The notes beneath the pieces were generated by a model, which made no database searches, was not told the origin of the DNA, and saw nothing but the letters and a program-made list of their open reading frames with translations. A stretch of 64,000 nt of DNA from contig JAICJI010000006.1 in assembly GCA_025928515.1 (NCBI GenBank), forward strand, positions 1-64,000, read 5' to 3'. Position 1 is the first letter of the stretch, and each line of letters opens with the position of its first letter. The stretch comes from Thermoleophilia bacterium. GTDB taxonomy: Bacteria; Actinomycetota; Thermoleophilia; Gaiellales; Gaiellaceae. Positions 1 through 64,000 of the stretch are shown here, in pieces. The position numbers and the translations under genes were made by a program.

Positions 1-1468
1 AGATCTCCTTCAGCTTCAGCGCGCCCTCGAGCGCGACCGGCAGTCCGATGTGACGGCCGAGATAGAGGAAGAACGGCCGCTCGTAGAACCGCCGTGCGAT
101 CTCGTCGATCGGATGGTCGCCGTCGAGGAACTCCTGCATCTTTTGCGGCAGCTCGTGCAGGCGATCGAGGATGAAGTCGATCTCGTCCTGCGGCAGCGTG
201 CGCCGCGTCTCGGCGAGCTTGAGCGCGAGCAGGCTGAGCAGCGCGACCTGCGCCGTGAACGTCTTCGAGGCGGCGACGCCGACTTCCATGCCGCAACGGG
301 TGTAGAGCGTCGCCTCGGCCTCGCGCGTGATCTGCGTCCCCATCAGGTTCGTGATCGCGAGCGTCCGCGCGCCGCTCTCGCGAGCGAGCTTGACCGCGTT
401 GACGGTGTCGCGCGTCTCGCCCGATTGCGAGATGCCGATCACGAGCGTGTCCTTCGACAGCACCGGGTTGCGGTAGATCCATTCGCTCGCGATGTCCGGC
501 TCGACCGGGACTCGCGCCCACTCCTCGAGGATGTAGCGACCGACGACGCCCGCGTGGTACGCCGTGCCGCAGGCGACGATCACGATCCGGCGCAGGTTGC
601 GGATCTCGAGCTCGCTCATCCCGAGCGCCTCGAGCATGAGCGTGTGGCCGCGGACGCGGTCGCCGATCGTCTCGGCAACGGCCTCCGGCTGCTCGAAGAT
701 CTCCTTGAGCATGAACGTCTCGTAGCCGGACTTCTCCGCGCTCTCCTCGTCCCAGTCGACCTCCTGTCGCTCCGGCGCCTCGACCTCTGCGCCGTCGGCG
801 AAGAACCGGACTCCCTCCGGCGTGACCTCGACCACTTCGCCGTCGCGCGGATGCATCACGGTGCGGGTCTCGCTGAGGAAGGCGGCGATCGACGAGGCGA
901 GGAAGTTCTCTCCGTCCCCGAGCCCGACCACGAGCGGCGTCTGGTGTCGGACGCCGATGAGCACGTCGGGCTGGTCGTGGTGGATCGCGACGATCGAGAA
1001 GTGGCCTTCGAGCTGCGGATAGACCCGCGTGAGCGCCTGGGCAAGATCGCCCTCGTACTGCTCCTCGAGCAGGTGGACGACGACCTCCGCGTCGGTCTCG
1101 GACGTCAGCGTGTGGCCGCGAGCGGCGAGGTCGCGGCGTAGCTCGACGTAGTTCTCGATGATCCCGTTGAGGACGATGGCGAGCCGGTCGGGCTCGCAGC
1201 CCGTGAGCGGGTGCGCGTTCTGCTCGGTCACGCCGCCGTGCGTCGCCCAGCGCGTATGGCCGAGGCCGTGATGGGAGTGTGAGCCGTTAGGGCCGGCGGC
1301 CTCGACGAGGTTGCCGAGGGTGCCGACGGCGCGCACGTATTCGAGCGAGTTGTCCTCGCGCAGCGCGATCCCCGCGGAGTCGTAGCCCCGGTACTCGAGG
1401 CGGCGCAGCCCCTCCAGCAGGAGCGGCTTCGCCTCGCGCGATCCGACGTATCCGATGATTCCGCACAC
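1..1468 (-). CDS. glmS: Glutamine--fructose-6-phosphate aminotransferase (isomerizing), C-terminus cut by window edge
   Basis: Makes glucosamine-6-phosphate from fructose-6-phosphate and glutamine, the first step to UDP-GlcNAc and peptidoglycan, in the cytoplasm. About 489 codons are present of a usual ~600. The protein opens with MCGIIGYVG, which places the catalytic N-terminal cysteine of the class II glutaminase domain at position 2. An SIS sugar-isomerase domain follows, with the GISQSGETRDT motif. The GTG start is fixed by the need for Cys2 and by a strong AAAGGAG ribosome site about 8 bases upstream. The C-terminal sugar-binding end lies beyond base 1. It is downstream of glmM on the same strand, so two consecutive pathway steps are adjacent. 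I saw no glmS ribozyme-like leader. Confidence 0.97.
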   Translation of the reverse strand, partial: MCGIIGYVGSREAKPLLLEGLRRLEYRGYDSAGIALREDNSLEYVRAVGTLGNLVEAAGPNGSHSHHGLGHTRWATHGGVTEQNAHPLTGCEPDRLAIVLNGIIENYVELRRDLAARGHTLTSETDAEVVVHLLEEQYEGDLAQALTRVYPQLEGHFSIVAIHHDQPDVLIGVRHQTPLVVGLGDGENFLASSIAAFLSETRTVMHPRDGEVVEVTPEGVRFFADGAEVEAPERQEVDWDEESAEKSGYETFMLKEIFEQPEAVAETIGDRVRGHTLMLEALGMSELEIRNLRRIVIVACGTAYHAGVVGRYILEEWARVPVEPDIASEWIYRNPVLSKDTLVIGISQSGETRDTVNAVKLARESGARTLAITNLMGTQITREAEATLYTRCGMEVGVAASKTFTAQVALLSLLALKLAETRRTLPQDEIDFILDRLHELPQKMQEFLDGDHPIDEIARRFYERPFFLYLGRHIGLPVALEGALKLKEI

Positions 1469-1556
1469 GTCCCGCTCCTTTCCCCGTTGGGCAAAAACTC
1501 CCTGGAAATACAAAGAGCTCGGCCTCATGGCCCGTGCCGCAGCGTCGCGGAGCGGG

Positions 1557-2822
1557 TCAGCCGAGCTCGTGTCTCACCAGGGCGGCAACCCTAGCACAGA
1601 GGTCTTCCGCGGCCTCGGTCGTTTCCGCCTCTGCGAGCACCCGCACGACGGGCTCGGTGCCCGAGGGCCGAACGAGCACGCGACCGTCGCCGTCGAGCTC
1701 CGCGTTGACCTTTTCGACTGCTGCGAGCAGGTCAGCCTGGAGTGGGCCGCGGCCGGCGCGCGGCAGGTTCTCCACCACCTGCGGGAAGCGCGGCATGACC
1801 GCCACAGCGTCGGAAAGAGCGCGTCCGCCGAGCGCGCGGCAGAGCAGCAGCCCGGCGACGAGGCCGTCTCCGGTCACGTGGCCGTCGAGCCAGATGAGGT
1901 GGCCCGACTGCTCGCCGCCCAGCAGCATCCCCTCGCGCCGGAGGGCCTCGAGGACGTACCTGTCGCCGACGTCGGTGACGACGACGCGGATGCCTCGCTC
2001 GTCCATCAGGCGTTGGAAGCCGAGGTTGGTCATCGTCGTGACGGCGACCCCGTCGACGCCGAGCTCGAGCGCGAGCACCGCGAGGATCTGGTCACCGTCG
2101 ACCGGCTCCCCCCGCTCGTCGACCGCGAGCATGCGGTCGCCGTCGCCGTCGAAGGCGATCCCGAGGTCGAAGCCGCCCTCCTCGACGAGGCGGGACAGCG
2201 CACGGAGGTCGGTCGCGCCACAGCCGACGTTGATGTTCGACCCGTCAGGGTCGTTGCCGATCGTGGTGACGTACGCGCCGAGCTGCTCGAACGCCGGCGG
2301 CGCGAGGCCCGCGTACGCGCCGTTGGCGCAGTCGAGAGCGATGCGGAGCCCGCTCAGGTCGGTGCCGAAGCGGTCGAGCACGTGGTCCAGGTAGCTGTCC
2401 TCCGCGACTTCGACCCGGTCGATCTCGCCGCCGCCCTGCGAGGGCGCATCCAGGAGCGCCTCGATCTCCTCCTCGGCGCCGTCCGTCAGCTTTCGCCCTT
2501 CGCGGTCGAAGAACTTGACGCCGTTGTATTCGGGCGGATTGTGAGAGGCGGAGATGACCGCCGCGAGGTCGAGGCGAAGCAGCGCGACGGCCGGCGTCGG
2601 CAGCACGCCGGCGAGGACAGCGGTGCCTCCGGCAGAGGCGATGCCGGCGGCGAACGCCTCCTCGAGCTCCGGCCCGCTGGCACGCGTGTCGCGTCCCACG
2701 AAGATGCGCCCCCGGTCGCACCAGAGCGCGGCCGCCTTGCCGAGCCGCTCGACAAGGTCGATCGTGAGCGTCTCGCCGACGACGCCGCGGACGCCGTCCG
2801 TTCCGAAGTACTCCCGCGCCAC
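1557..2822 (-). CDS. glmM: Phosphoglucosamine mutase
   Basis: Interconverts glucosamine-6-phosphate and glucosamine-1-phosphate, the step after GlmS. The 421-residue protein starts AREYFGTDGVRG, has the phosphoserine loop ISASHNPPEYNG with the catalytic serine at about residue 93, the metal loop DGDGDR near residue 210, and a C-terminal RPSGTEP phosphate-binding motif. It is slightly shorter than the usual ~445 residues. The start is GTG with no Shine-Dalgarno; a TACCCT hexamer ends 6 bases upstream, so the transcript is probably leaderless and separate from the ribosomal genes upstream. It precedes glmS by 88 bases. Confidence 0.97.
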   Translation of the reverse strand: MAREYFGTDGVRGVVGETLTIDLVERLGKAAALWCDRGRIFVGRDTRASGPELEEAFAAGIASAGGTAVLAGVLPTPAVALLRLDLAAVISASHNPPEYNGVKFFDREGRKLTDGAEEEIEALLDAPSQGGGEIDRVEVAEDSYLDHVLDRFGTDLSGLRIALDCANGAYAGLAPPAFEQLGAYVTTIGNDPDGSNINVGCGATDLRALSRLVEEGGFDLGIAFDGDGDRMLAVDERGEPVDGDQILAVLALELGVDGVAVTTMTNLGFQRLMDERGIRVVVTDVGDRYVLEALRREGMLLGGEQSGHLIWLDGHVTGDGLVAGLLLCRALGGRALSDAVAVMPRFPQVVENLPRAGRGPLQADLLAAVEKVNAELDGDGRVLVRPSGTEPVVRVLAEAETTEAAEDLCARVAALVRHELG

Positions 2823-2828
2823 CGCGGG

Positions 2829-2834
2829 AGGGTA
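2829..2834 (-). promoter_or_regulatory. Leaderless -10 element of glmM
   Basis: TACCCT on the minus strand ends 6 bases before the GTG start of glmM; no ribosome site lies between. Confidence 0.55.
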
Positions 2835-2846
2835 ACGGCGCAGGCG

Positions 2847-3242
2847 CTAGCGCTTCGAGAACTGCGGCGCCTTGCGCGCCTTGTGCAGGCCGGCCTTCTT
2901 GCGCTCGACCTGGCGCGCGTCGCGCGTGAGGAAGCCCTCGCGCTTGAGCGGGATCCGCAGCTCCGGATTCGCCTCGACGAGCGCGCGGGCGACCCCGTGC
3001 CGGACGGCTCCAGCCTGACCCGTCAGGCCACCGCCATGCACGCGGACGCGGAGGTTGTACTGCCCTTCGACACCCGCCACCTTGAGCGGCGAGACGGCGA
3101 TCGTCTGCCAGACCGAGCGCGGGAAGTACTCCTCGAGCGTGCGGCCGTTGACCCACGTCGAGCCGTCGCCCGGCCGCAGGATCACGCGTGCGACCGAGGT
3201 CTTCCGCTTGCCGGTGCCGCGGTACTGGGCGAGCTCGCTCAC
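2847..3242 (-). CDS. rpsI: Ribosomal protein S9 (uS9)
   Basis: Small-subunit ribosomal protein whose C-terminal tail reaches the P-site tRNA. The 131 residues show [14 protein letters not shown] near the N-terminus, [19 protein letters not shown] in the middle and the typical basic tail ending KAPQFSKR. Length matches the family. The GTG start overlaps the TGA stop of rplM as GTGA, so the two are translationally coupled. This is the conserved rplM-rpsI pair found in most bacteria. Confidence 0.98.
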
Positions 3243-3673
3243 GAGTCGAGCTCCAGCTCGCGGGGATTCTGGGCCTCGTGCGGATGCTCGGGCCCGGCGT
3301 AGATCTTGAGCTTCGTGATCTGCTGGCGCGCGAGCCGGTTCTTGGGGAGCATCCCCTTCACGGCGACGCGGAGCACCTCGGTCGGGCGACGGTCGAGCTG
3401 TTCACGCAACGTCCGGCTGCGCAGGCCGCCCGGATAACCGGAGTGCCGGTAGTACCGCTTCTGGTCGAGCTTGTTGCCGGTCACCTGGATCTTCTCGGCG
3501 TTGACGACGATCACGAAGTCGCCCGTGTCGACGTGCGGCGTGAACTGCGGCTTCCGCTTGCCGCGAAGCGTGTCGGCGATCTGGGTCGCGAGACGGCCGA
3601 GCGTCTTGCCCTCGGCGTCGACGAGATACCACTCGCGCGTGATCTCCCCGGGTTTGGCGCTGTAGGTCTTCAT
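3239..3673 (-). CDS. rplM: Ribosomal protein L13 (uL13)
   Basis: Large-subunit protein needed early in 50S assembly. The 144-residue protein begins [20 protein letters not shown], carries [15 protein letters not shown] and the KGMLPKN motif near residue 105, and ends at the usual length. An upstream in-frame start exists but would add about 40 residues unlike the family, so ATG at 3673 is chosen. A possible -10 (TACAAT) lies about 50 bases upstream, inside the 3' end of the glycosylase gene, leaving a leader of roughly 40 bases. First gene of the rplM-rpsI operon. Confidence 0.97.
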
Positions 3674-3686
3674 AGGCTGTGCTGCT

Positions 3687-4232
3687 TCAAAGAAAGGGGC
3701 GGACTGGTGCCCGCCGGCGGCCGATTGTAGCGAAAGCCCGGCGCAATCCCTCCTCGAAAGCGGCCGCACCGCCGTGGGACGGGTGACGGACATACGGCGC
3801 TTCGAGCGCCTCGGCCGCGAGCCGTCCCACCGCGATCGCGGTGCGGCCCTGGGTGAGCTCCTCGAGGAACGGCGCCGAGGCTTCGACCTCGGCTCGCGTC
3901 GGCCGGCGATTCGACGTCTCGGTGCCGGGATGCGTCGGCACGACGTTCCACAGCAGCACGTCGTCCTCGACGCCGAACGCGCTGAGCACGCGGTGGACGA
4001 TCGTGGCCGTCGCCTCGGCGGGACCGAAGCCGGTGAGCTGGCGCTCGGACGTGAACGGGATCCCGCTGACCCGCGCCCCGCGATAGCCGGCGGCCTCGCC
4101 CACGAGGACGACCCGCGCGTCGGAGTGCGCTTCGAGATACGCGCTGAGCCGCTCGCGCCGCAGAGGTGACGCCGCGTACTGGTTGTACGTCTCGCCGATC
4201 TCCGTCTCGGCGAGCCGCTCTACGAGTCCCAG
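3687..4232 (-). CDS. Uracil-DNA glycosylase superfamily protein
   Basis: Predicted to excise uracil or related bases from DNA in base-excision repair. The conserved part runs from ETYNQYAAS through [20 protein letters not shown] (active-site region) to a HPSHGG motif near the C-terminus, the usual second motif of the UDG fold (PF03167 type). No ATG, GTG or TTG occurs in frame near the start of homology. The best candidate is CTG at 4232, giving 181 residues and overlapping the end of the upstream nitroreductase by 13 bases. Product family is clear; exact substrate and start are uncertain. Confidence 0.8.
3724..3729 (-). promoter_or_regulatory. Possible -10 element of rplM-rpsI
   Basis: TACAAT on the minus strand, 50 bases upstream of the rplM ATG and within the end of the preceding gene. 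It would give a leader of about 43 bases. No convincing -35 was found. Confidence 0.35.
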
Positions 4233-4825
4233 CGGTTCCAGCGGACGACCTCGTCGTGCCCGCGCCTTCGTTGCGAGAAGACGCTCGTCGCGCGATCCCA
4301 GTCGGGATCCTCGGCGGGATGGCCGACGGTCACGCCGGTCACGATCGTGAGGTCGTCGGGGATCCCGAGCAGCTCGCGCGCCTGCGCGTCCTGCTCGACC
4401 GGGACGCCGTAGACGCCGGCGCCGAGACCCTCCTCGATCGCCGCCAGCCACAACAGCATCAACGCCGCTCCGGCGTCGACGTGCCAGAACGGCACCGGCC
4501 ACACGATCTCGAGACCGCCCGTGATCGCGAGCTTGTCGGGCTGCCTGTAGCGGTCGTGGTAGTCCTGCTCGCGCGTGAGGACGAAGAAATGCGCGGCGGC
4601 CTTGAGGAACCACGCCCGCTCGCGCTCGTCGGCGTCGTCATCCATGAACGCCTCGATCAGCTCCGGGTCGTCGACGACGAGGATCCGCAGACCCTGGCTG
4701 TAGCCGGCGTTCGGCCCACGCCGCGCGGCACGCGCGATCCGCTCGAGCGTCTCGCGCGGGACGCGCTCGCCGGTGTAGCTGCGAACGGCGCGCCGCTTCT
4801 TGAGCAGGTCGTAGAAGGAACTCAT
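4220..4825 (-). CDS. Nitroreductase family protein
   Basis: FMN-dependent oxidoreductase of the nitroreductase fold, 201 residues. The N-terminus [19 protein letters not shown] is the typical flavin phosphate-binding arginine segment, followed by [17 protein letters not shown] and the interior [10 protein letters not shown] segment. The ATG overlaps the guaA stop as ATGA, so it is translated with guaA. Physiological substrate cannot be told from sequence; members reduce nitro compounds, quinones or act in cofactor remodelling. The long reading frame through guaA in the same frame is a shadow. Confidence 0.88.
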
Positions 4826-6372
4826 TCCCACTCGATCGTCGCGGGCGGCTTCGACGTGACGTCGAGCACCACGCGGTTGACGCCCGGGATCTCGTTCACG
4901 ATCCGCGCCGAGATCGTCTCCACGAGGTCGTACGGGAGCCGCGCCCAGTCGGCCGTCATCGCGTCGTCGCTCGTGACCGCGCGGATCACGATCGGGTAGC
5001 CGTACGTCCGCTCGTCGCCCTGGACGCCGACCGAGCGGACGGCCGGCAGGACGGCGAAGGACTGCCACAGCTCGCCGTACAGGCCGGCGCGCCGTACCTC
5101 CTCCTGCAGCACGGCGTCTGCCTGGCGCAGGATCTCGAGGCGCTCGGCTGTGACCGCACCGATGATCCGGATCGCAAGGCCGGGGCCGGGGAACGGCTGG
5201 CGCCAGACCATCCGCTCGGCCATCCCGAGCTCCTCGCCCACGCGCCGCACCTCGTCCTTGAAGAGCAGCCGCAGCGGCTCGACGAGCCGCATCTTCATGT
5301 CGGGAGGCAGGCCGCCGACGTTGTGGTGCGACTTGATCGTCGCCGCGACGCCCTCGGTGCCGCCCGACTCGATCACGTCGGAGTAGAGCGTTCCCTGCAC
5401 GAGCCAGCGCACGTCTCCGAGCTTCCGTGCCTCTTCCTCGAAGACGCGGCTGAACTCGCGGCCGATGATCTTGCGCTTGTCCTCCGGCTCCTCGACGCCG
5501 TCGAGCAGCTCGAGGAACCGCTCCTGCGCCTGCACGTGGACGAGTGGGACGTGGAAGTGCTCGCCGAACGTCTCGACCACCTGCTCGGCCTCGTCCTGGC
5601 GCAGCAGGCCGTGGTCGACGAAGACGCACGTGAGCTGCTCGCCGACGGCCTTGTGCACAAGCAGCGCGGCCACGGCCGAGTCGACGCCGCCCGACAGAGC
5701 GCAGAGGACGCGCTCGCGACCGACCTGCGCCCGGATGCGCTCGACCTGCTCCTCGATCACGGCGGCCGGCGTCCAGGCGGGCGGGGCGTCGGCCACCGAA
5801 TACAGGAAGTTCTTCAGCACGTCCATCCCGTGCGGCGTGTGGACGACCTCCGGATGGAACTGGACGCCGTACAGCCCACGCTCGGGTGCCTCGAACGCCG
5901 CGACCGGTGTGGCGGGCGAGCTGGCGACGACGCGCGCGCCCTCGGGGGCGGCGACGACGGTGTCGCGATGGGACATCCAGACCGTCTGCTCGGGCGGCGT
6001 GTCGGCCAAGAGCCGCGACTCGGTCGCCTCCATCGACGTCCGCCCGAACTCGGAGACGCCCGTGCGGTCGACGCGGCCGCCGAGCTCGAGCGCCATCAGC
6101 TGCGCGCCATAGCAGATGCCGAGCGTCGGGATGCCGAGCTCGAACAGAGCCGGATCGACGCGCGGCGCATCGTCGGAATAGACGGAAGAAGGGCCGCCGC
6201 TGAGCACGAGCGCGTACGGGTTCCGTGCGCGCACCGCCTCGGGCGTGATCTTGTGGCCGACGAGCTCGGAATAGACGCGGCACTCGCGCACGCGGCGCGC
6301 GATCAGCTGCGAGTACTGGCCACCGAGGTCGAGGACGAGAACGGGCCGGTCCTCGCGGACCGGAAGAGACAC
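4822..6372 (-). CDS. guaA: GMP synthase (glutamine-hydrolysing)
   Basis: Converts XMP to GMP using glutamine and ATP. The 516-residue protein has an N-terminal class I amidotransferase domain ([12 protein letters not shown]; catalytic Cys87 in LGICYGAQ; His in FHPEV), an ATP pyrophosphatase loop [13 protein letters not shown] near residue 224, and the C-terminal dimerization domain ending in the conserved KPPATIEWE. The GTG start is preceded by GAGGAGG at 8 bases. It lies 13 bases after guaB, so the two steps from IMP to GMP form one operon, followed by the nitroreductase. Confidence 0.98.
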
Positions 6373-6385
6373 GACCTGTGCCTCC

Positions 6386-7951
<1,566 letters not shown>

Positions 7952-7966
7952 CTAACAGGGCGGCGC

Positions 7967-7972
7967 TACCGT
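7967..7972 (+). promoter_or_regulatory. Leaderless -10 element of the secreted protein gene at 7979
   Basis: TACCGT ends 6 bases before the GTG. A TTGACA lies at 7941-7946, 20 bases upstream of the hexamer, somewhat long for a -35 spacing. Confidence 0.5.
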
Positions 7973-7978
7973 CATCCC

Positions 7979-9061
7979 GTGCGGGCACTCCTTGCTACCG
8001 CGGGACTCTTCGTCCTCGCCGGCTCGGCCGCGGCTGGAGCGCCCACCGGCTACACCTTGCGCAAGAGCGCGAGCGGCCCGATCGTCGCGATCGCGCAGAA
8101 CAACGGCATCGCCGCGTGGTTCACGTCGAGCACGAAGACGTGCAACCTGGTGCACATCCTGACGCCGGGCAAGCACGACCGGACGCTGCCACCAACCTCG
8201 GCCGAGAGCATGACGTGCCGCTGGAGCCTTCTGGACGGGCAGCCTCAGCTCGCCGTCGCCTCCCGCATGTCGACGGTTCTCTGGACGCTGCACCAAACCG
8301 GGTCGTCATCTTTCGACCAGGTGCTCGCGGCCTCGCTCGGCGGATCCGAGCGCCAGCTGAGGCAGTTCTCGCACGGCAGCGGCGGCACCGGACGCTGGCT
8401 CGGCGGCGTCGCAGGCGCCGGCCGGACGCTCGCCTACTCGTGGTACGACATCGAGTACGTCAATCCGACCAAGTGCCTTTCGACGGGACTGTGCAAGCAG
8501 AAGATCGCAGACGGCGGGATCCAGGTCGTGACCCGGACGGCCGACACGCCGCTCCCCGGAGCACTCCCGGCGCTCCAGCTCGCCGCCTCAGGCGACCGCA
8601 TCGCCTACATCCCAGCGACCACAGCCCACGCCGGTCGCGCATCCGGGGGCCATAACGCCACCCTCTACGTCGTCGATGCCGGCACCGGCGACGCCGTTGG
8701 CAGCGTGACAGTGCACGGAGAGCCCGCCGCGATCGCGCTCACGTCTCACGTCCTCGCCGTGCTCCTGGATCAGGGCGGGCCTCGCGAAAGGATCTCGTGG
8801 TACACGCCGAGCGGCAGCAAGCGGCTCGGCACCGTCCTCGTCTCGGAGCACGCGACTCCGCAGCTCGCGGTGAGCAACCAGCTCATCGTCTACCGCGTCT
8901 TCAGCAAGCTGAACGGGATCCCGCTTCACGGCGGCCGCATCCGCACGCTGGCGAAGACATCGGCGGACAACACGGTCGGGCTTTCACTCGCAAACGGCCG
9001 CCTGCTGTGGGCCGTGAACCACGGCGACACCGGCCGCCTCCGCGCGCTGGGTGTCGGCTAG
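7979..9061 (+). CDS. Secreted protein, probable beta-propeller-like
   Basis: No family recognised with certainty. The 360-residue protein starts with a clear signal peptide (VRALLATAGLFVLAGSAAAGAP, cleavage expected near residue 20). After it come repeated blocks of strand-turn pattern, for example GPIVAIAQNNGIAAWF, DRIAYIPATT, IAYR-like and GRLLWAVNHGD, which resemble blades of a propeller. Four or so cysteines occur in pairs (KTCNLV, MTCRW, KCLSTGLC). It likely acts outside the membrane. The GTG start matches a leaderless -10 6 bases upstream. It ends flush against the convergent kinase gene. Confidence 0.75.
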   Translation: MRALLATAGLFVLAGSAAAGAPTGYTLRKSASGPIVAIAQNNGIAAWFTSSTKTCNLVHILTPGKHDRTLPPTSAESMTCRWSLLDGQPQLAVASRMSTVLWTLHQTGSSSFDQVLAASLGGSERQLRQFSHGSGGTGRWLGGVAGAGRTLAYSWYDIEYVNPTKCLSTGLCKQKIADGGIQVVTRTADTPLPGALPALQLAASGDRIAYIPATTAHAGRASGGHNATLYVVDAGTGDAVGSVTVHGEPAAIALTSHVLAVLLDQGGPRERISWYTPSGSKRLGTVLVSEHATPQLAVSNQLIVYRVFSKLNGIPLHGGRIRTLAKTSADNTVGLSLANGRLLWAVNHGDTGRLRALGVG

Positions 9062-10015
9062 CTAGGCCTCGACAGGCGCAAGCTCGACAACCTCGACGCC
9101 GGCTGCGAGACGGGCTGCCTCACGCGGGTCGAAGCGCCCCGCTCCGAGCTCGACGACCGAGGCGGCTGCGCACCCGACCGCCTTCCGCAGCGCGTCGCCG
9201 ACCGGGCGGCCGTTGAAGCGCTCGGACAGGTAGCCGCCGAGCAGCACGTCCCCTGCGCCGACGGCCGCGATCGGCTCGACTCGCGGAATCGATGCGCGGA
9301 AGCGCTGCACCTGTCGCTCCTCGCGCACGAGGGCGAAGCACGCAGTCTCCTGCGTGATGAGGACGTTGCGCGCGCCCATGTCGGCGATCGTGTCGAGCGC
9401 CATCACGAAATCCTCTTCGTCCATGAACTCCTGGCCGACGAGGTCTTCCGCCTCCTGCTGGTTCGGCGTGACGAGATACGGCTCCGCCTCGACCCCGAGC
9501 CGCAGCGGTTCACCCTCGCAGTCGAGCACGCACTTGATCCCGCGGCGCGTCAGGTCGTGGATCGCGTGGGCGTAGAAGTCGTTCTCGACGTCGCGCGGCA
9601 GCGAACCGCAAAAGACGACGTAGCTCGCCACCCGAGAGAGGTAGTGGAGCTTGTCGGAGAGCATCTGTAGCTCGTCCGGGCGCACGGCCGGCCCCCACTC
9701 GTAGACCTCGGTCAGCGACCCCGCCGTCGGATCGACGACCGCGATCGAGGTCCGCGACTCGTCGGAGATGCGGACGAAGTCGCAGAGGATTCCCTCGAGG
9801 CCGAGGTCCTCGACGATGCGATCGCCGTTGCGCCCGCCGGCGAGCCCGCTCGCGACGACCGGCGTCTCCAGATGCTTCAGCGCCCGCGCGACGTTGATGC
9901 CCTTGCCGCCCGCGCCGGTGAGGCTCTTGCTCGCGCGGTGCCGGTGACCGAACTGGAAGTTCGGGACGGTCAGGGTCCGGTCGACCGCGGCGTTGAGGGT
10001 TACGGTGACGATCAC
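9062..10015 (-). CDS. PfkB-family sugar kinase, 1-phosphofructokinase type
   Basis: ATP-dependent carbohydrate kinase, 317 residues. It has the N-terminal GGKGINVARAL substrate-binding motif at about 36-46 and the catalytic AVGAGDVLLGGYL with Asp256 as the base. The overall order matches the LacC/FruK branch that phosphorylates sugar phosphates, so 1-phosphofructokinase or tagatose-6-phosphate kinase activity is likely. No PTS or fructose transport gene is nearby, so the substrate is uncertain. Start is GTG with a GGAG about 8 bases upstream. The LysM protein and pyrF are just upstream on the same strand. Confidence 0.88.
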   Translation of the reverse strand: MIVTVTLNAAVDRTLTVPNFQFGHRHRASKSLTGAGGKGINVARALKHLETPVVASGLAGGRNGDRIVEDLGLEGILCDFVRISDESRTSIAVVDPTAGSLTEVYEWGPAVRPDELQMLSDKLHYLSRVASYVVFCGSLPRDVENDFYAHAIHDLTRRGIKCVLDCEGEPLRLGVEAEPYLVTPNQQEAEDLVGQEFMDEEDFVMALDTIADMGARNVLITQETACFALVREERQVQRFRASIPRVEPIAAVGAGDVLLGGYLSERFNGRPVGDALRKAVGCAAASVVELGAGRFDPREAARLAAGVEVVELAPVEA

Positions 10016-10043
10016 TGCTGGTGCTCCACGCCGGGGCGGAAGG

Positions 10044-10370
10044 TTACTGAACCTTGATCGTCTCGCCGACTTGCAGCGCGTTCGGGTCGACGCTGGGGTT
10101 GAGCTCCTTGAGCCTGGCGACCGTCGTTCCCGTCTTCGTCGCGATCGACTCGAAGGTGTCCCCCGACTCGACGGTGTATGTCTGCACGTGCTGCTTGGGG
10201 TGAGCGTGCGAATGCGTCTTCTTCTTGTGCTTCGAGATCACGCTCGTGGTCGGCCTCGTCGCGTGCTGCTTGCCGTGCTCGAATCCCGCCCGGAGGACGA
10301 GAGCGAGGATCGTCACCGCCACGAGGAAGGCGACGGGGGCTGCCCAGCGCGCGACGCGGCTCCGCTCCAC
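10044..10370 (-). CDS. Membrane-anchored LysM domain protein
   Basis: Small 108-residue protein: one N-terminal membrane segment (about residues 9-26, WAAPVAFLVAVTILALVLRA), a basic and His-rich linker (KHKKKTHSHAHPKQH), and a single C-terminal LysM domain (YTVESGDTFESIATKTG ... LQVGETIKV). LysM binds peptidoglycan, so the protein probably sits outside the membrane attached to the wall. It starts with GTG 3 bases after the pyrF stop, so the two are cotranscribed. No catalytic domain is present. Confidence 0.85.
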   Translation of the reverse strand: MERSRVARWAAPVAFLVAVTILALVLRAGFEHGKQHATRPTTSVISKHKKKTHSHAHPKQHVQTYTVESGDTFESIATKTGTTVARLKELNPSVDPNALQVGETIKVQ

Positions 10371-10373
10371 CGA

Positions 10374-11204
10374 TCAGCCCGCGACGGCCACGGCGCGCAA
10401 CTCGCCGGCCAGGCGCTCGGCCTCGGCTGCGGCTGCTTCCTGCCAGCCCACACCGCGGTCGGCGTAGATGACTGAACGTGACGCGGTGACGATCCCCCCG
10501 GCCGGCCCCACCGTGAACGCTGCGGCGAGGTCCGGGGCACGCGCTCCCTGCGCCCCCACCCCGGGCAGCAGGAGCACCGAGCGCGGGAGCAGCTGCCTGG
10601 CCTCTGCCACCTCCTGCGGAAAGGTCGCGCCCACGACGGCGCCGACGGAGGAGAGTCCGCACGCGCCGACGAGGTCGGCTCCCCACTGGTCGACGAGCCC
10701 GGCGACGTGCTGCCAGAGCGGCCGCCCCTCGGCCAGCGGCAGATCCTGGAGATCCACGCCGCCCGGATTCGAGGTCTTGACGAGGACGAACACGCCGAGC
10801 CCGTCCTGGGCGAAGAAGGACTCGAGCGAGTCGTATCCCAGGTACGGGTTGACGGTGACGGCGTCCGCGAGCGGCGCGAACGCGGCCGCGTACGCGCGCG
10901 CGGTGGAGGGGACGTCGCCGCGCTTGGCATCTGCGATCACGAGCAGCCCGGCGTCGCGGGCGTACTCGCAGACGTCGGCAAGCGTCGCCCAGCCCTCGCG
11001 GCCCTGTGCCTCGAAGAACGCGGACTGAGGCTTGACGGCAACCGCGACGCTGGCGACCGCGTCGACGATCCCGCGGCAGAACTCGGCGACGCCGACCCCC
11101 TCCGGCATCAGAGCGGGATCGGGATCGAGCCCGACACAGAGCGACGCGCCCTTGCGCCCGACCGCGTCGACGAGCCGATCCGCGAAATGAGCCGCGCCTC
11201 CCAC
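10374..11204 (-). CDS. pyrF: Orotidine-5'-phosphate decarboxylase
   Basis: Final step of UMP synthesis. It belongs to the ~270-residue type 2 (mycobacterial-like) subfamily: CVGLDPDP near the N-terminus, VAVKPQSAFFEAQG, and the catalytic lysine in ADAKRGDVPSTA. ATG at 11210 and GTG at 11204 are both possible. GTG is preferred because a TATCCT hexamer ends exactly 7 bases before it, whereas it would end 1 base before the ATG. The GTG reading gives 276 residues. pyrE lies 460 bases upstream with the HU gene between them. Confidence 0.95.
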   Translation of the reverse strand: MGGAAHFADRLVDAVGRKGASLCVGLDPDPALMPEGVGVAEFCRGIVDAVASVAVAVKPQSAFFEAQGREGWATLADVCEYARDAGLLVIADAKRGDVPSTARAYAAAFAPLADAVTVNPYLGYDSLESFFAQDGLGVFVLVKTSNPGGVDLQDLPLAEGRPLWQHVAGLVDQWGADLVGACGLSSVGAVVGATFPQEVAEARQLLPRSVLLLPGVGAQGARAPDLAAAFTVGPAGGIVTASRSVIYADRGVGWQEAAAAEAERLAGELRAVAVAG

Positions 11205-11211
11205 GCCCATC

Positions 11212-11217
11212 AGGATA
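11212..11217 (-). promoter_or_regulatory. Leaderless -10 element of pyrF
   Basis: TATCCT on the minus strand, 7 bases before the GTG at 11204. Its position argues against the ATG at 11210. Confidence 0.5.
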
Positions 11218-11256
11218 CGAGGCTCCCGAGACGAGAAGTCCCGGGACGAAAACGAA

Positions 11257-11278
11257 GAGGCCGCCCGAAGGCGGCCTC
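11257..11278 (-). terminator. Intrinsic terminator of the HU gene
   Basis: Perfect 9-bp stem GAGGCCGCC/GGCGGCCTC with a 4-base loop, followed on the minus strand by TTCGTTTTCG. It lies 28 bases after the HU stop. Confidence 0.85.
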
Positions 11279-11306
11279 TCGATCCTCGGAGGAGACTTGG
11301 TTCTCG

Positions 11307-11600
11307 CTAGTAGGACGATCCCCCGCTCTTGACGGCCGTCTTGAGGCCGCTGCCGGCCGAGAACTTCGGGACTGTGGCCGCAGGGATGTGCACCTTCTCG
11401 CTCGGGTTGCGCGGATTGACCCCGGTCCGGGCCGCGCGATTCGCGGTCGAGAACTTCCCGAATCCTGTGAACGTGACCTCGCCTCTGCCCTTCAGCGTGT
11501 CCGTGATGGCCTCGAGGAACGCGTCGACGGCCTTGCCTGCATCGCGGTTGGATAGCTGCGCGCGGCGAGCCACCTCAGATACGAACTCCTGCTTCGTCAC
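11307..11600 (-). CDS. hup: HU-family DNA-binding protein
   Basis: Histone-like nucleoid protein that bends DNA as a dimer. The 97 residues show KQEFVSEVARRAQLSNRDAG, the dimer helices, VTFTGFGKFSTANRAARTG and the arm containing NPRNPSEKVHIPA. It lacks the long Lys/Ala-rich C-terminal tail of mycobacterial HupB. GTG start with an excellent GGAGGAGA ribosome site, in contrast to the leaderless genes around it, which suits a highly translated gene. It is monocistronic with its own terminator. Confidence 0.97.
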   Translation of the reverse strand: MTKQEFVSEVARRAQLSNRDAGKAVDAFLEAITDTLKGRGEVTFTGFGKFSTANRAARTGVNPRNPSEKVHIPAATVPKFSAGSGLKTAVKSGGSSY

Positions 11601-11664
11601 TCTCTCCTCCAGTCGTAGATCGCTTGCTGGGCCAAAACGACCCTACCAACTCTGTGTTTGCCGC

Positions 11665-12222
11665 TCAACCATGCGGTTTTGCGGGGGTTTTCTCCCTCTG
11701 TAGCAAGTCTTTTACCCGGTAGAGCGGACGGAGCCGGACGGCAAGACGCGCGAGAGCGTCGGCTCCGCCCTCCTCCCGGTCGATCACGCAGACGGCTGTG
11801 CGCACCACGAGACCGGCCTCGCGGACCGCTGCAATCGACTCCAGGAGCGCTCCGCCGGAGGTCACGATGTCTTCCACGAGGCAGACGAGCTCGCCCTCCT
11901 CGTAGGCGCCCTCGAGCCGGTTCGCGGTGCCGTACGCCTTCGCCTCGTCGCGGACGATGACGAACGGCAACCCGCTCGCCAGCGAGGCTGCCGCGGCGAG
12001 CGGCACCGCGCCGAGCACCGGTGCAGCAAGGCGGACAGCCTCGGGCTCGTGCTCGCGAGCGACCGCGGCGATCCGCTCGCCGAGCGCGCCCAGCAGATCG
12101 GGCCGCGTCTCGAAGCGGAACTTGTCGAGGTAGTACTGCGAGCGCTTGCCGGAGCGCAGGAGGAAGTCCCCTTCGAGGTACGCGGCCTCGACGAGGCCCT
12201 CGCGGAGCTCGGCGTCGTTCAT
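11665..12222 (-). CDS. pyrE: Orotate phosphoribosyltransferase
   Basis: Joins orotate and PRPP to form OMP, the step before PyrF. The 185 residues include GDFLLRSGKRSQYYLDKFRF at the N-terminus and the PRPP-binding motif VCLVEDIVTSGGALLESI at about 115-130. Length is normal. Its ATG overlaps the stop of the upstream 69-residue membrane protein as ATGA, so it belongs to a three-gene unit with that gene and the roadblock protein. Confidence 0.96.
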   Translation of the reverse strand: MNDAELREGLVEAAYLEGDFLLRSGKRSQYYLDKFRFETRPDLLGALGERIAAVAREHEPEAVRLAAPVLGAVPLAAAASLASGLPFVIVRDEAKAYGTANRLEGAYEEGELVCLVEDIVTSGGALLESIAAVREAGLVVRTAVCVIDREEGGADALARLAVRLRPLYRVKDLLQREKTPAKPHG

Positions 12223-12428
12223 CGTGGGCGCGCCGCCAGGAAGACTTGCCGCGCAAGCGGAAGGAGTCGAGCGGCATCCGCCGAGCCGGCTTCGAACGTG
12301 ACGAATGAGCCGTCCTCGAAGTAGACGTCGATTTGCTCGCTGCTGCTGCCGAACAACCGCCGGTACGCGGCTGTGCCGGCGAGCGCTCCACCTGCGAGTC
12401 CGGCGACGGCGAGGAGCCTACGTCTCAT
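12219..12428 (-). CDS. Small membrane-anchored protein of unknown function
   Basis: A 69-residue protein with an N-terminal basic start and a short glycine-rich hydrophobic segment (RRRLLAVAGLAGGALAGTA), then a soluble part with IDVYFEDGSFVTFEAGSADA. I do not recognise a family. Its start overlaps the end of the roadblock gene and its stop overlaps pyrE as ATGA, which supports real translation. Function cannot be inferred from the pyrimidine neighbour alone. Confidence 0.7.
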   Translation of the reverse strand: MRRRLLAVAGLAGGALAGTAAYRRLFGSSSEQIDVYFEDGSFVTFEAGSADAARLLPLARQVFLAARPR

Positions 12429-12765
12429 CGCCCAGCGCTGAGAGGCAGCGCTTCAGGTCGTAGAAGAGGAGCCCCGGTGCGGTTCGCCCCGCCGTGACGG
12501 CGACGATCGTGCGCTCGCCGGCGTCGGTCACGGCAAAGACCTGGCCGTCGCCGAGCTCGGCGTGGATCTGCGTGACGCGGCCGTTGTCGCCGCGGAAGGC
12601 TCCGGCGCCCTCGAGCAACTCTCGGAGCGAGCGCGCGAGCACGTCCGCACGCGCGTCGGGAACCCCCACCAGCCCGGCGATCCGGGCATCCTCGCCCAGG
12701 ATTGCGGCCGCCTCGATCTGCGGCGAGATCTCGACGAGATCCGCGAGAGCCCGCGCAGCTTCCAT
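12418..12765 (-). CDS. Roadblock/LC7-like domain protein
   Basis: A 115-residue protein that fits the roadblock/longin-type alpha-beta fold: an N-terminal helix (AARALADLVEISPQIEAAAI), the strand GEDARIAGLVG, a helix ARSLRELLEGAGAFRG, and C-terminal strands VFAVTDAGERTIVAVT. Bacterial members usually regulate small GTPases such as MglA or organise multi-protein switches; no GTPase is encoded here. First gene of a likely unit with the 69-residue protein and pyrE. TAGCCT lies 8 bases before the ATG. Confidence 0.65.
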   Translation of the reverse strand: MEAARALADLVEISPQIEAAAILGEDARIAGLVGVPDARADVLARSLRELLEGAGAFRGDNGRVTQIHAELGDGQVFAVTDAGERTIVAVTAGRTAPGLLFYDLKRCLSALGDET

Positions 12766-12773
12766 CGCCGTCG

Positions 12774-12779
12774 AGGCTA
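12774..12779 (-). promoter_or_regulatory. Leaderless -10 element of the roadblock-pyrE unit
   Basis: TAGCCT on the minus strand, ending 8 bases before the ATG at 12765, in a 31-base divergent gap shared with the YihY gene. Confidence 0.45.
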
Positions 12780-12796
12780 TCAGCGAGGATTCGCCT

Positions 12797-13642
12797 GTGA
12801 CGATCCGCCGCCGTCAGCTCCCGCACAAGTTCTTCGCCGACCGCGGGACACATCTCGCGGCGATGGTCGCCTACTTCGCGCTCCTCTCGTTCGTGCCGCT
12901 GATCTTCCTCGCGCTCTCGCTCTTCGGCCTCGCGCACCGCGCCCAGGCGTCCGGCTTCCTCATCCGCGAGCTGAAGCACGCGTTCCCCGGCACCTCGCTC
13001 AAAGGCATCATCAACCTCGTCCGCCGCGTCCAGGACAACGCGGCTGCACTCGGAATCATCGGCGGCGTCGGCCTCATCTGGTCGTCGCTCTCGTTCTTCA
13101 GCGCGCTCGAGTCGGCGCTCAACATCGTCTACGGGTTGCCAAACAGGCGCTTCCTCCATGGGAAGCTGCTCGCCGCCGCGCTCGCCATCATCGTCCTCGT
13201 CACCCTGTTCGTGAGCCTGGTCATCGGCGCCCTCGGCGTGACCTTCCTGAAGCACTACCTCGGCGCGTTCGGCGACAGCCCGGTGCTCGCGTACATCGTC
13301 TCGATCGGCGCCTCACTCGCCGGCGTCTTCCTCTTCCTGCTCGCGATCTACCACTGGCTGCCGAACACGAGCGTGCACTGGCGCGAGGCGCTGCCGGGCG
13401 CGATCGTGGGAGCGGTGGTTCTCGAGGCGTCGTTCCAGGGTCTGCCGATCTTCGTGCGCCTGGCCGACGTCAACGTGACGCTCCGTACGCTCGGCGGGCC
13501 CGCGATCCTCCTGCTGTGGCTCTACGTGATGGCGAACATCATCGTGTTCGGCGGCGAGATCAACTGGTGGTGGCGAGAGCGGCGGAAAGACCTGGCGGAG
13601 TCGCCGGCGCTCACCGGACGCGAGGAGTCTCCTCCGGCGTAG
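12797..13642 (+). CDS. YihY/BrkB-family membrane protein
   Basis: Integral membrane protein of about 281 residues with six predicted membrane spans. It has the family hallmarks DRGTHLAAMVAYFALLSFVP near the N-terminus, the region around ALNIVYGLP, and a C-terminal YVMANIIVFGGEINWW. Earlier annotation as ribonuclease BN is wrong for this family; some members affect envelope transport, but function is unsettled. GTG at 12797 is chosen since in-frame sequence upstream is unlike the family. Its 3' end overlaps the convergent rdgB gene by 32 bases. Confidence 0.88.
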   Translation: MTIRRRQLPHKFFADRGTHLAAMVAYFALLSFVPLIFLALSLFGLAHRAQASGFLIRELKHAFPGTSLKGIINLVRRVQDNAAALGIIGGVGLIWSSLSFFSALESALNIVYGLPNRRFLHGKLLAAALAIIVLVTLFVSLVIGALGVTFLKHYLGAFGDSPVLAYIVSIGASLAGVFLFLLAIYHWLPNTSVHWREALPGAIVGAVVLEASFQGLPIFVRLADVNVTLRTLGGPAILLLWLYVMANIIVFGGEINWWWRERRKDLAESPALTGREESPPA

Positions 13643-14204
13643 AGGCGCTGAGGGCCGCGAGCAGCGCGTGTGCTGCTCGCGCGCGATGCGAGCTCCGCTC
13701 CTTCCAGTCGTTGCCGAGCTCCGCGACCGTCTGCTCCTCCCCGTCCGGGACGAAGATCGGGTCGTAGCCGAAGCCCTCGCTTCCGGCCGCCTCGTCCGCA
13801 ATCCGCCCCTCCAGCGTGCCCGTGCCCCGCAGCTCGCTTCCGTCGGGGGCCCGGAGGACGAGCTCCGAGACGTAGCGTGCGCGACGGTCTTCGACGTGCG
13901 CCAGCTCGCCCAACAGCTTCTCGACGGCGGGTGCGCCTTCCGGCGCGTACCGGGCCGAGAGCACACCCGGGCGACCGCCGAGCGCCTCGACCTCCAGGCC
14001 GGAGTCCTCGGCAAGCACCCAGCCGCTCGTGTTTCCACGCCCGAACTCGGCCTTGATCCGCGCGTTCTCGTAGTACGTCGCGCCGGTCTCGGGCGGGTAG
14101 TCGCCGCGCTCGAGCGGCTCGATGGTCCAGCCCGGAAGGAGCCGCTCGAGCTCGCGCGCCTTGTGCGGGTTCCGGGAGCACAGAACCGCAGTCAGTCGGT
14201 CCAC
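13611..14204 (-). CDS. rdgB: Non-canonical purine NTP pyrophosphatase (RdgB/HAM1)
   Basis: Hydrolyses ITP, dITP and XTP to keep deaminated purines out of nucleic acids. The 197-residue protein begins with AVLCSRNPHKARELERLLPG (substrate-binding SxNxxK form) and has ETGATYYENARIKA, AEDSGLEVEALGGRPGVLSARYA and GFGYDPIFVPDG. GTG start. Its end runs 32 bases into the convergent YihY gene, so both C-termini are encoded on opposite strands there. It overlaps the upstream mgtC-like gene by 13 bases in the row murI-rph-mgtC-rdgB. Confidence 0.96.
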   Translation of the reverse strand: MDRLTAVLCSRNPHKARELERLLPGWTIEPLERGDYPPETGATYYENARIKAEFGRGNTSGWVLAEDSGLEVEALGGRPGVLSARYAPEGAPAVEKLLGELAHVEDRRARYVSELVLRAPDGSELRGTGTLEGRIADEAAGSEGFGYDPIFVPDGEEQTVAELGNDWKERSSHRARAAHALLAALSASTPEETPRVR

Positions 14205-14881
14205 TGCACCTCGAGCACGCCGTCGACCTCGGCGACGCCGGCTACGACCGCGACGGCCGTCGTCCCCGGCGGCATCGCCACGTCCGCGGCCACCGAGCGC
14301 CGCTCGCCCTCCTGCGTCACGTCGAGCGAGACGACCCGCCCACCGGCGCGCTCGATCGCATCGATGACCGGCCCCGGGCTGCCACCGGCCGGGATCTCCA
14401 CGAGCAGGCGGTCGTGCGTGGGCCGGTAGCGGCTGAGCACGCGGAACGCCCCCACGCGGAGCGGCCCGAGAGCGAGCAGCGACCCGAGCGTCGCGATCAG
14501 CGCGCCTTCCCAGTAGCCCGCGCCGGCGGCCATGCCGATCGCCGCCACGAGCCAGAGCGACGCAGCCGTGGTGAGGCCGCGCACCGAGAGTCCCTGGCGG
14601 ATGATCGCGCCGGCGCCGAGGAAGCCGATACCGCTCACGATCTGGGCTGCGATCCGCGTGGGGTCGACCTTGCCGTCGAAGTTGTGGAAGCCGTACGCAG
14701 AGACGAGCGTGAAGAGCGCCGCACCGACGGAAACGACCAGGTGGGTGCGAAGCCCCGCCTGCCGCTCCCGCAACTCGCGCTCGAGACCGATCGCACCACC
14801 GAGCGCCGCGGCGACGAAGAGGCGCAGCAGCACCTCCGGCCAGCCGATCGTCGCGACCCCGAGGACGCTAAGGGAGCTCAC
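14192..14881 (-). CDS. MgtC/SapB family membrane protein
   Basis: Integral membrane protein of 229 residues. N-terminal hydrophobic part has the typical FVAAALGGAIGLERELRERQAGLRTHLVV followed by GIGFLGAGAIIRQG; the C-terminal ~80 residues form a soluble ACT-like domain. Relatives inhibit F-ATPase or modulate magnesium and phosphate homeostasis; the exact role here is unknown. The GTG start overlaps the end of rph by 14 bases, which suggests coupling. Confidence 0.92.
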   Translation of the reverse strand: MSSLSVLGVATIGWPEVLLRLFVAAALGGAIGLERELRERQAGLRTHLVVSVGAALFTLVSAYGFHNFDGKVDPTRIAAQIVSGIGFLGAGAIIRQGLSVRGLTTAASLWLVAAIGMAAGAGYWEGALIATLGSLLALGPLRVGAFRVLSRYRPTHDRLLVEIPAGGSPGPVIDAIERAGGRVVSLDVTQEGERRSVAADVAMPPGTTAVAVVAGVAEVDGVLEVQWTD

Positions 14882-15584
14882 GCGCGACAGCTTCCGCCTG
14901 GAGCGCTGCGATCTCGCCGATGCCGGCTGTGGCCAACTCGAGCAACTCGTCGAGGGTCTCGCGCGCGAACGGGTCGCGCTCAGCGGTCGCCTGCACCTCC
15001 ACGAGCCGCCCGTCGCCGGTCAGGACGACGTTCATGTCGGTGTCGGCGCTCGAGTCCTCGCTGTAGTCCAGGTCGAGCAGCGGCACGCCGTCGACGACGC
15101 CGACCGAGACGGCCGCGACCGAGTCGCGGAAGGCGCGCGACAGACCGAAGCGCTCGAGCGCCCGCATCGCCGCCACGTAGGCGCCGCAGATCGCGGCGCA
15201 GCGTGTCCCGCCGTCGGCCTGGAGGACGTCGCAGTCGAGCCAGAGCGTCCGCTCCCCGAGCGCCTCGAAGTCGACGACGGCGCGCACGGCCCGGCCGATC
15301 AGCCGCTGGATCTCGACGGTCCGCCCTTGCTGCTTGCCGCGTGCGGCCTCGCGCTGGACGCGATCGCCGGTCGACGCCGGCAGGAGCGAGTACTCGGCGG
15401 TGATCCACCCGCGCCCCTGGTTGCGCATCCACCGCGGCACCTCCTCGTCGACCATCGCGGTACAGAGCACCTTCGTCCGTCCCTGCGTGATCACGACCGA
15501 GCCGTGCGGGTTCTCGAGGAAGTCCGGCTCGAACGAGATCGCGCGGAGCTGATCCGGCCGGCGCCCACCCTCGCGTGCGCTCAC
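14868..15584 (-). CDS. rph: Ribonuclease PH
   Basis: Phosphate-dependent 3'-5' exonuclease that trims tRNA 3' ends. The 238 residues include the N-terminal REGGRRPDQLRAISFEPDF, HGSVVITQGRTKVLCTAMV, RGWITAEYSLLPASTGDR and the conserved DCDVLQADGGTR. The GTG overlaps the TGA of murI as GTGA. A longer frame extends through murI but is only a shadow. The rph-rdgB proximity is common in bacteria. Confidence 0.97.
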   Translation of the reverse strand: MSAREGGRRPDQLRAISFEPDFLENPHGSVVITQGRTKVLCTAMVDEEVPRWMRNQGRGWITAEYSLLPASTGDRVQREAARGKQQGRTVEIQRLIGRAVRAVVDFEALGERTLWLDCDVLQADGGTRCAAICGAYVAAMRALERFGLSRAFRDSVAAVSVGVVDGVPLLDLDYSEDSSADTDMNVVLTGDGRLVEVQATAERDPFARETLDELLELATAGIGEIAALQAEAVARELP

Positions 15585-16402
15585 GCAGCCGCTCCTTCGA
15601 GCGTTGCCACCGTGACGTGCTCGACGTCGCTCACCGGAAGCTGGAGGAAGCGGCGCCCGAGCTCGCGGAACGCCTCGGGATCGCCGGTCGTGAGGAAGCG
15701 GTACGTGCCAACGCGATCGCGCTCGTTCTCGACGCCCTTGCGGGCGAGCGTCTCGGCCACCTCGCGCGCGGTCTCCTCCGCCGAGAAGACGAGGGTCACG
15801 TCGCGGCCGAAGACGCGCTCGAAGATCTTGCGGATCAGCGGGTAGTGCGTGCAGCCGAGGATCACGGTGTCGACCCCCGCCGCCTGCAGCGAGGCCGCGT
15901 ATTCGCGCACGGCGCGATCCGTCTCCTCGCCGTAGGGGTCGTCGCCCTCGATCAGCGGCACGAGCCGTGGGCACGCGATGGGATGGAAGGAGATGCCGGC
16001 GTCGAGCGCGTGGACGAGCTCCGCGTAGCGGCCCGCCTCCACCGTCGCCTCGGTGGCGAGCAGTCCCACCCGCCGGTTGCGAGTCGCCTGCACCGCGGCG
16101 TGCGCCTCGGGCGTGATGACGCCCACGACCGGGACGGTCAGCTCCTCCTGCAGCCGCGGCAGTGCGGCCGAGGTCGCGGCGTTGCACGCGACGAGGATCA
16201 GCTTCACGTCCTGCTGCTCGAGATAGGCGCCGATCTCGCGCGCGAAGCGGCGGATCTCCGCGAGCGGCCGCGGCCCGTACGGGAGCCGCGCATGGTCGCC
16301 GAGGTAGACGAAGTCCTCGTGCGGCATCGTGACGAGACACTCGTGGAGCACGGTCAGGCCTCCGACACCGGAGTCGAAGACGCCTACAGGGCGTGAATCC
16401 AT
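15581..16402 (-). CDS. murI: Glutamate racemase
   Basis: Supplies D-glutamate for peptidoglycan. Both catalytic cysteines are visible: VACNAATSAAL and ILGCTHYPLI; the substrate-binding GVFDSGVGGLTVL is at the N-terminus. The usual DTARFPYG is HARLPYG here. Two in-frame ATGs exist (16411 and 16402). I choose 16402 because a TACGAT hexamer ends 7 bases before it and because the protein then starts DSRPVGVFDSG, as relatives do. It is the first gene of the murI-rph-mgtC-rdgB row. Confidence 0.96.
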   Translation of the reverse strand: MDSRPVGVFDSGVGGLTVLHECLVTMPHEDFVYLGDHARLPYGPRPLAEIRRFAREIGAYLEQQDVKLILVACNAATSAALPRLQEELTVPVVGVITPEAHAAVQATRNRRVGLLATEATVEAGRYAELVHALDAGISFHPIACPRLVPLIEGDDPYGEETDRAVREYAASLQAAGVDTVILGCTHYPLIRKIFERVFGRDVTLVFSAEETAREVAETLARKGVENERDRVGTYRFLTTGDPEAFRELGRRFLQLPVSDVEHVTVATLEGAAA

Positions 16403-16409
16403 TGCGCGC

Positions 16410-16415
16410 ATCGTA
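16410..16415 (-). promoter_or_regulatory. Leaderless -10 element of murI
   Basis: TACGAT on the minus strand, ending 7 bases before the ATG at 16402; it overlaps the alternative ATG at 16411. Confidence 0.45.
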
Positions 16416-16428
16416 AAGGGGAGCTAGC

Positions 16429-17838
16429 GTGCGCCTCGTGAGTCGGGCTCGCCTGGTGGTCGCGATTGTCGCCGCGGCGCTCGTCTGCGCCGGGGGCTCA
16501 TCGGCCGCCGGCCCCGCCTGGACACCGGTGACGATCGCCGCTTCCGATGCGACGCCGCTCGCGTGCGCCTACATCGTCCCGAGCGGCAATGCTCCGGCCG
16601 GCGGCTGGCCCGCGGTCATCCTCTTCCACGGGCTCGGCGATTCGTACGCGGAGATGGAGCCGATCGGCTCGGCGATGGCGCAGTTCGGCTTCGCATCGCT
16701 CGCGTGTGACGCGCGCGGCACCGGCGCCTCCGGCGGTGAGTGGGGGCTCGACGGGGCGAACGACGTGCAGGACGCACAGGATCTCTTCGACTGGTTCGCC
16801 GCGCGCAGCGACATCTCGGATACCCAGATCGGGGCGTTCGGTCTCTCGCTCGGCGGCGGAGCGGTCTGGAACGCAGCGGTCGCCGGCGTGCCGTTCAAGG
16901 CGATCGTCCCGGCAGTCACGTGGACAGACCTGGCGTCCGCTCTCAACCCGCAGAGCGTGCCCAAGACGGGCCTGGTCGGGATCCTCTCCCAGGCCGTGCC
17001 GCCGTCGCAGTGGGATCCGGCGGTCACCCAGATGGGGCAGGCGCTCCTGCAGGGCCTTGTGACGCCCGGGGTCACGAAGACGGAGGGAGCCCGCTCCGCA
17101 CGCCCGAAGCTGCATGCGCTCACGGTGCCGACGCTGCTCCTGCAAGGCCGCCACGACTTCCTCTTCGACATGGATCAGGCGATTCTGGCGTGGAAGCTTC
17201 TCGCCGGTCCGAAGCGCCTCTACCTCGGCGACCTCGGCCACGCTCCGGCCAAGAACCCCACTGCCGAGCAGGCCGGCTACGTCGCGGAGGCGACAGCGTG
17301 GTTCGGCCACTATCTCGCCGGAGGACCGGCTGTCGGCACCGGTGTCGAGCTCGCGCACGATCCGTGGAACGGGACGACCAGCGTTTTCAAGGCGCTGCCC
17401 GCGACGCGGACCAACAGCGTCAATCTGCCGGGCTCGAAGAAGCTGACCGGCAGCACGTTGACGTCCCGCTCCGTCCGCCTCCCGGGCGGCCCGCACGAGA
17501 CCTTCGGCGACGGCTACGTCAAGGTGCACTACTCCGGCGCGAAAGAATGGACGCACCTCGTGGCGACGCTCTCCGTCAAGGGCGCGAAGACGCCGGTGAC
17601 GGAGGGCGCGGCTCCGATCGAGACCCCTGCGGGCGTGGTGAAGATCCCGCTCATGAACGAGGCCGTCGTCCTGCCGCGGGGCAAGAAGCTCGTGCTCAGG
17701 CTCGGTGCCGTCTCCGCGGACAACGTGAACGGCGTCGGCGTTCCGGTCTACGCGAGCCGTGCGCCGTCGAACGCGTCGATCCGGGTCGGGAGTGCCACCC
17801 TGAAGCTCTCCTTCCTCAAGCACACCGTCTCGAAGTAA
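16429..17838 (+). CDS. Secreted alpha/beta hydrolase, CocE/X-Pro dipeptidyl-peptidase (S15)-like
   Basis: A 469-residue exported enzyme. After a signal peptide (RLVVAIVAAALVCAGGSSAA) comes an alpha/beta hydrolase with FHGLGDS (oxyanion region), the nucleophile elbow FGLSLGGGAV, an acid near GRHDFLFD and the histidine in GDLGHAPA. The C-terminal ~150 residues (VELAHDPWNGTTSVF to the end) look like the jelly-roll domain of CocE/S15 enzymes. Substrate could be an ester or a peptide. GTG start with AGGGGAG about 6 bases upstream. An earlier GTG inside the signal region is possible. Confidence 0.85.
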   Translation: MRLVSRARLVVAIVAAALVCAGGSSAAGPAWTPVTIAASDATPLACAYIVPSGNAPAGGWPAVILFHGLGDSYAEMEPIGSAMAQFGFASLACDARGTGASGGEWGLDGANDVQDAQDLFDWFAARSDISDTQIGAFGLSLGGGAVWNAAVAGVPFKAIVPAVTWTDLASALNPQSVPKTGLVGILSQAVPPSQWDPAVTQMGQALLQGLVTPGVTKTEGARSARPKLHALTVPTLLLQGRHDFLFDMDQAILAWKLLAGPKRLYLGDLGHAPAKNPTAEQAGYVAEATAWFGHYLAGGPAVGTGVELAHDPWNGTTSVFKALPATRTNSVNLPGSKKLTGSTLTSRSVRLPGGPHETFGDGYVKVHYSGAKEWTHLVATLSVKGAKTPVTEGAAPIETPAGVVKIPLMNEAVVLPRGKKLVLRLGAVSADNVNGVGVPVYASRAPSNASIRVGSATLKLSFLKHTVSK

Positions 17839-17848
17839 CGGAGCGAGG

Positions 17849-17854
17849 TAGCGT
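17849..17854 (+). promoter_or_regulatory. Leaderless -10 element of the DUF72 gene
   Basis: TAGCGT ends 7 bases before the ATG at 17862. Confidence 0.5.
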
Positions 17855-17861
17855 CCGCGGC

Positions 17862-18806
17862 ATGGCCGCGAGCGTCCGGATCGGCACCTGCTCGTGGGCG
17901 GACGAGGCGCTCTCGAAGTGGTTCTACCCGCCGAAGCTGCCCGCGAAGGAGCGGCTGGCGTGGTACGCCGAGCACTTCGACACGGTCGAGGTCGACTCGA
18001 CCTACTACCGCTTGCCGAGCGAGTCGATGGTGCAGGGGTGGGTCGAGCGGACCCCTGACGACTTCACGATGCACATCAAGGCTTTCGGCCTGATGACGCG
18101 CCACCCGGTGAAAGCCGAGGTGATCCCGGAGGACCTGCGCGCCGAGATGCCCGTCGACGAGCGCGGGCGGGTCGACCGGCCGCCGCGGGAGCTGCGTGGC
18201 GAGATCTTCCGCCGCTTCCTCGAGGCGCTCGAGCCGCTCCGCGCCACCGGAAAGCTCGGCGGGATCCTCTTCCAGCTGCCGCCGTACATCGTCCACAAGG
18301 AGTCGTCGCTCGACTACCTCGAGTGGGCGCGCGACCAGCTCGGCTCGGACGAGATGCTCGTCGAGTTCCGCCACCGCTCGTGGCTCGACGACGAGCATCG
18401 CGCCGACAGCCTCGCCTTTCTCGAGCGAATCGGCGCCGGCTACGTCGTCGTCGACGCGCCACGCTCGGACACGGCCAGGAACCTGGTTCCCACGGTCGTC
18501 GCCACCACGTCCCCGACCGCCTACGTCCGCTTCCACGGGCGCAACCTCGGCACCTGGAACAAGCGCGGGGGCTCGGCGGCCGAGCGCTTCGACTACCTCT
18601 ACTCCGACGACGAGCTCGGCGAGTGGGTCGAGCCGCTTCGGGAGCTCGCCGGCCAGTCGCAGGAGGCGTACGCCTTCTTCAACAACAACGCCTCGTCCGA
18701 GGATCCGGACAATCCGCTCGGGCGCGTCTCCCAGGCGGCGACGAATGCCCGCCAGCTGCGGCGCCTCCTCGACATGAACGGGATCACCGCGAGCGGCGGA
18801 GCGTGA
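17862..18806 (+). CDS. DUF72 family protein (YecE-like)
   Basis: A 314-residue TIM-barrel-like protein of unknown activity. Family signatures are RIGTCSWADEALSKWFYPP at the start, FDTVEVDSTYYRLPS, LGGILFQLPPYI, the EFRHRSW motif, TAYVRFHGRN and the FFNNNASSEDP segment near the end, which replaces the usual YFNN form. Biochemical role is not established for the family. The stop overlaps the GTG of the following amidotransferase gene as GTGA. Confidence 0.93.
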   Translation: MAASVRIGTCSWADEALSKWFYPPKLPAKERLAWYAEHFDTVEVDSTYYRLPSESMVQGWVERTPDDFTMHIKAFGLMTRHPVKAEVIPEDLRAEMPVDERGRVDRPPRELRGEIFRRFLEALEPLRATGKLGGILFQLPPYIVHKESSLDYLEWARDQLGSDEMLVEFRHRSWLDDEHRADSLAFLERIGAGYVVVDAPRSDTARNLVPTVVATTSPTAYVRFHGRNLGTWNKRGGSAAERFDYLYSDDELGEWVEPLRELAGQSQEAYAFFNNNASSEDPDNPLGRVSQAATNARQLRRLLDMNGITASGGA

Positions 18807-19501
18807 ACGTCCTCTCGCTCGTCCACGGTGATGATGCGCGCACCGAGCTGTTCGGTCCGGTCGCCGCAGAGGCCGGGCACCGGCTCGAGGAGTGGAGCTT
18901 CGGCTGGGCGTCTCAGCCCTCACAACCGCTCGACGCCTACGACGCGGTGCTCGTCTTCGGCGGCTCGATGCACGTCGACCAGCACGAGGAGCACCCGTGG
19001 CTTCGCGTCGAGCTCGAGTGGCTGCGCGAGCTCCTCGAGCGGCCGGTGCCCACGCTCGGCATCTGCCTCGGCTCGCAGCTCCTCGCTCAGGCCGCCGGCG
19101 CGTGGGTCGGACCGGTCGCCGAGCCGGAGATCGGCTGGCACGAGGTCGAGCTGACGGAGGCCGCGGCGGACGATCCTGTCCTTTCGGTGCTGCCGTCCCG
19201 ATTCGCGGCGCTCCAGTGGCATCACTACGGGCACGAGCTGCCCGAGGGAGCAGTCGCCCTCGCGCACAGTCCCGCCTCGCTGCAGGGGTTCCGCCTCGGC
19301 GAGAGCTGCTGGGGCGTGCAGTTCCATCCCGAGGTGACCGAGCTGCAACTCGAGCGCTGGATCGACGATGAGAGCGACCCACCGCCGGATCCCGAGGGAG
19401 TGCGGACCGAGACTCGGAAACGGATCGGCGAGTGGAACGAGCTCGGGCGCCGCCTCTGCCGGTCGTTCCTGGCCGCCGCCGAGCGGCTCCGTGCCCGCTG
19501 A
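18803..19501 (+). CDS. Class I glutamine amidotransferase-like protein
   Basis: A stand-alone GATase1 domain, 232 residues. The catalytic cysteine is in LGICLGSQLLA and the histidine in [10 protein letters not shown], with Glu two residues later, so the triad is intact. It resembles GMP-synthase-like stand-alone domains seen next to various ligases, but no partner synthetase is adjacent. It may hydrolyse gamma-glutamyl compounds on its own. Coupled by GTGA to DUF72 and overlapping the EamA gene start by 11 bases. Confidence 0.88.
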   Translation: MNVLSLVHGDDARTELFGPVAAEAGHRLEEWSFGWASQPSQPLDAYDAVLVFGGSMHVDQHEEHPWLRVELEWLRELLERPVPTLGICLGSQLLAQAAGAWVGPVAEPEIGWHEVELTEAAADDPVLSVLPSRFAALQWHHYGHELPEGAVALAHSPASLQGFRLGESCWGVQFHPEVTELQLERWIDDESDPPPDPEGVRTETRKRIGEWNELGRRLCRSFLAAAERLRAR

Positions 19502-20309
19502 CGCCCTGGCCCTCGCCCTCGCGGCGGCCGTCCTCCACGCGGGCTGGAACGTCCTGCTGCGCGGCTCGGGCGACGTCGAGGCTCGCACCGCCGTCGTGCT
19601 CGGCCTGTCGCTGCTGCTCTTCGCGCCGGTCGCCGCGGCGACGTGGTCCGTTTCGTGGGCCGTCGCGCCGTACGTCGCCGCGTCGGCAGCGTTCGAGGGC
19701 GCGTACTTCGCGCTGCTCGTGGCCGCCTACCGCAACCGGGAGCTGTCGGTCGTCTACCCGGTGGCGCGCGGATCGGCCCCGCTGTTCGTCCTGCTCGGGA
19801 CGGCCGTCGTGCTCGCCCGGCACGTGTCCGTCGAAGCTGCGATCGGCGTCTGCTTCGTCGCCGCCGGCGTCGTGCTCGTGCGAGGGCTCAGACGCGGCGC
19901 CGAGGGAGTGCTCGTCGCGCTCGCGATCGGCTGCGCGATCGCCGGCTACACGCTGGTCGACAAGGACGGACTGCGCCACGCAGCCGCGCTGCCGTACCTC
20001 GAGCTCGTGATGGCCCCGGTTGGGCTGGTGGCCGTACCCGTAGTCGCCGCGAGACGAGGGATTCGCGCGCTCAAGGCCGAGCTCGGCTGGAGCGCGCTCG
20101 TCACGGCTGCAGCCTCGTTCAGCGCGTACGCGCTCGTGCTGGCCGCGCTCCGGCTCGCGCCGGCTCCGGAGGTGGCTGCGGTGCGGGAGACGAGCGTCGT
20201 GCTGGCGGCACTGCTTGCGGCGGCCTACCTCCGCGAGCCTGTAGGGCCGAAGCGCCTGGCCGGCGCCGTCACCGTCGCAGCCGGCGTCGCGCTCATCGCG
20301 CTCTCGTGA
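19491..20309 (+). CDS. EamA/DMT superfamily transporter
   Basis: Integral membrane protein of 272 residues with about ten predicted spans in two EamA halves: residues 1-130 and 140-270. The N-terminus ADALALALAAAVLHAGWNVLLRG and the AYRNRELSVVYPVARGSAPLFV stretch are typical. Substrate is unknown; relatives export amino acids or other metabolites. It begins with GTG inside the 3' end of the amidotransferase gene, so it belongs to the same plus-strand unit. Confidence 0.9.
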   Translation: MPADALALALAAAVLHAGWNVLLRGSGDVEARTAVVLGLSLLLFAPVAAATWSVSWAVAPYVAASAAFEGAYFALLVAAYRNRELSVVYPVARGSAPLFVLLGTAVVLARHVSVEAAIGVCFVAAGVVLVRGLRRGAEGVLVALAIGCAIAGYTLVDKDGLRHAAALPYLELVMAPVGLVAVPVVAARRGIRALKAELGWSALVTAAASFSAYALVLAALRLAPAPEVAAVRETSVVLAALLAAAYLREPVGPKRLAGAVTVAAGVALIALS

Positions 20310-20380
20310 CGCTTGACTCCATCCGGTGCGCCGATCAGGATCGGCCGCGCGGGGGCGTTCGACTATTGGAGGCGGGCACT

Positions 20381-20872
20381 ATGGATTCCGTAAAAAACCT
20401 GTCGCGCGAGGTCCAGGTTGTCCTCGGGGGCGGACTGCTTTATCTCATCATCTCGTTCCTCGACTGGCAGCAGATCTCCGCGTTCGGGATCACTGTCGGG
20501 CGGTCCGAGTGGAGCGGTATCGGCGTCGTCGCCGGCCTTCTCGCGATCGTGCTACTCGCCTGGGAGGCGGCGCGGCTGTTTGGGATCAAGGTGCCGCTCG
20601 GCACCCTGACCGAGGGCCTCGTCTCGGTGGGCATTGCGCTGCTGCTCGCCCTGTTCACAATCATCACCTTCGCCACCCACGGCACGGCACGGCATTGGCC
20701 CGCCTGGATCGGCCTGATACTCGCGATAGCGATCGCCGTTGCGGCTGTCGTTCGTGCCCGTGCGGAAGGCGTGCAACTCCCCGAGGCAAGACCGACAGGC
20801 GGGATGACGGAATCGGCGCCCGCACCGCCGGCGGAGCCCGCGCCGGAGGCTCCGGCCGCCCCCGAGGAATAG
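20381..20872 (+). CDS. Small multi-span membrane protein of unknown function
   Basis: A 163-residue protein with about four hydrophobic segments (LGGGLLYLIISFLDW, GIGVVAGLLAIVLLAWEAARLF, LVSVGIALLLALFTIITF, WIGLILAIAIAVAAVV), ending in a Pro/Ala/Glu-rich tail (PAPPAEPAPEAPAAPEE). I recognise no family beyond resemblance to small actinobacterial membrane proteins. A good ribosome site GGAGG is 8 bases before the ATG. A possible -10 (GACTAT, 20361-20366) lies directly upstream, so it may be transcribed on its own. Confidence 0.8.
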   Translation: MDSVKNLSREVQVVLGGGLLYLIISFLDWQQISAFGITVGRSEWSGIGVVAGLLAIVLLAWEAARLFGIKVPLGTLTEGLVSVGIALLLALFTIITFATHGTARHWPAWIGLILAIAIAVAAVVRARAEGVQLPEARPTGGMTESAPAPPAEPAPEAPAAPEE

Positions 20873-20873
20873 C

Positions 20874-21662
20874 TCAGCGCTCGAGCGGCAGCTCGTCGTG
20901 TCGGCTCCACTCGTGCCAGGAGCCGGCGTAGTTGCGCGCGTCGTAACCGGCGGCGCGCAGCGCGAGCGTCGCGAGAGCGGAACGCGAGCCCGAGTGGCAA
21001 TACGCGACGACCTGGGCGCCCTCGGGTAGGCCGACGAGCTCGCGGACCCGCTCAGGGGACGCGGGCCGTCCCGGCCCGTCGAAGAGCTCGCCCACGTCGA
21101 GATTCCGCGCTCCCGGGATGTGGCCCTGGCGCGGGTCGCATTGGTTGCCGCGCCGGCCGCCGTACTCGTCCGGGGTGCGGACGTCGAGGATCGTCAGCGT
21201 CTCGTCGCCGAGCCGGCCCAGCAGCTCCTGCCGTGTCGGAAACGCGCCGGGATTCGGCTCGAGATCGGCCTCCGCGTCGCGAACGTGCTCCAGCTCGACC
21301 GCGCCCTCGTCCAGCTCGCCGCCCCAGCCGGCGATGCCGCCGAGGAGGATCGCGACCTGCGGATGTCCCGCGAGCTCGGCCATCTGCGCCGCCGGCATCG
21401 CCCCGACGCCGTCGCCGCGGTCGACGAGCACGAGGCGCTCACGGCCCGTGATGCCGTGCCGCCTCAGCCGCAGCGCGATCTCCTGTGCGAGCGCGCGTGC
21501 CGACTCCTCGTCGGCCGCCGGTGGCGGAGAGCCGAGCACGAGCGGGCGCGAACCGGGGATGTGACCGCGCATGTGCGCATTCGGGCCGCGCACGTCGCCG
21601 ACGACGAGATCGCTCTCGCCCAGTTGCTCCGCAAGCCACCGGGAATCGACCACCGCCCTCAC
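20874..21662 (-). CDS. Sulfurtransferase with two rhodanese domains
   Basis: Predicted thiosulfate/3-mercaptopyruvate sulfurtransferase, 262 residues. The second rhodanese domain has the active loop VAYCHSGSRSAL with its cysteine; the first has VDRGDGVGAM in that position and no cysteine, the usual inactive N-terminal copy. The end motif YAGSWHEWS is typical of SseA-like enzymes. GTG overlaps the stop of the GST gene as GTGA. It is the last gene of the long minus-strand run beginning at HPPD. Confidence 0.93.
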   Translation of the reverse strand: MRAVVDSRWLAEQLGESDLVVGDVRGPNAHMRGHIPGSRPLVLGSPPPAADEESARALAQEIALRLRRHGITGRERLVLVDRGDGVGAMPAAQMAELAGHPQVAILLGGIAGWGGELDEGAVELEHVRDAEADLEPNPGAFPTRQELLGRLGDETLTILDVRTPDEYGGRRGNQCDPRQGHIPGARNLDVGELFDGPGRPASPERVRELVGLPEGAQVVAYCHSGSRSALATLALRAAGYDARNYAGSWHEWSRHDELPLER

Positions 21663-22237
21663 AGCGCGGCGACGATACCTACTTCCGCCGCGATCGCGGG
21701 TCGCTCCTCGAGCCGCGCGAGCCAGTCGGCGACCGCCGGGAAGCCGTCGAGGTCGACACCGAGCATGTCGCGTGCGCGCAGGAACCAGGGGACGAGCGCG
21801 ATGTCCGCGAGCCCGTACTCCGCGCCGCCGAGGTACGCCTGCTCGCCGAGCAGCGAGTCGAACCGGGCCAGCGCAGCGTCGAGCTGCTCGGCCGAGCCGG
21901 TCTCGCCGCGCCGCACGGCGTAGTACGGATCGGTCAGGTCGTGGTCGCGGAAGATGCGGAGCCTGACCGCACCGCGATCCGCGGGATCCGCGGGCAGCAG
22001 CGGCGGGTCCGGGTAGCGCTCCTCGAGGAACTCCATGATCACGGCCGACTCGGGCAGCGGCCGGCCCTCGCCCTCCTCGACTACGGGCACACGCCCGGTC
22101 GGGTTCTTCTCGTAGATCCAGGCCGGGCGGTCGGAGAGATCGACCTCGACGACGTCCACCTCGACGCCCTTCTCGGCCAGAACGATCCGAACGCGTGCGC
22201 AGTACGGACAACGCGGCGCGTCATAAAGCGTGATCAC
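21659..22237 (-). CDS. Glutathione S-transferase fold protein
   Basis: A 192-residue protein with an N-terminal thioredoxin-like domain containing CPYC at about residues 10-13 and the cis-proline segment GRVPVVEEG, then an alpha-helical C-terminal GST domain. CPYC suggests a glutaredoxin-like or SspA-like member. Actinobacteria usually lack glutathione, so the thiol partner may differ. It lies in the same run as the homogentisate genes, so maleylacetoacetate isomerase is a thought, but CPYC is not the usual active site of that enzyme. ATGA overlap with the gene upstream. Confidence 0.85.
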   Translation of the reverse strand: MITLYDAPRCPYCARVRIVLAEKGVEVDVVEVDLSDRPAWIYEKNPTGRVPVVEEGEGRPLPESAVIMEFLEERYPDPPLLPADPADRGAVRLRIFRDHDLTDPYYAVRRGETGSAEQLDAALARFDSLLGEQAYLGGAEYGLADIALVPWFLRARDMLGVDLDGFPAVADWLARLEERPAIAAEVGIVAAL

Positions 22238-23121
22238 GGTTGCACCCCCATGGCGTTGGCGATTTGCTCGTACAGCTCCTGAGCGGGCGGCAGCTCGTCC
22301 GGGGACGCGGCGGTTCGCGCGGTCTCGCGCACGCGCTTCGGATCGACGCCGGTCAGGCGGCCCACCACCGTCGCGTTCGCGCCGAGCGCGTAGGCGTCTC
22401 CCGGCGGCAACTCGCCGTAGTACTCGGGGACGGACAGGTACTCGTCGACGTCGGCGCCACGGTCGAACAGGTCGTAGCGGACGACTGCACCGCGCTCGAC
22501 GCCGAGCGAGAGCACGACGCCACCGCTGGTGTACGAGAGCTCCTTCGCGAGCGCCTTGAGCCGTGCCGGGTCGGCGTCGGTCGCGTCGGAGCGCACGCGC
22601 ACCCAGCCCGTACCGACCTCGACGTCCGGCTCGAGCCGGAGCACCTTGACGGCGTCCCGCTTGACCTTCTCGACGTCGTCCGTCTGGACGTGGACGAAGC
22701 CGAACGACGGGCCGTCGGGCCCCACCTCGACGAGTGCTGCAGCCGGTATTGCGAGCACCCGCTCGATCGTCCGGAAGCCAAGGCGGTCGTAGAGCCGCTT
22801 GGCCGCCGTATTGGACTCGAGAACCTCCAGAGCCAGCATCTCGGCGCCTTGAGCCTGCACGTGCTCGGCGGCCGCACGCAACAACGCCGTCCCGAGCCCC
22901 TGCCCCCGAGCCGACGGGCGCACATAGAGCAGGTCGAGGAGCCAGGCCCGCTCGCTCTTCCGGTCCAGCGCGGCTATCGCCACATCGTCCGCGAGCAGGA
23001 TCAGGTCGTGCGCGGCCGCCGCGTCGTCATCTCCCCATAGCTCGTCAGGACTCTCACGCTCGAACTCCGCCGTCAGCTCGCGGACGAGCGAGAGATCCTC
23101 GGAAGTCGCGGCTCGGATCAC
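22234..23121 (-). CDS. GNAT acetyltransferase with an extra C-terminal domain
   Basis: The first ~135 of 295 residues form a GNAT domain with acetyl-CoA motif VRPSARGQGLGTALLRAA and NTAAKRLYDRLGF. Residues ~136-295 form a second region with strands and helices (FGFVHVQTDDVEKVKRD, GWVRVRSDATDADP, GGVVLSLGVERGAVVRY, SVPEYYGELPPGDA) that I cannot assign; it may bind or present the substrate. Start and stop overlap neighbours as ATGA on both sides. Acceptor substrate unknown. Confidence 0.85.
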   Translation of the reverse strand: MIRAATSEDLSLVRELTAEFERESPDELWGDDDAAAAHDLILLADDVAIAALDRKSERAWLLDLLYVRPSARGQGLGTALLRAAAEHVQAQGAEMLALEVLESNTAAKRLYDRLGFRTIERVLAIPAAALVEVGPDGPSFGFVHVQTDDVEKVKRDAVKVLRLEPDVEVGTGWVRVRSDATDADPARLKALAKELSYTSGGVVLSLGVERGAVVRYDLFDRGADVDEYLSVPEYYGELPPGDAYALGANATVVGRLTGVDPKRVRETARTAASPDELPPAQELYEQIANAMGVQP

Positions 23122-23924
23122 GGCATCAGGTACTGGGCGAGGAGGTAGTGCGCAGTCAGATTCTGGAACGGCTCGAAACGGGCGCCTGCGGCGCGGACGT
23201 CCACGTCACCATAGAGAGAGCGCACCGCCTTGCGCAGGGCGAGGTCACCGGCGGGCCAGGCGCGCGGACGACCGAGGTAACGAGCCAGGAACCAGTCCGC
23301 CGTCCACTCGCCAAGCCCTCGCAGCGCGGTCAACTGCGCCTTCACCTCCTCGTCGGGGAGAAGCGCCAGCGCGGCGAGATCGAGCTCGGAGCGAGCGAGG
23401 CCGACGACGTACTCCGCCTTGCGCCGCGAGCAGCCGAGCGCGAAGAGATCCTCCTCGGACGCCGCCGCGAGCCGCTCGCGCGTGGGGAACGACCAGGCGC
23501 GGCCGACGCGCTCGCCGATGTGCTCGACGAGGCGGTTGCGGATCGCGACCGCGGAGAAGAGCGATACCTGCTGCGCGGTGATCGCGCCGACGAGCATCTC
23601 GAACGGGTCGGGCGCCAGGGTTGGCCGGAAGCCGGCGAAGCGGACGACGAGCGGAGCCAGCTCCTCCTCGCCCGCCGCCCAGGCGGCGAACGCGACGAGG
23701 TCGAAGTCGAAGCCGAGCAGCTTGCGGACGACGGGCTCCGTCTCGGCGTCGAGCGGCTCGACGTCGACACCGCCATCCGCCGCCGCGATCCGCAGCTCCC
23801 TGCCACCCGCGGCGCGGTAGAGCGCCGCGTCGTCCCAGACCGTCGCCCGGTCGAGCCCGAAGGCGCGGACGCGCGCAGTCGTCAGCTCGAGGGAGAACGG
23901 CTCCGGAGCCGCGAGGAATGCCAC
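23118..23924 (-). CDS. alkA: DNA-3-methyladenine glycosylase II (AlkA-like)
   Basis: Base-excision repair glycosylase of the helix-hairpin-helix superfamily, 268 residues. The MLVGAITAQQVSLFSA segment opens the HhH domain, the hairpin is LRGLGEWTADWFLARYLG, and the catalytic aspartate is Asp227 in WPAGDLALRKAV. The N-terminal ~95 residues form the AlkA-type beta domain. It probably removes alkylated bases. GTG start 10 bases after hmgA; ATGA overlap with the GNAT gene. A repair enzyme inside a catabolic run is common as a chance operon partner. Confidence 0.9.
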   Translation of the reverse strand: MAFLAAPEPFSLELTTARVRAFGLDRATVWDDAALYRAAGGRELRIAAADGGVDVEPLDAETEPVVRKLLGFDFDLVAFAAWAAGEEELAPLVVRFAGFRPTLAPDPFEMLVGAITAQQVSLFSAVAIRNRLVEHIGERVGRAWSFPTRERLAAASEEDLFALGCSRRKAEYVVGLARSELDLAALALLPDEEVKAQLTALRGLGEWTADWFLARYLGRPRAWPAGDLALRKAVRSLYGDVDVRAAGARFEPFQNLTAHYLLAQYLMP

Positions 23925-23934
23925 CCGAGGCGGC

Positions 23935-25149
23935 CTACAGGTGCGAGGTCAGCCCGGCGCCCGAGGCGTCGGCGCCCTCGGGCGAGTCGCCGTTCTGCGC
24001 GTTCTCGTACCAGCTGCGCCAGTACGTGCCGTCGTCGAGCTGCTCCGCGAACTTCGTGAGCTTCAGCGGATTGAAGGTGTCGCACATCACGGCGAGCTCA
24101 TGCGTCTCGTGCAGGCCTAGTGCAGCCTCGGCGAGCCCCGGCTGCGGCCCGTGCGGCAGGCCCGACGGATGGAGCGTGATCGAACCGACCTCCACGCCCT
24201 TCCGCGAGCCGAAGTTGCCGGAGACGTAATAGATCATCTCCTCGGACTGCAGATTCGAGTGGTGGTACGGGATCGGCACCGCCTGCGGGTCGAAGTCGAG
24301 CTTACGGGGGCAGAACGAGCAGATCACGAAGTTCGGCCCCGCGAACGTCTGGTGCGACGGCGGCGGCTGGTGGATGCGGCCGGTGATCGGCTCGAAGTCG
24401 TGGATCGAGAACGTCCACGGATAGAGGTAACCGTCCCAGCCGACGACGTCGAAGGGGTGGTAGTCGACGACGTAGGTCTGGTAGCCTCCGCGCACCCGCA
24501 CCTTGACCGGATACTCGCCGCGCTCGCGCACCGTGTGCAGCTCGGTCGGTGGGTGGATGTCGCGGTGGTAGTACGGCGCACCCTCGACCATCTGCCCGTA
24601 CTGGTTCCGGTACCGCCGCGGGATCTCGATCAGCCCAGGCGTCTCGAACACGAGATAGCGCTGCAGGCCTTCGGGCCTGAAGCGGTACGTCGTACCGCGC
24701 GGCACGACGACGTAGTCGCCGTCCTTGTAGGGCAGGTCGCCGAAGATGGTCTCGAGCGTGCCGGATCCCTCGTGGACGAAGATCACCTCGTCGCCTTCGC
24801 CGTTGCGGAAGAAGTAGTCCATCGACTCCGACGGGCGGCAGAGTGAGATCTCGACGTCGTTGTTCCACATCAGGAGCCGTCGCCCGGTGACCTCGTCGCC
24901 GCTCGGCTCGGTATCGAACGTCTTGAAATGCAGATGCCCGTGCTGCTCGGGAACCCACTCCTCGCGCTCGATCGGGTCGAAGCCTCCGAGCTCCATGACG
25001 CGGCAGGGCGACTGGAGGTGGTACAGGATCGACTCGTTCCCGGTGAAGCCCTCGAGGCCCATCACCTCCTCGGTGAGAAGGGTCCCGTTGTCGCGGAACT
25101 GGACGTGACGCTTGCGCGGAACGTCGCCGAGGCGCTGGTAGAACGGCAT
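23935..25149 (-). CDS. hmgA: Homogentisate 1,2-dioxygenase
   Basis: Iron(II) ring-cleaving enzyme that opens homogentisate to maleylacetoacetate in tyrosine and phenylalanine breakdown. The 404-residue cupin protein shows EGFTGNESILYH-type N-terminus, the PFDVVGWDGYLYPWTFSI segment, PPPSHQTF and near the C-terminus the metal-binding region with IPYHHSNLQSEEMIYY and SLHP-like HPSGLPHGPQPG. Length is a little under the human enzyme (445). ATG preceded by TACGCT ending 6 bases upstream, so it can be expressed apart from HPPD, which lies 3.6 kb upstream. Confidence 0.94.
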   Translation of the reverse strand: MPFYQRLGDVPRKRHVQFRDNGTLLTEEVMGLEGFTGNESILYHLQSPCRVMELGGFDPIEREEWVPEQHGHLHFKTFDTEPSGDEVTGRRLLMWNNDVEISLCRPSESMDYFFRNGEGDEVIFVHEGSGTLETIFGDLPYKDGDYVVVPRGTTYRFRPEGLQRYLVFETPGLIEIPRRYRNQYGQMVEGAPYYHRDIHPPTELHTVRERGEYPVKVRVRGGYQTYVVDYHPFDVVGWDGYLYPWTFSIHDFEPITGRIHQPPPSHQTFAGPNFVICSFCPRKLDFDPQAVPIPYHHSNLQSEEMIYYVSGNFGSRKGVEVGSITLHPSGLPHGPQPGLAEAALGLHETHELAVMCDTFNPLKLTKFAEQLDDGTYWRSWYENAQNGDSPEGADASGAGLTSHL

Positions 25150-25155
25150 GGCGAC

Positions 25156-25161
25156 AGCGTA
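25156..25161 (-). promoter_or_regulatory. Leaderless -10 element of hmgA
   Basis: TACGCT on the minus strand, ending 6 bases before the hmgA ATG. Confidence 0.55.
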
Positions 25162-25165
25162 TCGC

Positions 25166-26125
25166 CTAGCTCAGGGCGAGCTCAGCAAGCCTGCGCCCGA
25201 CCGCGGGCGCGAACTTGAAGCCGTGCCCCGAACAGGCGGAGCCGATGACGACACGGCCGCGCCGCTCGAGGATGAACTCCTCGTCCGCCGTCGTCGTGTA
25301 GAGGCACGTCTGCGCCTCGACGGGCTCGGGGTCAACGTCCGGGAAGCGCTCGCCGACCCACGACGCGATGCGCTCGACGATCGCGGGATCCGGCGGCGCC
25401 TCGGTGCCGGGATCGGCCTCAGCGCCGGCGTGGTGCGCACCTGCCTTGAGCCCGTACACCGGGTCGTGGAGCGAGTACATCCCGTGGCCGCCGGTCGCGG
25501 CGTTGAGATCGACGATGGACGGCACCGGCGGGCCCTCGCGCTTGAAATAGGCGACCGTCTCGCGCGTCACCTTGACCGGGAGATCCGGGACGAGGTCGCG
25601 GATCCACGAGCCGGCGGTGACGACGACCACCTCCGCGTCGAGCTCGTCGGTCGACACGATTCGCCGGTTCATCTCGACCTCGACGCCGGCCGCCTCGAGA
25701 AACGCGTGGCGCGCACGATCGGCGAACACGACGCCGGCGTCGGCGACGTGCAGCGCGGTCCAGCCATCCGGAAGCGTCGCGCCGAGCTCCCTGGCCTTGT
25801 CCCTGTCAAGAAGCCGGTACGGCACGCCGCATTCGGCCAGCGCGCGGGCCGACGCGAGCGATCTGTCGCGCGCGAGCTCGAGCAGTCCGTAGAGACCGAG
25901 CAGGCTCGGATCGAGCTCCTGCCAGCCCGCATATGCGTCCTGCGCGAAGCGCACCCACTCCGCCTCGGGATACGCGACGCGGAAAATGCGCGTGCGGCCG
26001 TGACTCGAGCCGCGGTGGTGGTCGAGGTCGAACTGCTCGTGCACGGTCACCTCGGCGCCGCGTTCGCGGAGCGCCCACGCGGTCGCGCAGCCCATCACTC
26101 CGGCGCCGACGACGGCGACCCTCAT
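25166..26125 (-). CDS. Monomeric sarcosine oxidase / N-methyl amino acid oxidase-like flavoenzyme
   Basis: FAD enzyme of the DAO fold, 319 residues, shorter than the usual 370-390. It has the Rossmann motif VAVVGAGVMGCATAWAL, the GSSHGRTRIFRVAYPEAE segment typical of monomeric sarcosine oxidase, and TCLYTTTADEEFILE, whose cysteine matches the one that carries covalent FAD in that family. It ends with VIGSACSGHGFKFAP. It likely oxidises an N-methyl or secondary amine. ATG overlaps the FAH-like gene as ATGA. Its link to tyrosine breakdown is not obvious. Confidence 0.9.
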   Translation of the reverse strand: MRVAVVGAGVMGCATAWALRERGAEVTVHEQFDLDHHRGSSHGRTRIFRVAYPEAEWVRFAQDAYAGWQELDPSLLGLYGLLELARDRSLASARALAECGVPYRLLDRDKARELGATLPDGWTALHVADAGVVFADRARHAFLEAAGVEVEMNRRIVSTDELDAEVVVVTAGSWIRDLVPDLPVKVTRETVAYFKREGPPVPSIVDLNAATGGHGMYSLHDPVYGLKAGAHHAGAEADPGTEAPPDPAIVERIASWVGERFPDVDPEPVEAQTCLYTTTADEEFILERRGRVVIGSACSGHGFKFAPAVGRRLAELALS

Positions 26126-26652
26126 CGAACGATCAGGTCTCCCGGGAACAGGCTCGTGTTCTCGGCCGCCTGCGCGACGAGCCGCTCCCAGTCGACTCCC
26201 GGCGGCACGTCCTCGTCGGGCGTCGTCACCAGCGGGCCGAGCGTGAGCGCGAAGTCGCGTTGCTTCGCGCCCCGCAGCTGCGGCGCAACCCATTCCACGA
26301 GCGGCGTGAAGCCGCCGATCGTGCCGTCGGCACCGATGACCGCGGCGATGTGCTCGACGGGCTCGGCTCCCGGAACGCCGGGATCCTCGTCCGCAGCCTT
26401 GATCGCCGCCGGGTTGGCGAAGGCGAAATCGCCGGAGTCGTCGAAGATCCGCACCGACGGCGGATGGAGCACCGGCGCACGGAAGACCACGTCCGTGAGC
26501 GGATGCTCCGCGTGTTCGCGCGCCTGGCCGCCGCCTGTGAAGAACGCCTGCAGCGTCTGCGCCGCCAGCTGGATCACCCTGTCGCCGTCGATTCGCCCCG
26601 GCCAGCCGCGCTCCAGGTGCACGTCGCGGGGCGAGAACATGCACAGCTTCAT
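26122..26652 (-). CDS. Fumarylacetoacetate hydrolase-like protein, divergent
   Basis: A 176-residue protein that follows the layout of FAH-domain proteins (VFRAPVLHPPSVRIFDD, AAVIGADGTIGGFT, RDFALTLGPLVTTPDE, FPGDLIV) but is short. At the position where the family has ExE before LAVVIG, this protein has VEHIAAVIG, so one or both metal-binding glutamates seem lost; the NDxSARD loop is also not recognisable. By position it could be the hydrolase completing tyrosine breakdown, or a pseudoenzyme. ATGA overlaps on both sides (CDF gene and oxidase gene) show it is translated in series. Confidence 0.7.
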   Translation of the reverse strand: MKLCMFSPRDVHLERGWPGRIDGDRVIQLAAQTLQAFFTGGGQAREHAEHPLTDVVFRAPVLHPPSVRIFDDSGDFAFANPAAIKAADEDPGVPGAEPVEHIAAVIGADGTIGGFTPLVEWVAPQLRGAKQRDFALTLGPLVTTPDEDVPPGVDWERLVAQAAENTSLFPGDLIVR

Positions 26653-27992
26653 TGGGGCTCCGTGTGGACGACGACGTCGGCGATCTCCGGCCGCTCGCGG
26701 CGGATGAGCTCCTCGATCCTGCTCGCGTCGGCGTGTGCGGCGGCGAGCGTATCGGCGCCGAGCCGCAGCGTGAGGTAGGCGACGAGACCCTCGTCCGTGT
26801 CGACGAAGCGAAGGTCGGCCGGATCGACCCCCAGCTCTGTCTGGACGATGCGGCGCACGGTCGCTGCGTCGCCTGCCACCTCGGTGCCCGCAGCCTGCTC
26901 GCCGAGCGGCTCGAGATGCGTCTGCACCGACGACACCTCGGGAACGGCCCGCTCGATCGCCCGCTCGACCTGCTCGGCGATCGCGTGCGCCTCCTCGAGT
27001 GCGAGCCCGCCGGGCAACTTGAGGTGGAGCGACAGCTGGGTCCCGCTCTCGACCGAGAGAACCGAGACGTTGTGCACCTCGCGGACGCGCGGTACGTCGA
27101 GCGCCGCGGCGTGCGCGCGCTCGCGCACGTCCGCGTCCGCAGGGCCGGCCGGCTCGACGTGGACGACGACGTCCGCTTCCGGGAGAGCCGCCTGCACCGC
27201 GCGCTCGACGAGGTCGGCCGCCGCGTGCCCCTGGCCGACAGCTGCTCCGTAATCGACGCCGATCACGACGTCCGCGAACACCCGCCCGGCCGCCTGGCGC
27301 ATGCGCAGACGGCGCAGCTGCACCGCGGGCCGCATGTCGACGATCGCCCTCCGCGCGGCCTCCTCTGCGGCCGCGGGAGCGCGATCCATGAGGACGTCCA
27401 CGTTGCGCCGCATCAGGCGCGCCGCAGCGACCAGAACGAGTGCGGCGACGAGGAGCGCCGCCACGGCATCAGCACGCGGATAGCCGGAACGCACGAGCAG
27501 CAGGCCGACGAGGACGGCGACCGAGCCGCCCAGGTCGCTGCCGAAATGGAGCGCGTTCGACGCGAGCGCGGGGCTCGAGTAGGCGCGGGCCGCACGCCAC
27601 GACGCCGTCGTCCGCGCGACGTCGATGCAGATCACGATCGCGACGACGACGAGCGCGTACCAGGTGGCGTGCACTGAGGTGCCGCCGTCGACGAGGCGCA
27701 CGATCGCCCGCCAGACGATGACGACGCTCGCGATGACGAGGATCGCGCCCTCGGCGAGCGCGGCGAGATGCTCGGCCTTCCCGTGCCCGTACTGGTGGCC
27801 GGGATCGGCGGGACGGATCGCAACGCCGACCGCAAAGAACGTCAGGAGCGCTGCGATCAGATCCGTGCCTGAGTGCGCTGCTTCCGAGACGAGCCCGAGG
27901 CTGTGGGTCGCCAGGCCCGTGCCCAGTTTCAGCGCGATCAGCGCAAGCGCAGCGAAGACCGACCAGAGCGCTGCTTTCCGCTGGGCTTCCAC
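26649..27992 (-). CDS. Cation diffusion facilitator transporter with three C-terminal domains
   Basis: Metal/proton antiporter, 447 residues. Six membrane spans occupy about residues 8-195, with metal sites near SEAAHSGTD (His40, Asp44) and SNALHFGSD (His149, Asp153). Unlike ordinary CDF proteins with one cytosolic dimerization domain, there are three tandem copies: about 212-282, 292-363 and 376-447, each ending in a VVVHxEP or VQTHLEP-like strand. Metal could be zinc, iron or manganese. The GTG has a TACGCT 7 bases upstream, so an internal promoter is likely. Confidence 0.92.
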   Translation of the reverse strand: MEAQRKAALWSVFAALALIALKLGTGLATHSLGLVSEAAHSGTDLIAALLTFFAVGVAIRPADPGHQYGHGKAEHLAALAEGAILVIASVVIVWRAIVRLVDGGTSVHATWYALVVVAIVICIDVARTTASWRAARAYSSPALASNALHFGSDLGGSVAVLVGLLLVRSGYPRADAVAALLVAALVLVAAARLMRRNVDVLMDRAPAAAEEAARRAIVDMRPAVQLRRLRMRQAAGRVFADVVIGVDYGAAVGQGHAAADLVERAVQAALPEADVVVHVEPAGPADADVRERAHAAALDVPRVREVHNVSVLSVESGTQLSLHLKLPGGLALEEAHAIAEQVERAIERAVPEVSSVQTHLEPLGEQAAGTEVAGDAATVRRIVQTELGVDPADLRFVDTDEGLVAYLTLRLGADTLAAAHADASRIEELIRRERPEIADVVVHTEPQ

Positions 27993-27999
27993 GCCGGGA

Positions 28000-28005
28000 A
28001 GCGTA
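28000..28005 (-). promoter_or_regulatory. Leaderless -10 element of the CDF transporter
   Basis: TACGCT on the minus strand, ending 7 bases before the GTG at 27992. Confidence 0.5.
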
Positions 28006-28014
28006 CGCAGCCCC

Positions 28015-28722
28015 CTAGACGCCGATCGGCTCCGGCGGCCAGATGAGCGCGTCCTGCCGGAACGCGAAGTGGCAGCGCGGCGTGCCGGGAAGCGCGAACG
28101 GCACGATCGTGGCCAGCTCGACCTCCGCCTCGGCGGGGCTCAGCACCCAGGGATCGTGGTGGATCTCGGCGCTCGCGTCGGCGGAGAAGAGGCGATACCG
28201 CTCCGCTAAGAACGACTCGAGGGAGCCGGACCCGGTCTTGGACGTCTCGCCCGTCGCCCGGTAGCGCGCGGCGAAGACGCGGCCCGGCTGGCCGATCCTC
28301 ACGCACTCCGTCTCCTGCCAGTCGCCGGCCGGCTCCAGCGTCATCCGCGCGTAGAACGCAGGCACGCGGTAGATCCGGCGCACGCCGAGCGCCGCGAGGC
28401 GACTCGAGGCGTCGATGCTGAAGAACCAGACGCCGGGGAGGCCGTCGGGGCCGCGGACGTACGTCCGGACGTTGAGCTGCAGGAAGGACGAGATGCCCGG
28501 CACCGGCAGCGCGCCACGAGCCCGCAGCGCACGCACGCGGAAGAACTGGATCCCGAGCCAGGCGCTGCCGTCGTGCTCCTCGATCTCGAGCTCGTCGGGC
28601 ACACGCTGACGGAGCTCGGCCTTCGCCACCGGCCAGTGCGCCCAGAACGTGTGCTCCCAGGTCTGGCCCAGTGTCCAGCGGCTGTCGGGCAGCGGGAACG
28701 GGCGATGGCCGACGCGGCGCAG
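28015..28722 (-). CDS. DUF2071 family protein (YqjF-like)
   Basis: Protein of unknown function with family signature from HRPFPLPDSRWTLGQTWE through FWAHWPVAKAELRQRVP, QLNVRTYVRGPDGLPGVWFF and IYRVPAFYARM to the end. The recognisable family region begins near 28710, upstream of the first GTG (28629), yet no ATG, GTG or TTG lies between it and the HPPD stop, which is in the same frame. CTG at 28722 would give 235 residues, near family length. A readthrough product fused to HPPD is the other possibility. The family is sure; the start is not. Confidence 0.75.
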   Translation of the reverse strand: MRRVGHRPFPLPDSRWTLGQTWEHTFWAHWPVAKAELRQRVPDELEIEEHDGSAWLGIQFFRVRALRARGALPVPGISSFLQLNVRTYVRGPDGLPGVWFFSIDASSRLAALGVRRIYRVPAFYARMTLEPAGDWQETECVRIGQPGRVFAARYRATGETSKTGSGSLESFLAERYRLFSADASAEIHHDPWVLSPAEAEVELATIVPFALPGTPRCHFAFRQDALIWPPEPIGV

Positions 28723-28779
28723 CGAGCGCGCCTGCCGGCTCGCAGCCCTCGCGTCGTCGAAGAGGTCCGTGAGGAGCTC

Positions 28780-29877
28780 CTAGAGGTTGCCGCGCAAGGC
28801 CTGCTCGCGCTCGATCGCCTCGAACAGCGCCTTGAAGTTGCCCTCACCGAACGTCGTCGCGCCGTGCCGTTCGATCACCTCGAAGAAGACCGTCGGCCGG
28901 TCCTGCGCCGTCTTCGTAAAGATCTGGAGCAGGTATCCGTCGTCGTCGCGGTCGACGAGGATCTTGTGCTCCTGCAGGATCGGCCACTCCTCCGCGATCT
29001 CGCCGACGCGACCCGGTGCCTCGTCGTAGTACGAGTCGGGCGTGTCGAGGAACAGGAAGCCGCGCTCCTTCATCGCCTCGACCGTGCCGACGATGTCCTT
29101 CGACGCGAGCGCGATGTGCTGCGCGCCGGCACCGCCGTAGAACTCGACGTACTCCTCGATCTGGCTCTTGCGCTTGCCCTCGGCGGGCTCGTTGATCGGG
29201 AACTTGACCTTGCCCGAGCCGTCCGACATGACCTTCGACATCAGAGCCGAGTACTCGGTCTGGATCTGGTCGTCGCCGAAGTGGAGGATGTTCGTCATCC
29301 CGAAGACGCGCTCGTAGAACTCGACCCAGTGGTTCATCCGGCCGAGCTCGACGTTGCCGACGACGTGGTCGATGTTGAGGAGACCGACGCCGGGGTCGGC
29401 GTGGCCGTTCTTCGCGACCGACACGTAGCCGGGCAGGAACGGCCCCGCATAGTCGGAGCGGTTGACGAACGTGTGGATCGTGTCGCCGTACGTCGCGATC
29501 GCCGAGAGCTCCACTGCGCCGAACTCGTCCTCGTCGCGCTTCGGCTCCATCACGCTGCGGGCGCCGCGCGAAACGGCCTCGCGGTAGGCCTGCGTCGCGT
29601 CGGGGACGGTTAGCGAGATGTCGCGGACACCGTCGCCGTGCCGCGCGCAGTGCTTCGTGATCTCGTGCTCCTCGCGCAACGCGCTCGTGACGACGAAGCG
29701 GACGTCCCCCTGCTCGAGGACGTAGGAGGCGCGGTCGCGGACTCCCGTCTCCGGCCCGGCATACGCGGTACGGGTGAAGCCCATCGCGTGCTCGTAGAAG
29801 TACGCGGCTTGCTTTGCGTTGCCGACCCAGAGCTCGACGTGATCCCAGCCCAGCAGCGGCATGAAGTCTTCGGCCAT
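28780..29877 (-). CDS. hppD: 4-hydroxyphenylpyruvate dioxygenase
   Basis: Fe(II) enzyme turning 4-hydroxyphenylpyruvate into homogentisate. The 365 residues form two vicinal-oxygen-chelate halves. The iron ligands are visible in the C-terminal half: His in LLNIDHVVGNVELGRMN, His in GAGAQHIALAS and Glu in VFFEVIERHG. LLGWDHVELWVGNAKQAAYF opens the first half. The ATG has CATAAT 6 bases upstream and no ribosome site. It heads the long minus-strand run that also includes homogentisate dioxygenase. Confidence 0.96.
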   Translation of the reverse strand: MAEDFMPLLGWDHVELWVGNAKQAAYFYEHAMGFTRTAYAGPETGVRDRASYVLEQGDVRFVVTSALREEHEITKHCARHGDGVRDISLTVPDATQAYREAVSRGARSVMEPKRDEDEFGAVELSAIATYGDTIHTFVNRSDYAGPFLPGYVSVAKNGHADPGVGLLNIDHVVGNVELGRMNHWVEFYERVFGMTNILHFGDDQIQTEYSALMSKVMSDGSGKVKFPINEPAEGKRKSQIEEYVEFYGGAGAQHIALASKDIVGTVEAMKERGFLFLDTPDSYYDEAPGRVGEIAEEWPILQEHKILVDRDDDGYLLQIFTKTAQDRPTVFFEVIERHGATTFGEGNFKALFEAIEREQALRGNL

Positions 29878-29883
29878 GTCCCG

Positions 29884-29889
29884 ATTATG
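29884..29889 (-). promoter_or_regulatory. Leaderless -10 element of hppD
   Basis: CATAAT on the minus strand (one mismatch to TATAAT), ending 6 bases before the hppD ATG. Confidence 0.5.
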
Positions 29890-29917
29890 CCTCTAGTCCG
29901 AGCCGAGGACGGCTCGC

Positions 29918-30811
29918 TCATTCAGCGGGCGAGACCACCGGTTGCCGCAACCGACGCTCGAGATAGATGCCGGCGAAGATGAGGACACCGCCGACGATCT
30001 CGAGCGCGTGCAGCGACTCGGAGAGGATCAGGAGCGCGAAAAGCACTCCGAAGAACGGCTGCATGTTGTTGAAGATCGAGGCACGCGCGGCGCCTACCCG
30101 GTCGACCGCGGTGAACCAGAGGATGTTCGTGAGGAAGAGCGGGCCGACGACTGCGTAGGCAAACCCGAGCCAGACGGTCCCGGAGAAGGCGAAGTCCTGG
30201 CGCGCAATCTGCGGGACGCTCACGAGTGCGAGCGGTGCCCAGCCGAGCGCGAGCACAAGGGCACTGATCCGGTAGGGCGAGTACCGCCGCATCAGCGGGG
30301 CGATGGCGATCGTGTACGCCGCCCACGTGATCGCGAGCGCGATCGAGAGCAGATCCCCTCTCCAGCCCGAGACGAGCCCGCCGCCGGCGCCGGTCGCGAT
30401 CAACGCAACGCCCGCGAAGGTCAGCCCTGCTCCGATCCAGAACGAGCTCTCCAGGTCCGACCGCAGGAAGACGATCGAGATCAGCCCGACGAACATCGGG
30501 CAGGAGCCAAAGAGCAGCGAGACAGTCGAGGCGTGGGCGAACTCCAGGCTGTAGACGAAGCACAGCTGGTTGACGAAGATCATCCCCGCCGCGATGCCGA
30601 CGTAGATCCAGTCAGCGCGGGCGATGCGCAGCGACCCTTCGCGCCACCAGGTGTAGATCCAGAAGAGGGCGATCGCGGCGAAGTAACGGATCGTCGCGTA
30701 GGCGAGCGGCAGCCAACCGTGCTCGAGCATGTACTTCGTGACGGTGACGTTGAGCGCCCACAGCAGGACGGCGCCGAGCAACATGGCATCCACGGCGGAA
30801 GGTCGGCGCAC
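29918..30811 (-). CDS. EamA/DMT superfamily transporter
   Basis: Membrane protein of 297 residues, ten predicted spans in two EamA repeats. It starts DAMLLGAVLLWALNVTVTKYML and includes FVYSLEFAHASTVSLLFGSCPMF and LFLTNILWFTAVDRVGAARASIFNN, which are typical RhaT/YdcZ-like stretches. Substrate is unknown. GTG at 30811 is chosen because TAGCTT ends 7 bases before it; a much longer open frame upstream is unrelated. It is divergent from the plus-strand fabL unit. Confidence 0.9.
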   Translation of the reverse strand: MRRPSAVDAMLLGAVLLWALNVTVTKYMLEHGWLPLAYATIRYFAAIALFWIYTWWREGSLRIARADWIYVGIAAGMIFVNQLCFVYSLEFAHASTVSLLFGSCPMFVGLISIVFLRSDLESSFWIGAGLTFAGVALIATGAGGGLVSGWRGDLLSIALAITWAAYTIAIAPLMRRYSPYRISALVLALGWAPLALVSVPQIARQDFAFSGTVWLGFAYAVVGPLFLTNILWFTAVDRVGAARASIFNNMQPFFGVLFALLILSESLHALEIVGGVLIFAGIYLERRLRQPVVSPAE

Positions 30812-30818
30812 GTCCGCG

Positions 30819-30824
30819 AAGCTA
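30819..30824 (-). promoter_or_regulatory. Leaderless -10 element of the EamA gene
   Basis: TAGCTT on the minus strand, ending 7 bases before the GTG at 30811. Confidence 0.5.
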
Positions 30825-30831
30825 CCTCCGT

Positions 30832-30837
30832 TACGCT
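30832..30837 (+). promoter_or_regulatory. Leaderless -10 element of the fabL unit
   Basis: TACGCT ends 8 bases before the ATG at 30846. It is 7 bases from the opposite-strand -10 of the divergent EamA gene. Confidence 0.5.
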
Positions 30838-30845
30838 CCGCTGCG

Positions 30846-31121
30846 ATGCCGGAGCCGACCTTCAGCGACGTCGACGACCTCGTCGGGCCCGCGACGCCGC
30901 ACTTCGCGTACCAGCTCCGCGCGCGCGTGCGCGAGCTCGTCCTCGACCTGCCCGAGGAGCACCGGGTGCGGCAGTACGCGGAGGAGAAGATCCAGCTGCT
31001 CGACCGGCTCGGCCATGCTTCCTCGAAGGCGGAGGACAGCCGCCGCGAGCCGCGCACGCGCCCCGGCTGGAGCGAGTTGCCCAGCTCGGCGCCTGCCGAC
31101 GCACCACTCCCCCGGCGATGA
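30846..31121 (+). CDS. Small conserved-looking protein of unknown function
   Basis: A 91-residue hydrophilic protein with a helical core (HFAYQLRARVRELVLDLPEEHRVRQYAEEKIQLLDRLG) and a Pro/Arg/Ser-rich tail. No family recognised. The ATG has a -10 hexamer 8 bases upstream, and the stop overlaps the fabL ATG as ATGA, both of which support it as a genuine first gene of the fabL unit. Confidence 0.65.
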   Translation: MPEPTFSDVDDLVGPATPHFAYQLRARVRELVLDLPEEHRVRQYAEEKIQLLDRLGHASSKAEDSRREPRTRPGWSELPSSAPADAPLPRR

Positions 31122-31852
31122 GCCTCCAAGGCGCCTCCGTGCTCGTCACCGGAGGAACGCGAGGGATCGGCCGGGCGATCGCGCTCCGGCTCGTGGCGGA
31201 CGGAGCTTCCCGCGCGGTGCTCGGCTACATGCGCAACGACAAGGCGGCTGAGGAGGCGGCGGCGCTCGTCCGCGAAGCAGGCGCAGAGCCGGTGCTCGTG
31301 CGTGGCAACGTCGCCGACGCGCGCACCGTCGACGAGCTTGCGTCGCACGGCCCGTACCGCGTCGTCGTCCACAACGCGGCGACGGGCGTGATCCGCCCCG
31401 CGCTCGAGACCGAGGACAAGCACTGGGACTGGACGCTGGCCGCGAACGCGCGGGCGCTCCTCTCCCTCGCGCGCGCAACCGCGCCCTCGATGGACGAGGG
31501 TGGCGCGATCCTGGCCATCTCGAGCCTCGGCTCGCAGCGGGTGCTGCCGAACTACGTCCTCGTCGGGACGTCGAAGGCGGCGCTCGAGTCGGTCGTCCGC
31601 TACCTCGCGGTCGACCTCGCACCGCGTGGCATCCACGTCAACTGCGTCTCGGCGGGCGTCGTCGAGACCGAAGCGCTCGACTGGTTCCCGAACAAGGAGC
31701 AGATGCTTGGGTCGGTGAAGCGGACACCGGCCGGGCGGCTCGTCGAGCCGGACGACGTCGCGGCGGCCGTCTCCTTCCTCTGCTCGCCGGACGCGGCGAT
31801 GATCTGCGGCCAGACGCTCGTCGTGGACGGCGGCTACTCCCTCGGGGCGTAG
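31118..31852 (+). CDS. fabL: Enoyl-[acyl-carrier-protein] reductase, FabL type
   Basis: Last reduction of each fatty-acid elongation cycle, NADPH-dependent. The 244-residue SDR protein has TGGTRGIGRA for the cofactor and an active site Tyr146-x6-Lys153 (NYVLVGTSKAAL). The six-residue spacing marks enoyl reductases, against three in ordinary SDRs. GSQRVLPNY, RYLAVDLAPRGIHVNCVSAG, DWFPNKEQ and CGQTLVVDGGYS follow FabL of Bacillus closely. Some bacteria carry FabL beside or in place of FabI. A plain SDR reductase is the alternative. It is translationally coupled to the small gene upstream and followed by a methyltransferase. Confidence 0.85.
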   Translation: MSLQGASVLVTGGTRGIGRAIALRLVADGASRAVLGYMRNDKAAEEAAALVREAGAEPVLVRGNVADARTVDELASHGPYRVVVHNAATGVIRPALETEDKHWDWTLAANARALLSLARATAPSMDEGGAILAISSLGSQRVLPNYVLVGTSKAALESVVRYLAVDLAPRGIHVNCVSAGVVETEALDWFPNKEQMLGSVKRTPAGRLVEPDDVAAAVSFLCSPDAAMICGQTLVVDGGYSLGA

Positions 31853-31859
31853 GCCGCCG

Positions 31860-32501
31860 ATGGAGCCGACCGAGGAGAACCTCCGAGCCTGGGAGACCGC
31901 GCACCGCGCTCGCGCCGAGCCGGTCTCGCTGCCGGCGTTCGTCCAGCGCACGCTCGGCGACCTGAAGGGCAAGCGCGTCCTGCACCTCCTGTGCGGGACA
32001 GGCGAGGCGACGGCGGCGCTGGCGGAACTCGGCGCCGTGGCCACGGGAGTCGATCCGCGAACGGCGGCGCTCGAGACGGCGCGCGAGCGATGGCCGAAGA
32101 TCCTCTGGGTCGACGGCGATCCGCAGTCGCTGCCGCGCCAGTTGCGACGCGGCCGCTTCGACCTCGTCTACTCGGGCGAGGGCGTCCTCGACGGGCTGAG
32201 CGACCTCGACGGCTGGGCGGCCGGGATGGGAGCCGCACTGCGCGAGAACGGCGAGCTGCTCGTCTTCGACGACCACCCCATCGCCGACTGCGTCGACGGG
32301 CTGCTCCGTTGGCGCAGCGACTACTTCCGCGACCCCGGCGATCCCGATCGCCTGTGGCGGATGGGACAGGTCGTGAGCGCGCTCGCCCGCGCCGGGCTGC
32401 ACGTCAAGGCGCTGGAGGAGTACCCGGGCGGCACCTCGCGCCGCCGCCACGACCGCCGCATCCCAGCGACGTTTCTCCTCTACGCGCGCCGCGCGGCCTA
32501 G
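31860..32501 (+). CDS. SAM-dependent class I methyltransferase
   Basis: Rossmann-fold methyltransferase, 213 residues. Motif I is VLHLLCGTGEATAALAELG with the acidic residue in GVDPRTAAL; motif II-like FDLVYSGEGVLDG and the LRENGELLVFDDHP strand follow. N-terminal RAWETAHRARAE resembles the bacterial methyltransferases annotated as SAM-dependent of unknown substrate. It lies 7 bases after fabL, so it is likely cotranscribed; that does not identify the substrate. Confidence 0.88.
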   Translation: MEPTEENLRAWETAHRARAEPVSLPAFVQRTLGDLKGKRVLHLLCGTGEATAALAELGAVATGVDPRTAALETARERWPKILWVDGDPQSLPRQLRRGRFDLVYSGEGVLDGLSDLDGWAAGMGAALRENGELLVFDDHPIADCVDGLLRWRSDYFRDPGDPDRLWRMGQVVSALARAGLHVKALEEYPGGTSRRRHDRRIPATFLLYARRAA

Positions 32502-32517
32502 GCCGCAGCAGCCCTGC

Positions 32518-33531
32518 TTAGGCCAGTCGCTCGAACGCTTCGTCGAGCTCGGTGTTGCTGATCGTCAACGGCGGCGTCGCCTGGATCAGGGACCCGTCAA
32601 GTCCGGCGGGGACGACGAGGACGCCACGCTCCAAGGCTTCGTCCATGCTGCCTGCGCATGCCCGAAGGATGCCGCGGCCGTGCCACCCCGCCTGCTCGAA
32701 CCGCTCGCCTGCTTCGTGCACACGATCGAGCAGGCGAGGCACCTCCTCGAGCACGACGAGGGCCGCGGCGCACGCGAGCGGGCTCCCGGTGTGCGTGTGC
32801 GTGTAGACGTCCTCGGGGCCGAGCTCCCAGACCTCCTCGAGGCCGTCGCGATAGAACAGCGCCGCCGAGAGCGGCAGGCCACCGCCCAGCGCCTTGCCGA
32901 CACAAAGCACGTCCGCGACCTCGTCGCCGGGCCACATCTCGCCCACCCGCCCGAGGCCGCAGAAGATCGAGTCGACGACGAGCAGCGCCCCGGCCTCGTC
33001 GCACCGCCGGCGCAGCGTCTCGAGGAACCGGTCGCCCGGCACGCGCGACCCGGCTCGTCCCTGCACCGGTTCGACGATCACGCAACCTGCGTCCCCCGGC
33101 AGCGCCCCCGGATCCTCGCCGTAGGCTCGCCGGTGAACAGGCCCCGGCAGCCACGGCGCGAACGGCTCGCGGAAGGGCTCGAGCCCCGTCGCCGCGAGCG
33201 CGAGCAGCCCCGTGCCGTGGTACGCACCGTCGAACGCGACGATGCCGGGCTTCCCCGTCGCGAGCAGCGCGGTCCGGAGCGCGATCTCGATCGCGTCCTC
33301 TCCGGTCACGCCGAGCTTCGCCGGCCGGGGAAGTGTCTCCCGCAGCCGCACCGTCACCTCGGCGTCGGCGAGATCTCCGAGGGCGTGCACCACCTCTTGC
33401 TCGCGCCAGGCCTCGAGGATCCTCGGATTCCGATGCCCGAGCGCCGCGACGCCGAAGCCGCCCGTCAGGTCGAGCAGCTCGCGCCCGTCGGCGAGCGTGA
33501 CGCGACAGCCCTCGGCGCGCGCCCAGATCAC
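32518..33531 (-). CDS. Class III PLP-dependent aminotransferase
   Basis: Pyridoxal-phosphate enzyme of the ornithine/acetylornithine/GABA aminotransferase family. It has LLDLTGGFGVAALGHRNP, FDGAYHGTGLLAL, the cofactor aspartate in LLVVDSIFCGLGRVG and the Schiff-base lysine in VLCVGKALGGGLPLSA, then THTHTGSPLACAAAL. At 337 residues it is shorter than the usual 400-450 because the N-terminal arm is reduced. GTG overlaps the proline dehydrogenase stop as GTGA. Since that enzyme makes pyrroline-5-carboxylate/glutamate semialdehyde, an ornithine aminotransferase role is plausible but unproven. Confidence 0.88.
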   Translation of the reverse strand: MIWARAEGCRVTLADGRELLDLTGGFGVAALGHRNPRILEAWREQEVVHALGDLADAEVTVRLRETLPRPAKLGVTGEDAIEIALRTALLATGKPGIVAFDGAYHGTGLLALAATGLEPFREPFAPWLPGPVHRRAYGEDPGALPGDAGCVIVEPVQGRAGSRVPGDRFLETLRRRCDEAGALLVVDSIFCGLGRVGEMWPGDEVADVLCVGKALGGGLPLSAALFYRDGLEEVWELGPEDVYTHTHTGSPLACAAALVVLEEVPRLLDRVHEAGERFEQAGWHGRGILRACAGSMDEALERGVLVVPAGLDGSLIQATPPLTISNTELDEAFERLA

Positions 33532-34448
33532 TGCGAACCGAGCCTGAGCACACGCCCGGCAGTCGCGCGCGCGATCGTCCCGGCCATGGCCGGATTCTCC
33601 TGCAGCCGCCGCAGAGAGTAGGCGTACCAGTGCTCGCCGAACGGGACGTAGACGCGCAGCCTGTGCCCCTCGGCGACGAGCGCGTCGCGCCGCTCCTCGC
33701 GCACGCCGAGCAGCATCTGGAGCTCGTAGTCGAGGGGCCCGAGCCCGCGCTGCGAGATCCGCGCGGGCGCCTCCCCGATCAACCACTCGTCGTGCGTCGC
33801 GACGCCGACGTAGCAACCGGCGTCGAGCAGCGCGTCGAGGCACGTGAGGAAGTTCGCCCGCACCGCCTCGTAGTCGACGAACGCGATCGTGCCCGGCTCG
33901 AGGTAGATGCCCTTGCAGAGCCGGACGCTCGGCTGCAGGTCTGCGAGCGCACGGACGTCGTCGAGCGTGCGCCGCAGCCGCGCCTGGAGGACGACACCGA
34001 GGTTCTCATGGCCGGCCTCGCGCAGCTCCCGATACAGCCGGAGCGTGTCGTCTGTGGTGGACGAGTCCTCCATGTCGATCCGCACGAAGTTGCCGTAACC
34101 GGCTGCGGTGCGGACGACGTCGAGGAGGTTCTCGCGGCAGAGCTCGTACGAAAGGCCGAGCCCGAGCGCGGTGAGCTTGACGCTCACGTTCGAGTCGAGC
34201 GCCGCCTTGTCGATCGCGGCGAACACGTCGCGATACGCCTGGGCGATCGCGCGTGTTTCCTCTTCGCGCGTGATCTCTTCCCCGAGGACGTCGACCGTCG
34301 CCATCTTCCCGCCGGCGTTGAGCTCGCGCACGCAGTCGATCGCCTCGGCGAGCGTCGCGCCGGCGATGTACCGCGAGGAGAACAACTGCACCACGGGCTT
34401 CGGCACCGCCGGCAGGAGGCGGACGATGGCGGAGTCGAGCAGCGACAC
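33528..34448 (-). CDS. Proline dehydrogenase (monofunctional)
   Basis: FAD enzyme oxidising proline to pyrroline-5-carboxylate. The 306-residue barrel has KMATVDVLGEEITREEET, VSVKLTALGLGLSYELC, FVRIDMEDSSTTDDTLRLY, VRLCKGIYLEP, VATHDEWLI, YELQMLLGVREERRD and the C-terminal YVPFGEHWYAYSLRRLQENP, all standard for PutA-type dehydrogenase domains. GTG at 34448 fits the typical N-terminus SLLDSAIVRLLPAVPK; TAGAAT lies 10 bases upstream. No P5C dehydrogenase domain is fused. Confidence 0.95.
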   Translation of the reverse strand: MSLLDSAIVRLLPAVPKPVVQLFSSRYIAGATLAEAIDCVRELNAGGKMATVDVLGEEITREEETRAIAQAYRDVFAAIDKAALDSNVSVKLTALGLGLSYELCRENLLDVVRTAAGYGNFVRIDMEDSSTTDDTLRLYRELREAGHENLGVVLQARLRRTLDDVRALADLQPSVRLCKGIYLEPGTIAFVDYEAVRANFLTCLDALLDAGCYVGVATHDEWLIGEAPARISQRGLGPLDYELQMLLGVREERRDALVAEGHRLRVYVPFGEHWYAYSLRRLQENPAMAGTIARATAGRVLRLGSQ

Positions 34449-34480
34449 GGGCGCGGCGATTCTACGCGCGGTCGCCGAAG

Positions 34481-34774
34481 CTATTCGCGCATGAACCCCT
34501 GGCGGGCGGCGCTGACGAGCGCCACCGCCTCGGGGAAGAGGACGCGCATCGCGTCGCGGAGCGCGATCGCCTGCTCGTCGACGCCGCCCGTCGGCTGCAC
34601 CTGCTGCAGCGCGGCGGCGGTCAACTCGACCGCCGTGTTGAGCGTGAGCGTGGCGAACTGCTCGCGCTGTGCCTCTTGGACGCTCTCGGCCTGTTGCTCG
34701 GCGAACTCGCGCAGCCCACGCATCAGATCCTCGGGGTCGCCCCCGAACGGGAATCCAAATCCTCCGCCTTCCAT
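34481..34774 (-). CDS. Small helical protein of unknown function
   Basis: A 97-residue protein: Gly/Phe-rich start (EGGGFGFPFGGDPEDLMRG) followed by a continuous helix rich in Glu, Gln and Ala (LREFAEQQAESVQEAQREQF) and a second helix. No family recognised. TACCCT ends 6 bases before the ATG, so it fits the leaderless pattern of this genome. It lies upstream of proline dehydrogenase with a 32-base gap. Confidence 0.65.
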   Translation of the reverse strand: MEGGGFGFPFGGDPEDLMRGLREFAEQQAESVQEAQREQFATLTLNTAVELTAAALQQVQPTGGVDEQAIALRDAMRVLFPEAVALVSAARQGFMRE

Positions 34775-34780
34775 GCGGCA

Positions 34781-34786
34781 AGGGTA
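34781..34786 (-). promoter_or_regulatory. Leaderless -10 element of the 97-residue protein gene
   Basis: TACCCT on the minus strand, ending 6 bases before the ATG at 34774. Confidence 0.5.
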
Positions 34787-34791
34787 GCGAG

Positions 34792-34797
34792 TAGCTT
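34792..34797 (+). promoter_or_regulatory. -10 element of the secreted protein gene at 34807
   Basis: TAGCTT ends 9 bases before the GTG. It faces the divergent TACCCT at 34781-34786. Confidence 0.45.
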
Positions 34798-34806
34798 CCA
34801 GTCGAC

Positions 34807-35271
34807 GTGATCCGTCTCGGCGTCTATGCAGCTGCTCTGTTCGCGGTTGCGGGAGCGATCACCGCATTTGTGCTCACATCAGCCAAGCCGAGCAGCGCAA
34901 GTTCCACGGCACGCCACAGCTGCCCTAGGCACGTCTATCTTCGGACGAGCCGCGGACCGGACCGCACGATCGAGGACGTGGTCGAGGCCGCGCGGCGTCA
35001 GATCCCAGCCGCATATCGCGACGCGTGGGTCAATCAGAACGGCGTCGTCAAGCTGACGCCTGCCACCTACGACGTGACGGCCGTGTTCGCAGTCGCGTCT
35101 CATACGCGGTACTTCCGCGAGGCTGCCCAAGCTTGCGGTTCCCGAGTGGCAACGGCGTCGTGGGTCGTACAGTTCTATGTTCCAGAGTCGGAGAGCGCGA
35201 TGTACGCCGCCGGCACGGCGTTCCTGGCACGGACCAGGTCCCGGCGCTGGCGTCTCTGGGACGCGCGCTAG
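34807..35271 (+). CDS. Secreted or membrane-anchored protein of unknown function
   Basis: A 154-residue protein with an N-terminal hydrophobic segment (GVYAAALFAVAGAITAFVLTSA), then a soluble domain containing two cysteines (HSCPRH, QACGSR) that could form a disulfide outside the cell. No family recognised. Its stop codon overlaps the stop of the convergent gene in CTAG. The GTG is the only start that keeps the signal segment. Confidence 0.7.
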   Translation: MIRLGVYAAALFAVAGAITAFVLTSAKPSSASSTARHSCPRHVYLRTSRGPDRTIEDVVEAARRQIPAAYRDAWVNQNGVVKLTPATYDVTAVFAVASHTRYFREAAQACGSRVATASWVVQFYVPESESAMYAAGTAFLARTRSRRWRLWDAR

Positions 35272-35816
35272 ACGAGCGGCAGCTTGTAGTTGCGCTCGAC
35301 GTCGTCGCCGAGCGCCTCGACCGCGCCGAGCGCTGACTGCATGGCCGCGGCGAAGGGCGACGCGCCGCTCTCGCCCAGCGCCTGCTCGAGCCGATGCGAG
35401 GCGGTGCCGAGCGCGTCGAGATACGCACCGCTCGCCACGCGCGGCTCCGGCCGGAGCGTCTCGGCCAGGGCGGCCGCAGCCGCCTTTGCCTCCTCGATGC
35501 CCTCCGGGTTGTCCGTCTCGCGAAGCTCGGCCAGCCTGGCCCGAAGCTCGGGCAGGTGGCCGCCGCCGGCGGATTCCTCCGCGACCTCGCAGAGCGCCGC
35601 CAGTGATGCGGCCTCCCGTACGAGCCGCAGGTCGGTCAGCGGCTGTCCATCGGCGTCCAGCGCGAGCCACGCGTGACCCTCCGCCGACTCGAAAACGCAG
35701 AGATAGACGCGCCGGCCGAGCGTCTCGGCCGCGAGCACTCCGGCGAGCTCCTCTCCCGGCTCCGCGAAGGCTCCGGCTGCGCTCGCGATGCGCCCGACGT
35801 CCTCCACGACCGTCAT
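35268..35816 (-). CDS. Conserved-looking protein of unknown function
   Basis: A 182-residue acidic protein. The first half (EELAGVLAAETLGRRVYLCVFES, HAWLALDADGQPLTDLRLVREA) is alpha-beta; the second half is mostly helix with many Glu and Ala. I recognise no family. ATG at 35816 is chosen because TATTCT ends 6 bases upstream. The -10 overlaps that of the divergent methyltransferase gene, so both are likely expressed from one shared site. Confidence 0.7.
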   Translation of the reverse strand: MTVVEDVGRIASAAGAFAEPGEELAGVLAAETLGRRVYLCVFESAEGHAWLALDADGQPLTDLRLVREAASLAALCEVAEESAGGGHLPELRARLAELRETDNPEGIEEAKAAAAALAETLRPEPRVASGAYLDALGTASHRLEQALGESGASPFAAAMQSALGAVEALGDDVERNYKLPLV

Positions 35817-35821
35817 GTGGC

Positions 35822-35828
35822 CAGAATA
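35822..35828. promoter_or_regulatory. Overlapping bidirectional -10 elements
   Basis: The 7-base segment CAGAATA reads CAGAAT on the plus strand, ending 6 bases before the GTG at 35834, and TATTCT on the minus strand (35828-35823), ending 6 bases before the ATG at 35816. Confidence 0.5.
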
Positions 35829-35833
35829 GGGGC

Positions 35834-36547
35834 GTGGAGGCCTCTGCCCGCACGCGCCACGCGCGCGAGCTGTTCGCGCCGCTCGGCCCGACGTACGACC
35901 GCTACGCGCGGCTCCTGTCGTTCGGCCAGGACCCGCGCTGGCGCTCGTTCCTCGTCTCGCGGGTCCCAGCCGACGCCCACCGTGTGCTCGACGTCGCCAG
36001 CGGCACCGCGGCCGTGGCGATCGAGCTCGCACGCGCGGAGGCCGATCGCACGATCGTCGGCGTCGACCAGAGCTTCGAGATGCTGGCCGCGGGCCGCGAG
36101 CGAGTGGCACACGCGAACCTGGGCGACCGGATCGAGCTGCGCGAGGGTCGCGCCGAAGTCCTGCCGTTCGGCGACGCCGAGTTCGACGCCGTCACCTTCA
36201 CCTATCTCCTCCGCTACGTCGACGACGTGCCCGCGACGCTGCGCGAGCTTGCGCGCCTCGTCCAGCCCGGCGGGACGCTCGCGATGCTCGAGTTCGGGCT
36301 GCCGCGCGGCGGCTGGCGTCCGCTCTGGGAGCTCTATGTCCGGGTCGGGCTGCCGACGGCCGGCGCGCTCGTCTCCCCGGGCTGGGGCGGCGTCGGCCGT
36401 TTTCTCGGCCCGAGCATCCGGGATTTCTGGCGGCACTGGCCGGAGCCGCGCCTGCTCGACGCGTGGCGCGAGGCAGGGATCGACGACGTCCAGGCGCGGC
36501 GCATGAGCGTCGGCGGTGGGATCGTCGTGTGGGGACGGCGCGCGTGA
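35834..36547 (+). CDS. UbiE/MenG-type methyltransferase
   Basis: SAM-dependent methyltransferase of 237 residues resembling demethylmenaquinone methyltransferase: FAPLGPTYDRYARLLSFGQDPRWR at the N-terminus, VLDVASGTAAVAIELA (motif I), VGVDQSFEML, EVLPFGDAEFDAVTFTYLLRYVDD and RLVQPGGTLAMLEFG. It probably methylates a quinone ring in the final step of menaquinone synthesis. The next gene, coupled as GTGA, encodes a UbiA-like membrane protein, which fits quinone metabolism. Confidence 0.85.
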   Translation: MEASARTRHARELFAPLGPTYDRYARLLSFGQDPRWRSFLVSRVPADAHRVLDVASGTAAVAIELARAEADRTIVGVDQSFEMLAAGRERVAHANLGDRIELREGRAEVLPFGDAEFDAVTFTYLLRYVDDVPATLRELARLVQPGGTLAMLEFGLPRGGWRPLWELYVRVGLPTAGALVSPGWGGVGRFLGPSIRDFWRHWPEPRLLDAWREAGIDDVQARRMSVGGGIVVWGRRA

Positions 36548-37278
36548 CGGCAGCACGCCCGCGGCCGGCGTTCTACGCGCTGCGCCCCGGCGGCTGGCGC
36601 GACTACGTCACGCTCCTCCACCCGCCGTACACGCTCTGGCACCTCTCGTACGTAGCGGTCGGTGCGACGCTCGCGCCGCGGATGGACTGGACGCTGCTCG
36701 GCTGGACGACGCTCGCGTTCGCGCTCGCGATGGGCGTCGGCGCGCACGCGCTCGACGAGATGCGCGGGAGGCCGCTCCAGACGCGCATCTCCATCCCTAT
36801 GCTCGCGACGCTCGCCGTCGTCTCGATCTCCGCCGCGTCCGCGATCGGCATCGCAGTTGCGGTCTCGCGCACGTTGTGGCTCCTCGTCTTCGTTGCCGTG
36901 GGGGCGTTTCTCGTCGTCGCGTACAACCTCGAGCTGTTCGGGGGCTCCTTCCACGGCGGGCTGTGGTTCCCGGCAGCGTGGGGTGCGTTTCCGGTGCTGA
37001 CGGCGTATTTCGCCTCGGCCCGGACGCTCCACGGCGTCGCCATCGCAGCCGCGGCATACGCGTTCGCCTCGAGCTGGGCGCAGCGAAAGCTCTCGACACC
37101 GGTCCGGCTCGTCCGTCGTCGCGTCGTCGCGATCGAAGGAACCGCGCAGCTCGACGACGGCACGACCCTGCCGCTCGACGCCGATGCGCTGGCGGCGGTG
37201 CCCGAAGCGGCGCTCAAGGCACTCGCGGTCTCGAGCGTGCTCATCGCAGCCGCGCTTCTTCTTCTGCGCGCGACTTAG
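36544..37278 (+). CDS. Membrane protein resembling UbiA prenyltransferases but lacking the standard Asp-rich motifs
   Basis: A 244-residue multi-span membrane protein. The N-terminus DYVTLLHPPYTLWHLSYVAVGATLAP is laid out like UbiA proteins, and the first cytosolic loop has AHALDEMRGRPLQT where UbiA has NDxxDxxxD. A second loop has YNLELFGGSFHGG instead of DxxDxxGD. So the metal-binding aspartates are mostly missing and prenyl transfer cannot be assumed. GTGA overlap with the UbiE/MenG-like gene suggests a joint role in quinone or lipid metabolism. Confidence 0.7.
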   Translation: MTAARPRPAFYALRPGGWRDYVTLLHPPYTLWHLSYVAVGATLAPRMDWTLLGWTTLAFALAMGVGAHALDEMRGRPLQTRISIPMLATLAVVSISAASAIGIAVAVSRTLWLLVFVAVGAFLVVAYNLELFGGSFHGGLWFPAAWGAFPVLTAYFASARTLHGVAIAAAAYAFASSWAQRKLSTPVRLVRRRVVAIEGTAQLDDGTTLPLDADALAAVPEAALKALAVSSVLIAAALLLLRAT

Positions 37279-37282
37279 GCCC

Positions 37283-37288
37283 TACACT
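37283..37288 (+). promoter_or_regulatory. Leaderless -10 element of the coiled-coil protein gene
   Basis: TACACT ends 7 bases before the GTG at 37296. Confidence 0.55.
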
Positions 37289-37295
37289 CAGGACG

Positions 37296-38627
37296 GTGGC
37301 GCTGACGACGATCGCCGATCTCATCTTCGCCGGCGGCGTCGTGCTCGCGGCGCTCGCGCTGGCCGGTGCCGCACTTCGCCGCGGGCCGACGGCGTTGCTC
37401 GCGTCCGTCACCGTGGTCGACGCGGCAGCTGCTGTCGGCGTCTGGGTCGCGTTCGCCCTCCGTCACGACCGGCCGCTGGCGGTCGCCGCGGGCGGGCTGA
37501 CGGTCTGTACCCTCGCCGCCGGAGCCGCGCTTCTCCTCCGCCGGGCACTGCTTCGCGTCGGCGCGATCGACGCCCAGCTCGCCGAGGCGCAGACGGGCCT
37601 CCTCGCGCTCGTCGAGCGGGAGAAGACCGGGCTCGGCAAGGAGATGGAGCTGACCCTCGCGCGCGCCCGCGCCGATTCGCGCTCGCTCCTCGAGGAGCAG
37701 GAGCGGCAGATCGCGGAGGAGCGCCGAACGGTGGTCGCTCAGCGGGAGCACGACGCAACCGCGGCTCTCGGCGACAAGCTGAACCAGGTTCAGGCGCAGA
37801 CCGAGCAGCGCCTCGCCGAGTGGTCGCAGGACCTCGACCGCATCACCGAGGCGACGAAGTCGCGGATCGCCGAGCTCGAGCAGCGACAGCAGCAGCTGCT
37901 CCGCGAGATCGAGCTGCGGCTGACTGCGGACGCCGAGCGGCTCTCGGCCGAGAGCGAGGAGCAGCGCGCAGGCGTGGCGCGACTGCGCGCAGAGCTCACC
38001 CGCACGGTCGACGATTCGCTCAACGCCGTCCGCGCCGAGCTCGAAGCACACTCGGCGGATCGTCGCCGGGCGCTCCACGAGCTCGAGAGTCGAATGGCGC
38101 GGCGTGAGCGTGAGCTGCTCGAGCAGGCGCAGCGTGAGGAGGCGGAGGCCGTACAGCGCGTGCGCGCAGGGTTCGAGGATCTCTCTCGCCGTCAGGTCGA
38201 GCAGCTCGAACGCGCCGTCGACCGCGCGGTGGCATCGCACGCGGACGAGGCTGCTCTGCGGTTCGGGACGCTGGTGAAGAGCGCGCGGGAAGATGCAGCC
38301 AAGCGCCTTGCACGCGAGCTCGAGCGCTCCGTCAGCAGCTTCGCGCGCGAGGCGGAGACGGTGCTCGCCGAGCGGTTGGCGCACGTCGGGGACGCCGGCG
38401 CGCAGCGGCTGGAGCACCGAGTCTCGGCCGTCTCGAAGGAGCTGGAGCGGCGACAGGACGAGCTCGTCGCCGGGCACGACCTACGGCTCGGCGAGCTCGA
38501 AGCCGAAATACGACGGCGGATGGACGACCTCCGCGCCGACGTCGAAGCGGAGCGTGGTGTGCTCGAGGCGCGCCTGCAGGAGCTCCTCCGCCGGCTGCCT
38601 TCCGGTGCCGCCGTGCGCGGCTCCTGA
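37296..38627 (+). CDS. Membrane-anchored long coiled-coil protein
   Basis: A 443-residue protein. The first ~85 residues hold two or three hydrophobic spans (DLIFAGGVVLAALALAGAAL, TALLASVTVVDAAAAVGVWV, AGGLTVCTLAAGAALLL). The remaining ~350 residues are an almost unbroken charged coiled coil, rich in Glu, Arg, Ala and Gln (ARADSRSLLEEQERQIAEE, KSRIAELEQRQQQLLREIE, RRQVEQLERAVDRAVASH). No enzyme domain. It could be a structural or scaffold protein at the membrane. A leaderless -10 is present. No family identified. Confidence 0.8.
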   Translation: MALTTIADLIFAGGVVLAALALAGAALRRGPTALLASVTVVDAAAAVGVWVAFALRHDRPLAVAAGGLTVCTLAAGAALLLRRALLRVGAIDAQLAEAQTGLLALVEREKTGLGKEMELTLARARADSRSLLEEQERQIAEERRTVVAQREHDATAALGDKLNQVQAQTEQRLAEWSQDLDRITEATKSRIAELEQRQQQLLREIELRLTADAERLSAESEEQRAGVARLRAELTRTVDDSLNAVRAELEAHSADRRRALHELESRMARRERELLEQAQREEAEAVQRVRAGFEDLSRRQVEQLERAVDRAVASHADEAALRFGTLVKSAREDAAKRLARELERSVSSFAREAETVLAERLAHVGDAGAQRLEHRVSAVSKELERRQDELVAGHDLRLGELEAEIRRRMDDLRADVEAERGVLEARLQELLRRLPSGAAVRGS

Positions 38628-38703
38628 GCCCCGTTCCTTACAAAAAGTTCGCCTAACAAAGCCCGGGAGGGTTCGTCGGTAGCAGCACGAACCTGGTGTG
38701 GCC

Positions 38704-38910
38704 ATGAGCGAGACGACGATTGAAATCCTCGAGCCCCTGATCGACGAGCGGTCGAAGGTGGAGAGCTGGCGCCTCCACGTCCTGATCGAGGCCGGCTACC
38801 CGCTCTCGCTCGCCGAACGGCTCGCCGTCAGCGAGGCCGACCTCCATATCGCCTGCGAGATGCTCGGCCAGGGCTGCGAGCCCGAGACCGCGGCCGAGAT
38901 CCTCCTCTAG
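38704..38910 (+). CDS. Small acidic protein of unknown function
   Basis: A 68-residue protein (or 70 from GTG at 38698) predicted to be helical: IEILEPLIDERSKVESWRLH, then AGYPLSLAERLAVSEADLHI and a C-terminal GQGCEPETAAEILL. The length and the pattern AERLAVSEADLHIACEML suggest a small helical bundle. No family recognised. It is flanked by its own intergenic space (76 bases upstream) and precedes xseA by 38 bases. Confidence 0.65.
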   Translation: MSETTIEILEPLIDERSKVESWRLHVLIEAGYPLSLAERLAVSEADLHIACEMLGQGCEPETAAEILL

Positions 38911-38936
38911 CCGTCGTCTGCGCCGCAGGGCGCGAG

Positions 38937-38942
38937 TACGCT
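38937..38942 (+). promoter_or_regulatory. Leaderless -10 element of xseA-xseB
   Basis: TACGCT ends 6 bases before the xseA ATG. Confidence 0.55.
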
Positions 38943-38948
38943 GGGCCG

Positions 38949-40175
38949 ATGGCGAAGGTCGAGGCGCTGCCGTACGACGACCGCACCGTCTACTCGGTCG
39001 CCGCGTTCAACCGAGGAGTCGGACAGTGGCTCTCGCGGCTGCCGACCCTTTGGGTCGAAGGCGAGGTGACCGAGCTCCGCCGGCACGAGCGGTGGGCGAC
39101 GGTCTTCTTCACGCTCAAGGATCCGGCCGACGGCTCGTCCGTCGGAGTGACCATGGCTCGCGGGAGGTTCGACGCGCTGCGGCTCGACCTCTCCGACGGC
39201 GAGCGGGTGCACGTGTTCGGCAGGCCCGAGTTGTACGAGCAGCGCGCCGAGTTCAAGCTTCGAGCACTCACGATCGAGCGGTTCGGCGCCGGAGCTCATC
39301 TCGCCTCGCTCGAGCGCCTGAAGGCGACCCTCGCCGCCGAGGGGCTCTTCGCCGACGAGCGCAAGCGGCCGTTGCCCTTCCTGCCGCGCCGGATCGGGGT
39401 CGTGACCGGGAACGACGCAGCCGCCAAGCGCGATGTCGTGACGACGATCTGCTCGCGCTTCCCGCCGGCGTCCGTCCTCGTTGCCGAGACGTACGTGCAG
39501 GGTCCGCGCGCCGCGGGCGAGATCGTCGCTGCGATCGGCGCGCTCTGTGAGCATCCGAACGTCGACGTCATCGTTCTGACGCGTGGCGGAGGGAGCTTCG
39601 AGGATCTCCTCCCCTTCAGCGACGAGCGCGTCGTGCGTGCTGTCGCCGAGTGCCCGGTGCCGGTCGTCTCGGCCGTCGGCCACGAGCAGGACACGCCGCT
39701 GTGCGACCTCGCGGCGGACGTCCGCGCCTCGACGCCCACGGCGGCAGGGAAGCTCGTCGTGCCGGAGCTGACTGAGTTGTGCGGCAGGCTCGACCGCGCC
39801 CGCGACGCGCTCGGGCGCAACGTCACGCGTTCACTCGAACGCGATCGGCTGCGGCTCGCCCGCTCGGCCGAACGGTTGCGTGCTCGACCACGCGCAACCG
39901 TGGAACGTGAGCGCTCGCGTCTCGAGCGCGCGCGGGAGCGGCTGGTGCTGGCTCCCGCGCTCGCGGTCGAGCGGAAGCGGGCGGGGCTCGACAAGACCGC
40001 GGCGAAGCTCGCTGCGTTGTCACCTGTGCAAACACTCGAGCGAGGGTATGCGATCGTCCGGACGGAGTCGGGGGAGGTCGTCTCTTCCGCCGCGCTCGTC
40101 TCCCCGGGTGAGCGTGTCGACGTCACGCTCGCCGACGGTGGAATCGGCGCACGTGTCGAGGAGGTGAGACCGTGA
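38949..40175 (+). CDS. xseA: Exodeoxyribonuclease VII large subunit
   Basis: Catalytic subunit of the single-strand-specific exonuclease VII. The 408 residues begin with an OB-fold region (SVAAFNRGVGQWLSRLPTLWVEGEV), then the family core FLPRRIGVVTGNDAAAKRDVVTT, DVIVLTRGGGSFEDLLPFSDE and PVVSAVGHEQDTPLCDLAADVRASTPTAA, a coiled-coil arm, and the C-terminal LERGYAIVRTESGEVV. Normal length. The GTG of xseB overlaps its TGA as GTGA. Confidence 0.97.
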   Translation: MAKVEALPYDDRTVYSVAAFNRGVGQWLSRLPTLWVEGEVTELRRHERWATVFFTLKDPADGSSVGVTMARGRFDALRLDLSDGERVHVFGRPELYEQRAEFKLRALTIERFGAGAHLASLERLKATLAAEGLFADERKRPLPFLPRRIGVVTGNDAAAKRDVVTTICSRFPPASVLVAETYVQGPRAAGEIVAAIGALCEHPNVDVIVLTRGGGSFEDLLPFSDERVVRAVAECPVPVVSAVGHEQDTPLCDLAADVRASTPTAAGKLVVPELTELCGRLDRARDALGRNVTRSLERDRLRLARSAERLRARPRATVERERSRLERARERLVLAPALAVERKRAGLDKTAAKLAALSPVQTLERGYAIVRTESGEVVSSAALVSPGERVDVTLADGGIGARVEEVRP

Positions 40176-40411
40176 CCGAGCCGGCGGAGCCGACGTTCGA
40201 GCACGCGCAGGCAGAACTCGAGCAGATCGTCGAGCGGCTCGAACGCGGACAGGTACCGCTCGACGAGGCGTTGAAGCTGTGGGAGCGCGGCGAAGAGCTC
40301 TACGCGTTCTGCCGCACGATGCTCGACGCCGCCGAGGGGCGGGTCGAGGAGCTCGCCCGTCGCGCGGAGCAGTCACGGCCGCCCGCCGCCGCTCCCGCGA
40401 CCGACGCCTAG
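40172..40411 (+). CDS. xseB: Exodeoxyribonuclease VII small subunit
   Basis: Small helical subunit that wraps the XseA coiled coil. The 79 residues contain FEHAQAELEQIVERLERGQVP, then LDEALKLWERGEELYAFCRTML and VEELARRAE, all diagnostic for XseB. It starts with GTG overlapping the xseA stop, and its TAG is shared with the convergent flippase gene in CTAG. Confidence 0.95.
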   Translation: MTEPAEPTFEHAQAELEQIVERLERGQVPLDEALKLWERGEELYAFCRTMLDAAEGRVEELARRAEQSRPPAAAPATDA

Positions 40412-41463
40412 CTCGTCGCCGCGCCCTCCGCCGCGCGCTCCTCTCCGTCCGTCGCGTCCTTCCCCGGAAGCTCGGCCCGGTCGGCGGTGGGCATTACCCG
40501 CAGCATCGCGAACGAGAGCCCTTCACGCGCGAGGAAGAGAAGCCCGACCCCGATCCCGACCGACGCCTCGATCGCCTGCAACCCGAAGCCGTAGGCCACG
40601 CCGACGCCGTACGAGACGCCGTAGCCGACGAGCGCCGACGCGATCGCGACCTGGAGGAGACCGACGTTGCCGGGCCAGAAGGGGAAGATCGTCACGACGT
40701 TCATCAGAAGGAGGACGACCCCGGCCGCCGGCAGCGGCGAGTGGATGCCGAACGCGCGCATCGCGGTGTAGACGGCGAAGATCTGGCACGTCCAGCCGCC
40801 GATCTGGAAGAGGATCGCCCCGGCTGCTCCGGCCGGTGAGCGCATCACGCCGAGCCCTGAGCGACCCATCGCGAGCAACCTGCGCACCGGGCCGAGCCCT
40901 TCGACGGAGACGACCGTCGGGCGGCGCGCGGTGACGAAGGCGAAGGCAAAGAGCACCACTCCGAAAGCGATCACCGCGAGCATGCTCGCCCGCGCCGAAG
41001 TCGGGATGCTCGCGGTGAGGACGACGTACAGGATCAGCAACAGCACCGGCACGATGTCGAAGACTCGGTGCGCGAAGACCGTGCCGACGAGCGTCGCCCA
41101 CGCTCCCTTCCGCCGAGGCATCTTCCGCGTCAGCACGGCGACCCGCGCGAGCTCTCCGATGCGGCCGGGCAGGACGGCGTTCGCAAACAGGCCCACGCCG
41201 AAGGCCGAGAAGACGAGCAAGAAGCGTGGGCGCGGCGGTTCCATCGCGGAGTGGATGACGGTCGCCCAGGCGAGCACGCGCGCGATCACGGACACGAGGT
41301 TGAGGGCGATCGCCACGACAACCCAGTCCCAGCGCACCGCACTGAACGCGCGGCCGATTGCGGCGAAGCTGCCGTGTCTCCACCAGAGCAAGGCGGCGAC
41401 CGCGGCGAGAAAGAGGATCCCGGCCAACACGCGCAGGAGACGGCTCGAGGGAAGGCGCTCCAT
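40408..41463 (-). CDS. Flippase-like membrane protein (lysylphosphatidylglycerol synthase TM-region family)
   Basis: UPF0104/LPG_synthase_TM domain protein, 351 residues, about seven or eight spans. Signatures are VFSAFGVGLFANAVLPGRIGELARVAVLTRKM, FAHRVFDIVPVLLL and FPFWPGNVGLLQVAIASALVGYGVS. There is no C-terminal synthase domain, so it may only move a lipid-linked substrate across the membrane. ATG at 41463 is preferred because GATAAT ends 7 bases upstream; ATG at 41472 is an alternative. Divergent from the MATE gene. Confidence 0.88.
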   Translation of the reverse strand: MERLPSSRLLRVLAGILFLAAVAALLWWRHGSFAAIGRAFSAVRWDWVVVAIALNLVSVIARVLAWATVIHSAMEPPRPRFLLVFSAFGVGLFANAVLPGRIGELARVAVLTRKMPRRKGAWATLVGTVFAHRVFDIVPVLLLILYVVLTASIPTSARASMLAVIAFGVVLFAFAFVTARRPTVVSVEGLGPVRRLLAMGRSGLGVMRSPAGAAGAILFQIGGWTCQIFAVYTAMRAFGIHSPLPAAGVVLLLMNVVTIFPFWPGNVGLLQVAIASALVGYGVSYGVGVAYGFGLQAIEASVGIGVGLLFLAREGLSFAMLRVMPTADRAELPGKDATDGEERAAEGAATS

Positions 41464-41470
41464 CGCGGCC

Positions 41471-41478
41471 ATTATCGT
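41471..41478. promoter_or_regulatory. Overlapping divergent -10 elements
   Basis: ATTATCGT: on the minus strand GATAAT (41476-41471) is 7 bases before the flippase ATG; on the plus strand TATCGT (41473-41478) is 10 bases before the MATE GTG. Confidence 0.4.
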
Positions 41479-41488
41479 CGGCGGCCCT

Positions 41489-42790
41489 GTGGGCATTCGC
41501 TCTTCCCACGACCGCGAGATCCTCCGCCTCGCCTTGCCGGCACTCGGGGCGCTCGCGGCCGAGCCGCTGTACGTCCTCGCCGACACCGGGATCGTCGGCC
41601 ACCTCGGCCGGCCGCAGATCGCCGCGCTCGGCCTCGCGGGGACGGTGCTCGCGGGCTCGTTCACGATCTTCAACTTCCTCACGTACGGGACGACGGCAGT
41701 GGTCGCGCGGGCGACGGGCGCAGGCCGGGAGGAGGACGCGGCTCGGCTCGCGGCGCAGGCTCTTTGGACTGCGGTCGGAATCGGATTCGCGCTGCTCGTC
41801 GGCTGCGAGGTCGTCGCCGCCCCGCTCCTCGCGGCCCTCGGCGGCCACGGCCGCTCGGGACACTTCGCGCTCGTCTATTTCCGGATCGCAGCGCTCGGAC
41901 TGCCTGCGGCGCTCATTGCTCTCGCGGGCCAGGGCTACCTGCGCGGGGTCTCGAACCTGCGCCGGCCGCTCGAGATCGTGGTCGCGGCGAACGGCGTCAA
42001 TCTCGTGCTCGAGGTCGTCTTCGTTTACGTCTTCCACTGGGGGATCGCCGGCTCGGCGGCCGGAACGGCGATCGCGCAAGCCGCCATGGGCATGGCGTTC
42101 GTCGTCGAGTTGCTGCGTCCTCACGCACCTTCGCGCAGACCGAGCCTCGCCGAGATGAAGCCGCTCTTCCGGATCGGGAGGCAGATCTTCGTGCGCACGG
42201 CGGCGCTCTATGCCTCGTTCCTCGTGGCCGCTTCCGTGCTCGCGCGCATGGGGGACGCGCAGATCGGTGCGCACCAGATCGCCTACCAGCTCTTCGTCCT
42301 GCTCGCGCTCCTCCTCGATGCGCTCGCCATCGCGGGCCAGGTGATCATCGGCCGGATGCTCGGCGCAGGCGACGCCGACGGCGCGCACGCGGCGGCGGTC
42401 CGGATGATCGGCTGGTCGGTCGTGATCGGGCTCGTCTTCGCCGTCGTGCTCGCACCGCTCTCACACGCGATCCCGCGCGCGTTCACCGACGATCCGCACG
42501 TCCTCCACCAGGCGGCACTCCTCTGGCCGTTCCTCGCGGCGATGCAACCCCTCGGCGGCGCGGTCTTCGCGCTCGACGGGATCCTGATCGGCGCCGGCGA
42601 CACGCGCTACCTCATGTGGTCGATGCTCGCTGCGAGCGCGCTGTTCGTCCTCCTGGCTGCGCTCGCCCTCTCGCTCGGCTGGGGAGTGATCGGCGTCTGG
42701 GCGGCCCTCGACGTCCTCATCGCGGCACGACTTGCGCTCCTCGGCCCGCGCTTCGTGCGCCGCCGGTGGGCGGTCGTCGGCTGGGAGTAA
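41489..42790 (+). CDS. MATE family efflux transporter (DinF-like)
   Basis: Cation-coupled multidrug/metabolite exporter, 433 residues, twelve spans. It starts SHDREILRLALPALGALAAEPLYVLADTGIVGHLG, typical of the DinF branch, and has GQGYLRGVSNLRRPLEIVV, QIGAHQIAYQLF and DGILIGAGDTRYLMWSM in the second half. GTG at 41489 is taken since the in-frame sequence upstream is antisense to the flippase gene. The stop codon TAA is part of the -10 of the following gene. Confidence 0.94.
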   Translation: MGIRSSHDREILRLALPALGALAAEPLYVLADTGIVGHLGRPQIAALGLAGTVLAGSFTIFNFLTYGTTAVVARATGAGREEDAARLAAQALWTAVGIGFALLVGCEVVAAPLLAALGGHGRSGHFALVYFRIAALGLPAALIALAGQGYLRGVSNLRRPLEIVVAANGVNLVLEVVFVYVFHWGIAGSAAGTAIAQAAMGMAFVVELLRPHAPSRRPSLAEMKPLFRIGRQIFVRTAALYASFLVAASVLARMGDAQIGAHQIAYQLFVLLALLLDALAIAGQVIIGRMLGAGDADGAHAAAVRMIGWSVVIGLVFAVVLAPLSHAIPRAFTDDPHVLHQAALLWPFLAAMQPLGGAVFALDGILIGAGDTRYLMWSMLAASALFVLLAALALSLGWGVIGVWAALDVLIAARLALLGPRFVRRRWAVVGWE

Positions 42791-42793
42791 GAT
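42788..42793 (+). promoter_or_regulatory. Leaderless -10 element of the deaminase gene
   Basis: TAAGAT ends 6 bases before the ATG at 42800 and includes the stop codon TAA of the upstream MATE gene. Confidence 0.55.
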
Positions 42794-42799
42794 CGGTCG

Positions 42800-43831
42800 A
42801 TGGAACGCCAGGGTCTCGCCGAGCTGCACACTCACCTCGGCGGCTCGGTCTCCTCCGACACCCTCTGGTCACTCGCGCACCGGCAGGGCATCGCGCTTCC
42901 GGTCAAGGACTTCTGGGACTTCGACCGCCTCGTGACCGTGTCCGACCCGCGCGGGGTGCCCGACCTCGACGCGCTCGACGCGATCTACCACTGGACGGAG
43001 CTGATCCAGTCGAGCCCGGCCGCCGTCGAGGTGTCTGTGCACGGCGCGATCGGCGGCGCGTACCGCTCACAGGGGATCACGACGCTCGAGCTCCGCTTCA
43101 ACCCGATGAAGCGGAACCGCGGCGGCGAGCGCGACCTCGACCACATCATCCTCGCCGCGATCCGCGGCCTCGACGTCGCGAGCCTCGAGTACCCGCACGT
43201 GCGCGCCGGCCTGATCCTGATGATGGATCGGACCTTCACGCCGCACCAGAACGAGATCATCGTCGAGAAGGCGATCCGCTGGGCTCCGCGCGGCGTGGTG
43301 GGCATCGACATCGCCGGGCCGCGCCCGGGCGGCGCGCGCTACGACTACGCGCAGGTGCAGCCGATGGTCGAGGAGGCCCGAGCTGCCGGGCTCGGGGTCA
43401 CGATCCACGTCGGCGAGGAGGGAGCCGAGATGGGCCGCGCCGAGATCGGCGAGGTGCTCGAGCTCCTGCGGCCTGACCGGATCGGCCACGGGATCCTCGC
43501 CGCCGGCGACGCCGAGCTGATGCGGGAGCTGCGCGACCGCGAGGTCGTCCTCGAGATCTGCCCGACCTCGAACCTCCTCACGAAGTCGCTGCCCGACGAG
43601 GAGGCGGTGCGCGACGTCTTCCGCACCTTCGTCGACAACGGCGTCCTCTTCACGATCGCGACGGACGGGCCGGAGATGATGCGCACTCACCTCCGCGACG
43701 AGTTCGACCTGCTCCTGCGGATCGGCGCACTGACGCAGGACGAGCTGACCGAGGCGAACACGCGCGGGCACGAGGCGAGCTTCGTCGGCGGCGCACATGC
43801 CGCCCAGCCGAATACTCCCGTCGGCCGATAG
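42800..43831 (+). CDS. Adenosine deaminase-family amidohydrolase, variant active site
   Basis: TIM-barrel metal-dependent deaminase, 343 residues. Metal and catalytic residues visible: His10 and His12 in ELHTHLGGS, His203 and Glu206 in TIHVGEEG, His230 in DRIGHGI, Asp289 in TDGPEMM. Two substrate-side positions differ from true adenosine deaminase: the SLNTDDP loop is IATDGP, with Gly for the second Asp, and the GIDLAGxE loop reads GIDIAGPR. It may act on another aminopurine or related amine, for example a futalosine-pathway or modified nucleoside substrate. Leaderless ATG start. Confidence 0.85.
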   Translation: MERQGLAELHTHLGGSVSSDTLWSLAHRQGIALPVKDFWDFDRLVTVSDPRGVPDLDALDAIYHWTELIQSSPAAVEVSVHGAIGGAYRSQGITTLELRFNPMKRNRGGERDLDHIILAAIRGLDVASLEYPHVRAGLILMMDRTFTPHQNEIIVEKAIRWAPRGVVGIDIAGPRPGGARYDYAQVQPMVEEARAAGLGVTIHVGEEGAEMGRAEIGEVLELLRPDRIGHGILAAGDAELMRELRDREVVLEICPTSNLLTKSLPDEEAVRDVFRTFVDNGVLFTIATDGPEMMRTHLRDEFDLLLRIGALTQDELTEANTRGHEASFVGGAHAAQPNTPVGR

Positions 43832-43851
43832 CTCCGTCTCCGCTGGGGCCG

Positions 43852-43857
43852 TAGCGT
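43852..43857 (+). promoter_or_regulatory. Leaderless -10 element of the small LuxR-type gene
   Basis: TAGCGT ends 8 bases before the ATG at 43866. Confidence 0.5.
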
Positions 43858-43865
43858 GCCCGGAC

Positions 43866-44129
43866 ATGAGAGGCAGCGACCAGGCAAAGCCCGACCTCAC
43901 CGAGCGCCAGCTCCAGATCGTGGTGCTGATCGCGCGCGGATGCTCGAACGACGAGGTCGGAGAGCGTCTCGGCATTTCGCCCAGAACGGCTAAGGCGCAC
44001 TGCGACGTGCTGCGCCAGAAGCTCGGCGTGCCGAGGCGGCGGCAGATTCCTGCCGCGTTCAAGACGCTCACCGGCGAGGACCCCCTCGCGCGTGAGCTTG
44101 CGCCGGTCCTAGCCGGCGCCGGGGGCTGA
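43866..44129 (+). CDS. Small LuxR-type HTH protein without sensor domain
   Basis: An 87-residue protein consisting of little more than one LuxR/GerE DNA-binding domain: LTERQLQIVVLIARGCSNDEVGERLGISPRTAKAHCDVLRQKLGV, with the recognition helix SPRTAKAHCDVL. There is no receiver or other sensing domain. It probably binds DNA as a dimer and may be controlled by its own level. It lies just before the large MalT-like regulator and has a strong hairpin 7 bases after its stop. Confidence 0.88.
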   Translation: MRGSDQAKPDLTERQLQIVVLIARGCSNDEVGERLGISPRTAKAHCDVLRQKLGVPRRRQIPAAFKTLTGEDPLARELAPVLAGAGG

Positions 44130-44135
44130 CGGCGA

Positions 44136-44165
44136 CCCGCGCTCGGGCCCTACACCGAGCGCGGG
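44136..44165 (+). terminator. Hairpin terminator without U-tract
   Basis: Perfect 11-bp stem CCCGCGCTCGG/CCGAGCGCGGG with an 8-base loop, starting 7 bases after the stop of the small LuxR gene. No T-run follows, as is often the case in high-GC actinobacteria, so it could terminate or protect the mRNA end. Confidence 0.55.
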
Positions 44166-44245
44166 CCCCCCGCTTGCAGCAGACGTGACGAACAGATGAA
44201 GGAGGAGTAGGGTCCTCCCGACCGGGCGGCGGGTCCGGCAGGGGA

Positions 44246-46774
44246 ATGGTGGAGACGATCACAGCTGCGGCCTCGCCCGCGCTCGACCACATCATCGAGC
44301 GCCCGCGGCTGATCGCGCGACTCGCAGAGGGAGGCGGCGCGCGAGTCTCGGTGCTCGCAGCTCCCGCCGGCTATGGCAAGACGACGCTTGCGCGCCAGTG
44401 GTCGCAGCGGCAGGCCGGCCGCGTCGCGTGGTACCGGACGACGCGAGCCTCGGGAGACGTTGCGCTGCTCGCGGTTCAGCTCGACGACTTGCTCGCATCG
44501 ATCGCACCGGAGCTGCCGCGCGAGCCGGGCAAGGTCGCGGCGATCGCGTCTGTCAACCCGAGTCCAAAGCCGCTGGGTCGCGCGATCTTGCGGACGTTCG
44601 AGACGCTGGACCAAAGCGTTCTCCTCGTTGTCGACGAATGGGAGGCGGCCGAAACCGACGAGGCCGAGGAACTCCTGTCGATGCTCGTCGAGGGTCTCGC
44701 CATCCGCTTCCTGATCACGACGAGAACGCGGCCCGATTGGTTCACGCCTCGGCTCCAGGTCTACGGCGAGGGCCTCGAGATCGGAGTGAGCGAGCTCGAG
44801 ATGACCGACGAGGAAGCGACGCAAGTCTTGGCTGCACTGGGCGCGGTCGCGGGACGAGCGCGGCTGATGCGCACTGCGGGAGGGTGGCCCGCGGTGCTCG
44901 GCCTCGCGGCGATGAGCGGCGACGTCGACTTCACGTCGAGCCGTCTCCTCTCGCACACGCTCTACGACTTCCTCGCAAGCGAGTTGCTCGCGACTGCTAC
45001 CGAGGAGACGCAAGCAGCGCTGATGCTACTGGCGGTGGCGTCGATAACGGACGTCGAGGTGGCGCGCTCCGTTCTCGGCGCTGAGGGTGATGGGTTGCTC
45101 GAAGACGCCGTCGCCCGCGGACTGATAGCGGTGACGGACCGGAAAGCGCTTTCGCTCCATCCGCTACTCAGGGAACTGCTGATCCGGCGTGTCGCCGAGG
45201 TGGGTGCGAAAGCCCGGGGCACGCTCTTGTCGCGATGCCGACGCTTGCTCGAGGGGCGGCGATGGGACGAGGCGCTGTGCGTTGCCGAGATCGTGGAAGA
45301 CTCGGCTTTCGTCGTCGCGGCGATCGGCGCGGCTCTGGACGACCTACTTGGCGCGGGCCGCACAAGCAGCCTGCAGCGATGGGTGGCCGCGGCGCGCTCC
45401 GCATGTGCCACGGGCGGCCTCATCGACTATGCGGAGAGCGAGGCGCTCTTGCGAGCGAACGAGCTCGACGCAGCCCTGGCCTTTGCCACGCAGGCGAGCA
45501 GGTCACTTGCGGGTGACCTTGCCGCGCGCGCCCACCTCGTCGCTGGCCGATCAGCCCATCTCGCTGACCGACGGAAGCTCGCCATGCAACATGCCAAATC
45601 GGCTGCCGAACTGGCCATGACGCTTGAAACCAGCGAGGACGCACTCTGGGTTCGGTTCATCGCATCGTACGAGCGCGACGTCTCGGAGCAGCGCCGATGT
45701 CTCGACGACTTCGAGGCGGCGACGCGCCCAGGCGTAAAGCAAGCCTTGCGCTCAGCCAATGGCTCGCTCAGCTTCGCGGAAGTTGAAGGCGGTCTGAGTT
45801 CCGCGCTGGACACGGCCCGTGCCGCTCTGACGATGACCCGAGACGGGGATGAGCCCATCGCTCACACCGCGTTGTTGAGTCTTTACAGCTATGACCTCTC
45901 GATAGCCAGCCGTTATGAAGAGGCGTTGTCCAGCGCGGACAAGCTCGCAAGCATCGCCGAAAGCTGCGGCATCGAGTTCCCGCTCCCCTATGCTGAGCTG
46001 AACCGGGCGTACGCCTACATCGGGCTCCGGCGGTTCACGCTCGCCGACCGAACTCTGGCGATGCTCGAACGCCAAACCCAGGGCGATCCCGGAGGCTACT
46101 TCCGCGGGAATCTCGCCATCCAGCGCGCGCGACTGTATGCGAGTCTGCGCGATCCTCGACGCGCATTGGACGCGTTATCGCTCGGTCCCGATGACCGCAG
46201 CAGCTGCTGCGCACGAGCCGCGTTCGCCGGTTGGCAGGCTCTGTTCGCCACGATCGTCGGTGATACCGACGATCCCACTCATCTGACGAAATCGTCGACG
46301 GAGAGCGCGCGAAGTATCGAAGCCACCGCGCTACTCCTTCTCGCCGAGGCCGTGATCTCGCTCCGACACCAACACTTGGAGCGGGCTGACTTGTGCATCG
46401 ACGCGGCTATCGAAACCGAGGCAGCGGACACCGTCCTAATCGCCGTCCGCGCGGACCCGATGCTCGGGCAACGCATTGCGCGCCGCCAAGAGACAGTAAT
46501 CTGGCTGACGAGGCTTCTCGAGCGTTCGAGGGACACGTCGCTTGCCAATTCATTGGGGCTTCGTATCCCGCGGCCCGCTAGGCAGAAGCAAAAGCTCAGC
46601 CCACGCGAGGGAGAAGTTCACGAACTCTTAGCGCAAGGGCTGACAAACGATGAGATCGCGAGAGTGCTCTTCATCAGCCTCTCGACGACGAAGGTGCACG
46701 TTAAACACATCTACGAGAAGCTCGGTGTCCGTTCTCGGCTCGAGGCAGCGCGCGCTCTACGTGGCGACGTCTAG
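44246..46774 (+). CDS. Large ATP-dependent LuxR-family transcriptional regulator (MalT-like)
   Basis: An 842-residue STAND-type regulator. Residues 15-60 hold IIERPRLIARLAEGG and the Walker A APAGYGKTTLARQW; the Walker B-like VLLVVDEWEAAE is near residue 135. A helical TPR-like middle part spans about 330-760, and a C-terminal LuxR HTH (LSPREGEVHELLAQGLTNDEIARVLFISLSTTKVHVKHIYEKLGV) ends the protein. It probably oligomerises on ligand and ATP binding to activate transcription. Composition falls from normal at the 5' end to visibly lower GC in the second half. Its end overlaps the convergent HD-GYP gene by 18 bases. Confidence 0.92.
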   Translation: MVETITAAASPALDHIIERPRLIARLAEGGGARVSVLAAPAGYGKTTLARQWSQRQAGRVAWYRTTRASGDVALLAVQLDDLLASIAPELPREPGKVAAIASVNPSPKPLGRAILRTFETLDQSVLLVVDEWEAAETDEAEELLSMLVEGLAIRFLITTRTRPDWFTPRLQVYGEGLEIGVSELEMTDEEATQVLAALGAVAGRARLMRTAGGWPAVLGLAAMSGDVDFTSSRLLSHTLYDFLASELLATATEETQAALMLLAVASITDVEVARSVLGAEGDGLLEDAVARGLIAVTDRKALSLHPLLRELLIRRVAEVGAKARGTLLSRCRRLLEGRRWDEALCVAEIVEDSAFVVAAIGAALDDLLGAGRTSSLQRWVAAARSACATGGLIDYAESEALLRANELDAALAFATQASRSLAGDLAARAHLVAGRSAHLADRRKLAMQHAKSAAELAMTLETSEDALWVRFIASYERDVSEQRRCLDDFEAATRPGVKQALRSANGSLSFAEVEGGLSSALDTARAALTMTRDGDEPIAHTALLSLYSYDLSIASRYEEALSSADKLASIAESCGIEFPLPYAELNRAYAYIGLRRFTLADRTLAMLERQTQGDPGGYFRGNLAIQRARLYASLRDPRRALDALSLGPDDRSSCCARAAFAGWQALFATIVGDTDDPTHLTKSSTESARSIEATALLLLAEAVISLRHQHLERADLCIDAAIETEAADTVLIAVRADPMLGQRIARRQETVIWLTRLLERSRDTSLANSLGLRIPRPARQKQKLSPREGEVHELLAQGLTNDEIARVLFISLSTTKVHVKHIYEKLGVRSRLEAARALRGDV

Positions 46775-48142
46775 TGCCACTCGCACGTTCTCGCCGCTCT
46801 GCTCGAGTTGCTCTCGCTCGCGCATAAAGGAGGGGCCCCGGCCGGACCGGTAGTTCTCGTCCGCTGCCGCCAGGATTGCCTCGAAGGCCGCGACGACCGC
46901 GGTGTCGAATTGCGTCTCAACCGCCTGCGCCAGACGCATCCGAGCGACTCGGCTCGGCAGCGCGTCGCGGTACGGGCGATCCGAGGTCATCGCGTCGTAT
47001 GCGTCAGCGACACCAATGATCCGCGCAAGTAGCGGAATCTCGTCGCCGGGCAGGCCGTCCGGATAGCCCATCCCATCGATCCGCTCGTGGTGCGACCGGA
47101 CAATGTCGGCGATCTCAGAATAATCGTCGACGTTGCGCAGAATCCTCTCGCCGATCTCGGAATGCTGCTCCATTTGCCGACGTTCTTCGAGCGTCAGCGG
47201 GCCAGGCTTCTCCAGCAAGCCGGCAGGCAGGCCGATCTTGCCAATGTCGTGGACGAGGCCGCAGAGGTGGACGAGCTCCTGCGTCTCCTCGGTGAGTCCC
47301 ATCCGCTTCGCAATGTCTCTCGCATAGATCGCGACGGCTGCCGAGTGGCCAGCTGTGTACTGGTCTCTAGCGTCGAGCGTCGCGACGAGAGCTGTCGCGA
47401 ACGAAAGGCTCGCACGGCGTAGCCTTTCGTTCGCCTGCGCAAGGTCCTCAGTTACGACCTTCTCCTGCTGGTAGAGCTGCAGGAGGCGCTGGGCAGCGAA
47501 AGCCGGAAGGAAGAAGACGAGCACGAGCCACAGGGAGTAGCGGTGGTAGCCGTAGACGAACAGCGCCAGGACTGGGACGTAGAGCGGGACTGTGAGGTAC
47601 GAGACGGACGTGATGGCGCGTAGAACCTCAGGCACGTTCATCCCACGCACCCAGGCGGTTACGCCGACGAAAACCCAGTTCACCGCGAGATCAGCGACTG
47701 ACGCGACGAGACTCGCAAGAACGCATCGCACGAAGTTCGTCGGCGTCGGCACCAGCGTCCAGGCCGCAAAGCCCGCTGCAGCCGCGGTGAGTCCGCGGAT
47801 CGGCGTATATACGCTCCATTTGAGGACCGAGTCTCGTAGATCCAAGACGTTCGAGGCCGCTCCGATCACAAAGGCTCCGAGGGGGCCGAATACGACCGCT
47901 GAGAAGACGAGCGGGAGAAACGACACGGAGTTCTGGGTGCGGGTTCCCTCGGTTAGGGCGATACGCTGGCGTTCCGCCAGCGCCGCAAGCCCGGCCAATA
48001 CGGCCGCCGCCCAGATCGGCGGGAGGGGATAGCCGTGCAGCCGGAGGAGTCCAGCTACCGAGCCCGCCAAGGCAAAGAGAACAGCCGCCCACGCGACACT
48101 TCGACGATCGGCGCTAACTAGACCATTGACCAGGCGTTTCAA
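46757..48142 (-). CDS. Membrane HD-GYP domain protein (probable cyclic-di-nucleotide phosphodiesterase)
   Basis: An N-terminal part of about 230 residues with six to eight spans (VAWAAVLFALAGSVAGLL, YSLWLVLVFFLPAFAA and others) resembles a MASE-like sensor. The C-terminal HD-GYP domain has TAGHSAAVAIYARDIA, LCGLVHDIGKIGLP, QHSEIGERIL, SHHERIDGMGYPDGLPGDEIP and ADAYDAMTSDRPYR, so catalytic residues look complete for c-di-GMP hydrolysis. I take TTG at 48142 as the start because GGGGGAG lies 8 bases upstream. A GTG at 48223 would add 27 residues. Length from TTG is 461. Confidence 0.92.
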   Translation of the reverse strand: MKRLVNGLVSADRRSVAWAAVLFALAGSVAGLLRLHGYPLPPIWAAAVLAGLAALAERQRIALTEGTRTQNSVSFLPLVFSAVVFGPLGAFVIGAASNVLDLRDSVLKWSVYTPIRGLTAAAAGFAAWTLVPTPTNFVRCVLASLVASVADLAVNWVFVGVTAWVRGMNVPEVLRAITSVSYLTVPLYVPVLALFVYGYHRYSLWLVLVFFLPAFAAQRLLQLYQQEKVVTEDLAQANERLRRASLSFATALVATLDARDQYTAGHSAAVAIYARDIAKRMGLTEETQELVHLCGLVHDIGKIGLPAGLLEKPGPLTLEERRQMEQHSEIGERILRNVDDYSEIADIVRSHHERIDGMGYPDGLPGDEIPLLARIIGVADAYDAMTSDRPYRDALPSRVARMRLAQAVETQFDTAVVAAFEAILAAADENYRSGRGPSFMREREQLEQSGENVRVALDVAT

Positions 48143-48239
48143 CCTTGCTTCTCCCCCAAAAGGGGTATAAGCTGGCGTCGCCGTCAGTCCCCGATCGATC
48201 GGAGTTCTCGATGCGTCATTCACTCTTGCGTCTCGTCCT

Positions 48240-48253
48240 CCGCGCTAGCGCGG
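48240..48253. repeat. Perfect 14-bp palindrome CCGCGCTAGCGCGG
   Basis: A self-complementary 14-mer upstream of the HD-GYP gene, with another short palindrome CGATCGATCG at 48192-48201. Either may be an operator; no bound protein is known. Confidence 0.4.
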
Positions 48254-48402
48254 TTGGTGAGTCCAGGGCTTGGTAGAGCCGTCGAATAGTCCGTTATCCA
48301 CAGCGTCTGCTCATCCCCCCTGCGGGGGATCCGAGTAAGAGCTAGGAGGCGGATAGGCGGTTTCATAGGCGCCGGGTGATCTTCACCCGGCGCTTTGCTT
48401 TT
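48254..48402 (+). ncRNA. Candidate small RNA in the HD-GYP/LuxR intergenic region
   Basis: The 292 bases between 48143 and 48434 hold no convincing gene. On the plus strand this segment contains a hairpin ATCCCCC/GGGGGAT (48313-48330) and ends in a textbook intrinsic terminator (48369-48402). No plus-strand gene precedes the terminator, so a short untranslated RNA is the simplest reading. Its 5' end is not defined; I saw no clear promoter. An alternative is a terminator left over from a lost gene. Confidence 0.4.
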
Positions 48403-48437
48403 CCTTTGTCCACAGCGGAAAGTGCGCCTGTGGACTA
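48294..48437. promoter_or_regulatory. Cluster of DnaA-box-like sequences
   Basis: TTATCCACA at 48294-48302 (exact E. coli-type box), TTGTCCACA at 48406-48414 (exact Streptomyces-type box), and TGTGGACTA at 48429-48437 (inverted, 8 of 9). The last overlaps the stop of the LuxR-type gene. No dnaA or dnaN is near. Confidence 0.4.
48369..48402 (+). terminator. Intrinsic terminator
   Basis: Perfect 11-bp stem GCGCCGGGTGA/TCACCCGGCGC with a 3-base loop (48369-48393), followed on the plus strand by TTTGCTTTT. Confidence 0.8.
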
Positions 48438-48767
48438 GCCGATCAGGCCGCGGCGGAAGCCAACGGCGACCGCATGCGCGCGCGAGCGCGCTTGCAGCTT
48501 CGCCAGCAGGTGCCGTACGTGCGACTTGACCGTTTCCTCGGAAAGGAACAGCCGCTGGCCGATCTCGCGGTTCACAAGGCCGTCGGAAATGAGCTGCAGA
48601 ACCTCGATCTCACGGCCGGTCGGCTCCTGCTCGAGCTCGCGAAGCGGGCTCTGCAGCGGAATCACGTCGGCACCGCCGGTACCGCGACGCCGCGCCGCAA
48701 CTTCCTCGAAGCGACGCGAATGCGTCAGATAACGGCTCAGGATCTCCTTGCGCTCGGCAGCGTCCAC
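48435..48767 (-). CDS. Small LuxR-type HTH regulator
   Basis: A 110-residue protein with a short helical N-terminus (MDAAERKEILSRYLTHSRRF) and a LuxR/GerE domain: PTGREIEVLQLISDGLVNREIGQRLFLSEETVKSHVRHLLAKLQARSR. As with the 87-residue protein at 43.9 kb there is no receiver domain. The GTG start has TACCTC 6 bases upstream, a weak match to the leaderless pattern. It lies next to the HD-GYP gene and the DnaA-box cluster. Confidence 0.9.
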   Translation of the reverse strand: MDAAERKEILSRYLTHSRRFEEVAARRRGTGGADVIPLQSPLRELEQEPTGREIEVLQLISDGLVNREIGQRLFLSEETVKSHVRHLLAKLQARSRAHAVAVGFRRGLIG

Positions 48768-48812
48768 GTTCGAGGTATCGGCGCCCCATCCAGGGCGCTT
48801 TAGCGCCTTGGG

Positions 48813-49958
48813 CTACCTCGAATGGGTGTCGGAACTCGGCGCGGCCGAGGGATTCGAGCGTCCCGACGTGTCCTGCGGCAAGGCGGACTCGTCGGCTTCG
48901 GCCGGCGTATGCCGCTCGGCGACCGAAACCTGCTGCAGCGTGGCCTGATCGATGTTGAGCGGGTGATGGCACGCGGCGAGGTGGCCGTTGCCGTAGTCGA
49001 CGAGCGGCGGCTCGATTTGCTGGCACACATCGGTCGCATACCGGCACCGCGGATGGAAGCGACAGCCGCTCGGTGGATTGATCGGACTCGGAACGTCGCC
49101 CTCGAGCACGATCCGTTCGCGCTTCTCGGCCAGATCGGGATCCGGGATCGGGACCGCCGAGAGCAGCGCCTCGGTGTACGGCATGATCGGCCGCTTGTAG
49201 AGCTCCTCCGCCGGCGAGAGCTCCACGAGCTTCCCGAGGTACATCACCGCGATCCGGTCGCTCACGTGGCGGACGACGCCGAGGTCGTGGGCGATGAAGA
49301 TGAACGTGAGGTGGAATTCGTTCTGGAGGTCGTCGAGCAGGTTCAACATCTGCGACTGGATCGAGACATCGAGAGCTGAGACAGGCTCGTCGGCGACGAT
49401 CAGCTTCGGGCGCAACGCGAGCGCACGCGCGATCCCGATCCGCTGCCGCTGACCACCGGAGAACTCGTGCGGGAAGCGGTTGTAGTGCTCCGGCGACAGG
49501 CCGACCGTCTCGAGGATCTCGCCCACGCGCTTCTTCTGCTCCGCGCGGGTGCCGAGGTCGTGGATCCGCATCGGGTCGGACACGATCGTCCCGACGCGCT
49601 TGCGCGGGTTGAGCGACGCGTAGGGATCCTGGAAGACCATCTGCATCTCGCGCCTGAGCGGGCGCAGGCGCCGGGTCCCGAGATTCTGGATCGGCGTTCC
49701 CTGGAAGACGATCTCGCCGGCGGTCGGCTCGAGCAGCCGCACGATCGTGCGGCCCAGCGTCGACTTCCCGCAGCCCGACTCGCCGACCAGGCCGAGAGTC
49801 TCACCTTCTCGAACGGCGAAGCTCACGTCGTCGACCGCGTGCACATGTGCCACCTCGCGCTGCAGCACGCCCTTCCGGATCGGGAAGTACTTCTTGACGT
49901 GGCTGACCGAGAGAAGCGCGCCGTCGCCGGAGCCGTTCGTCTCCTCGAGGGCCGTCAC
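48813..49958 (-). CDS. Oligopeptide ABC transporter ATP-binding protein (OppF-type)
   Basis: ATPase subunit, 381 residues. Walker A is [18 protein letters not shown], the signature is [15 protein letters not shown], Walker [19 protein letters not shown], and the switch histidine follows in FIAHDLGVV. The C-terminal oligopeptide/nickel domain has [20 protein letters not shown] with cysteines that often carry an iron-sulfur cluster or metal. A ~35-residue Ser/Pro/Thr-rich tail is extra. GTG overlaps the OppD stop as GTGA; it is the last gene of the operon. Confidence 0.94.
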
Positions 49959-50983
49959 GCTGCAGCCGCCGAGCCGCCGGAGATCGTCTCGTCTCGGTGG
50001 TCGCGCTTGAAGTCGGTGTCGAGCCAGCAACGGTCGAGATGCCCGGGCGTTCCGACGCGGTTCTCCAGGCCCGGCTCCTGCTTGCACTTCTCGAACGCGT
50101 GCGGGCAACGCGGCCGGAACTTGCAGCCCTCCGGCAGGTTGATGAGCGAGGGCGGGCTTCCTTCGATCGTGTGCAGGCGGTCGGGACGCGGCCGGTCGAG
50201 ACGTGGAATCGATCCGAGCAGGCCCCAGGTGTACGGCATCTGCGGGTCGTAGAAGACGTCCCGCTTCGAACCGCGTTCGACGACACGGCCGGCGTACATG
50301 ACGATGATCTCGTCCGCGATTTCCGCGATCACGCCGAGGTCGTGCGTGATGAAGATGACGGCAGAGTTGAAGTCGTCTTTGAGGCGGCCGACGAGATCGA
50401 CGATCTGCGCCTGGATCGTCACGTCGAGCGCAGTCGTCGGCTCGTCCGCGATCAGAATCGCCGGGTTGCACGACAGCGCCATCGCGATCATCGCGCGCTG
50501 CCGCATCCCGCCGGAGAAGTGATGCGGGAAGTCGTCGACGCGCGAGTCGGGGTTCGGAATTCCCACCTGGCGCAGAAGCTCGATCGCGCGCGCCCGCGCT
50601 GTCCGCTTGTCCGCGCGCTCGTGTGCCTGGATCGCCTCGACGATCTGGTCGCCGATCTTGTAGACGGGGTTCAGCGAGGTCATCGGATCCTGGAAGATCA
50701 TCCCGAGCTCGTTGCCGCGATAGTCCTGCATGGCCTCGTCCGAGACCTTGAGCAGATCGGTGCCCTTGTAGAGAACCTCTCCCTCGAAGCGTGCGTTGAC
50801 GCCGCGCGTCAGCCCCATCAGCGTCATCGCGGTCACGCTCTTGCCCGAGCCCGACTCGCCCACGATCCCCAGCACCTTGCCGCGCTCGAGCTCGAACGAG
50901 AGCCCCGACACGGCCTGGACGATCCCGTCCTCGGTCGCAAACTGAACCTTGAGGTCGTTGACCTCGAGCAGCCGCTCGGCCAT
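49955..50983 (-). CDS. Oligopeptide ABC transporter ATP-binding protein (OppD-type)
   Basis: Second ATPase of the importer, 342 residues. Walker [19 protein letters not shown], signature [15 protein letters not shown], Walker [19 protein letters not shown], switch [14 protein letters not shown], and the C-terminal [19 protein letters not shown] motif with four cysteines. It heterodimerises with the OppF-type subunit. The ATG overlaps the permease stop in TGATG. Substrate class (peptides or nickel) is from the family; peptides are more likely given the two large binding proteins. Confidence 0.94.
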
Positions 50984-51939
50984 CAGGTCAACCTGATCCG
51001 CGGATCGAGCCAGGCGTACGCCAGGTCGACCAGCAGCGTGAAGACGACGATGAACATCGCGCCGAACAACGTGACGCCCATGAGCGGCGGAAGGTCCTGG
51101 GACCCGATCGACTGTGCCGCATACCAGCCCACGCCGTGGATCTGGTAGACGGTCTCGGTGATGATCGCGCCGCCGCCGAGGACGGAGGCGAAGTCGAGGC
51201 CGAACAGCGTCACGATCGGGATGAGCGACGCACGCAGGACGTGCTTGACGAGGATCCGGCGAGTCGTCAGGCCTTTCGCCTTCGCGGTGCGCACGAAGTC
51301 CTCGTTGATCGTGTCGAGGATGTTCGAGCGCAGCACGCGCCCGTAAAAGCCGATGAAGAGGACGGCGAGCGTGAACCACGGCAACAGCAGGTGGTAGAAC
51401 CACTGCACCGGGTTCTGAGTCAGTGCGACATAGCCGCCGTCCGGGAACCACGCCAGCGTGCCCTGCTCGCCCGCGAAGAAATAGCGGAGCACCAGACCGA
51501 GCCACGCCACCGGTAGCGAGATCCCGATCAGGGCGAGGGCCGTGATCACACGATCCGAAAGCCGCCCGGCTTTGACGGCCGAGATCAACCCGACCAGGAT
51601 CCCGAAGCCCATCCAGATGATCGCCGCGCCGATCGAGAGCGAGAACGTGATCGGGAGCCCTTGCTTGATTTGATCCACGACGTTCGTCTGGTTGGCGTAG
51701 GACTTGAGCTTCGCGGTGAACAGCAGCGTCAACATGTGCCACCACTGAAAGATGAAGTTTTGGTCGAGCCCGAGGCTGTGGCGGATCGCCCTGATGTTCC
51801 CCGGGGTCGCGACCTTGCCGGCGATCCGCTGCGCGGGATCGCCGCCCGGGATGACGATGAAGATCAGGTAGACGATGAAGCTGACGGCGAGCAGCACGAG
51901 CAGCATCCCGAAGATCCGCCGGATGATGTAGGCGCCCAC
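50983..51939 (-). CDS. Oligopeptide ABC transporter permease (OppB-type)
   Basis: Inner-membrane permease, 318 residues, six spans. It begins with the family N-terminus [33 protein letters not shown], has [26 protein letters not shown], and the cytosolic coupling loop [33 protein letters not shown]. The final [16 protein letters not shown] is also standard. GTG start directly after the OppC-type gene. Confidence 0.94.
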
Positions 51940-53058
51940 CTAGTGCTCGATCCTGATCTTGGCCCGCGGGTCGAGCGCATCGCGCAAGCCGTCGCCGAAG
52001 ATGTTGATCGCCAGCACGGTGATCATGATCGCGATGCCCGCGAAGAGGCTGATCTGCGGAGCGGTAGCCAGCGACGACTGCCCCTCCTCGATCATCGTCC
52101 CCCAGGATGGATTCGGGATTCTGACACCAGCGCCCAGGAACGAGAGGCCGACCTCTGTGAGGATCGCGTTCGCGACGATGAGCGTGAAGAGCACGAGCAC
52201 CGAAGAAGCGATGTTCGGCAGCAACTCGGTGAACATGATGCGGGGCGATCCGGCACCTTGGGCCGTTGCAGCCTCGATGAACTCGCGGTTGCGCAGCGCA
52301 AGGACCTGGCCGCGGAGCGGCCTGCCGATATACGGGACGAACACGAACGCGATCACGAAGACCGTGATCCAGAGGCTCGAGCCCGAGAGGTTGAGCCCGA
52401 TGAACTTCCCGAATACGTGGAACCCCTGGTGGAGGCCGTTCACCTCTAACGCCGTGCCGAGCGCGATCGCCAGCAGGATGACGGGGAACGCCCAGATGAG
52501 GTCGAAGAACCGAGAGATGATCCAGTCGACGATCCCGCCGAAGTAGCCCGCCAGCAGCGCGAGGATCACCGACAAGACCGTGCAGACCGCCGCCGACGTG
52601 ACGCCGATGAAGAGCGAGTTGCGCCCGCCATAGAGGAGGCGCGTCGCGATGTCCCTTCCTTCTTCGTCGGCGCCGAGGATGTACTTGCCGCCCGCGGCGA
52701 AGTACTGCGGGCCGATCGGGATCCCGCCCGGGACGATGGTCGGGATTCCGTTCTTGATCGTCGTGTGACTGTTCGAGATGACCCGGACCGGCTTGCCGTT
52801 CACGATGACCGTCGCGTCGTTCCGGTTGTCGATCACTCCGATGTGCGAGACGTGCGACACGTAGACCGGAGCGAGCAGGCAGCACACGACGACGAGGATG
52901 AACACCGCAAAGGAGGCGAGGGCCACGCGGTTGCGCCGGAGGCGACGGCCCGCGATGACCCACGGGCTCTTGCCTTCGATCTTCTGTCCGCCACCCTCTT
53001 CCGCCGCAAGCTCGGCAGCGGTGTCGAGAGTGAACTCCTCTTGGCCGGTGGTCGCCAC
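51940..53058 (-). CDS. Oligopeptide ABC transporter permease (OppC-type)
   Basis: Second permease, 372 residues against a usual ~300. A cytosolic N-terminus of about 45 residues precedes the first span (ALASFAVFILVVVCCLLAPVYV). The outside loop before the conserved ILGADEEGRDIATRLLYGGRNSL is about 35 residues longer than usual (VIDNRNDATVIVNGKPVRVI and on). The coupling loop NREFIEAATAQGAGSPRIMFTELLPN and ANAILTEVGLSFLGAGV are intact. It is separated from oppA by an 84-base gap holding a terminator-like hairpin. Confidence 0.93.
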   Translation of the reverse strand: MATTGQEEFTLDTAAELAAEEGGGQKIEGKSPWVIAGRRLRRNRVALASFAVFILVVVCCLLAPVYVSHVSHIGVIDNRNDATVIVNGKPVRVISNSHTTIKNGIPTIVPGGIPIGPQYFAAGGKYILGADEEGRDIATRLLYGGRNSLFIGVTSAAVCTVLSVILALLAGYFGGIVDWIISRFFDLIWAFPVILLAIALGTALEVNGLHQGFHVFGKFIGLNLSGSSLWITVFVIAFVFVPYIGRPLRGQVLALRNREFIEAATAQGAGSPRIMFTELLPNIASSVLVLFTLIVANAILTEVGLSFLGAGVRIPNPSWGTMIEEGQSSLATAPQISLFAGIAIMITVLAINIFGDGLRDALDPRAKIRIEH

Positions 53059-53097
53059 TGGTGTTTGTGCAGCCTAATTCACAGAGCGAAGAACAAA

Positions 53098-53133
53098 GCC
53101 GGCGCGGCGGCGCGTTTGCACCGCCGCGCCGGC
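53098..53133 (-). terminator. Strong hairpin between the binding-protein gene and the permease genes
   Basis: Perfect 13-bp stem GCCGGCGCGGCGG/CCGCCGCGCCGGC with a 10-base loop, followed on the minus strand by TTTGTTCTT. It lies 9 bases after the OppA-type stop and 39 bases before the OppC-type start. It likely lets most transcripts end after the binding protein so that it outnumbers the membrane parts. Confidence 0.7.
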
Positions 53134-53142
53134 ATCAAGCGA

Positions 53143-54849
53143 TTACTTCTGGCAGAACTGGATGACGTCGTCCTGGCTGTCGTCGAAGACGTCGCACTTC
53201 GGGTCGAGCTTCGATGAGAAGAACGAGGTCAGGATGCCGTTGAGATACGGCACGACCGCCGCGTCCTTCACCATCAACGTCTTGTCGACGGCCGCCCACT
53301 TCGCGTTGGTGCTCGCGGCGAGCGCCTGCGAGGGAGGCAGGTGGTCGAGCGTGTCGATCTGCTTGTTGACCGCCTTGTCGTCGACGTTTCCGTAGTTGTT
53401 GTTGTGCACCTGCGTGATGTTCTCACCGTTCAGAAGGATGTTGAACCAGTCCGACGGATACGGGTAGTCCTCGAACCAGTCGGTGAAGCCGATCTGAGCC
53501 TTCGTCGACTGGTTCCCCACGATCGTGAAGTAGTTCGCACCGGCGAGCGGCTTGAGCGTCGCCTTGAAGCCGATCTTGTTCAGCTGGCCCTGCAGGTACT
53601 CGCCCGTCGACAGGTCCACCGCGACGTCGGAGATCGTGTAGACGGTGACCTTCTGGCCGGCCATCCCCGACTGCTGAACGAGCTGCTTCGCCTTGGTCAG
53701 GTTGTACGGGAACGGATCGGGGGTGAGCTTCTTGTACTGCGGATAGTTCGGGGGCAGGAAGTTGTAGGTCGCCACGCCGAGACCACCGCGCAGGTTGACG
53801 AGCGATTCGCGGTTGATCGCATAGTTCACGGCCTGCCGCGCCTTCAAGTTGTTGAACGGCTTCAGCCGCCAGTTCATGAAGAAGTAATACGTCGACGGAG
53901 TCGTCCAGAACTTGAGCTGGTCCGGGTACTTGTTCTTGTAGTGCGCGAGCTGGTCGGTCGGCAGGATGTTCTCGTCGTACTCGGCCTGACCGGAGGCGGT
54001 GAGCTGCGCCGCCTGGGCCTGGTCGTCGGTCATCGTGCCGTTGACCACGTCGGGATTACCGTTCGGCATCCCCGGGATCTCGTTCTTCTTCCAGTTCGGG
54101 TTCCGCTTCATCACGAACGACTTGCTCGGGTTGTAGCTCGCGATGTAGTACGGCCCGTTCGCCGCCGGAGGCGGGCTCTCGGTGTCCTTCTGCGGCGTGT
54201 TCGACGGCACGACCGAGGTGAAGGGGATCGAGAGGACGTATTCGAAGTCGGACTCAGGAGACTTCAGGTTGATCTCGATCGTCCCGGCCTTGTCGTCCGT
54301 CACGATGCCCGAGATGTCCGAGCACTTCGTCGGGTTGTTCTCGCACGCGTCGACACCGACGATGTTCGAGAAGAAGCCGATCCCCGGCGAGCTCAACTTG
54401 AAGTCACGAATGATCGTGTTCTTGAAGTCGCTGGCCTTGATGGGCTGCCCGTCCGAATACTTCAGCCCCTTGCGCAGCGTGAACTTGTAGGACTTGCCAC
54501 CGTTGGTGACCGTGCCGATCGTCGTCGCGAGACCCGGCTTGATCTCGGTGCAGTTGCCCGACAAGCAGCCGACATGGGCCTTGTAGACGAGGCCCAGGTA
54601 CGTGTCCTGGAACAACTGCCACGACTCGAGCCGATACGACAGGCCCGGATCCATGTAGTCAGTGGTTCCCCAGACGACCTTCAGCGTGGGGTAGGTCGCC
54701 GTGGAAAGGCCTCCGCCACCGGAGCCCGACGTGCTCGTTCCACCGATGTTGCCACCACCACCACCACCGCCGCAGGCGCTCACTACCAGCGCGAGCCCCG
54801 CCGCGACTACCGCCGCGACCGCGACGGACCTCACTCGCTTCGTCCTCAA
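53143..54849 (-). CDS. Peptide ABC transporter substrate-binding lipoprotein (OppA-type)
   Basis: Solute-binding protein of family 5, 568 residues. The N-terminus has RSVAVAAVVAAGLALVVSACGGG, with the lipobox LVVSAC placing the lipid-bearing cysteine at about residue 26, then a Gly/Ser/Thr linker. Core motifs: DPGLSYRLESWQLF, SYKFTLRKGLKYSDGQPIKASDF, ARQAVNYAINRESLV and QIGFTDWFEDYPYPSDW. TTG at 54849 is chosen because GGAGGTGGGAGAG lies directly upstream; ATG far upstream would add 25 residues ahead of the signal. It heads the ABC operon. Confidence 0.93.
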   Translation of the reverse strand: MRTKRVRSVAVAAVVAAGLALVVSACGGGGGGGNIGGTSTSGSGGGGLSTATYPTLKVVWGTTDYMDPGLSYRLESWQLFQDTYLGLVYKAHVGCLSGNCTEIKPGLATTIGTVTNGGKSYKFTLRKGLKYSDGQPIKASDFKNTIIRDFKLSSPGIGFFSNIVGVDACENNPTKCSDISGIVTDDKAGTIEINLKSPESDFEYVLSIPFTSVVPSNTPQKDTESPPPAANGPYYIASYNPSKSFVMKRNPNWKKNEIPGMPNGNPDVVNGTMTDDQAQAAQLTASGQAEYDENILPTDQLAHYKNKYPDQLKFWTTPSTYYFFMNWRLKPFNNLKARQAVNYAINRESLVNLRGGLGVATYNFLPPNYPQYKKLTPDPFPYNLTKAKQLVQQSGMAGQKVTVYTISDVAVDLSTGEYLQGQLNKIGFKATLKPLAGANYFTIVGNQSTKAQIGFTDWFEDYPYPSDWFNILLNGENITQVHNNNYGNVDDKAVNKQIDTLDHLPPSQALAASTNAKWAAVDKTLMVKDAAVVPYLNGILTSFFSSKLDPKCDVFDDSQDDVIQFCQK

Positions 54850-54882
54850 CTCTCTCCCACCTCCTGGGTAGCGAGCACGTTC

Positions 54883-54906
54883 GTGCTGGGCCGCCTGGCC
54901 CAGCAC
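54883..54906 (-). promoter_or_regulatory. Hairpin in the leader of the OppA-type gene
   Basis: Perfect 10-bp stem GTGCTGGGCC/GGCCCAGCAC with a 4-base loop, 33 bases upstream of the TTG and overlapping a smaller inverted repeat GCACG/CGTGC at 54875-54886, so two alternative foldings are possible. No T-run follows on the minus strand. Confidence 0.5.
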
Positions 54907-54946
54907 ATAGGCCGAATGGCCCACGATGGAGTCTTATCAATTCGCA

Positions 54947-56668
54947 CTATTTCTTGCTGACACAGATGCTGGCGTAGTCGAACTCGTAGAGGACGTTGTT
55001 GACGTAACAGCCGAGCTTGACACGTGCGCTGAAGAAGTCGGTCTCCTCCTGATTGAGGAACGGTGCCCACGGGGCGAGTCGCATCACCTTCCGGTCGAGG
55101 CGCGCCCAGCTGCTGTCGACCTTGCGCGTCAGCTTCGTCGGGCGCGTGAGTGCTTCGATCTCGCGGTTCACCGAGCCGACGTCGAGGTTCGCATAGTTCG
55201 AGTTGTGCGCGGGCGTGATGGCGCGGCCGTCGAGGAGCCCGAACCAGTCGAGCGGATGCGGATAGTCCTCGACCCAGTCCGCGAAGCCGATCTGCGCCCG
55301 CGTATTCTCGTTGCCGATCGTCGTCCAGTAGCTGCCGGCGGTCACAACCTTCGCGGTGGCGTGGAAGCCGATGCTCCTCAGCACCGAGACGAGGTACTCG
55401 GTGTACGGCAGGTCGCCCGGGACGTCATGGTTCCAGACGATGACGTGCTTGCCCCTGTAGCCCGATTTGCGCACGAGACGCCTCGCCCTGCGCAGGTCGT
55501 GCCGGTACATGCTGTGCGCACGGAAGGCCGGATAGCCCGGCGGAAGGATGTTCTCGGTCGTATGGGCAAGGCCGCCCGCGAGGCGCCTGAGCCAACGGCG
55601 TGAGATCGCGTAGTTCACCGCCCGCCGCACCTCGAGGCTCGTGAACGGCGGGACCTTCGTGTTCATGAAGAAGTACATGAGGTTCGGCGGCGTGAAGAAC
55701 TTCAGGCGCCATTTGCGTGTCTGCTCGATGCCGTGCAGCCGCTTGCTCGGCACCTGGTAGTAGCTCATCCAGTCGTCCTTGCCGCTCAGCACCCGCCGCA
55801 GCGCGACGGTCGCATTCGGGACGACGTCCCAGGTCACACGGTCGGGATTGCCCGCGGGCACGGCGCCGTGGAATTGCCACGCGTGGAAGTTCGGATTGCG
55901 CTGCTCGACGATCTGCGACTTCGGCTGGTAGCTCGTGATCTCGTACGGCCCGGTCGCGGCCAGCGGATGGAGGGAAGTATCCGTGTCGGGCGCGTTGGCG
56001 GGCACGGGTGCGGCGAACTCCGACGCGAGGACGTTCGGGAAGTCGGCCTGCGGCGTAACGAGATGAATCACGATCGACCCGGTCGCATCGTCGACCTTGA
56101 TGCCGGGAATCCCGCCCTTCCCCGGCCGCCGCGCAAACGCGTGCGCCCCGACGATGTTCCGGAAGAAGGCCGCGCCCGGGGAGTCGAGCTTGAAGTCCCG
56201 CTCGACCGCCTTCTTGAAGTCGCTCGCTACGACAGCGGCGCCGTTCGAGTACTTCAGGTTGCTGCGCAGCGTCAGGGTGTACGTGCGGCCGTCGCGCGAG
56301 ATGCGGGGCAGCGAGGTGGCCAGATAGGGGACGAGCCGGGCGCCGGCGGGCCCGTTGACATGGCGGTAGCCGAGCAGCGGGAGGTACACGTTCCACATGA
56401 CTCCCCAGCCCTCGGTCGTGTCCGCGAGCCCAGGGTCGAGATAGTCCGTCGCCTCGTCCATCGCGATCCGGAACTCGGGGAACTCGCGCGGGTTCGCCTC
56501 TGTGGTGGTCGTCGCTGCGCTGGTCGTCATGCGCGCGGGGTCTCCGTGCCGATCGAGCGACGTTGCCGCGTGCTTGGAGTTGCCGCAGCCGGCGACGAGA
56601 ACGAGAGCAAGCAGCGGGAGGCCCGCCGCGACCGCGGTCATCCTCCTCGGAAAAGCGGTCGGCTCCAC
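54947..56668 (-). CDS. Peptide ABC transporter substrate-binding lipoprotein, second copy
   Basis: A second family 5 solute-binding protein, 573 residues from GTG 56668 (565 from the ATG at 56641). Signal AVAAGLPLLALVLVAGCG with lipobox LVAGC, then a Thr/Ala-rich linker. It parallels the downstream protein closely: DYLDPGLADTTEGWGVMW, YTLTLRSNLKYSNGAAVV, RRAVNYAISRRWL, QIGFADWVEDYPHPLDW and C-terminal cysteines. The two are tandem duplicates with one transporter. For the start, GTG has TAGATT 11 bases upstream, whereas the ATG has GAGGAGG touching it. No permease gene is adjacent to this copy. Confidence 0.9.
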   Translation of the reverse strand: MEPTAFPRRMTAVAAGLPLLALVLVAGCGNSKHAATSLDRHGDPARMTTSAATTTTEANPREFPEFRIAMDEATDYLDPGLADTTEGWGVMWNVYLPLLGYRHVNGPAGARLVPYLATSLPRISRDGRTYTLTLRSNLKYSNGAAVVASDFKKAVERDFKLDSPGAAFFRNIVGAHAFARRPGKGGIPGIKVDDATGSIVIHLVTPQADFPNVLASEFAAPVPANAPDTDTSLHPLAATGPYEITSYQPKSQIVEQRNPNFHAWQFHGAVPAGNPDRVTWDVVPNATVALRRVLSGKDDWMSYYQVPSKRLHGIEQTRKWRLKFFTPPNLMYFFMNTKVPPFTSLEVRRAVNYAISRRWLRRLAGGLAHTTENILPPGYPAFRAHSMYRHDLRRARRLVRKSGYRGKHVIVWNHDVPGDLPYTEYLVSVLRSIGFHATAKVVTAGSYWTTIGNENTRAQIGFADWVEDYPHPLDWFGLLDGRAITPAHNSNYANLDVGSVNREIEALTRPTKLTRKVDSSWARLDRKVMRLAPWAPFLNQEETDFFSARVKLGCYVNNVLYEFDYASICVSKK

Positions 56669-56682
56669 CCGAGCGGCGAAAT

Positions 56683-57288
56683 CTAGCGCTCGCCGCGAGG
56701 GCCGAGTCGGACGAGCGAGCGCCGGCGCTCGCGCAGATCCGGCGGCTCCTCCTCCTCGACGACGCAGTCGACGCCTTCTCGCCCCGTTGCATGAAGGATG
56801 CGTCCGCCGCCGAGCCAGAACGCGACGTGGTCGGCTCCGTTCGGTGGGCCGTACGTCACGAGGTCGCCGGCGCGAAGATCGGGCTCCGAGAGCCGCTCGC
56901 CGGCCTCCTCCTGCTGGTCGGCGTCGCGCGGCACGAGGCTCCCGCATGCCCGAAACGCCATGTGGACGAGGCCCGAGCAGTCGATCCCGGCCGAGGTCAT
57001 TCCGCCCCACTCGTAGCGCGTGCCGAGCAGCGTTCGCGCGTGCTCGACGGGCTCGGCGGCGACCGGCCGGAGCCAGTCGGCGTCGCCGTCGCCTCCCAGA
57101 TGTTCGCGCCGCACCCAGCCCCGATATCCGTACGCGGTCTCGACGCGAACCCACTCGCCGTCGTCCTCGAGCACCCGCAGCGGCTCGCCTGGAAGCGCTT
57201 GCGTGACCTGCTCGGCGTCGGCCGACGGCCCGGAGCGGAGCGACGCGAGCTGGCGTGCGAACGTATGTTCGCCTAGGCTCTCGACCAT
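56683..57288 (-). CDS. NlpC/P60 family peptidase with SH3-like domain
   Basis: A 201-residue predicted gamma-D-glutamyl-diamino acid peptidase. Residues ~10-75 form a bacterial SH3-like domain (QALPGEPLRVLEDDGEWVRVE, YGYRGWVRREHL). The catalytic NlpC/P60 domain has the cysteine in SAGIDCSGLVHMAFRACG and the histidine in GADHVAFWLGG. I see no signal peptide from this start, so it may act on imported peptides in the cytoplasm. Upstream of two peptide-binding proteins, it suggests muropeptide recycling. Its ATG overlaps the ATG of the divergent exonuclease gene by two bases. Confidence 0.92.
   Translation of the reverse strand: MVESLGEHTFARQLASLRSGPSADAEQVTQALPGEPLRVLEDDGEWVRVETAYGYRGWVRREHLGGDGDADWLRPVAAEPVEHARTLLGTRYEWGGMTSAGIDCSGLVHMAFRACGSLVPRDADQQEEAGERLSEPDLRAGDLVTYGPPNGADHVAFWLGGGRILHATGREGVDCVVEEEEPPDLRERRRSLVRLGPRGER
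57274..57279 (+). promoter_or_regulatory. Leaderless -10 element of the DnaQ-UvrC gene
   Basis: TAGGCT ends 7 bases before the ATG at 57287 and lies within the coding start of the divergent NlpC/P60 gene. Confidence 0.6.
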
Positions 57289-58930
57289 GCAGCTCAGGCT
57301 AGACGCGGCCGACCGCCTGGTGGAGCTCGTGGAGGAGCAGCGCGGGCCGGTGCTCGCGGAGGACGCGGCGCGGCGTCTCTTCGCCCTCCGTCAGACGCCT
57401 GTCGCCCTCGCCCGCACGCTGCTCGAGGACGTCGTCGAGACCGATGCGAGGCTGGCGTGGAACGGCGACGCGGTCGCGCTCGCCGAGCCGCCGGGCACGG
57501 GCCTTCTCCTCGAGGACGCGACGTACGTCGTCGTCGACCTCGAGACGACGGGGCTGCGGCCCGGCCAGTCCGGGATCTGCGAGATCGGAGCGGTTCGACT
57601 GCGCGGGTTCGAGGTCGAAGCCGAGTTCGAGACGCTCGTCGATCCGGGCCTGCCGATCGCGGCGGGAGCAAGTGCGGTCACCGGCCTCCGCAGCGAGCAC
57701 CTACGCGGCGCACCCGGCCCGGCCGAGGCTGTCCGGGACTTCCTCGCTTTCGCCGGCGATGCGGTGCTCGTCGCGCACAACGCGCGCTTCGACCTGGCTT
57801 TCCTCGACCGCGAGACCGAACGGCTGACCGGCTCCCGCATCGGCTCGGCGGTCGTGGACACGGTGCGCCTCGCCCGCACCCTCCTCGCCGGGCGCGTCTC
57901 CCGCTTCGGTCTCGCGCAGCTCGCGTGGTTCTTCGACACCGCGGAGCGGCCGTGCCACCGCGCGCTGCCCGACGCACGCGCGACCGCGGAACTGCTGCTG
58001 GCGCTGATCGGTCTCGCGCAGGAACGCGGCGCGCGGACCGTCGCCGACCTCTCGGCTCTCGCCGCGACGCGGACGCGACGCCTGCTCGACAAGCGCCATC
58101 TCGCCTTCGGCGCGCCGCGGCGGCCGGGCGTGTACCGCTTCGTCGGCCGCGACGACCAGGTGCTCTACGTCGGACGCGCGCGCGACTTGAGATCGCGGTT
58201 GCGCTCGTACTTCCGCAGCGATCGCCAACGACCGGCGGTCGAGGCGGCGCTTGCGGCGGCGGAGAGGATCGAGTGGCGAGTGACAGGATCCGAGCTCGAG
58301 GCGGCGCTCGAGGAGTTGCGACTGATCAGGGAGATCCGTCCTCCGGGCAATGCCCGCGTGTCGCGTCCCGAGCGACAGGTGTGGCTGCGACAGCGCGGCG
58401 AATCGGTCGTCGCTTCGACCCGCCCGTCGCCGGTGGGGCCGTTGCGGTCGCGCCGCACCGCGCAGCTCGCCGCTCGCGCGCTCGCTCCGGGAGAGCTCGG
58501 ACGGCCGGAGGCGGCGCTGCCGCGCTTGCGGCGGCGCCTGCAGGATCTCTCCGACGCGCGAAGGTTCGAGGACGCGGGCCGGCTGCGCGACCGCATCGCC
58601 GCCCTCGAGCGCGTCTGCCGCGAGCTCCAGAGCCTCGACCGCGTGCGGCAGCTCGAGCGTTGCGTCCTCGTCCCGGCCGAGGAGCCGGGCTACGTGCGAG
58701 CGCTCTTCGTGGCAGGCGGCCGGGTCGCGTCAGAGCGGACGTTGCCGCCCGGGGGCGGGGCGGCGCTCGAGATCGAGGCCGGGCTCGCGGCCACGCGCCG
58801 CCCGGGTGAGCTCGACCTTGACGAGCTCCTGCTCGTCGACTCGTTCCTGCGCCACCCGCCTCCGGAGCTGCGGGTCGCGCCACTGCGGCGCGACGCGATC
58901 CTCCGGGCGAGAAGCTCGCTTCCCGGCTAG
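57287..58930 (+). CDS. DEDDh exonuclease fused to UvrC-like GIY-YIG and UVR region
   Basis: A 547-residue two-part nuclease. After an N-terminal ~75-residue helical domain, an epsilon-type exonuclease has Asp84 and Glu86 in VVVDLETTGL, HNARFDLAFLDRE and HRALPDARATAELL. About residues 280-320 form a GIY-YIG domain (RPGVYRFVGRDDQVLYVGRARDLRSRLRSYF), followed by a UVR motif (LQDLSDARRFEDAGRLRDRIAAL). Similar DnaQ-UvrC fusions are known from actinobacteria including mycobacteria and are thought to act in DNA repair. It shares its stop with the sigma factor gene in CTAG. Confidence 0.92.
   Translation: MQLRLDAADRLVELVEEQRGPVLAEDAARRLFALRQTPVALARTLLEDVVETDARLAWNGDAVALAEPPGTGLLLEDATYVVVDLETTGLRPGQSGICEIGAVRLRGFEVEAEFETLVDPGLPIAAGASAVTGLRSEHLRGAPGPAEAVRDFLAFAGDAVLVAHNARFDLAFLDRETERLTGSRIGSAVVDTVRLARTLLAGRVSRFGLAQLAWFFDTAERPCHRALPDARATAELLLALIGLAQERGARTVADLSALAATRTRRLLDKRHLAFGAPRRPGVYRFVGRDDQVLYVGRARDLRSRLRSYFRSDRQRPAVEAALAAAERIEWRVTGSELEAALEELRLIREIRPPGNARVSRPERQVWLRQRGESVVASTRPSPVGPLRSRRTAQLAARALAPGELGRPEAALPRLRRRLQDLSDARRFEDAGRLRDRIAALERVCRELQSLDRVRQLERCVLVPAEEPGYVRALFVAGGRVASERTLPPGGGAALEIEAGLAATRRPGELDLDELLLVDSFLRHPPPELRVAPLRRDAILRARSSLPG
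57296..57301 (-). promoter_or_regulatory. Leaderless -10 element of the NlpC/P60 gene
   Basis: TAGCCT on the minus strand ends 7 bases before the ATG at 57288 and lies within codons 4-5 of the divergent DnaQ-UvrC gene. Confidence 0.6.
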
Positions 58931-60042
58931 GCGGCTGCGACCGAGATGAGATCGCGCAACGCGCCGAGCCGGGACAACGCCTGACCCTCGAGCTGCCGGA
59001 CCCGCTCCCGGGTCAGATCGAGCTCGTTCCCGATCGCCTCGAGCGTCCACGGCTCGCCCTCGAACCCGAAGCGCAGCTCCAGGATCCGCCGTTCGCGTTC
59101 CGGAAGCGCCTCGAGCGCGCGCCGCACGCCCTGGCGGCGGAGCGACTCCTCGGCCTCGTCGAACGGATCGGCCGCCTCACGGTCGGCGAACAGATCTCCG
59201 AGCTCGCCCTCGTCGTCGGCGCCGACCGTCTGGTTGAGCGAGACGGACGCGTTCGCAGCGCCAAGCGCCTCGTCGACGTGCTGCATTGGCAGGCCGGTTG
59301 CCTCGGCCAGCTCTTCCTTCGTAGCCTCACGGCCCAGCTCGACCTCGAGCCGCCGCGCCGCACGCGAGAGCTTCTGCTGACGCTCGACGACGTGGACGGG
59401 GACGCGGATCGTGCGCGCGTGGTTCGCAACGGCGCGCTGCACCGACTGGCGAATCCACCACGTCGCGTACGTCGAGAACTTGTAGCCGCGGCGCCAGTCG
59501 AACTTCTCGACGGCGCGGTTCAGCCCGAGCGTGCCCTCCTGGATCAGGTCGAGGAACGGGACGCCGAGCCCGCGATAGCCCTTGGCGATCGAGACGACGA
59601 GCCGGAGGTTCGACTCGATCATGTGGCGCTTCGCCGTGACGTCACCGCGCTCGATCCGCTTCGCGAGCATGACCTCCTCGGCAGCGGTGAGCAGCTTGTG
59701 GCGGCCGACGTCCGCGAGGAAGAGCTGCAGGCTGTCGGCGGAGCCGGAGATCGCGACCGTCGGCGTCGCGGGCTCGGGCGGCGGTTCGGCCTCCTCCGCC
59801 TTCTCTTCCTTCGGTGCCTCGACGGTCGCCGCGGCCGGCGCGGCAGCGGCCGGCTGGCCGATCTCGAGGCCCGTGCGCTCGAGCTCGCGCGTGAGCTCCT
59901 CGAGCTCGTCGGCGTTGAGCTCTTGTTCGGCCGCAAATGCCTCGATGGCGGCCTGGTCGATGAACCCCTTCTCCTCGGCGCCCTCGACCATGGCGCGGAT
60001 CTGGTCCGACTCGAGCAAATCGTTGAGCTGGTTCTGCGTCAG
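58927..60042 (-). CDS. rpoD: Principal RNA polymerase sigma factor (RpoD/SigA)
   Basis: Group 1 sigma-70 factor, 371 residues. Region 1.1-like N-terminus [20 protein letters not shown], an acidic Ala/Pro-rich linker, region 1.2 [29 protein letters not shown], region 2 [26 protein letters not shown] and [17 protein letters not shown], region 3 and region 4 with [30 protein letters not shown]. Start: the first in-frame ATG/GTG/TTG is TTG 60018, but conserved sequence (LTQNQLNDL) begins before it. CTG at 60042, preceded by AAAGGA and GAGGGAG, is the likely initiation codon. No other start lies between it and an in-frame stop. Confidence 0.95.
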
Positions 60043-60256
60043 CGCTCCCTCAGTCCTTTCGTCCCTGCCTCGTGGCTTCTCCGCAGCCTTCGTACCTTAG
60101 GAGGGAAGTCCTCCGGATACCACCCTCCACCGAACCGTCCGCCGCTCCGACACGCGCCCGGTCCCTCGAACGAGCCGCCGCGCAAGTGTATTCCGAGCTT
60201 CGACCCGGCCCGTGAGCTTAGGACGCGGACCGGTCGGCGAAGTTTGCAGAGAACGT
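60043..60256 (-). promoter_or_regulatory. Leader/promoter region of the principal sigma factor gene
   Basis: 214 bases without a gene between topA and rpoD, both on the minus strand. Candidates for a -10 on that strand are TACACT (60190-60185) and GGTATCC (60114-60120). A ribosome site AAAGGACTGAGGGAG sits just before the CTG start. No clear hairpin terminator for topA was seen. Confidence 0.4.
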
Positions 60257-62821
60257 TCAGGAAGCCTTGCGCCGGCGCGTCGTCTTCTTCGCCGGGCCCT
60301 TCGCGCGACGCTCGGCGAGGAGCTCGACGGCGCGATCGAGAGTGACCGTCTCCGGGTCGTCTCCCTTGCGGAGGCTCGCGTTCGTCTCGCCGTCGGTGAC
60401 GTACGGGCCGAAGCGGCCTTCCTTCAGCACGATCTCCTTGCCGCCGACGGGGTCGGTGCCGATCTCGCGCAGCGGCTTCTGTGCGGCTCGTTGCCCGCGG
60501 CGCTGCCGCGGCTGCGCGAGGAGGGCTAGCGCTTCCTCGACCGTGATCGTGAACAGCTGCTCTTCGCTCTCGAGCGAGCGAGACTCCTTCTCCTTCTGGA
60601 CGTACGGCCCGTAGCGGCCGTTACGGGCCATGATCTCCTCGCCGTCGGGAGCGACGCCCACCACGCGCGGGATCTGCAGAAGACGCAGCGCATCGTCGAG
60701 CCCGATCGTGTCGAGGGACATGGTCTTGAAGAGGGAAGCGGTGCGCGGCTTCTCCTTCGAGCCCTCGGGCAGCACCTCGGTGACGTAAGGGCCGTAGCGC
60801 CCGGTCTTGGCGACGATCGGCAACCCCGAGTCGGGATCGGTGCCGAGCTCGCGGTCCCCGCTCGGCTGGGCGAGGAGCTCCTCTGCCTTCTCGACGGTCA
60901 GCTCGTCGGGCGCAAGCTCCTCGGGCACGCTCGCGCGGGCTCCGTCGCGCTCGAGATACGGCCCGTAGCGGCCGACGCGCAGGACGATCCCGTCCCCGAT
61001 CTCCAGAGAGTTGATCTCGCGCGCGTCGATCGCGGCGAGATCCGAGACGAGCTCGTGAAGGCCTCCCGTCCCGTCGCCGAAGTAGAAGCGGCCGAGCCAC
61101 TCGACCCGGTGCTCGTCGCCGGCGGCGATGCGGTCGAGGTCGTCCTCCATCCGGGCGGTGAAGTCGTAATCGACGAGGCGCCCGAAGTGCTGCTCGAGCA
61201 GGGCGACGACCGAGAAGGCGAGGAAGGCCGGGACGAGGGCCGTGCCGCGCTTGAAGACGTAGCCCCGGTCGAGGATCGTGCCGAGGATCGACGCGTACGT
61301 CGACGGACGCCCGATGCCGAGCTCCTCGAGTGTGCGCACGAGCGTCGCCTCGGTGTACCGCGCCGGCGGGCTCGTCTCGTGGCCCTGCGGCTCGAGCGCC
61401 TTGAGCTCGACGGAGTCTCCCTCGGCGAGGTTCGGCAGCCGCCGCTCCTCGTCGTCGTCCTTTGCGGGGCGGTCGTCGTCGCGTCCCTCCTCGTAGGCCG
61501 CGAGGAAGCCGCGGAAGGTGATCACGGTGCCCGACGCGCCGAACTCGACGCTCTCGCCCGAGTTGGCGTCGCCGGCGATGCGCAGCGAGACGGTCTGTCC
61601 CTGCGCGTCCTTCATCTGGGACGCGATGGTGCGCATCCAGATCAGCTCGTACAGCGCGTGCTCGTCGGGCGATAGCTCCGATTTCACGTCCTGCGGCGTG
61701 CGGAAGCGGTCGCCCGACGGGCGGATCGCCTCGTGCGCCTCCTGCGCGTTCTTCACCTTGCGCTCGTACCGGCGCGGCTCGGGCGGGACGTACTCGGCGC
61801 CGAAGAGCGACGTCGCCTGCTGGCGCGCCGCCGTGAGCGCCGACTCCGACAGCGTCGTCGAGTCGGTGCGCATGTACGTGATGTAGCCGTTCTCGTACAG
61901 GCGCTGGGCGAGCCGCATCGTCGTCTGCGCCGAGTAGCGGAGCTTGCGGCTCGCTTCCTGCTGCAACGTCGAGGTCATGAACGGCGGGCTCGGCCGGCGG
62001 CCGTACGGCTTCCGCTCGACGCGGGAAACGCTGAAAGAGGAGCCCTCGAGCCGCTCGGCGAGGCCGCGCACCGCTTCCTCGTCGAGCTGGTGCGCCTCGC
62101 CCTTCAGCTGCCCGTCGGGACCGAAGTCGCGGCCGGTTGCCACACGCCGGCCCTCGACCGAGACGAGCCGCGCCTCGAACGACTCCGGGTCGAAGGTCGC
62201 GACCAGGTCCCACCACGCGGCGGCGCGGAAGGCAATCCGCTCGCGCTCCCGCTGGACGACGAGCCGTGTCGCGACCGACTGGACACGTCCTGCCGAAAGC
62301 CGGGGCATGACCTTCTTCCAGAGCACCGGCGACACCTCGTAGCCGTAGAGCCGGTCGAGGATGCGCCGCGACTCCTGCGCGTCGACGAGCCGCTCGTCGA
62401 CGTCGCGCGTCTCGTCGAGCGCACGTTCGATCGCGTCGCGGGTGATCTCGTGGAAGACCATCCGCCGCGCCGGCACCTTCGGCTTCAGCACCTCGAGCAA
62501 GTGCCAGGCGATCGCCTCGCCCTCGCGGTCCTCGTCCGTTGCGAGCAGGAGCTCGTCTGCGCCGGTGAGCAGCTTCCGCAGCTCTGCGACCTTCTGCTTC
62601 TTGTCGGGATCGACGACGTAGAGCGGCTCGAACCCGTGCTCCACGTCGACGCCGAGGCGCGCCCACGCCTCGCCCTTGTACTTCTCCGGAATCTCCGCCG
62701 CGCTGTCGGGCAGGTCGCGGATGTGGCCGACGGAGGACTCGACGATGAACTCGGGGCCGAGGTACCCGGCGATCGTCCGGGCCTTCGCAGGCGACTCGAC
62801 AATGACGAGACGCTTCGACAT
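60257..62821 (-). CDS. topA: DNA topoisomerase I
   Basis: Type IA topoisomerase relaxing negative supercoils. The 854 residues start KRLVIVESPAKARTIAGYLG (Toprim), with DREGEAIAWHL as the acidic metal motif and the catalytic tyrosine in GYITYMRTDST. The C-terminal third has four repeats marked by GRYGPY or GRFGPYV, in place of zinc fingers, and a basic tail KGPAKKTTRRRKAS, as in mycobacteria. ATG 62821 is used instead of an upstream ATG because homology starts at SKRLVIVESP and TATCGT ends 9 bases before it. Confidence 0.97.
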   Translation of the reverse strand: MSKRLVIVESPAKARTIAGYLGPEFIVESSVGHIRDLPDSAAEIPEKYKGEAWARLGVDVEHGFEPLYVVDPDKKQKVAELRKLLTGADELLLATDEDREGEAIAWHLLEVLKPKVPARRMVFHEITRDAIERALDETRDVDERLVDAQESRRILDRLYGYEVSPVLWKKVMPRLSAGRVQSVATRLVVQRERERIAFRAAAWWDLVATFDPESFEARLVSVEGRRVATGRDFGPDGQLKGEAHQLDEEAVRGLAERLEGSSFSVSRVERKPYGRRPSPPFMTSTLQQEASRKLRYSAQTTMRLAQRLYENGYITYMRTDSTTLSESALTAARQQATSLFGAEYVPPEPRRYERKVKNAQEAHEAIRPSGDRFRTPQDVKSELSPDEHALYELIWMRTIASQMKDAQGQTVSLRIAGDANSGESVEFGASGTVITFRGFLAAYEEGRDDDRPAKDDDEERRLPNLAEGDSVELKALEPQGHETSPPARYTEATLVRTLEELGIGRPSTYASILGTILDRGYVFKRGTALVPAFLAFSVVALLEQHFGRLVDYDFTARMEDDLDRIAAGDEHRVEWLGRFYFGDGTGGLHELVSDLAAIDAREINSLEIGDGIVLRVGRYGPYLERDGARASVPEELAPDELTVEKAEELLAQPSGDRELGTDPDSGLPIVAKTGRYGPYVTEVLPEGSKEKPRTASLFKTMSLDTIGLDDALRLLQIPRVVGVAPDGEEIMARNGRYGPYVQKEKESRSLESEEQLFTITVEEALALLAQPRQRRGQRAAQKPLREIGTDPVGGKEIVLKEGRFGPYVTDGETNASLRKGDDPETVTLDRAVELLAERRAKGPAKKTTRRRKAS

Positions 62822-62830
62822 CGGCGGGTC

Positions 62831-62836
62831 ACGATA
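62831..62836 (-). promoter_or_regulatory. -10 element of topA
   Basis: TATCGT on the minus strand, ending 9 bases before the ATG at 62821. Confidence 0.45.
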
Positions 62837-62854
62837 GCCGCGCCGCTCGGACGC

Positions 62855-62860
62855 GATACT
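62855..62860 (+). promoter_or_regulatory. Leaderless -10 element of the acyltransferase gene
   Basis: GATACT ends 7 bases before the ATG at 62868; one mismatch to TANNNT. Confidence 0.4.
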
Positions 62861-62867
62861 GGGGCCC

Positions 62868-63485
62868 ATGCGGCCGCCACTCGCCTATCAGGTCATCGCC
62901 GCCCTCAGCTGGCCCCTTCTCTACGTGGTGTTCCGGCTGCGCGCGCGCGGGCGCCAGAACCTCCCCGCCGGCGGCGGCTACGTCCTTGCCTGCAACCACA
63001 TCTCGAACATCGACCCCTGGCCGGTAGGGCTACCGCTGTGGCCGCGGCGCTGGCTCCGCTTCATGGCGAAGGCCGAGCTCTACTGGTGGCCGGCGACGTA
63101 CGTGCTCGACGGCGCGGGCGCGTTCCCAGTCCGTCGCGGGCTCGCCGACGTCGAGGCGATCGAGACGGCCGTGCAGCTCGCGCAGGACGGGCACGTCGTC
63201 GTGATGTTCCCCGAGGGGACGCGGCGCGAGAAAGGCCTCGTGAAGAAGCACGAGGCGCGGCCGCGGTCGGGTGCGGCGCGGATCGCGCTCGAGGCAGGCG
63301 TGCCGCTCGTGCCGTGCGCGGTCGCAGGGACCGATCGGCTGAGCCGGCTCGGCCCGATCCGCGTCACCTACGGAGCACCGGTTGAAATCGAAGACCTGCG
63401 CGCGAACGAGGATCTCCGGAGCGCGTCGCAAGAGGCGACGGAGCGGCTGATGGCGCGCATCATCGAGCTGGAGGCCACGCTATGA
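62868..63485 (+). CDS. 1-acyl-sn-glycerol-3-phosphate acyltransferase (PlsC-like)
   Basis: Membrane-associated acyltransferase that makes phosphatidic acid from lysophosphatidate. The 205 residues have a hydrophobic N-terminus (VIAALSWPLLYVVFRL), the catalytic NHISNID motif (HX4D) at about residue 43, GAFPVRRGLAD, FPEGTRREK and VPLVPCAVAGTDRLSR. Ordinary length. Its stop overlaps the following ATG as ATGA, coupling it to the nuclease gene. In other actinobacteria PlsC-like genes also sit near polA or cmk. Confidence 0.93.
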   Translation: MRPPLAYQVIAALSWPLLYVVFRLRARGRQNLPAGGGYVLACNHISNIDPWPVGLPLWPRRWLRFMAKAELYWWPATYVLDGAGAFPVRRGLADVEAIETAVQLAQDGHVVVMFPEGTRREKGLVKKHEARPRSGAARIALEAGVPLVPCAVAGTDRLSRLGPIRVTYGAPVEIEDLRANEDLRSASQEATERLMARIIELEATL

Positions 63486-64000
63486 GCACGCTGCTTGCCG
63501 TCGACGGCGACTCGTTCGCGCATCGCGCGTATCACGCCCTGCCGAAGTCGATCCGGCTCAACGCGGTCGTCGGCTTCACGAACATGCTCGTCCGGCTGTG
63601 GCAGGCCGAGCGGCCGGACGCCGTGCTCGTCGCGTGGGACACGCTGTCGGTGCCGACCTACCGGCATGAAGCGTTCGAGCCGTACCAGTCGGGAAGGGTG
63701 TTCGAAGAGTCGATCCTCGAACAGCTGGAGATCCTCCCGGAGGTCGTGAGCGCGTTCGGCTTCCTGATCGCGAAGGCGCCGGGTTACGAGGCCGACGACT
63801 TCCTCGCCGCTGCCGCGCGCGAGTGGACGGGCAGCGTCCTCGTCGCCACCTCGGACCGGGACTCTTTCCAGCTCGCGAGCGAGCGCGTGACGATCCTGCA
63901 GCCGACGCGCGGCGTGAGCGAGCTCGCGCGAATCGGCCCCGCCGAGGTGCGCGAGCGCTACGGCGTCGACCCGGAGCAGGTACCCGACCTGATCGCGCTG
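63482..64000 (+). CDS. polA: 5'-3' exonuclease domain, probable DNA polymerase I N-terminus (cut by window edge)
   Basis: 173 codons are visible. The start STLLAVDGDSFAHRAYHALP is the usual opening of PolA-type flap nucleases with the first metal aspartate; VAWDTLSVPTYRHEAFEPYQSGR, APGYEADDFLA and TSDRDSFQLAS supply the helical arch and further acidic metal ligands. Whether a polymerase domain follows cannot be seen, so a stand-alone 5'-3' exonuclease is equally possible. It overlaps the upstream acyltransferase gene as ATGA. Confidence 0.85.
   Translation, partial: MSTLLAVDGDSFAHRAYHALPKSIRLNAVVGFTNMLVRLWQAERPDAVLVAWDTLSVPTYRHEAFEPYQSGRVFEESILEQLEILPEVVSAFGFLIAKAPGYEADDFLAAAAREWTGSVLVATSDRDSFQLASERVTILQPTRGVSELARIGPAEVRERYGVDPEQVPDLIAL

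Follow-up and report, generated by a model that had tools for sequence, protein, structure and literature searches.

A predicted pseudoenzyme of the fumarylacetoacetate hydrolase fold, maintained by selection in the tyrosine-degradation neighbourhood of Gaiellaceae

The slot gene and its neighbourhood

The window (the whole stretch of DNA that was analysed, 64,000 nucleotides in length) belongs to an incomplete metagenome-assembled genome (MAG; G000, 2.02 Mb, 66 contigs, 78.7% complete) of the family Gaiellaceae. It carries a minus-strand run of genes encoding 4-hydroxyphenylpyruvate dioxygenase (HppD), a DUF2071 protein, a cation diffusion facilitator (CDF), the protein studied here, a DAO-type oxidase, homogentisate 1,2-dioxygenase-like HmgA, a DNA glycosylase, a GNAT protein, and a GST-like protein (Table 1), the glycosylase and GNAT being presumed identities that we assigned from their sequences. 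The gene under study is a real open reading frame (ORF) with an ATG start that shares 4 nt with the upstream CDF gene and 4 nt with the downstream oxidase gene, and it is flanked by HppD on one side and HmgA on the other. We refer to its position, here and in related genomes, as the slot, and call slot genes intact or dead according to whether the catalytic residues of the fumarylacetoacetate hydrolase (FAH) superfamily are kept or lost.

Several of the neighbours have features of their own. HmgA scores 58 bits against TIGR01015, for which the cut-off is 510, yet passes both Pfam HgmA cut-offs and shares 73-94% identity with the full-length copies in the family; the window's HmgA is apparently a divergent short form. 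The GST-like protein falls below the TIGR01262 cut-off of 171 bits, and the SspA model outscores TIGR01262. The DAO-type oxidase occupies the position beside the slot gene only in genera g1 (the genus of the window), g6, g15, and g30. In the CDF protein, a long extension at the C-terminus includes three ZT_dimer-like stretches; the CDF gene still precedes the slot gene where HppD and HmgA are gone. Among loci in which both genes could be measured, the 4-nt overlap between the CDF and slot genes occurs in 14 of 26 dead loci versus 5 of 22 intact loci, which is no more than suggestive of a special bond between the two genes through translational coupling.

Table 1. Features of the slot gene and neighbouring genes in the window
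Feature	Positions	Strand	Basis
Pseudoenzyme gene; FAH-fold protein of 176 aa, dead by sequence	26122..26652	-	ORF, predicted fold, orthologues, selection
N-terminal domain, residues 1-70	26443..26652	-	Alignment; omega 0.072 in g1
Residues 69-76 (IFDDSGDF), point of loop deletion	26425..26448	-	Alignment with intact orthologues
VEH (99-101) replacing metal-binding ExE	26350..26358	-	Alignment
VEWVAPQ (119-125) replacing NDWSARD	26278..26298	-	Alignment
QRDFALT (131-137) replacing GKDFATS (Lys to Arg, Thr to Leu)	26242..26262	-	Alignment
Cation diffusion facilitator (CDF) gene	26649..27992	-	Located ahead of the slot gene in most loci, dead or intact
FAD-dependent oxidase (DAO; sarcosine/N-methyltryptophan-oxidase-like)	25166..26125	-	Profile match, synteny
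Homogentisate 1,2-dioxygenase-like HmgA	23935..25149	-	Profile match
4-Hydroxyphenylpyruvate dioxygenase HppD	28780..29877	-	TIGR01263, 446.7 bits
GST-like protein, possible maleylacetoacetate isomerase	21659..22237	-	TIGR01262, 80 bits

Predicted fold and loss of the active site

The product of the slot gene is almost certainly a dead FAH fold, judging from its alignment with orthologues and its predicted structure. Searched alone, the 176-residue protein had no FAH match in Pfam, NCBIfam, or PDB sequences; NCBIfam returned no match up to an E-value of 1, short of the TIGR01266 cut-off, and the protein lies under the Pfam PF01557 cut-off, its FAH membership being visible only through its orthologues and fold. 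An AlphaFold model built with 42 orthologues had a pLDDT of 90.2 and a pTM of 0.85, with its least confident part at residues 31-50 (block means of 59 and 74). The top Foldseek hit of the model was the maleylpyruvate hydrolase 6jvv_A (E 1.7e-9), on which it superposed with a Z-score of 18.0 and an rmsd of 2.2 A over 167 residues; it matched YisK (8suu) with a Z-score of 17.3 and mouse FAH (1qcn) with 14.8. An intact orthologue was modelled as a complete FAH. Five orthologues that differ in length from the window protein, four of them dead and one intact, scored 35.6 to 171 bits against PF01557 (cut-off 23.9), the 171 bits belonging to the intact protein, a clear member. The window protein thus falls within the FAH superfamily both by its predicted fold and by descent, through same-slot orthologues that are homologous to PF01557 proteins. 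Annotation with Pfam and NCBIfam overlooks the short dead forms and would label the longer ones FAA_hydrolase.

The preliminary description had read an FAH-like protein apparently without its metal ligands, and its residue statements, that the ExE motif reads VEH and that the NDxSARD loop is not recognisable, match the sequence exactly. Residues E125-L126-E127 of the intact form correspond to V99-E100-H101 of the window protein, which has neither the ExE motif nor the Asp of NDxxARD that mark an FAH enzyme. That description had overlooked two further features. At residues 69-75 of the window protein, a loop of approximately 27 residues (DFYAFEQH...EWYExP, running on into VFYF), which contains a conserved Asp and a conserved His, is deleted, and the protein also lacks the GSGTVGTGCILE loop and the final strands at the C-terminus; the DFYxxxEH His loop and the C-terminal GSGT loop of the enzymes are missing as well. 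Intact forms are approximately 270 aa long and read DFYAFEQH, ELDYELE, NDWSARDLQR, GKDFATS, and GSGTVGTGC, whereas dead forms range from 175 to 243 aa, with a C-terminus that shortens progressively. Compared with the non-classical FAHs of PF01557 (6jvv, Cg1458 4dbf, and the mycobacterial 4pfz), the window protein has the same predicted fold over its whole length (Z 16.6-18) but lacks the metal ligands, the catalytic loop, and the C-terminal loop. With the classical fumarylacetoacetase (TIGR01266; 1qcn) it has pathway context and fold in common, but that role is filled in the window genome by a separate gene.

The same losses recur among the orthologues. Residue counts were made over 31 dead and 27 intact aligned sequences (in G036 an assembly gap covers NDWSARD), and the residues D69, H76, E125, E127, K167, and T234 in intact numbering were each present in all 27 intact and in none of the 31 dead sequences, which bears out the reading of an FAH fold stripped of its ligand and catalytic residues. 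Replacements were often shared among the dead sequences, with E127 to Arg and K167 to Arg each in 24/31, and the Asp of NDW to Glu and the Arg of SARD to Pro each in 22/31. One dead gene, that of G126, is an intermediate unlike the others, in which NDWRARD is kept and YGLQ stands in place of YELE.

The preliminary description had offered, as one alternative, a new hydrolase whose metal site differs, a reading that we extend to a ligand-binding protein of this kind. K130 and D133, two polar residues close to the former site, are present in all dead sequences and would suit such a site; against this, VEH is not conserved in orthologues, position 101 being His in the window protein alone and the second metal-binding Glu being replaced by Arg in 24 of the 31 dead sequences, and neither the substrate loop, which carries the catalytic His, nor the C-terminal loop has been retained. 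We consider a new metal site very improbable because VEH is not conserved.

Retention, selection, and the tyrosine pathway

A match to the slot gene was found in 76 of 103 genomes of the family, most of which are incomplete MAGs, and 60 loci were fetched and the slot gene read in each. The gene lies 3' of the CDF gene in most loci, and its syntenic orthologues are intact in most Gaiellaceae genera; 41 genomes were scored as intact-slot, of which 40 were read and one (G107) is truncated where its contig stops. Dead slot genes number 33: 12 in g1, 10 in g19, six in g33, four in g20 (G034, G118, G123, and G124), and one in g21 (G126, one of two g21 genomes), with g20 and g21 containing dead as well as intact forms. 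Within g1, 12 of 16 genomes carry the gene, including that of the window, with identities of 64-86% among the other eleven copies. Alignments and trees exclude two cut dead genes (L107 and L108) and one intact-type gene with a broken frame (L132, in G016). In that last locus (contig C31), the gene is split across two frames beyond NDWSARDLQRAEMK, owing to either a recent break or a mistake in the assembly.

The dead gene is maintained by purifying selection. In codon models, omega was 0.108 for the dead genes of g1 (12 sequences; 0.072 over the N-terminal 68 codons and 0.120 over the remainder), 0.073 for the four closest g1 sequences, 0.091 for g19 (eight sequences), 0.046 for g33 (five sequences, excluding G100), and 0.038 for a dead trio of g20, beside 0.042 and 0.033 for intact sets of g20 and g6; except in the set of four close sequences and the g20 dead trio, these values are rough, the sets being near-saturated with long trees. 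An omega of 1 was rejected in all seven sets (2dlnL 225 to 729). Since the gene is carried by 12 of 16 genomes of the genus at an omega of 0.108, it is not a chance ORF. The neighbouring genes in g1 had omegas of 0.036 (HmgA), 0.044 (HppD), and 0.053 (CDF), and because the value for the dead gene is two to three times as high, constraint on it is relaxed. Together with the predicted fold and the lost catalytic residues, this selection makes the protein a putative pseudoenzyme, as the preliminary description had suggested.

A dispensable, functionless gene in slow decay, its frame kept open by high G+C content and by coupling to its neighbours, would account for this weaker constraint and for the progressive shortening from 243 to 175 aa, and the gene is indeed lost in G011 and G073, where other ORFs occupy the slot and the FAH gene is absent, from which we take the slot gene to be dispensable. 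We nevertheless regard decay as improbable, given omegas of 0.038-0.108 with omega = 1 rejected, the lack of internal stops in the frames of all dead genes, and N-terminal 68 residues that are 78-97% identical in nine dead pairs at only 46-72% identity of fourfold sites. An overlapping gene or RNA constraint behind this N-terminal conservation was considered and rejected, as fourfold-site identity there resembles that of the remainder in 14 pairs. The ORFs between the CDF and oxidase genes in the two loci without a slot gene span 7029-7754 (L143, G011) and 3447-5087 (L149, G073); we take the slot ORFs to be DUF4287/DUF5655-like, accompanied in G073 by a presumably GMC-oxidoreductase-like frame.

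A full FAH gene elsewhere in the genome, which the preliminary description had proposed looking for, is present: contig C28 of the window genome encodes a classical fumarylacetoacetase (TIGR01266, 362 bits against a cut-off of 375) that keeps DFYSSLEH, FELE, and NDWSARDIQAWE (NDWSARDIQ). Among HmgA-bearing genomes, a classical FAH was found in 19 of 21 with a dead slot versus 0 of 39 with an intact slot (Fisher p 1e-13, relatedness ignored). The two dead-slot exceptions are G014 (78% complete), in which no classical FAH was found, and G118, which has an 86-aa fragment of one at a contig edge. Two further dead-slot genomes, G092 and G093 (53% and 63% complete), have a classical FAH and no HmgA match. 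HmgA has moved away from the slot in g19 and G118; in the latter, HppD adjoins HmgA away from the slot (L141, contig C77), and in G011 the classical FAH adjoins HppD (L142, contig C322). It is very likely that the catalytic step was taken over by the classical FAH.

No HppD, HmgA, or classical FAH was found in nine other dead-slot genomes (the six of g33 together with G034, G123, and G124), which had only weak glyoxalase-type matches to HppD; G089 (g19, 58% complete), in which HmgA and the classical FAH were likewise not found, was left out of this count. The preliminary description had also proposed a sensor that binds a dicarbonyl compound, which becomes unlikely because the protein has lost the loop that contacts substrate and the gene persists in these nine genomes, where the pathway was not found. 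Across the dead lineages, catalysis was very probably displaced or unneeded and the scaffold was retained.

The 39 HmgA-bearing intact-slot genomes have no TIGR01266 match, and most Gaiellaceae seem, on the sequence evidence, to use the short, non-classical FAH-family protein of the intact slot as their fumarylacetoacetate hydrolase. One such intact protein (L118) had no NCBIfam model above its own cut-off.

FAH-fold enzymes are oligomers, and the dead protein might persist as a regulatory partner that activates or stabilises another FAH-family enzyme in mixed oligomers. One study describes a dead paralogue of deoxyhypusine synthase in trypanosomatids in such a role (PMC3663545), and at least one other PF01557 match occurs in every dead-slot genome examined, although that of G118 is only a contig-edge fragment. 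We looked for an FAH-type partner shared by all dead-slot genomes and found no paralogue type common to them: an L001-type protein and a classical FAH are present in G007 (95% complete), whereas the sole type in G034 (93% complete) is a third one that shares 37% identity with the L001-type protein of G007, and the nine genomes above have neither the classical enzyme nor the pathway. A regulatory partnership is thus rather unlikely, if less so than slow decay.

History of the loss and possible retained function

Loss of catalysis is likely to have arisen more than once, and probably four or more times. On the tree of the neighbouring CDF gene, the dead label requires six changes, at least four of which are forced by well-supported branches, and a single dead clade is rejected (p-AU 7.3e-9); the tree of the downstream glycosylase agrees weakly (p 0.045). 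The tree of the N-terminal region (68 columns) rejects a dead clade of g1, g19, and g33 (p 0.004), though not a clade of all dead sequences (p 0.119), and clusters g19 and g33 with the intact proteins of G102 and G029 (support 100/99). A single ancient dead allele, distributed across Gaiellaceae through homologous replacement of the slot gene and making one pseudoenzyme family, would instead fit the FAH protein tree, in which a single dead clade was not rejected (p-AU 0.501), and the agreement of g1 with g19 and g33 in having Arg at 101, Glu at 120, Pro at 124, and Arg at 132, in the numbering of the window protein. The CDF and glycosylase trees, the placement of g19 and g33 with intact proteins, and the intermediate state of G126 oppose this, and we judge a single allele unlikely. 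If loss was indeed repeated, then the shared Arg/Glu/Pro/Arg replacements are convergent, though those of g1 and g19/g33 could instead reflect common descent of that half.

We propose that the ancestral slot protein would have been an intact non-classical FAH of the kind that would hydrolyse fumarylacetoacetate in most Gaiellaceae, an activity suggested by synteny. A classical fumarylacetoacetase encoded elsewhere, which co-occurs with the dead slot, would then have taken over the step in g1, and following this presumed order of events the resident protein was stripped of its metal ligands, its catalytic loop, and the loops of its C-terminus while keeping a predicted FAH fold and staying under purifying selection. 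Other lineages would have followed the same course, having either the classical enzyme or no trace of the pathway. Strong preservation without an active site suggests a second, non-catalytic job of the protein, and because catalysis was probably lost repeatedly with the scaffold kept, the intact ancestor may already have had this function, which we hold to be somewhat better than an even bet. To the explanation as a whole, a descendant of an FAH whose catalysis was displaced and whose scaffold was kept for a second function, we assign a probability of roughly 0.6. A more specific reading, to which we give slightly less than even odds in all its parts together, is that an ancient second function resides in the Gaiellaceae FAH scaffold, probably in its N-terminal domain; that in four or more lineages the enzyme was independently pared down to that function after a classical fumarylacetoacetase had been gained or the tyrosine pathway lost; and that in two of these an identical Arg/Glu/Arg set came to replace the metal site.

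No natural pseudoenzyme of the FAH superfamily was found in the literature searched, and the slot protein would provide one, probably new within a known superfamily and produced repeatedly. Several lineages together also amount to a natural experiment, because the persistence of a protein that has lost catalysis can be compared there with a named cause, either a substitute enzyme or the absence of the pathway. The displaced-enzyme explanation predicts moonlighting by intact FAH-fold enzymes and singles out the N-terminal domain; such moonlighting has reportedly been proposed for YisK. In a review of pseudoenzymes, catalysis loss is described as tolerated where the ancestor also had a binding function (PMC10211241), whereas here the loss tracks a substitute enzyme or an absent pathway; the word 'fumarylacetoacetate' does not occur in the text of that review.

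Residues 1-70 form the best-conserved part of both dead and intact proteins (in 13 sampled sequences, 69-89% identical to the window protein). Invariant in 43 dead and intact sequences are L3, F6, P8, R15, G16, W17, G19, G23, V26, L29, A30, A31, Q32, F38, G40, G41, R45, H47, and a few others, and residues 15-48 include the motifs RGW and LAAQTLQxFFTGGGxAREH. The low model confidence at residues 31-50 might fit an exposed binding segment. Our best guess is that the N-terminal domain would make a protein-protein interaction in the manner of YisK, of which a catalytically dead variant is said to keep localisation and cell widening and an N-terminal E30A variant to lose both. For this FAH-fold enzyme of B. 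subtilis, published work reports a role in envelope remodelling and Mbl targeting (PMC10825186, PMC12372405) and describes an active enzyme (PMC12176266, PMC10825186). YisK (8sky, 8sut, 8suu) resembles the window protein in combining an FAH fold with an N-terminal domain, but is catalytically active whereas the window protein is dead by sequence. By this analogy, a cytoskeletal or envelope role of the pseudoenzyme is conceivable though doubtful; MreB was present in 18 of 18 genomes tested, which leaves a YisK-like role possible, nothing more.

We also searched 299 genomes of the class for the N-terminal domain in the form CMFxP...RGW and did not find it beyond Gaiellaceae. At E <= 0.001, 81 of the 299 genomes had a match; matches outside the family were only weak (20.7-54.3 bits), and the slot gene scored 110-153 bits in most genera of the family.
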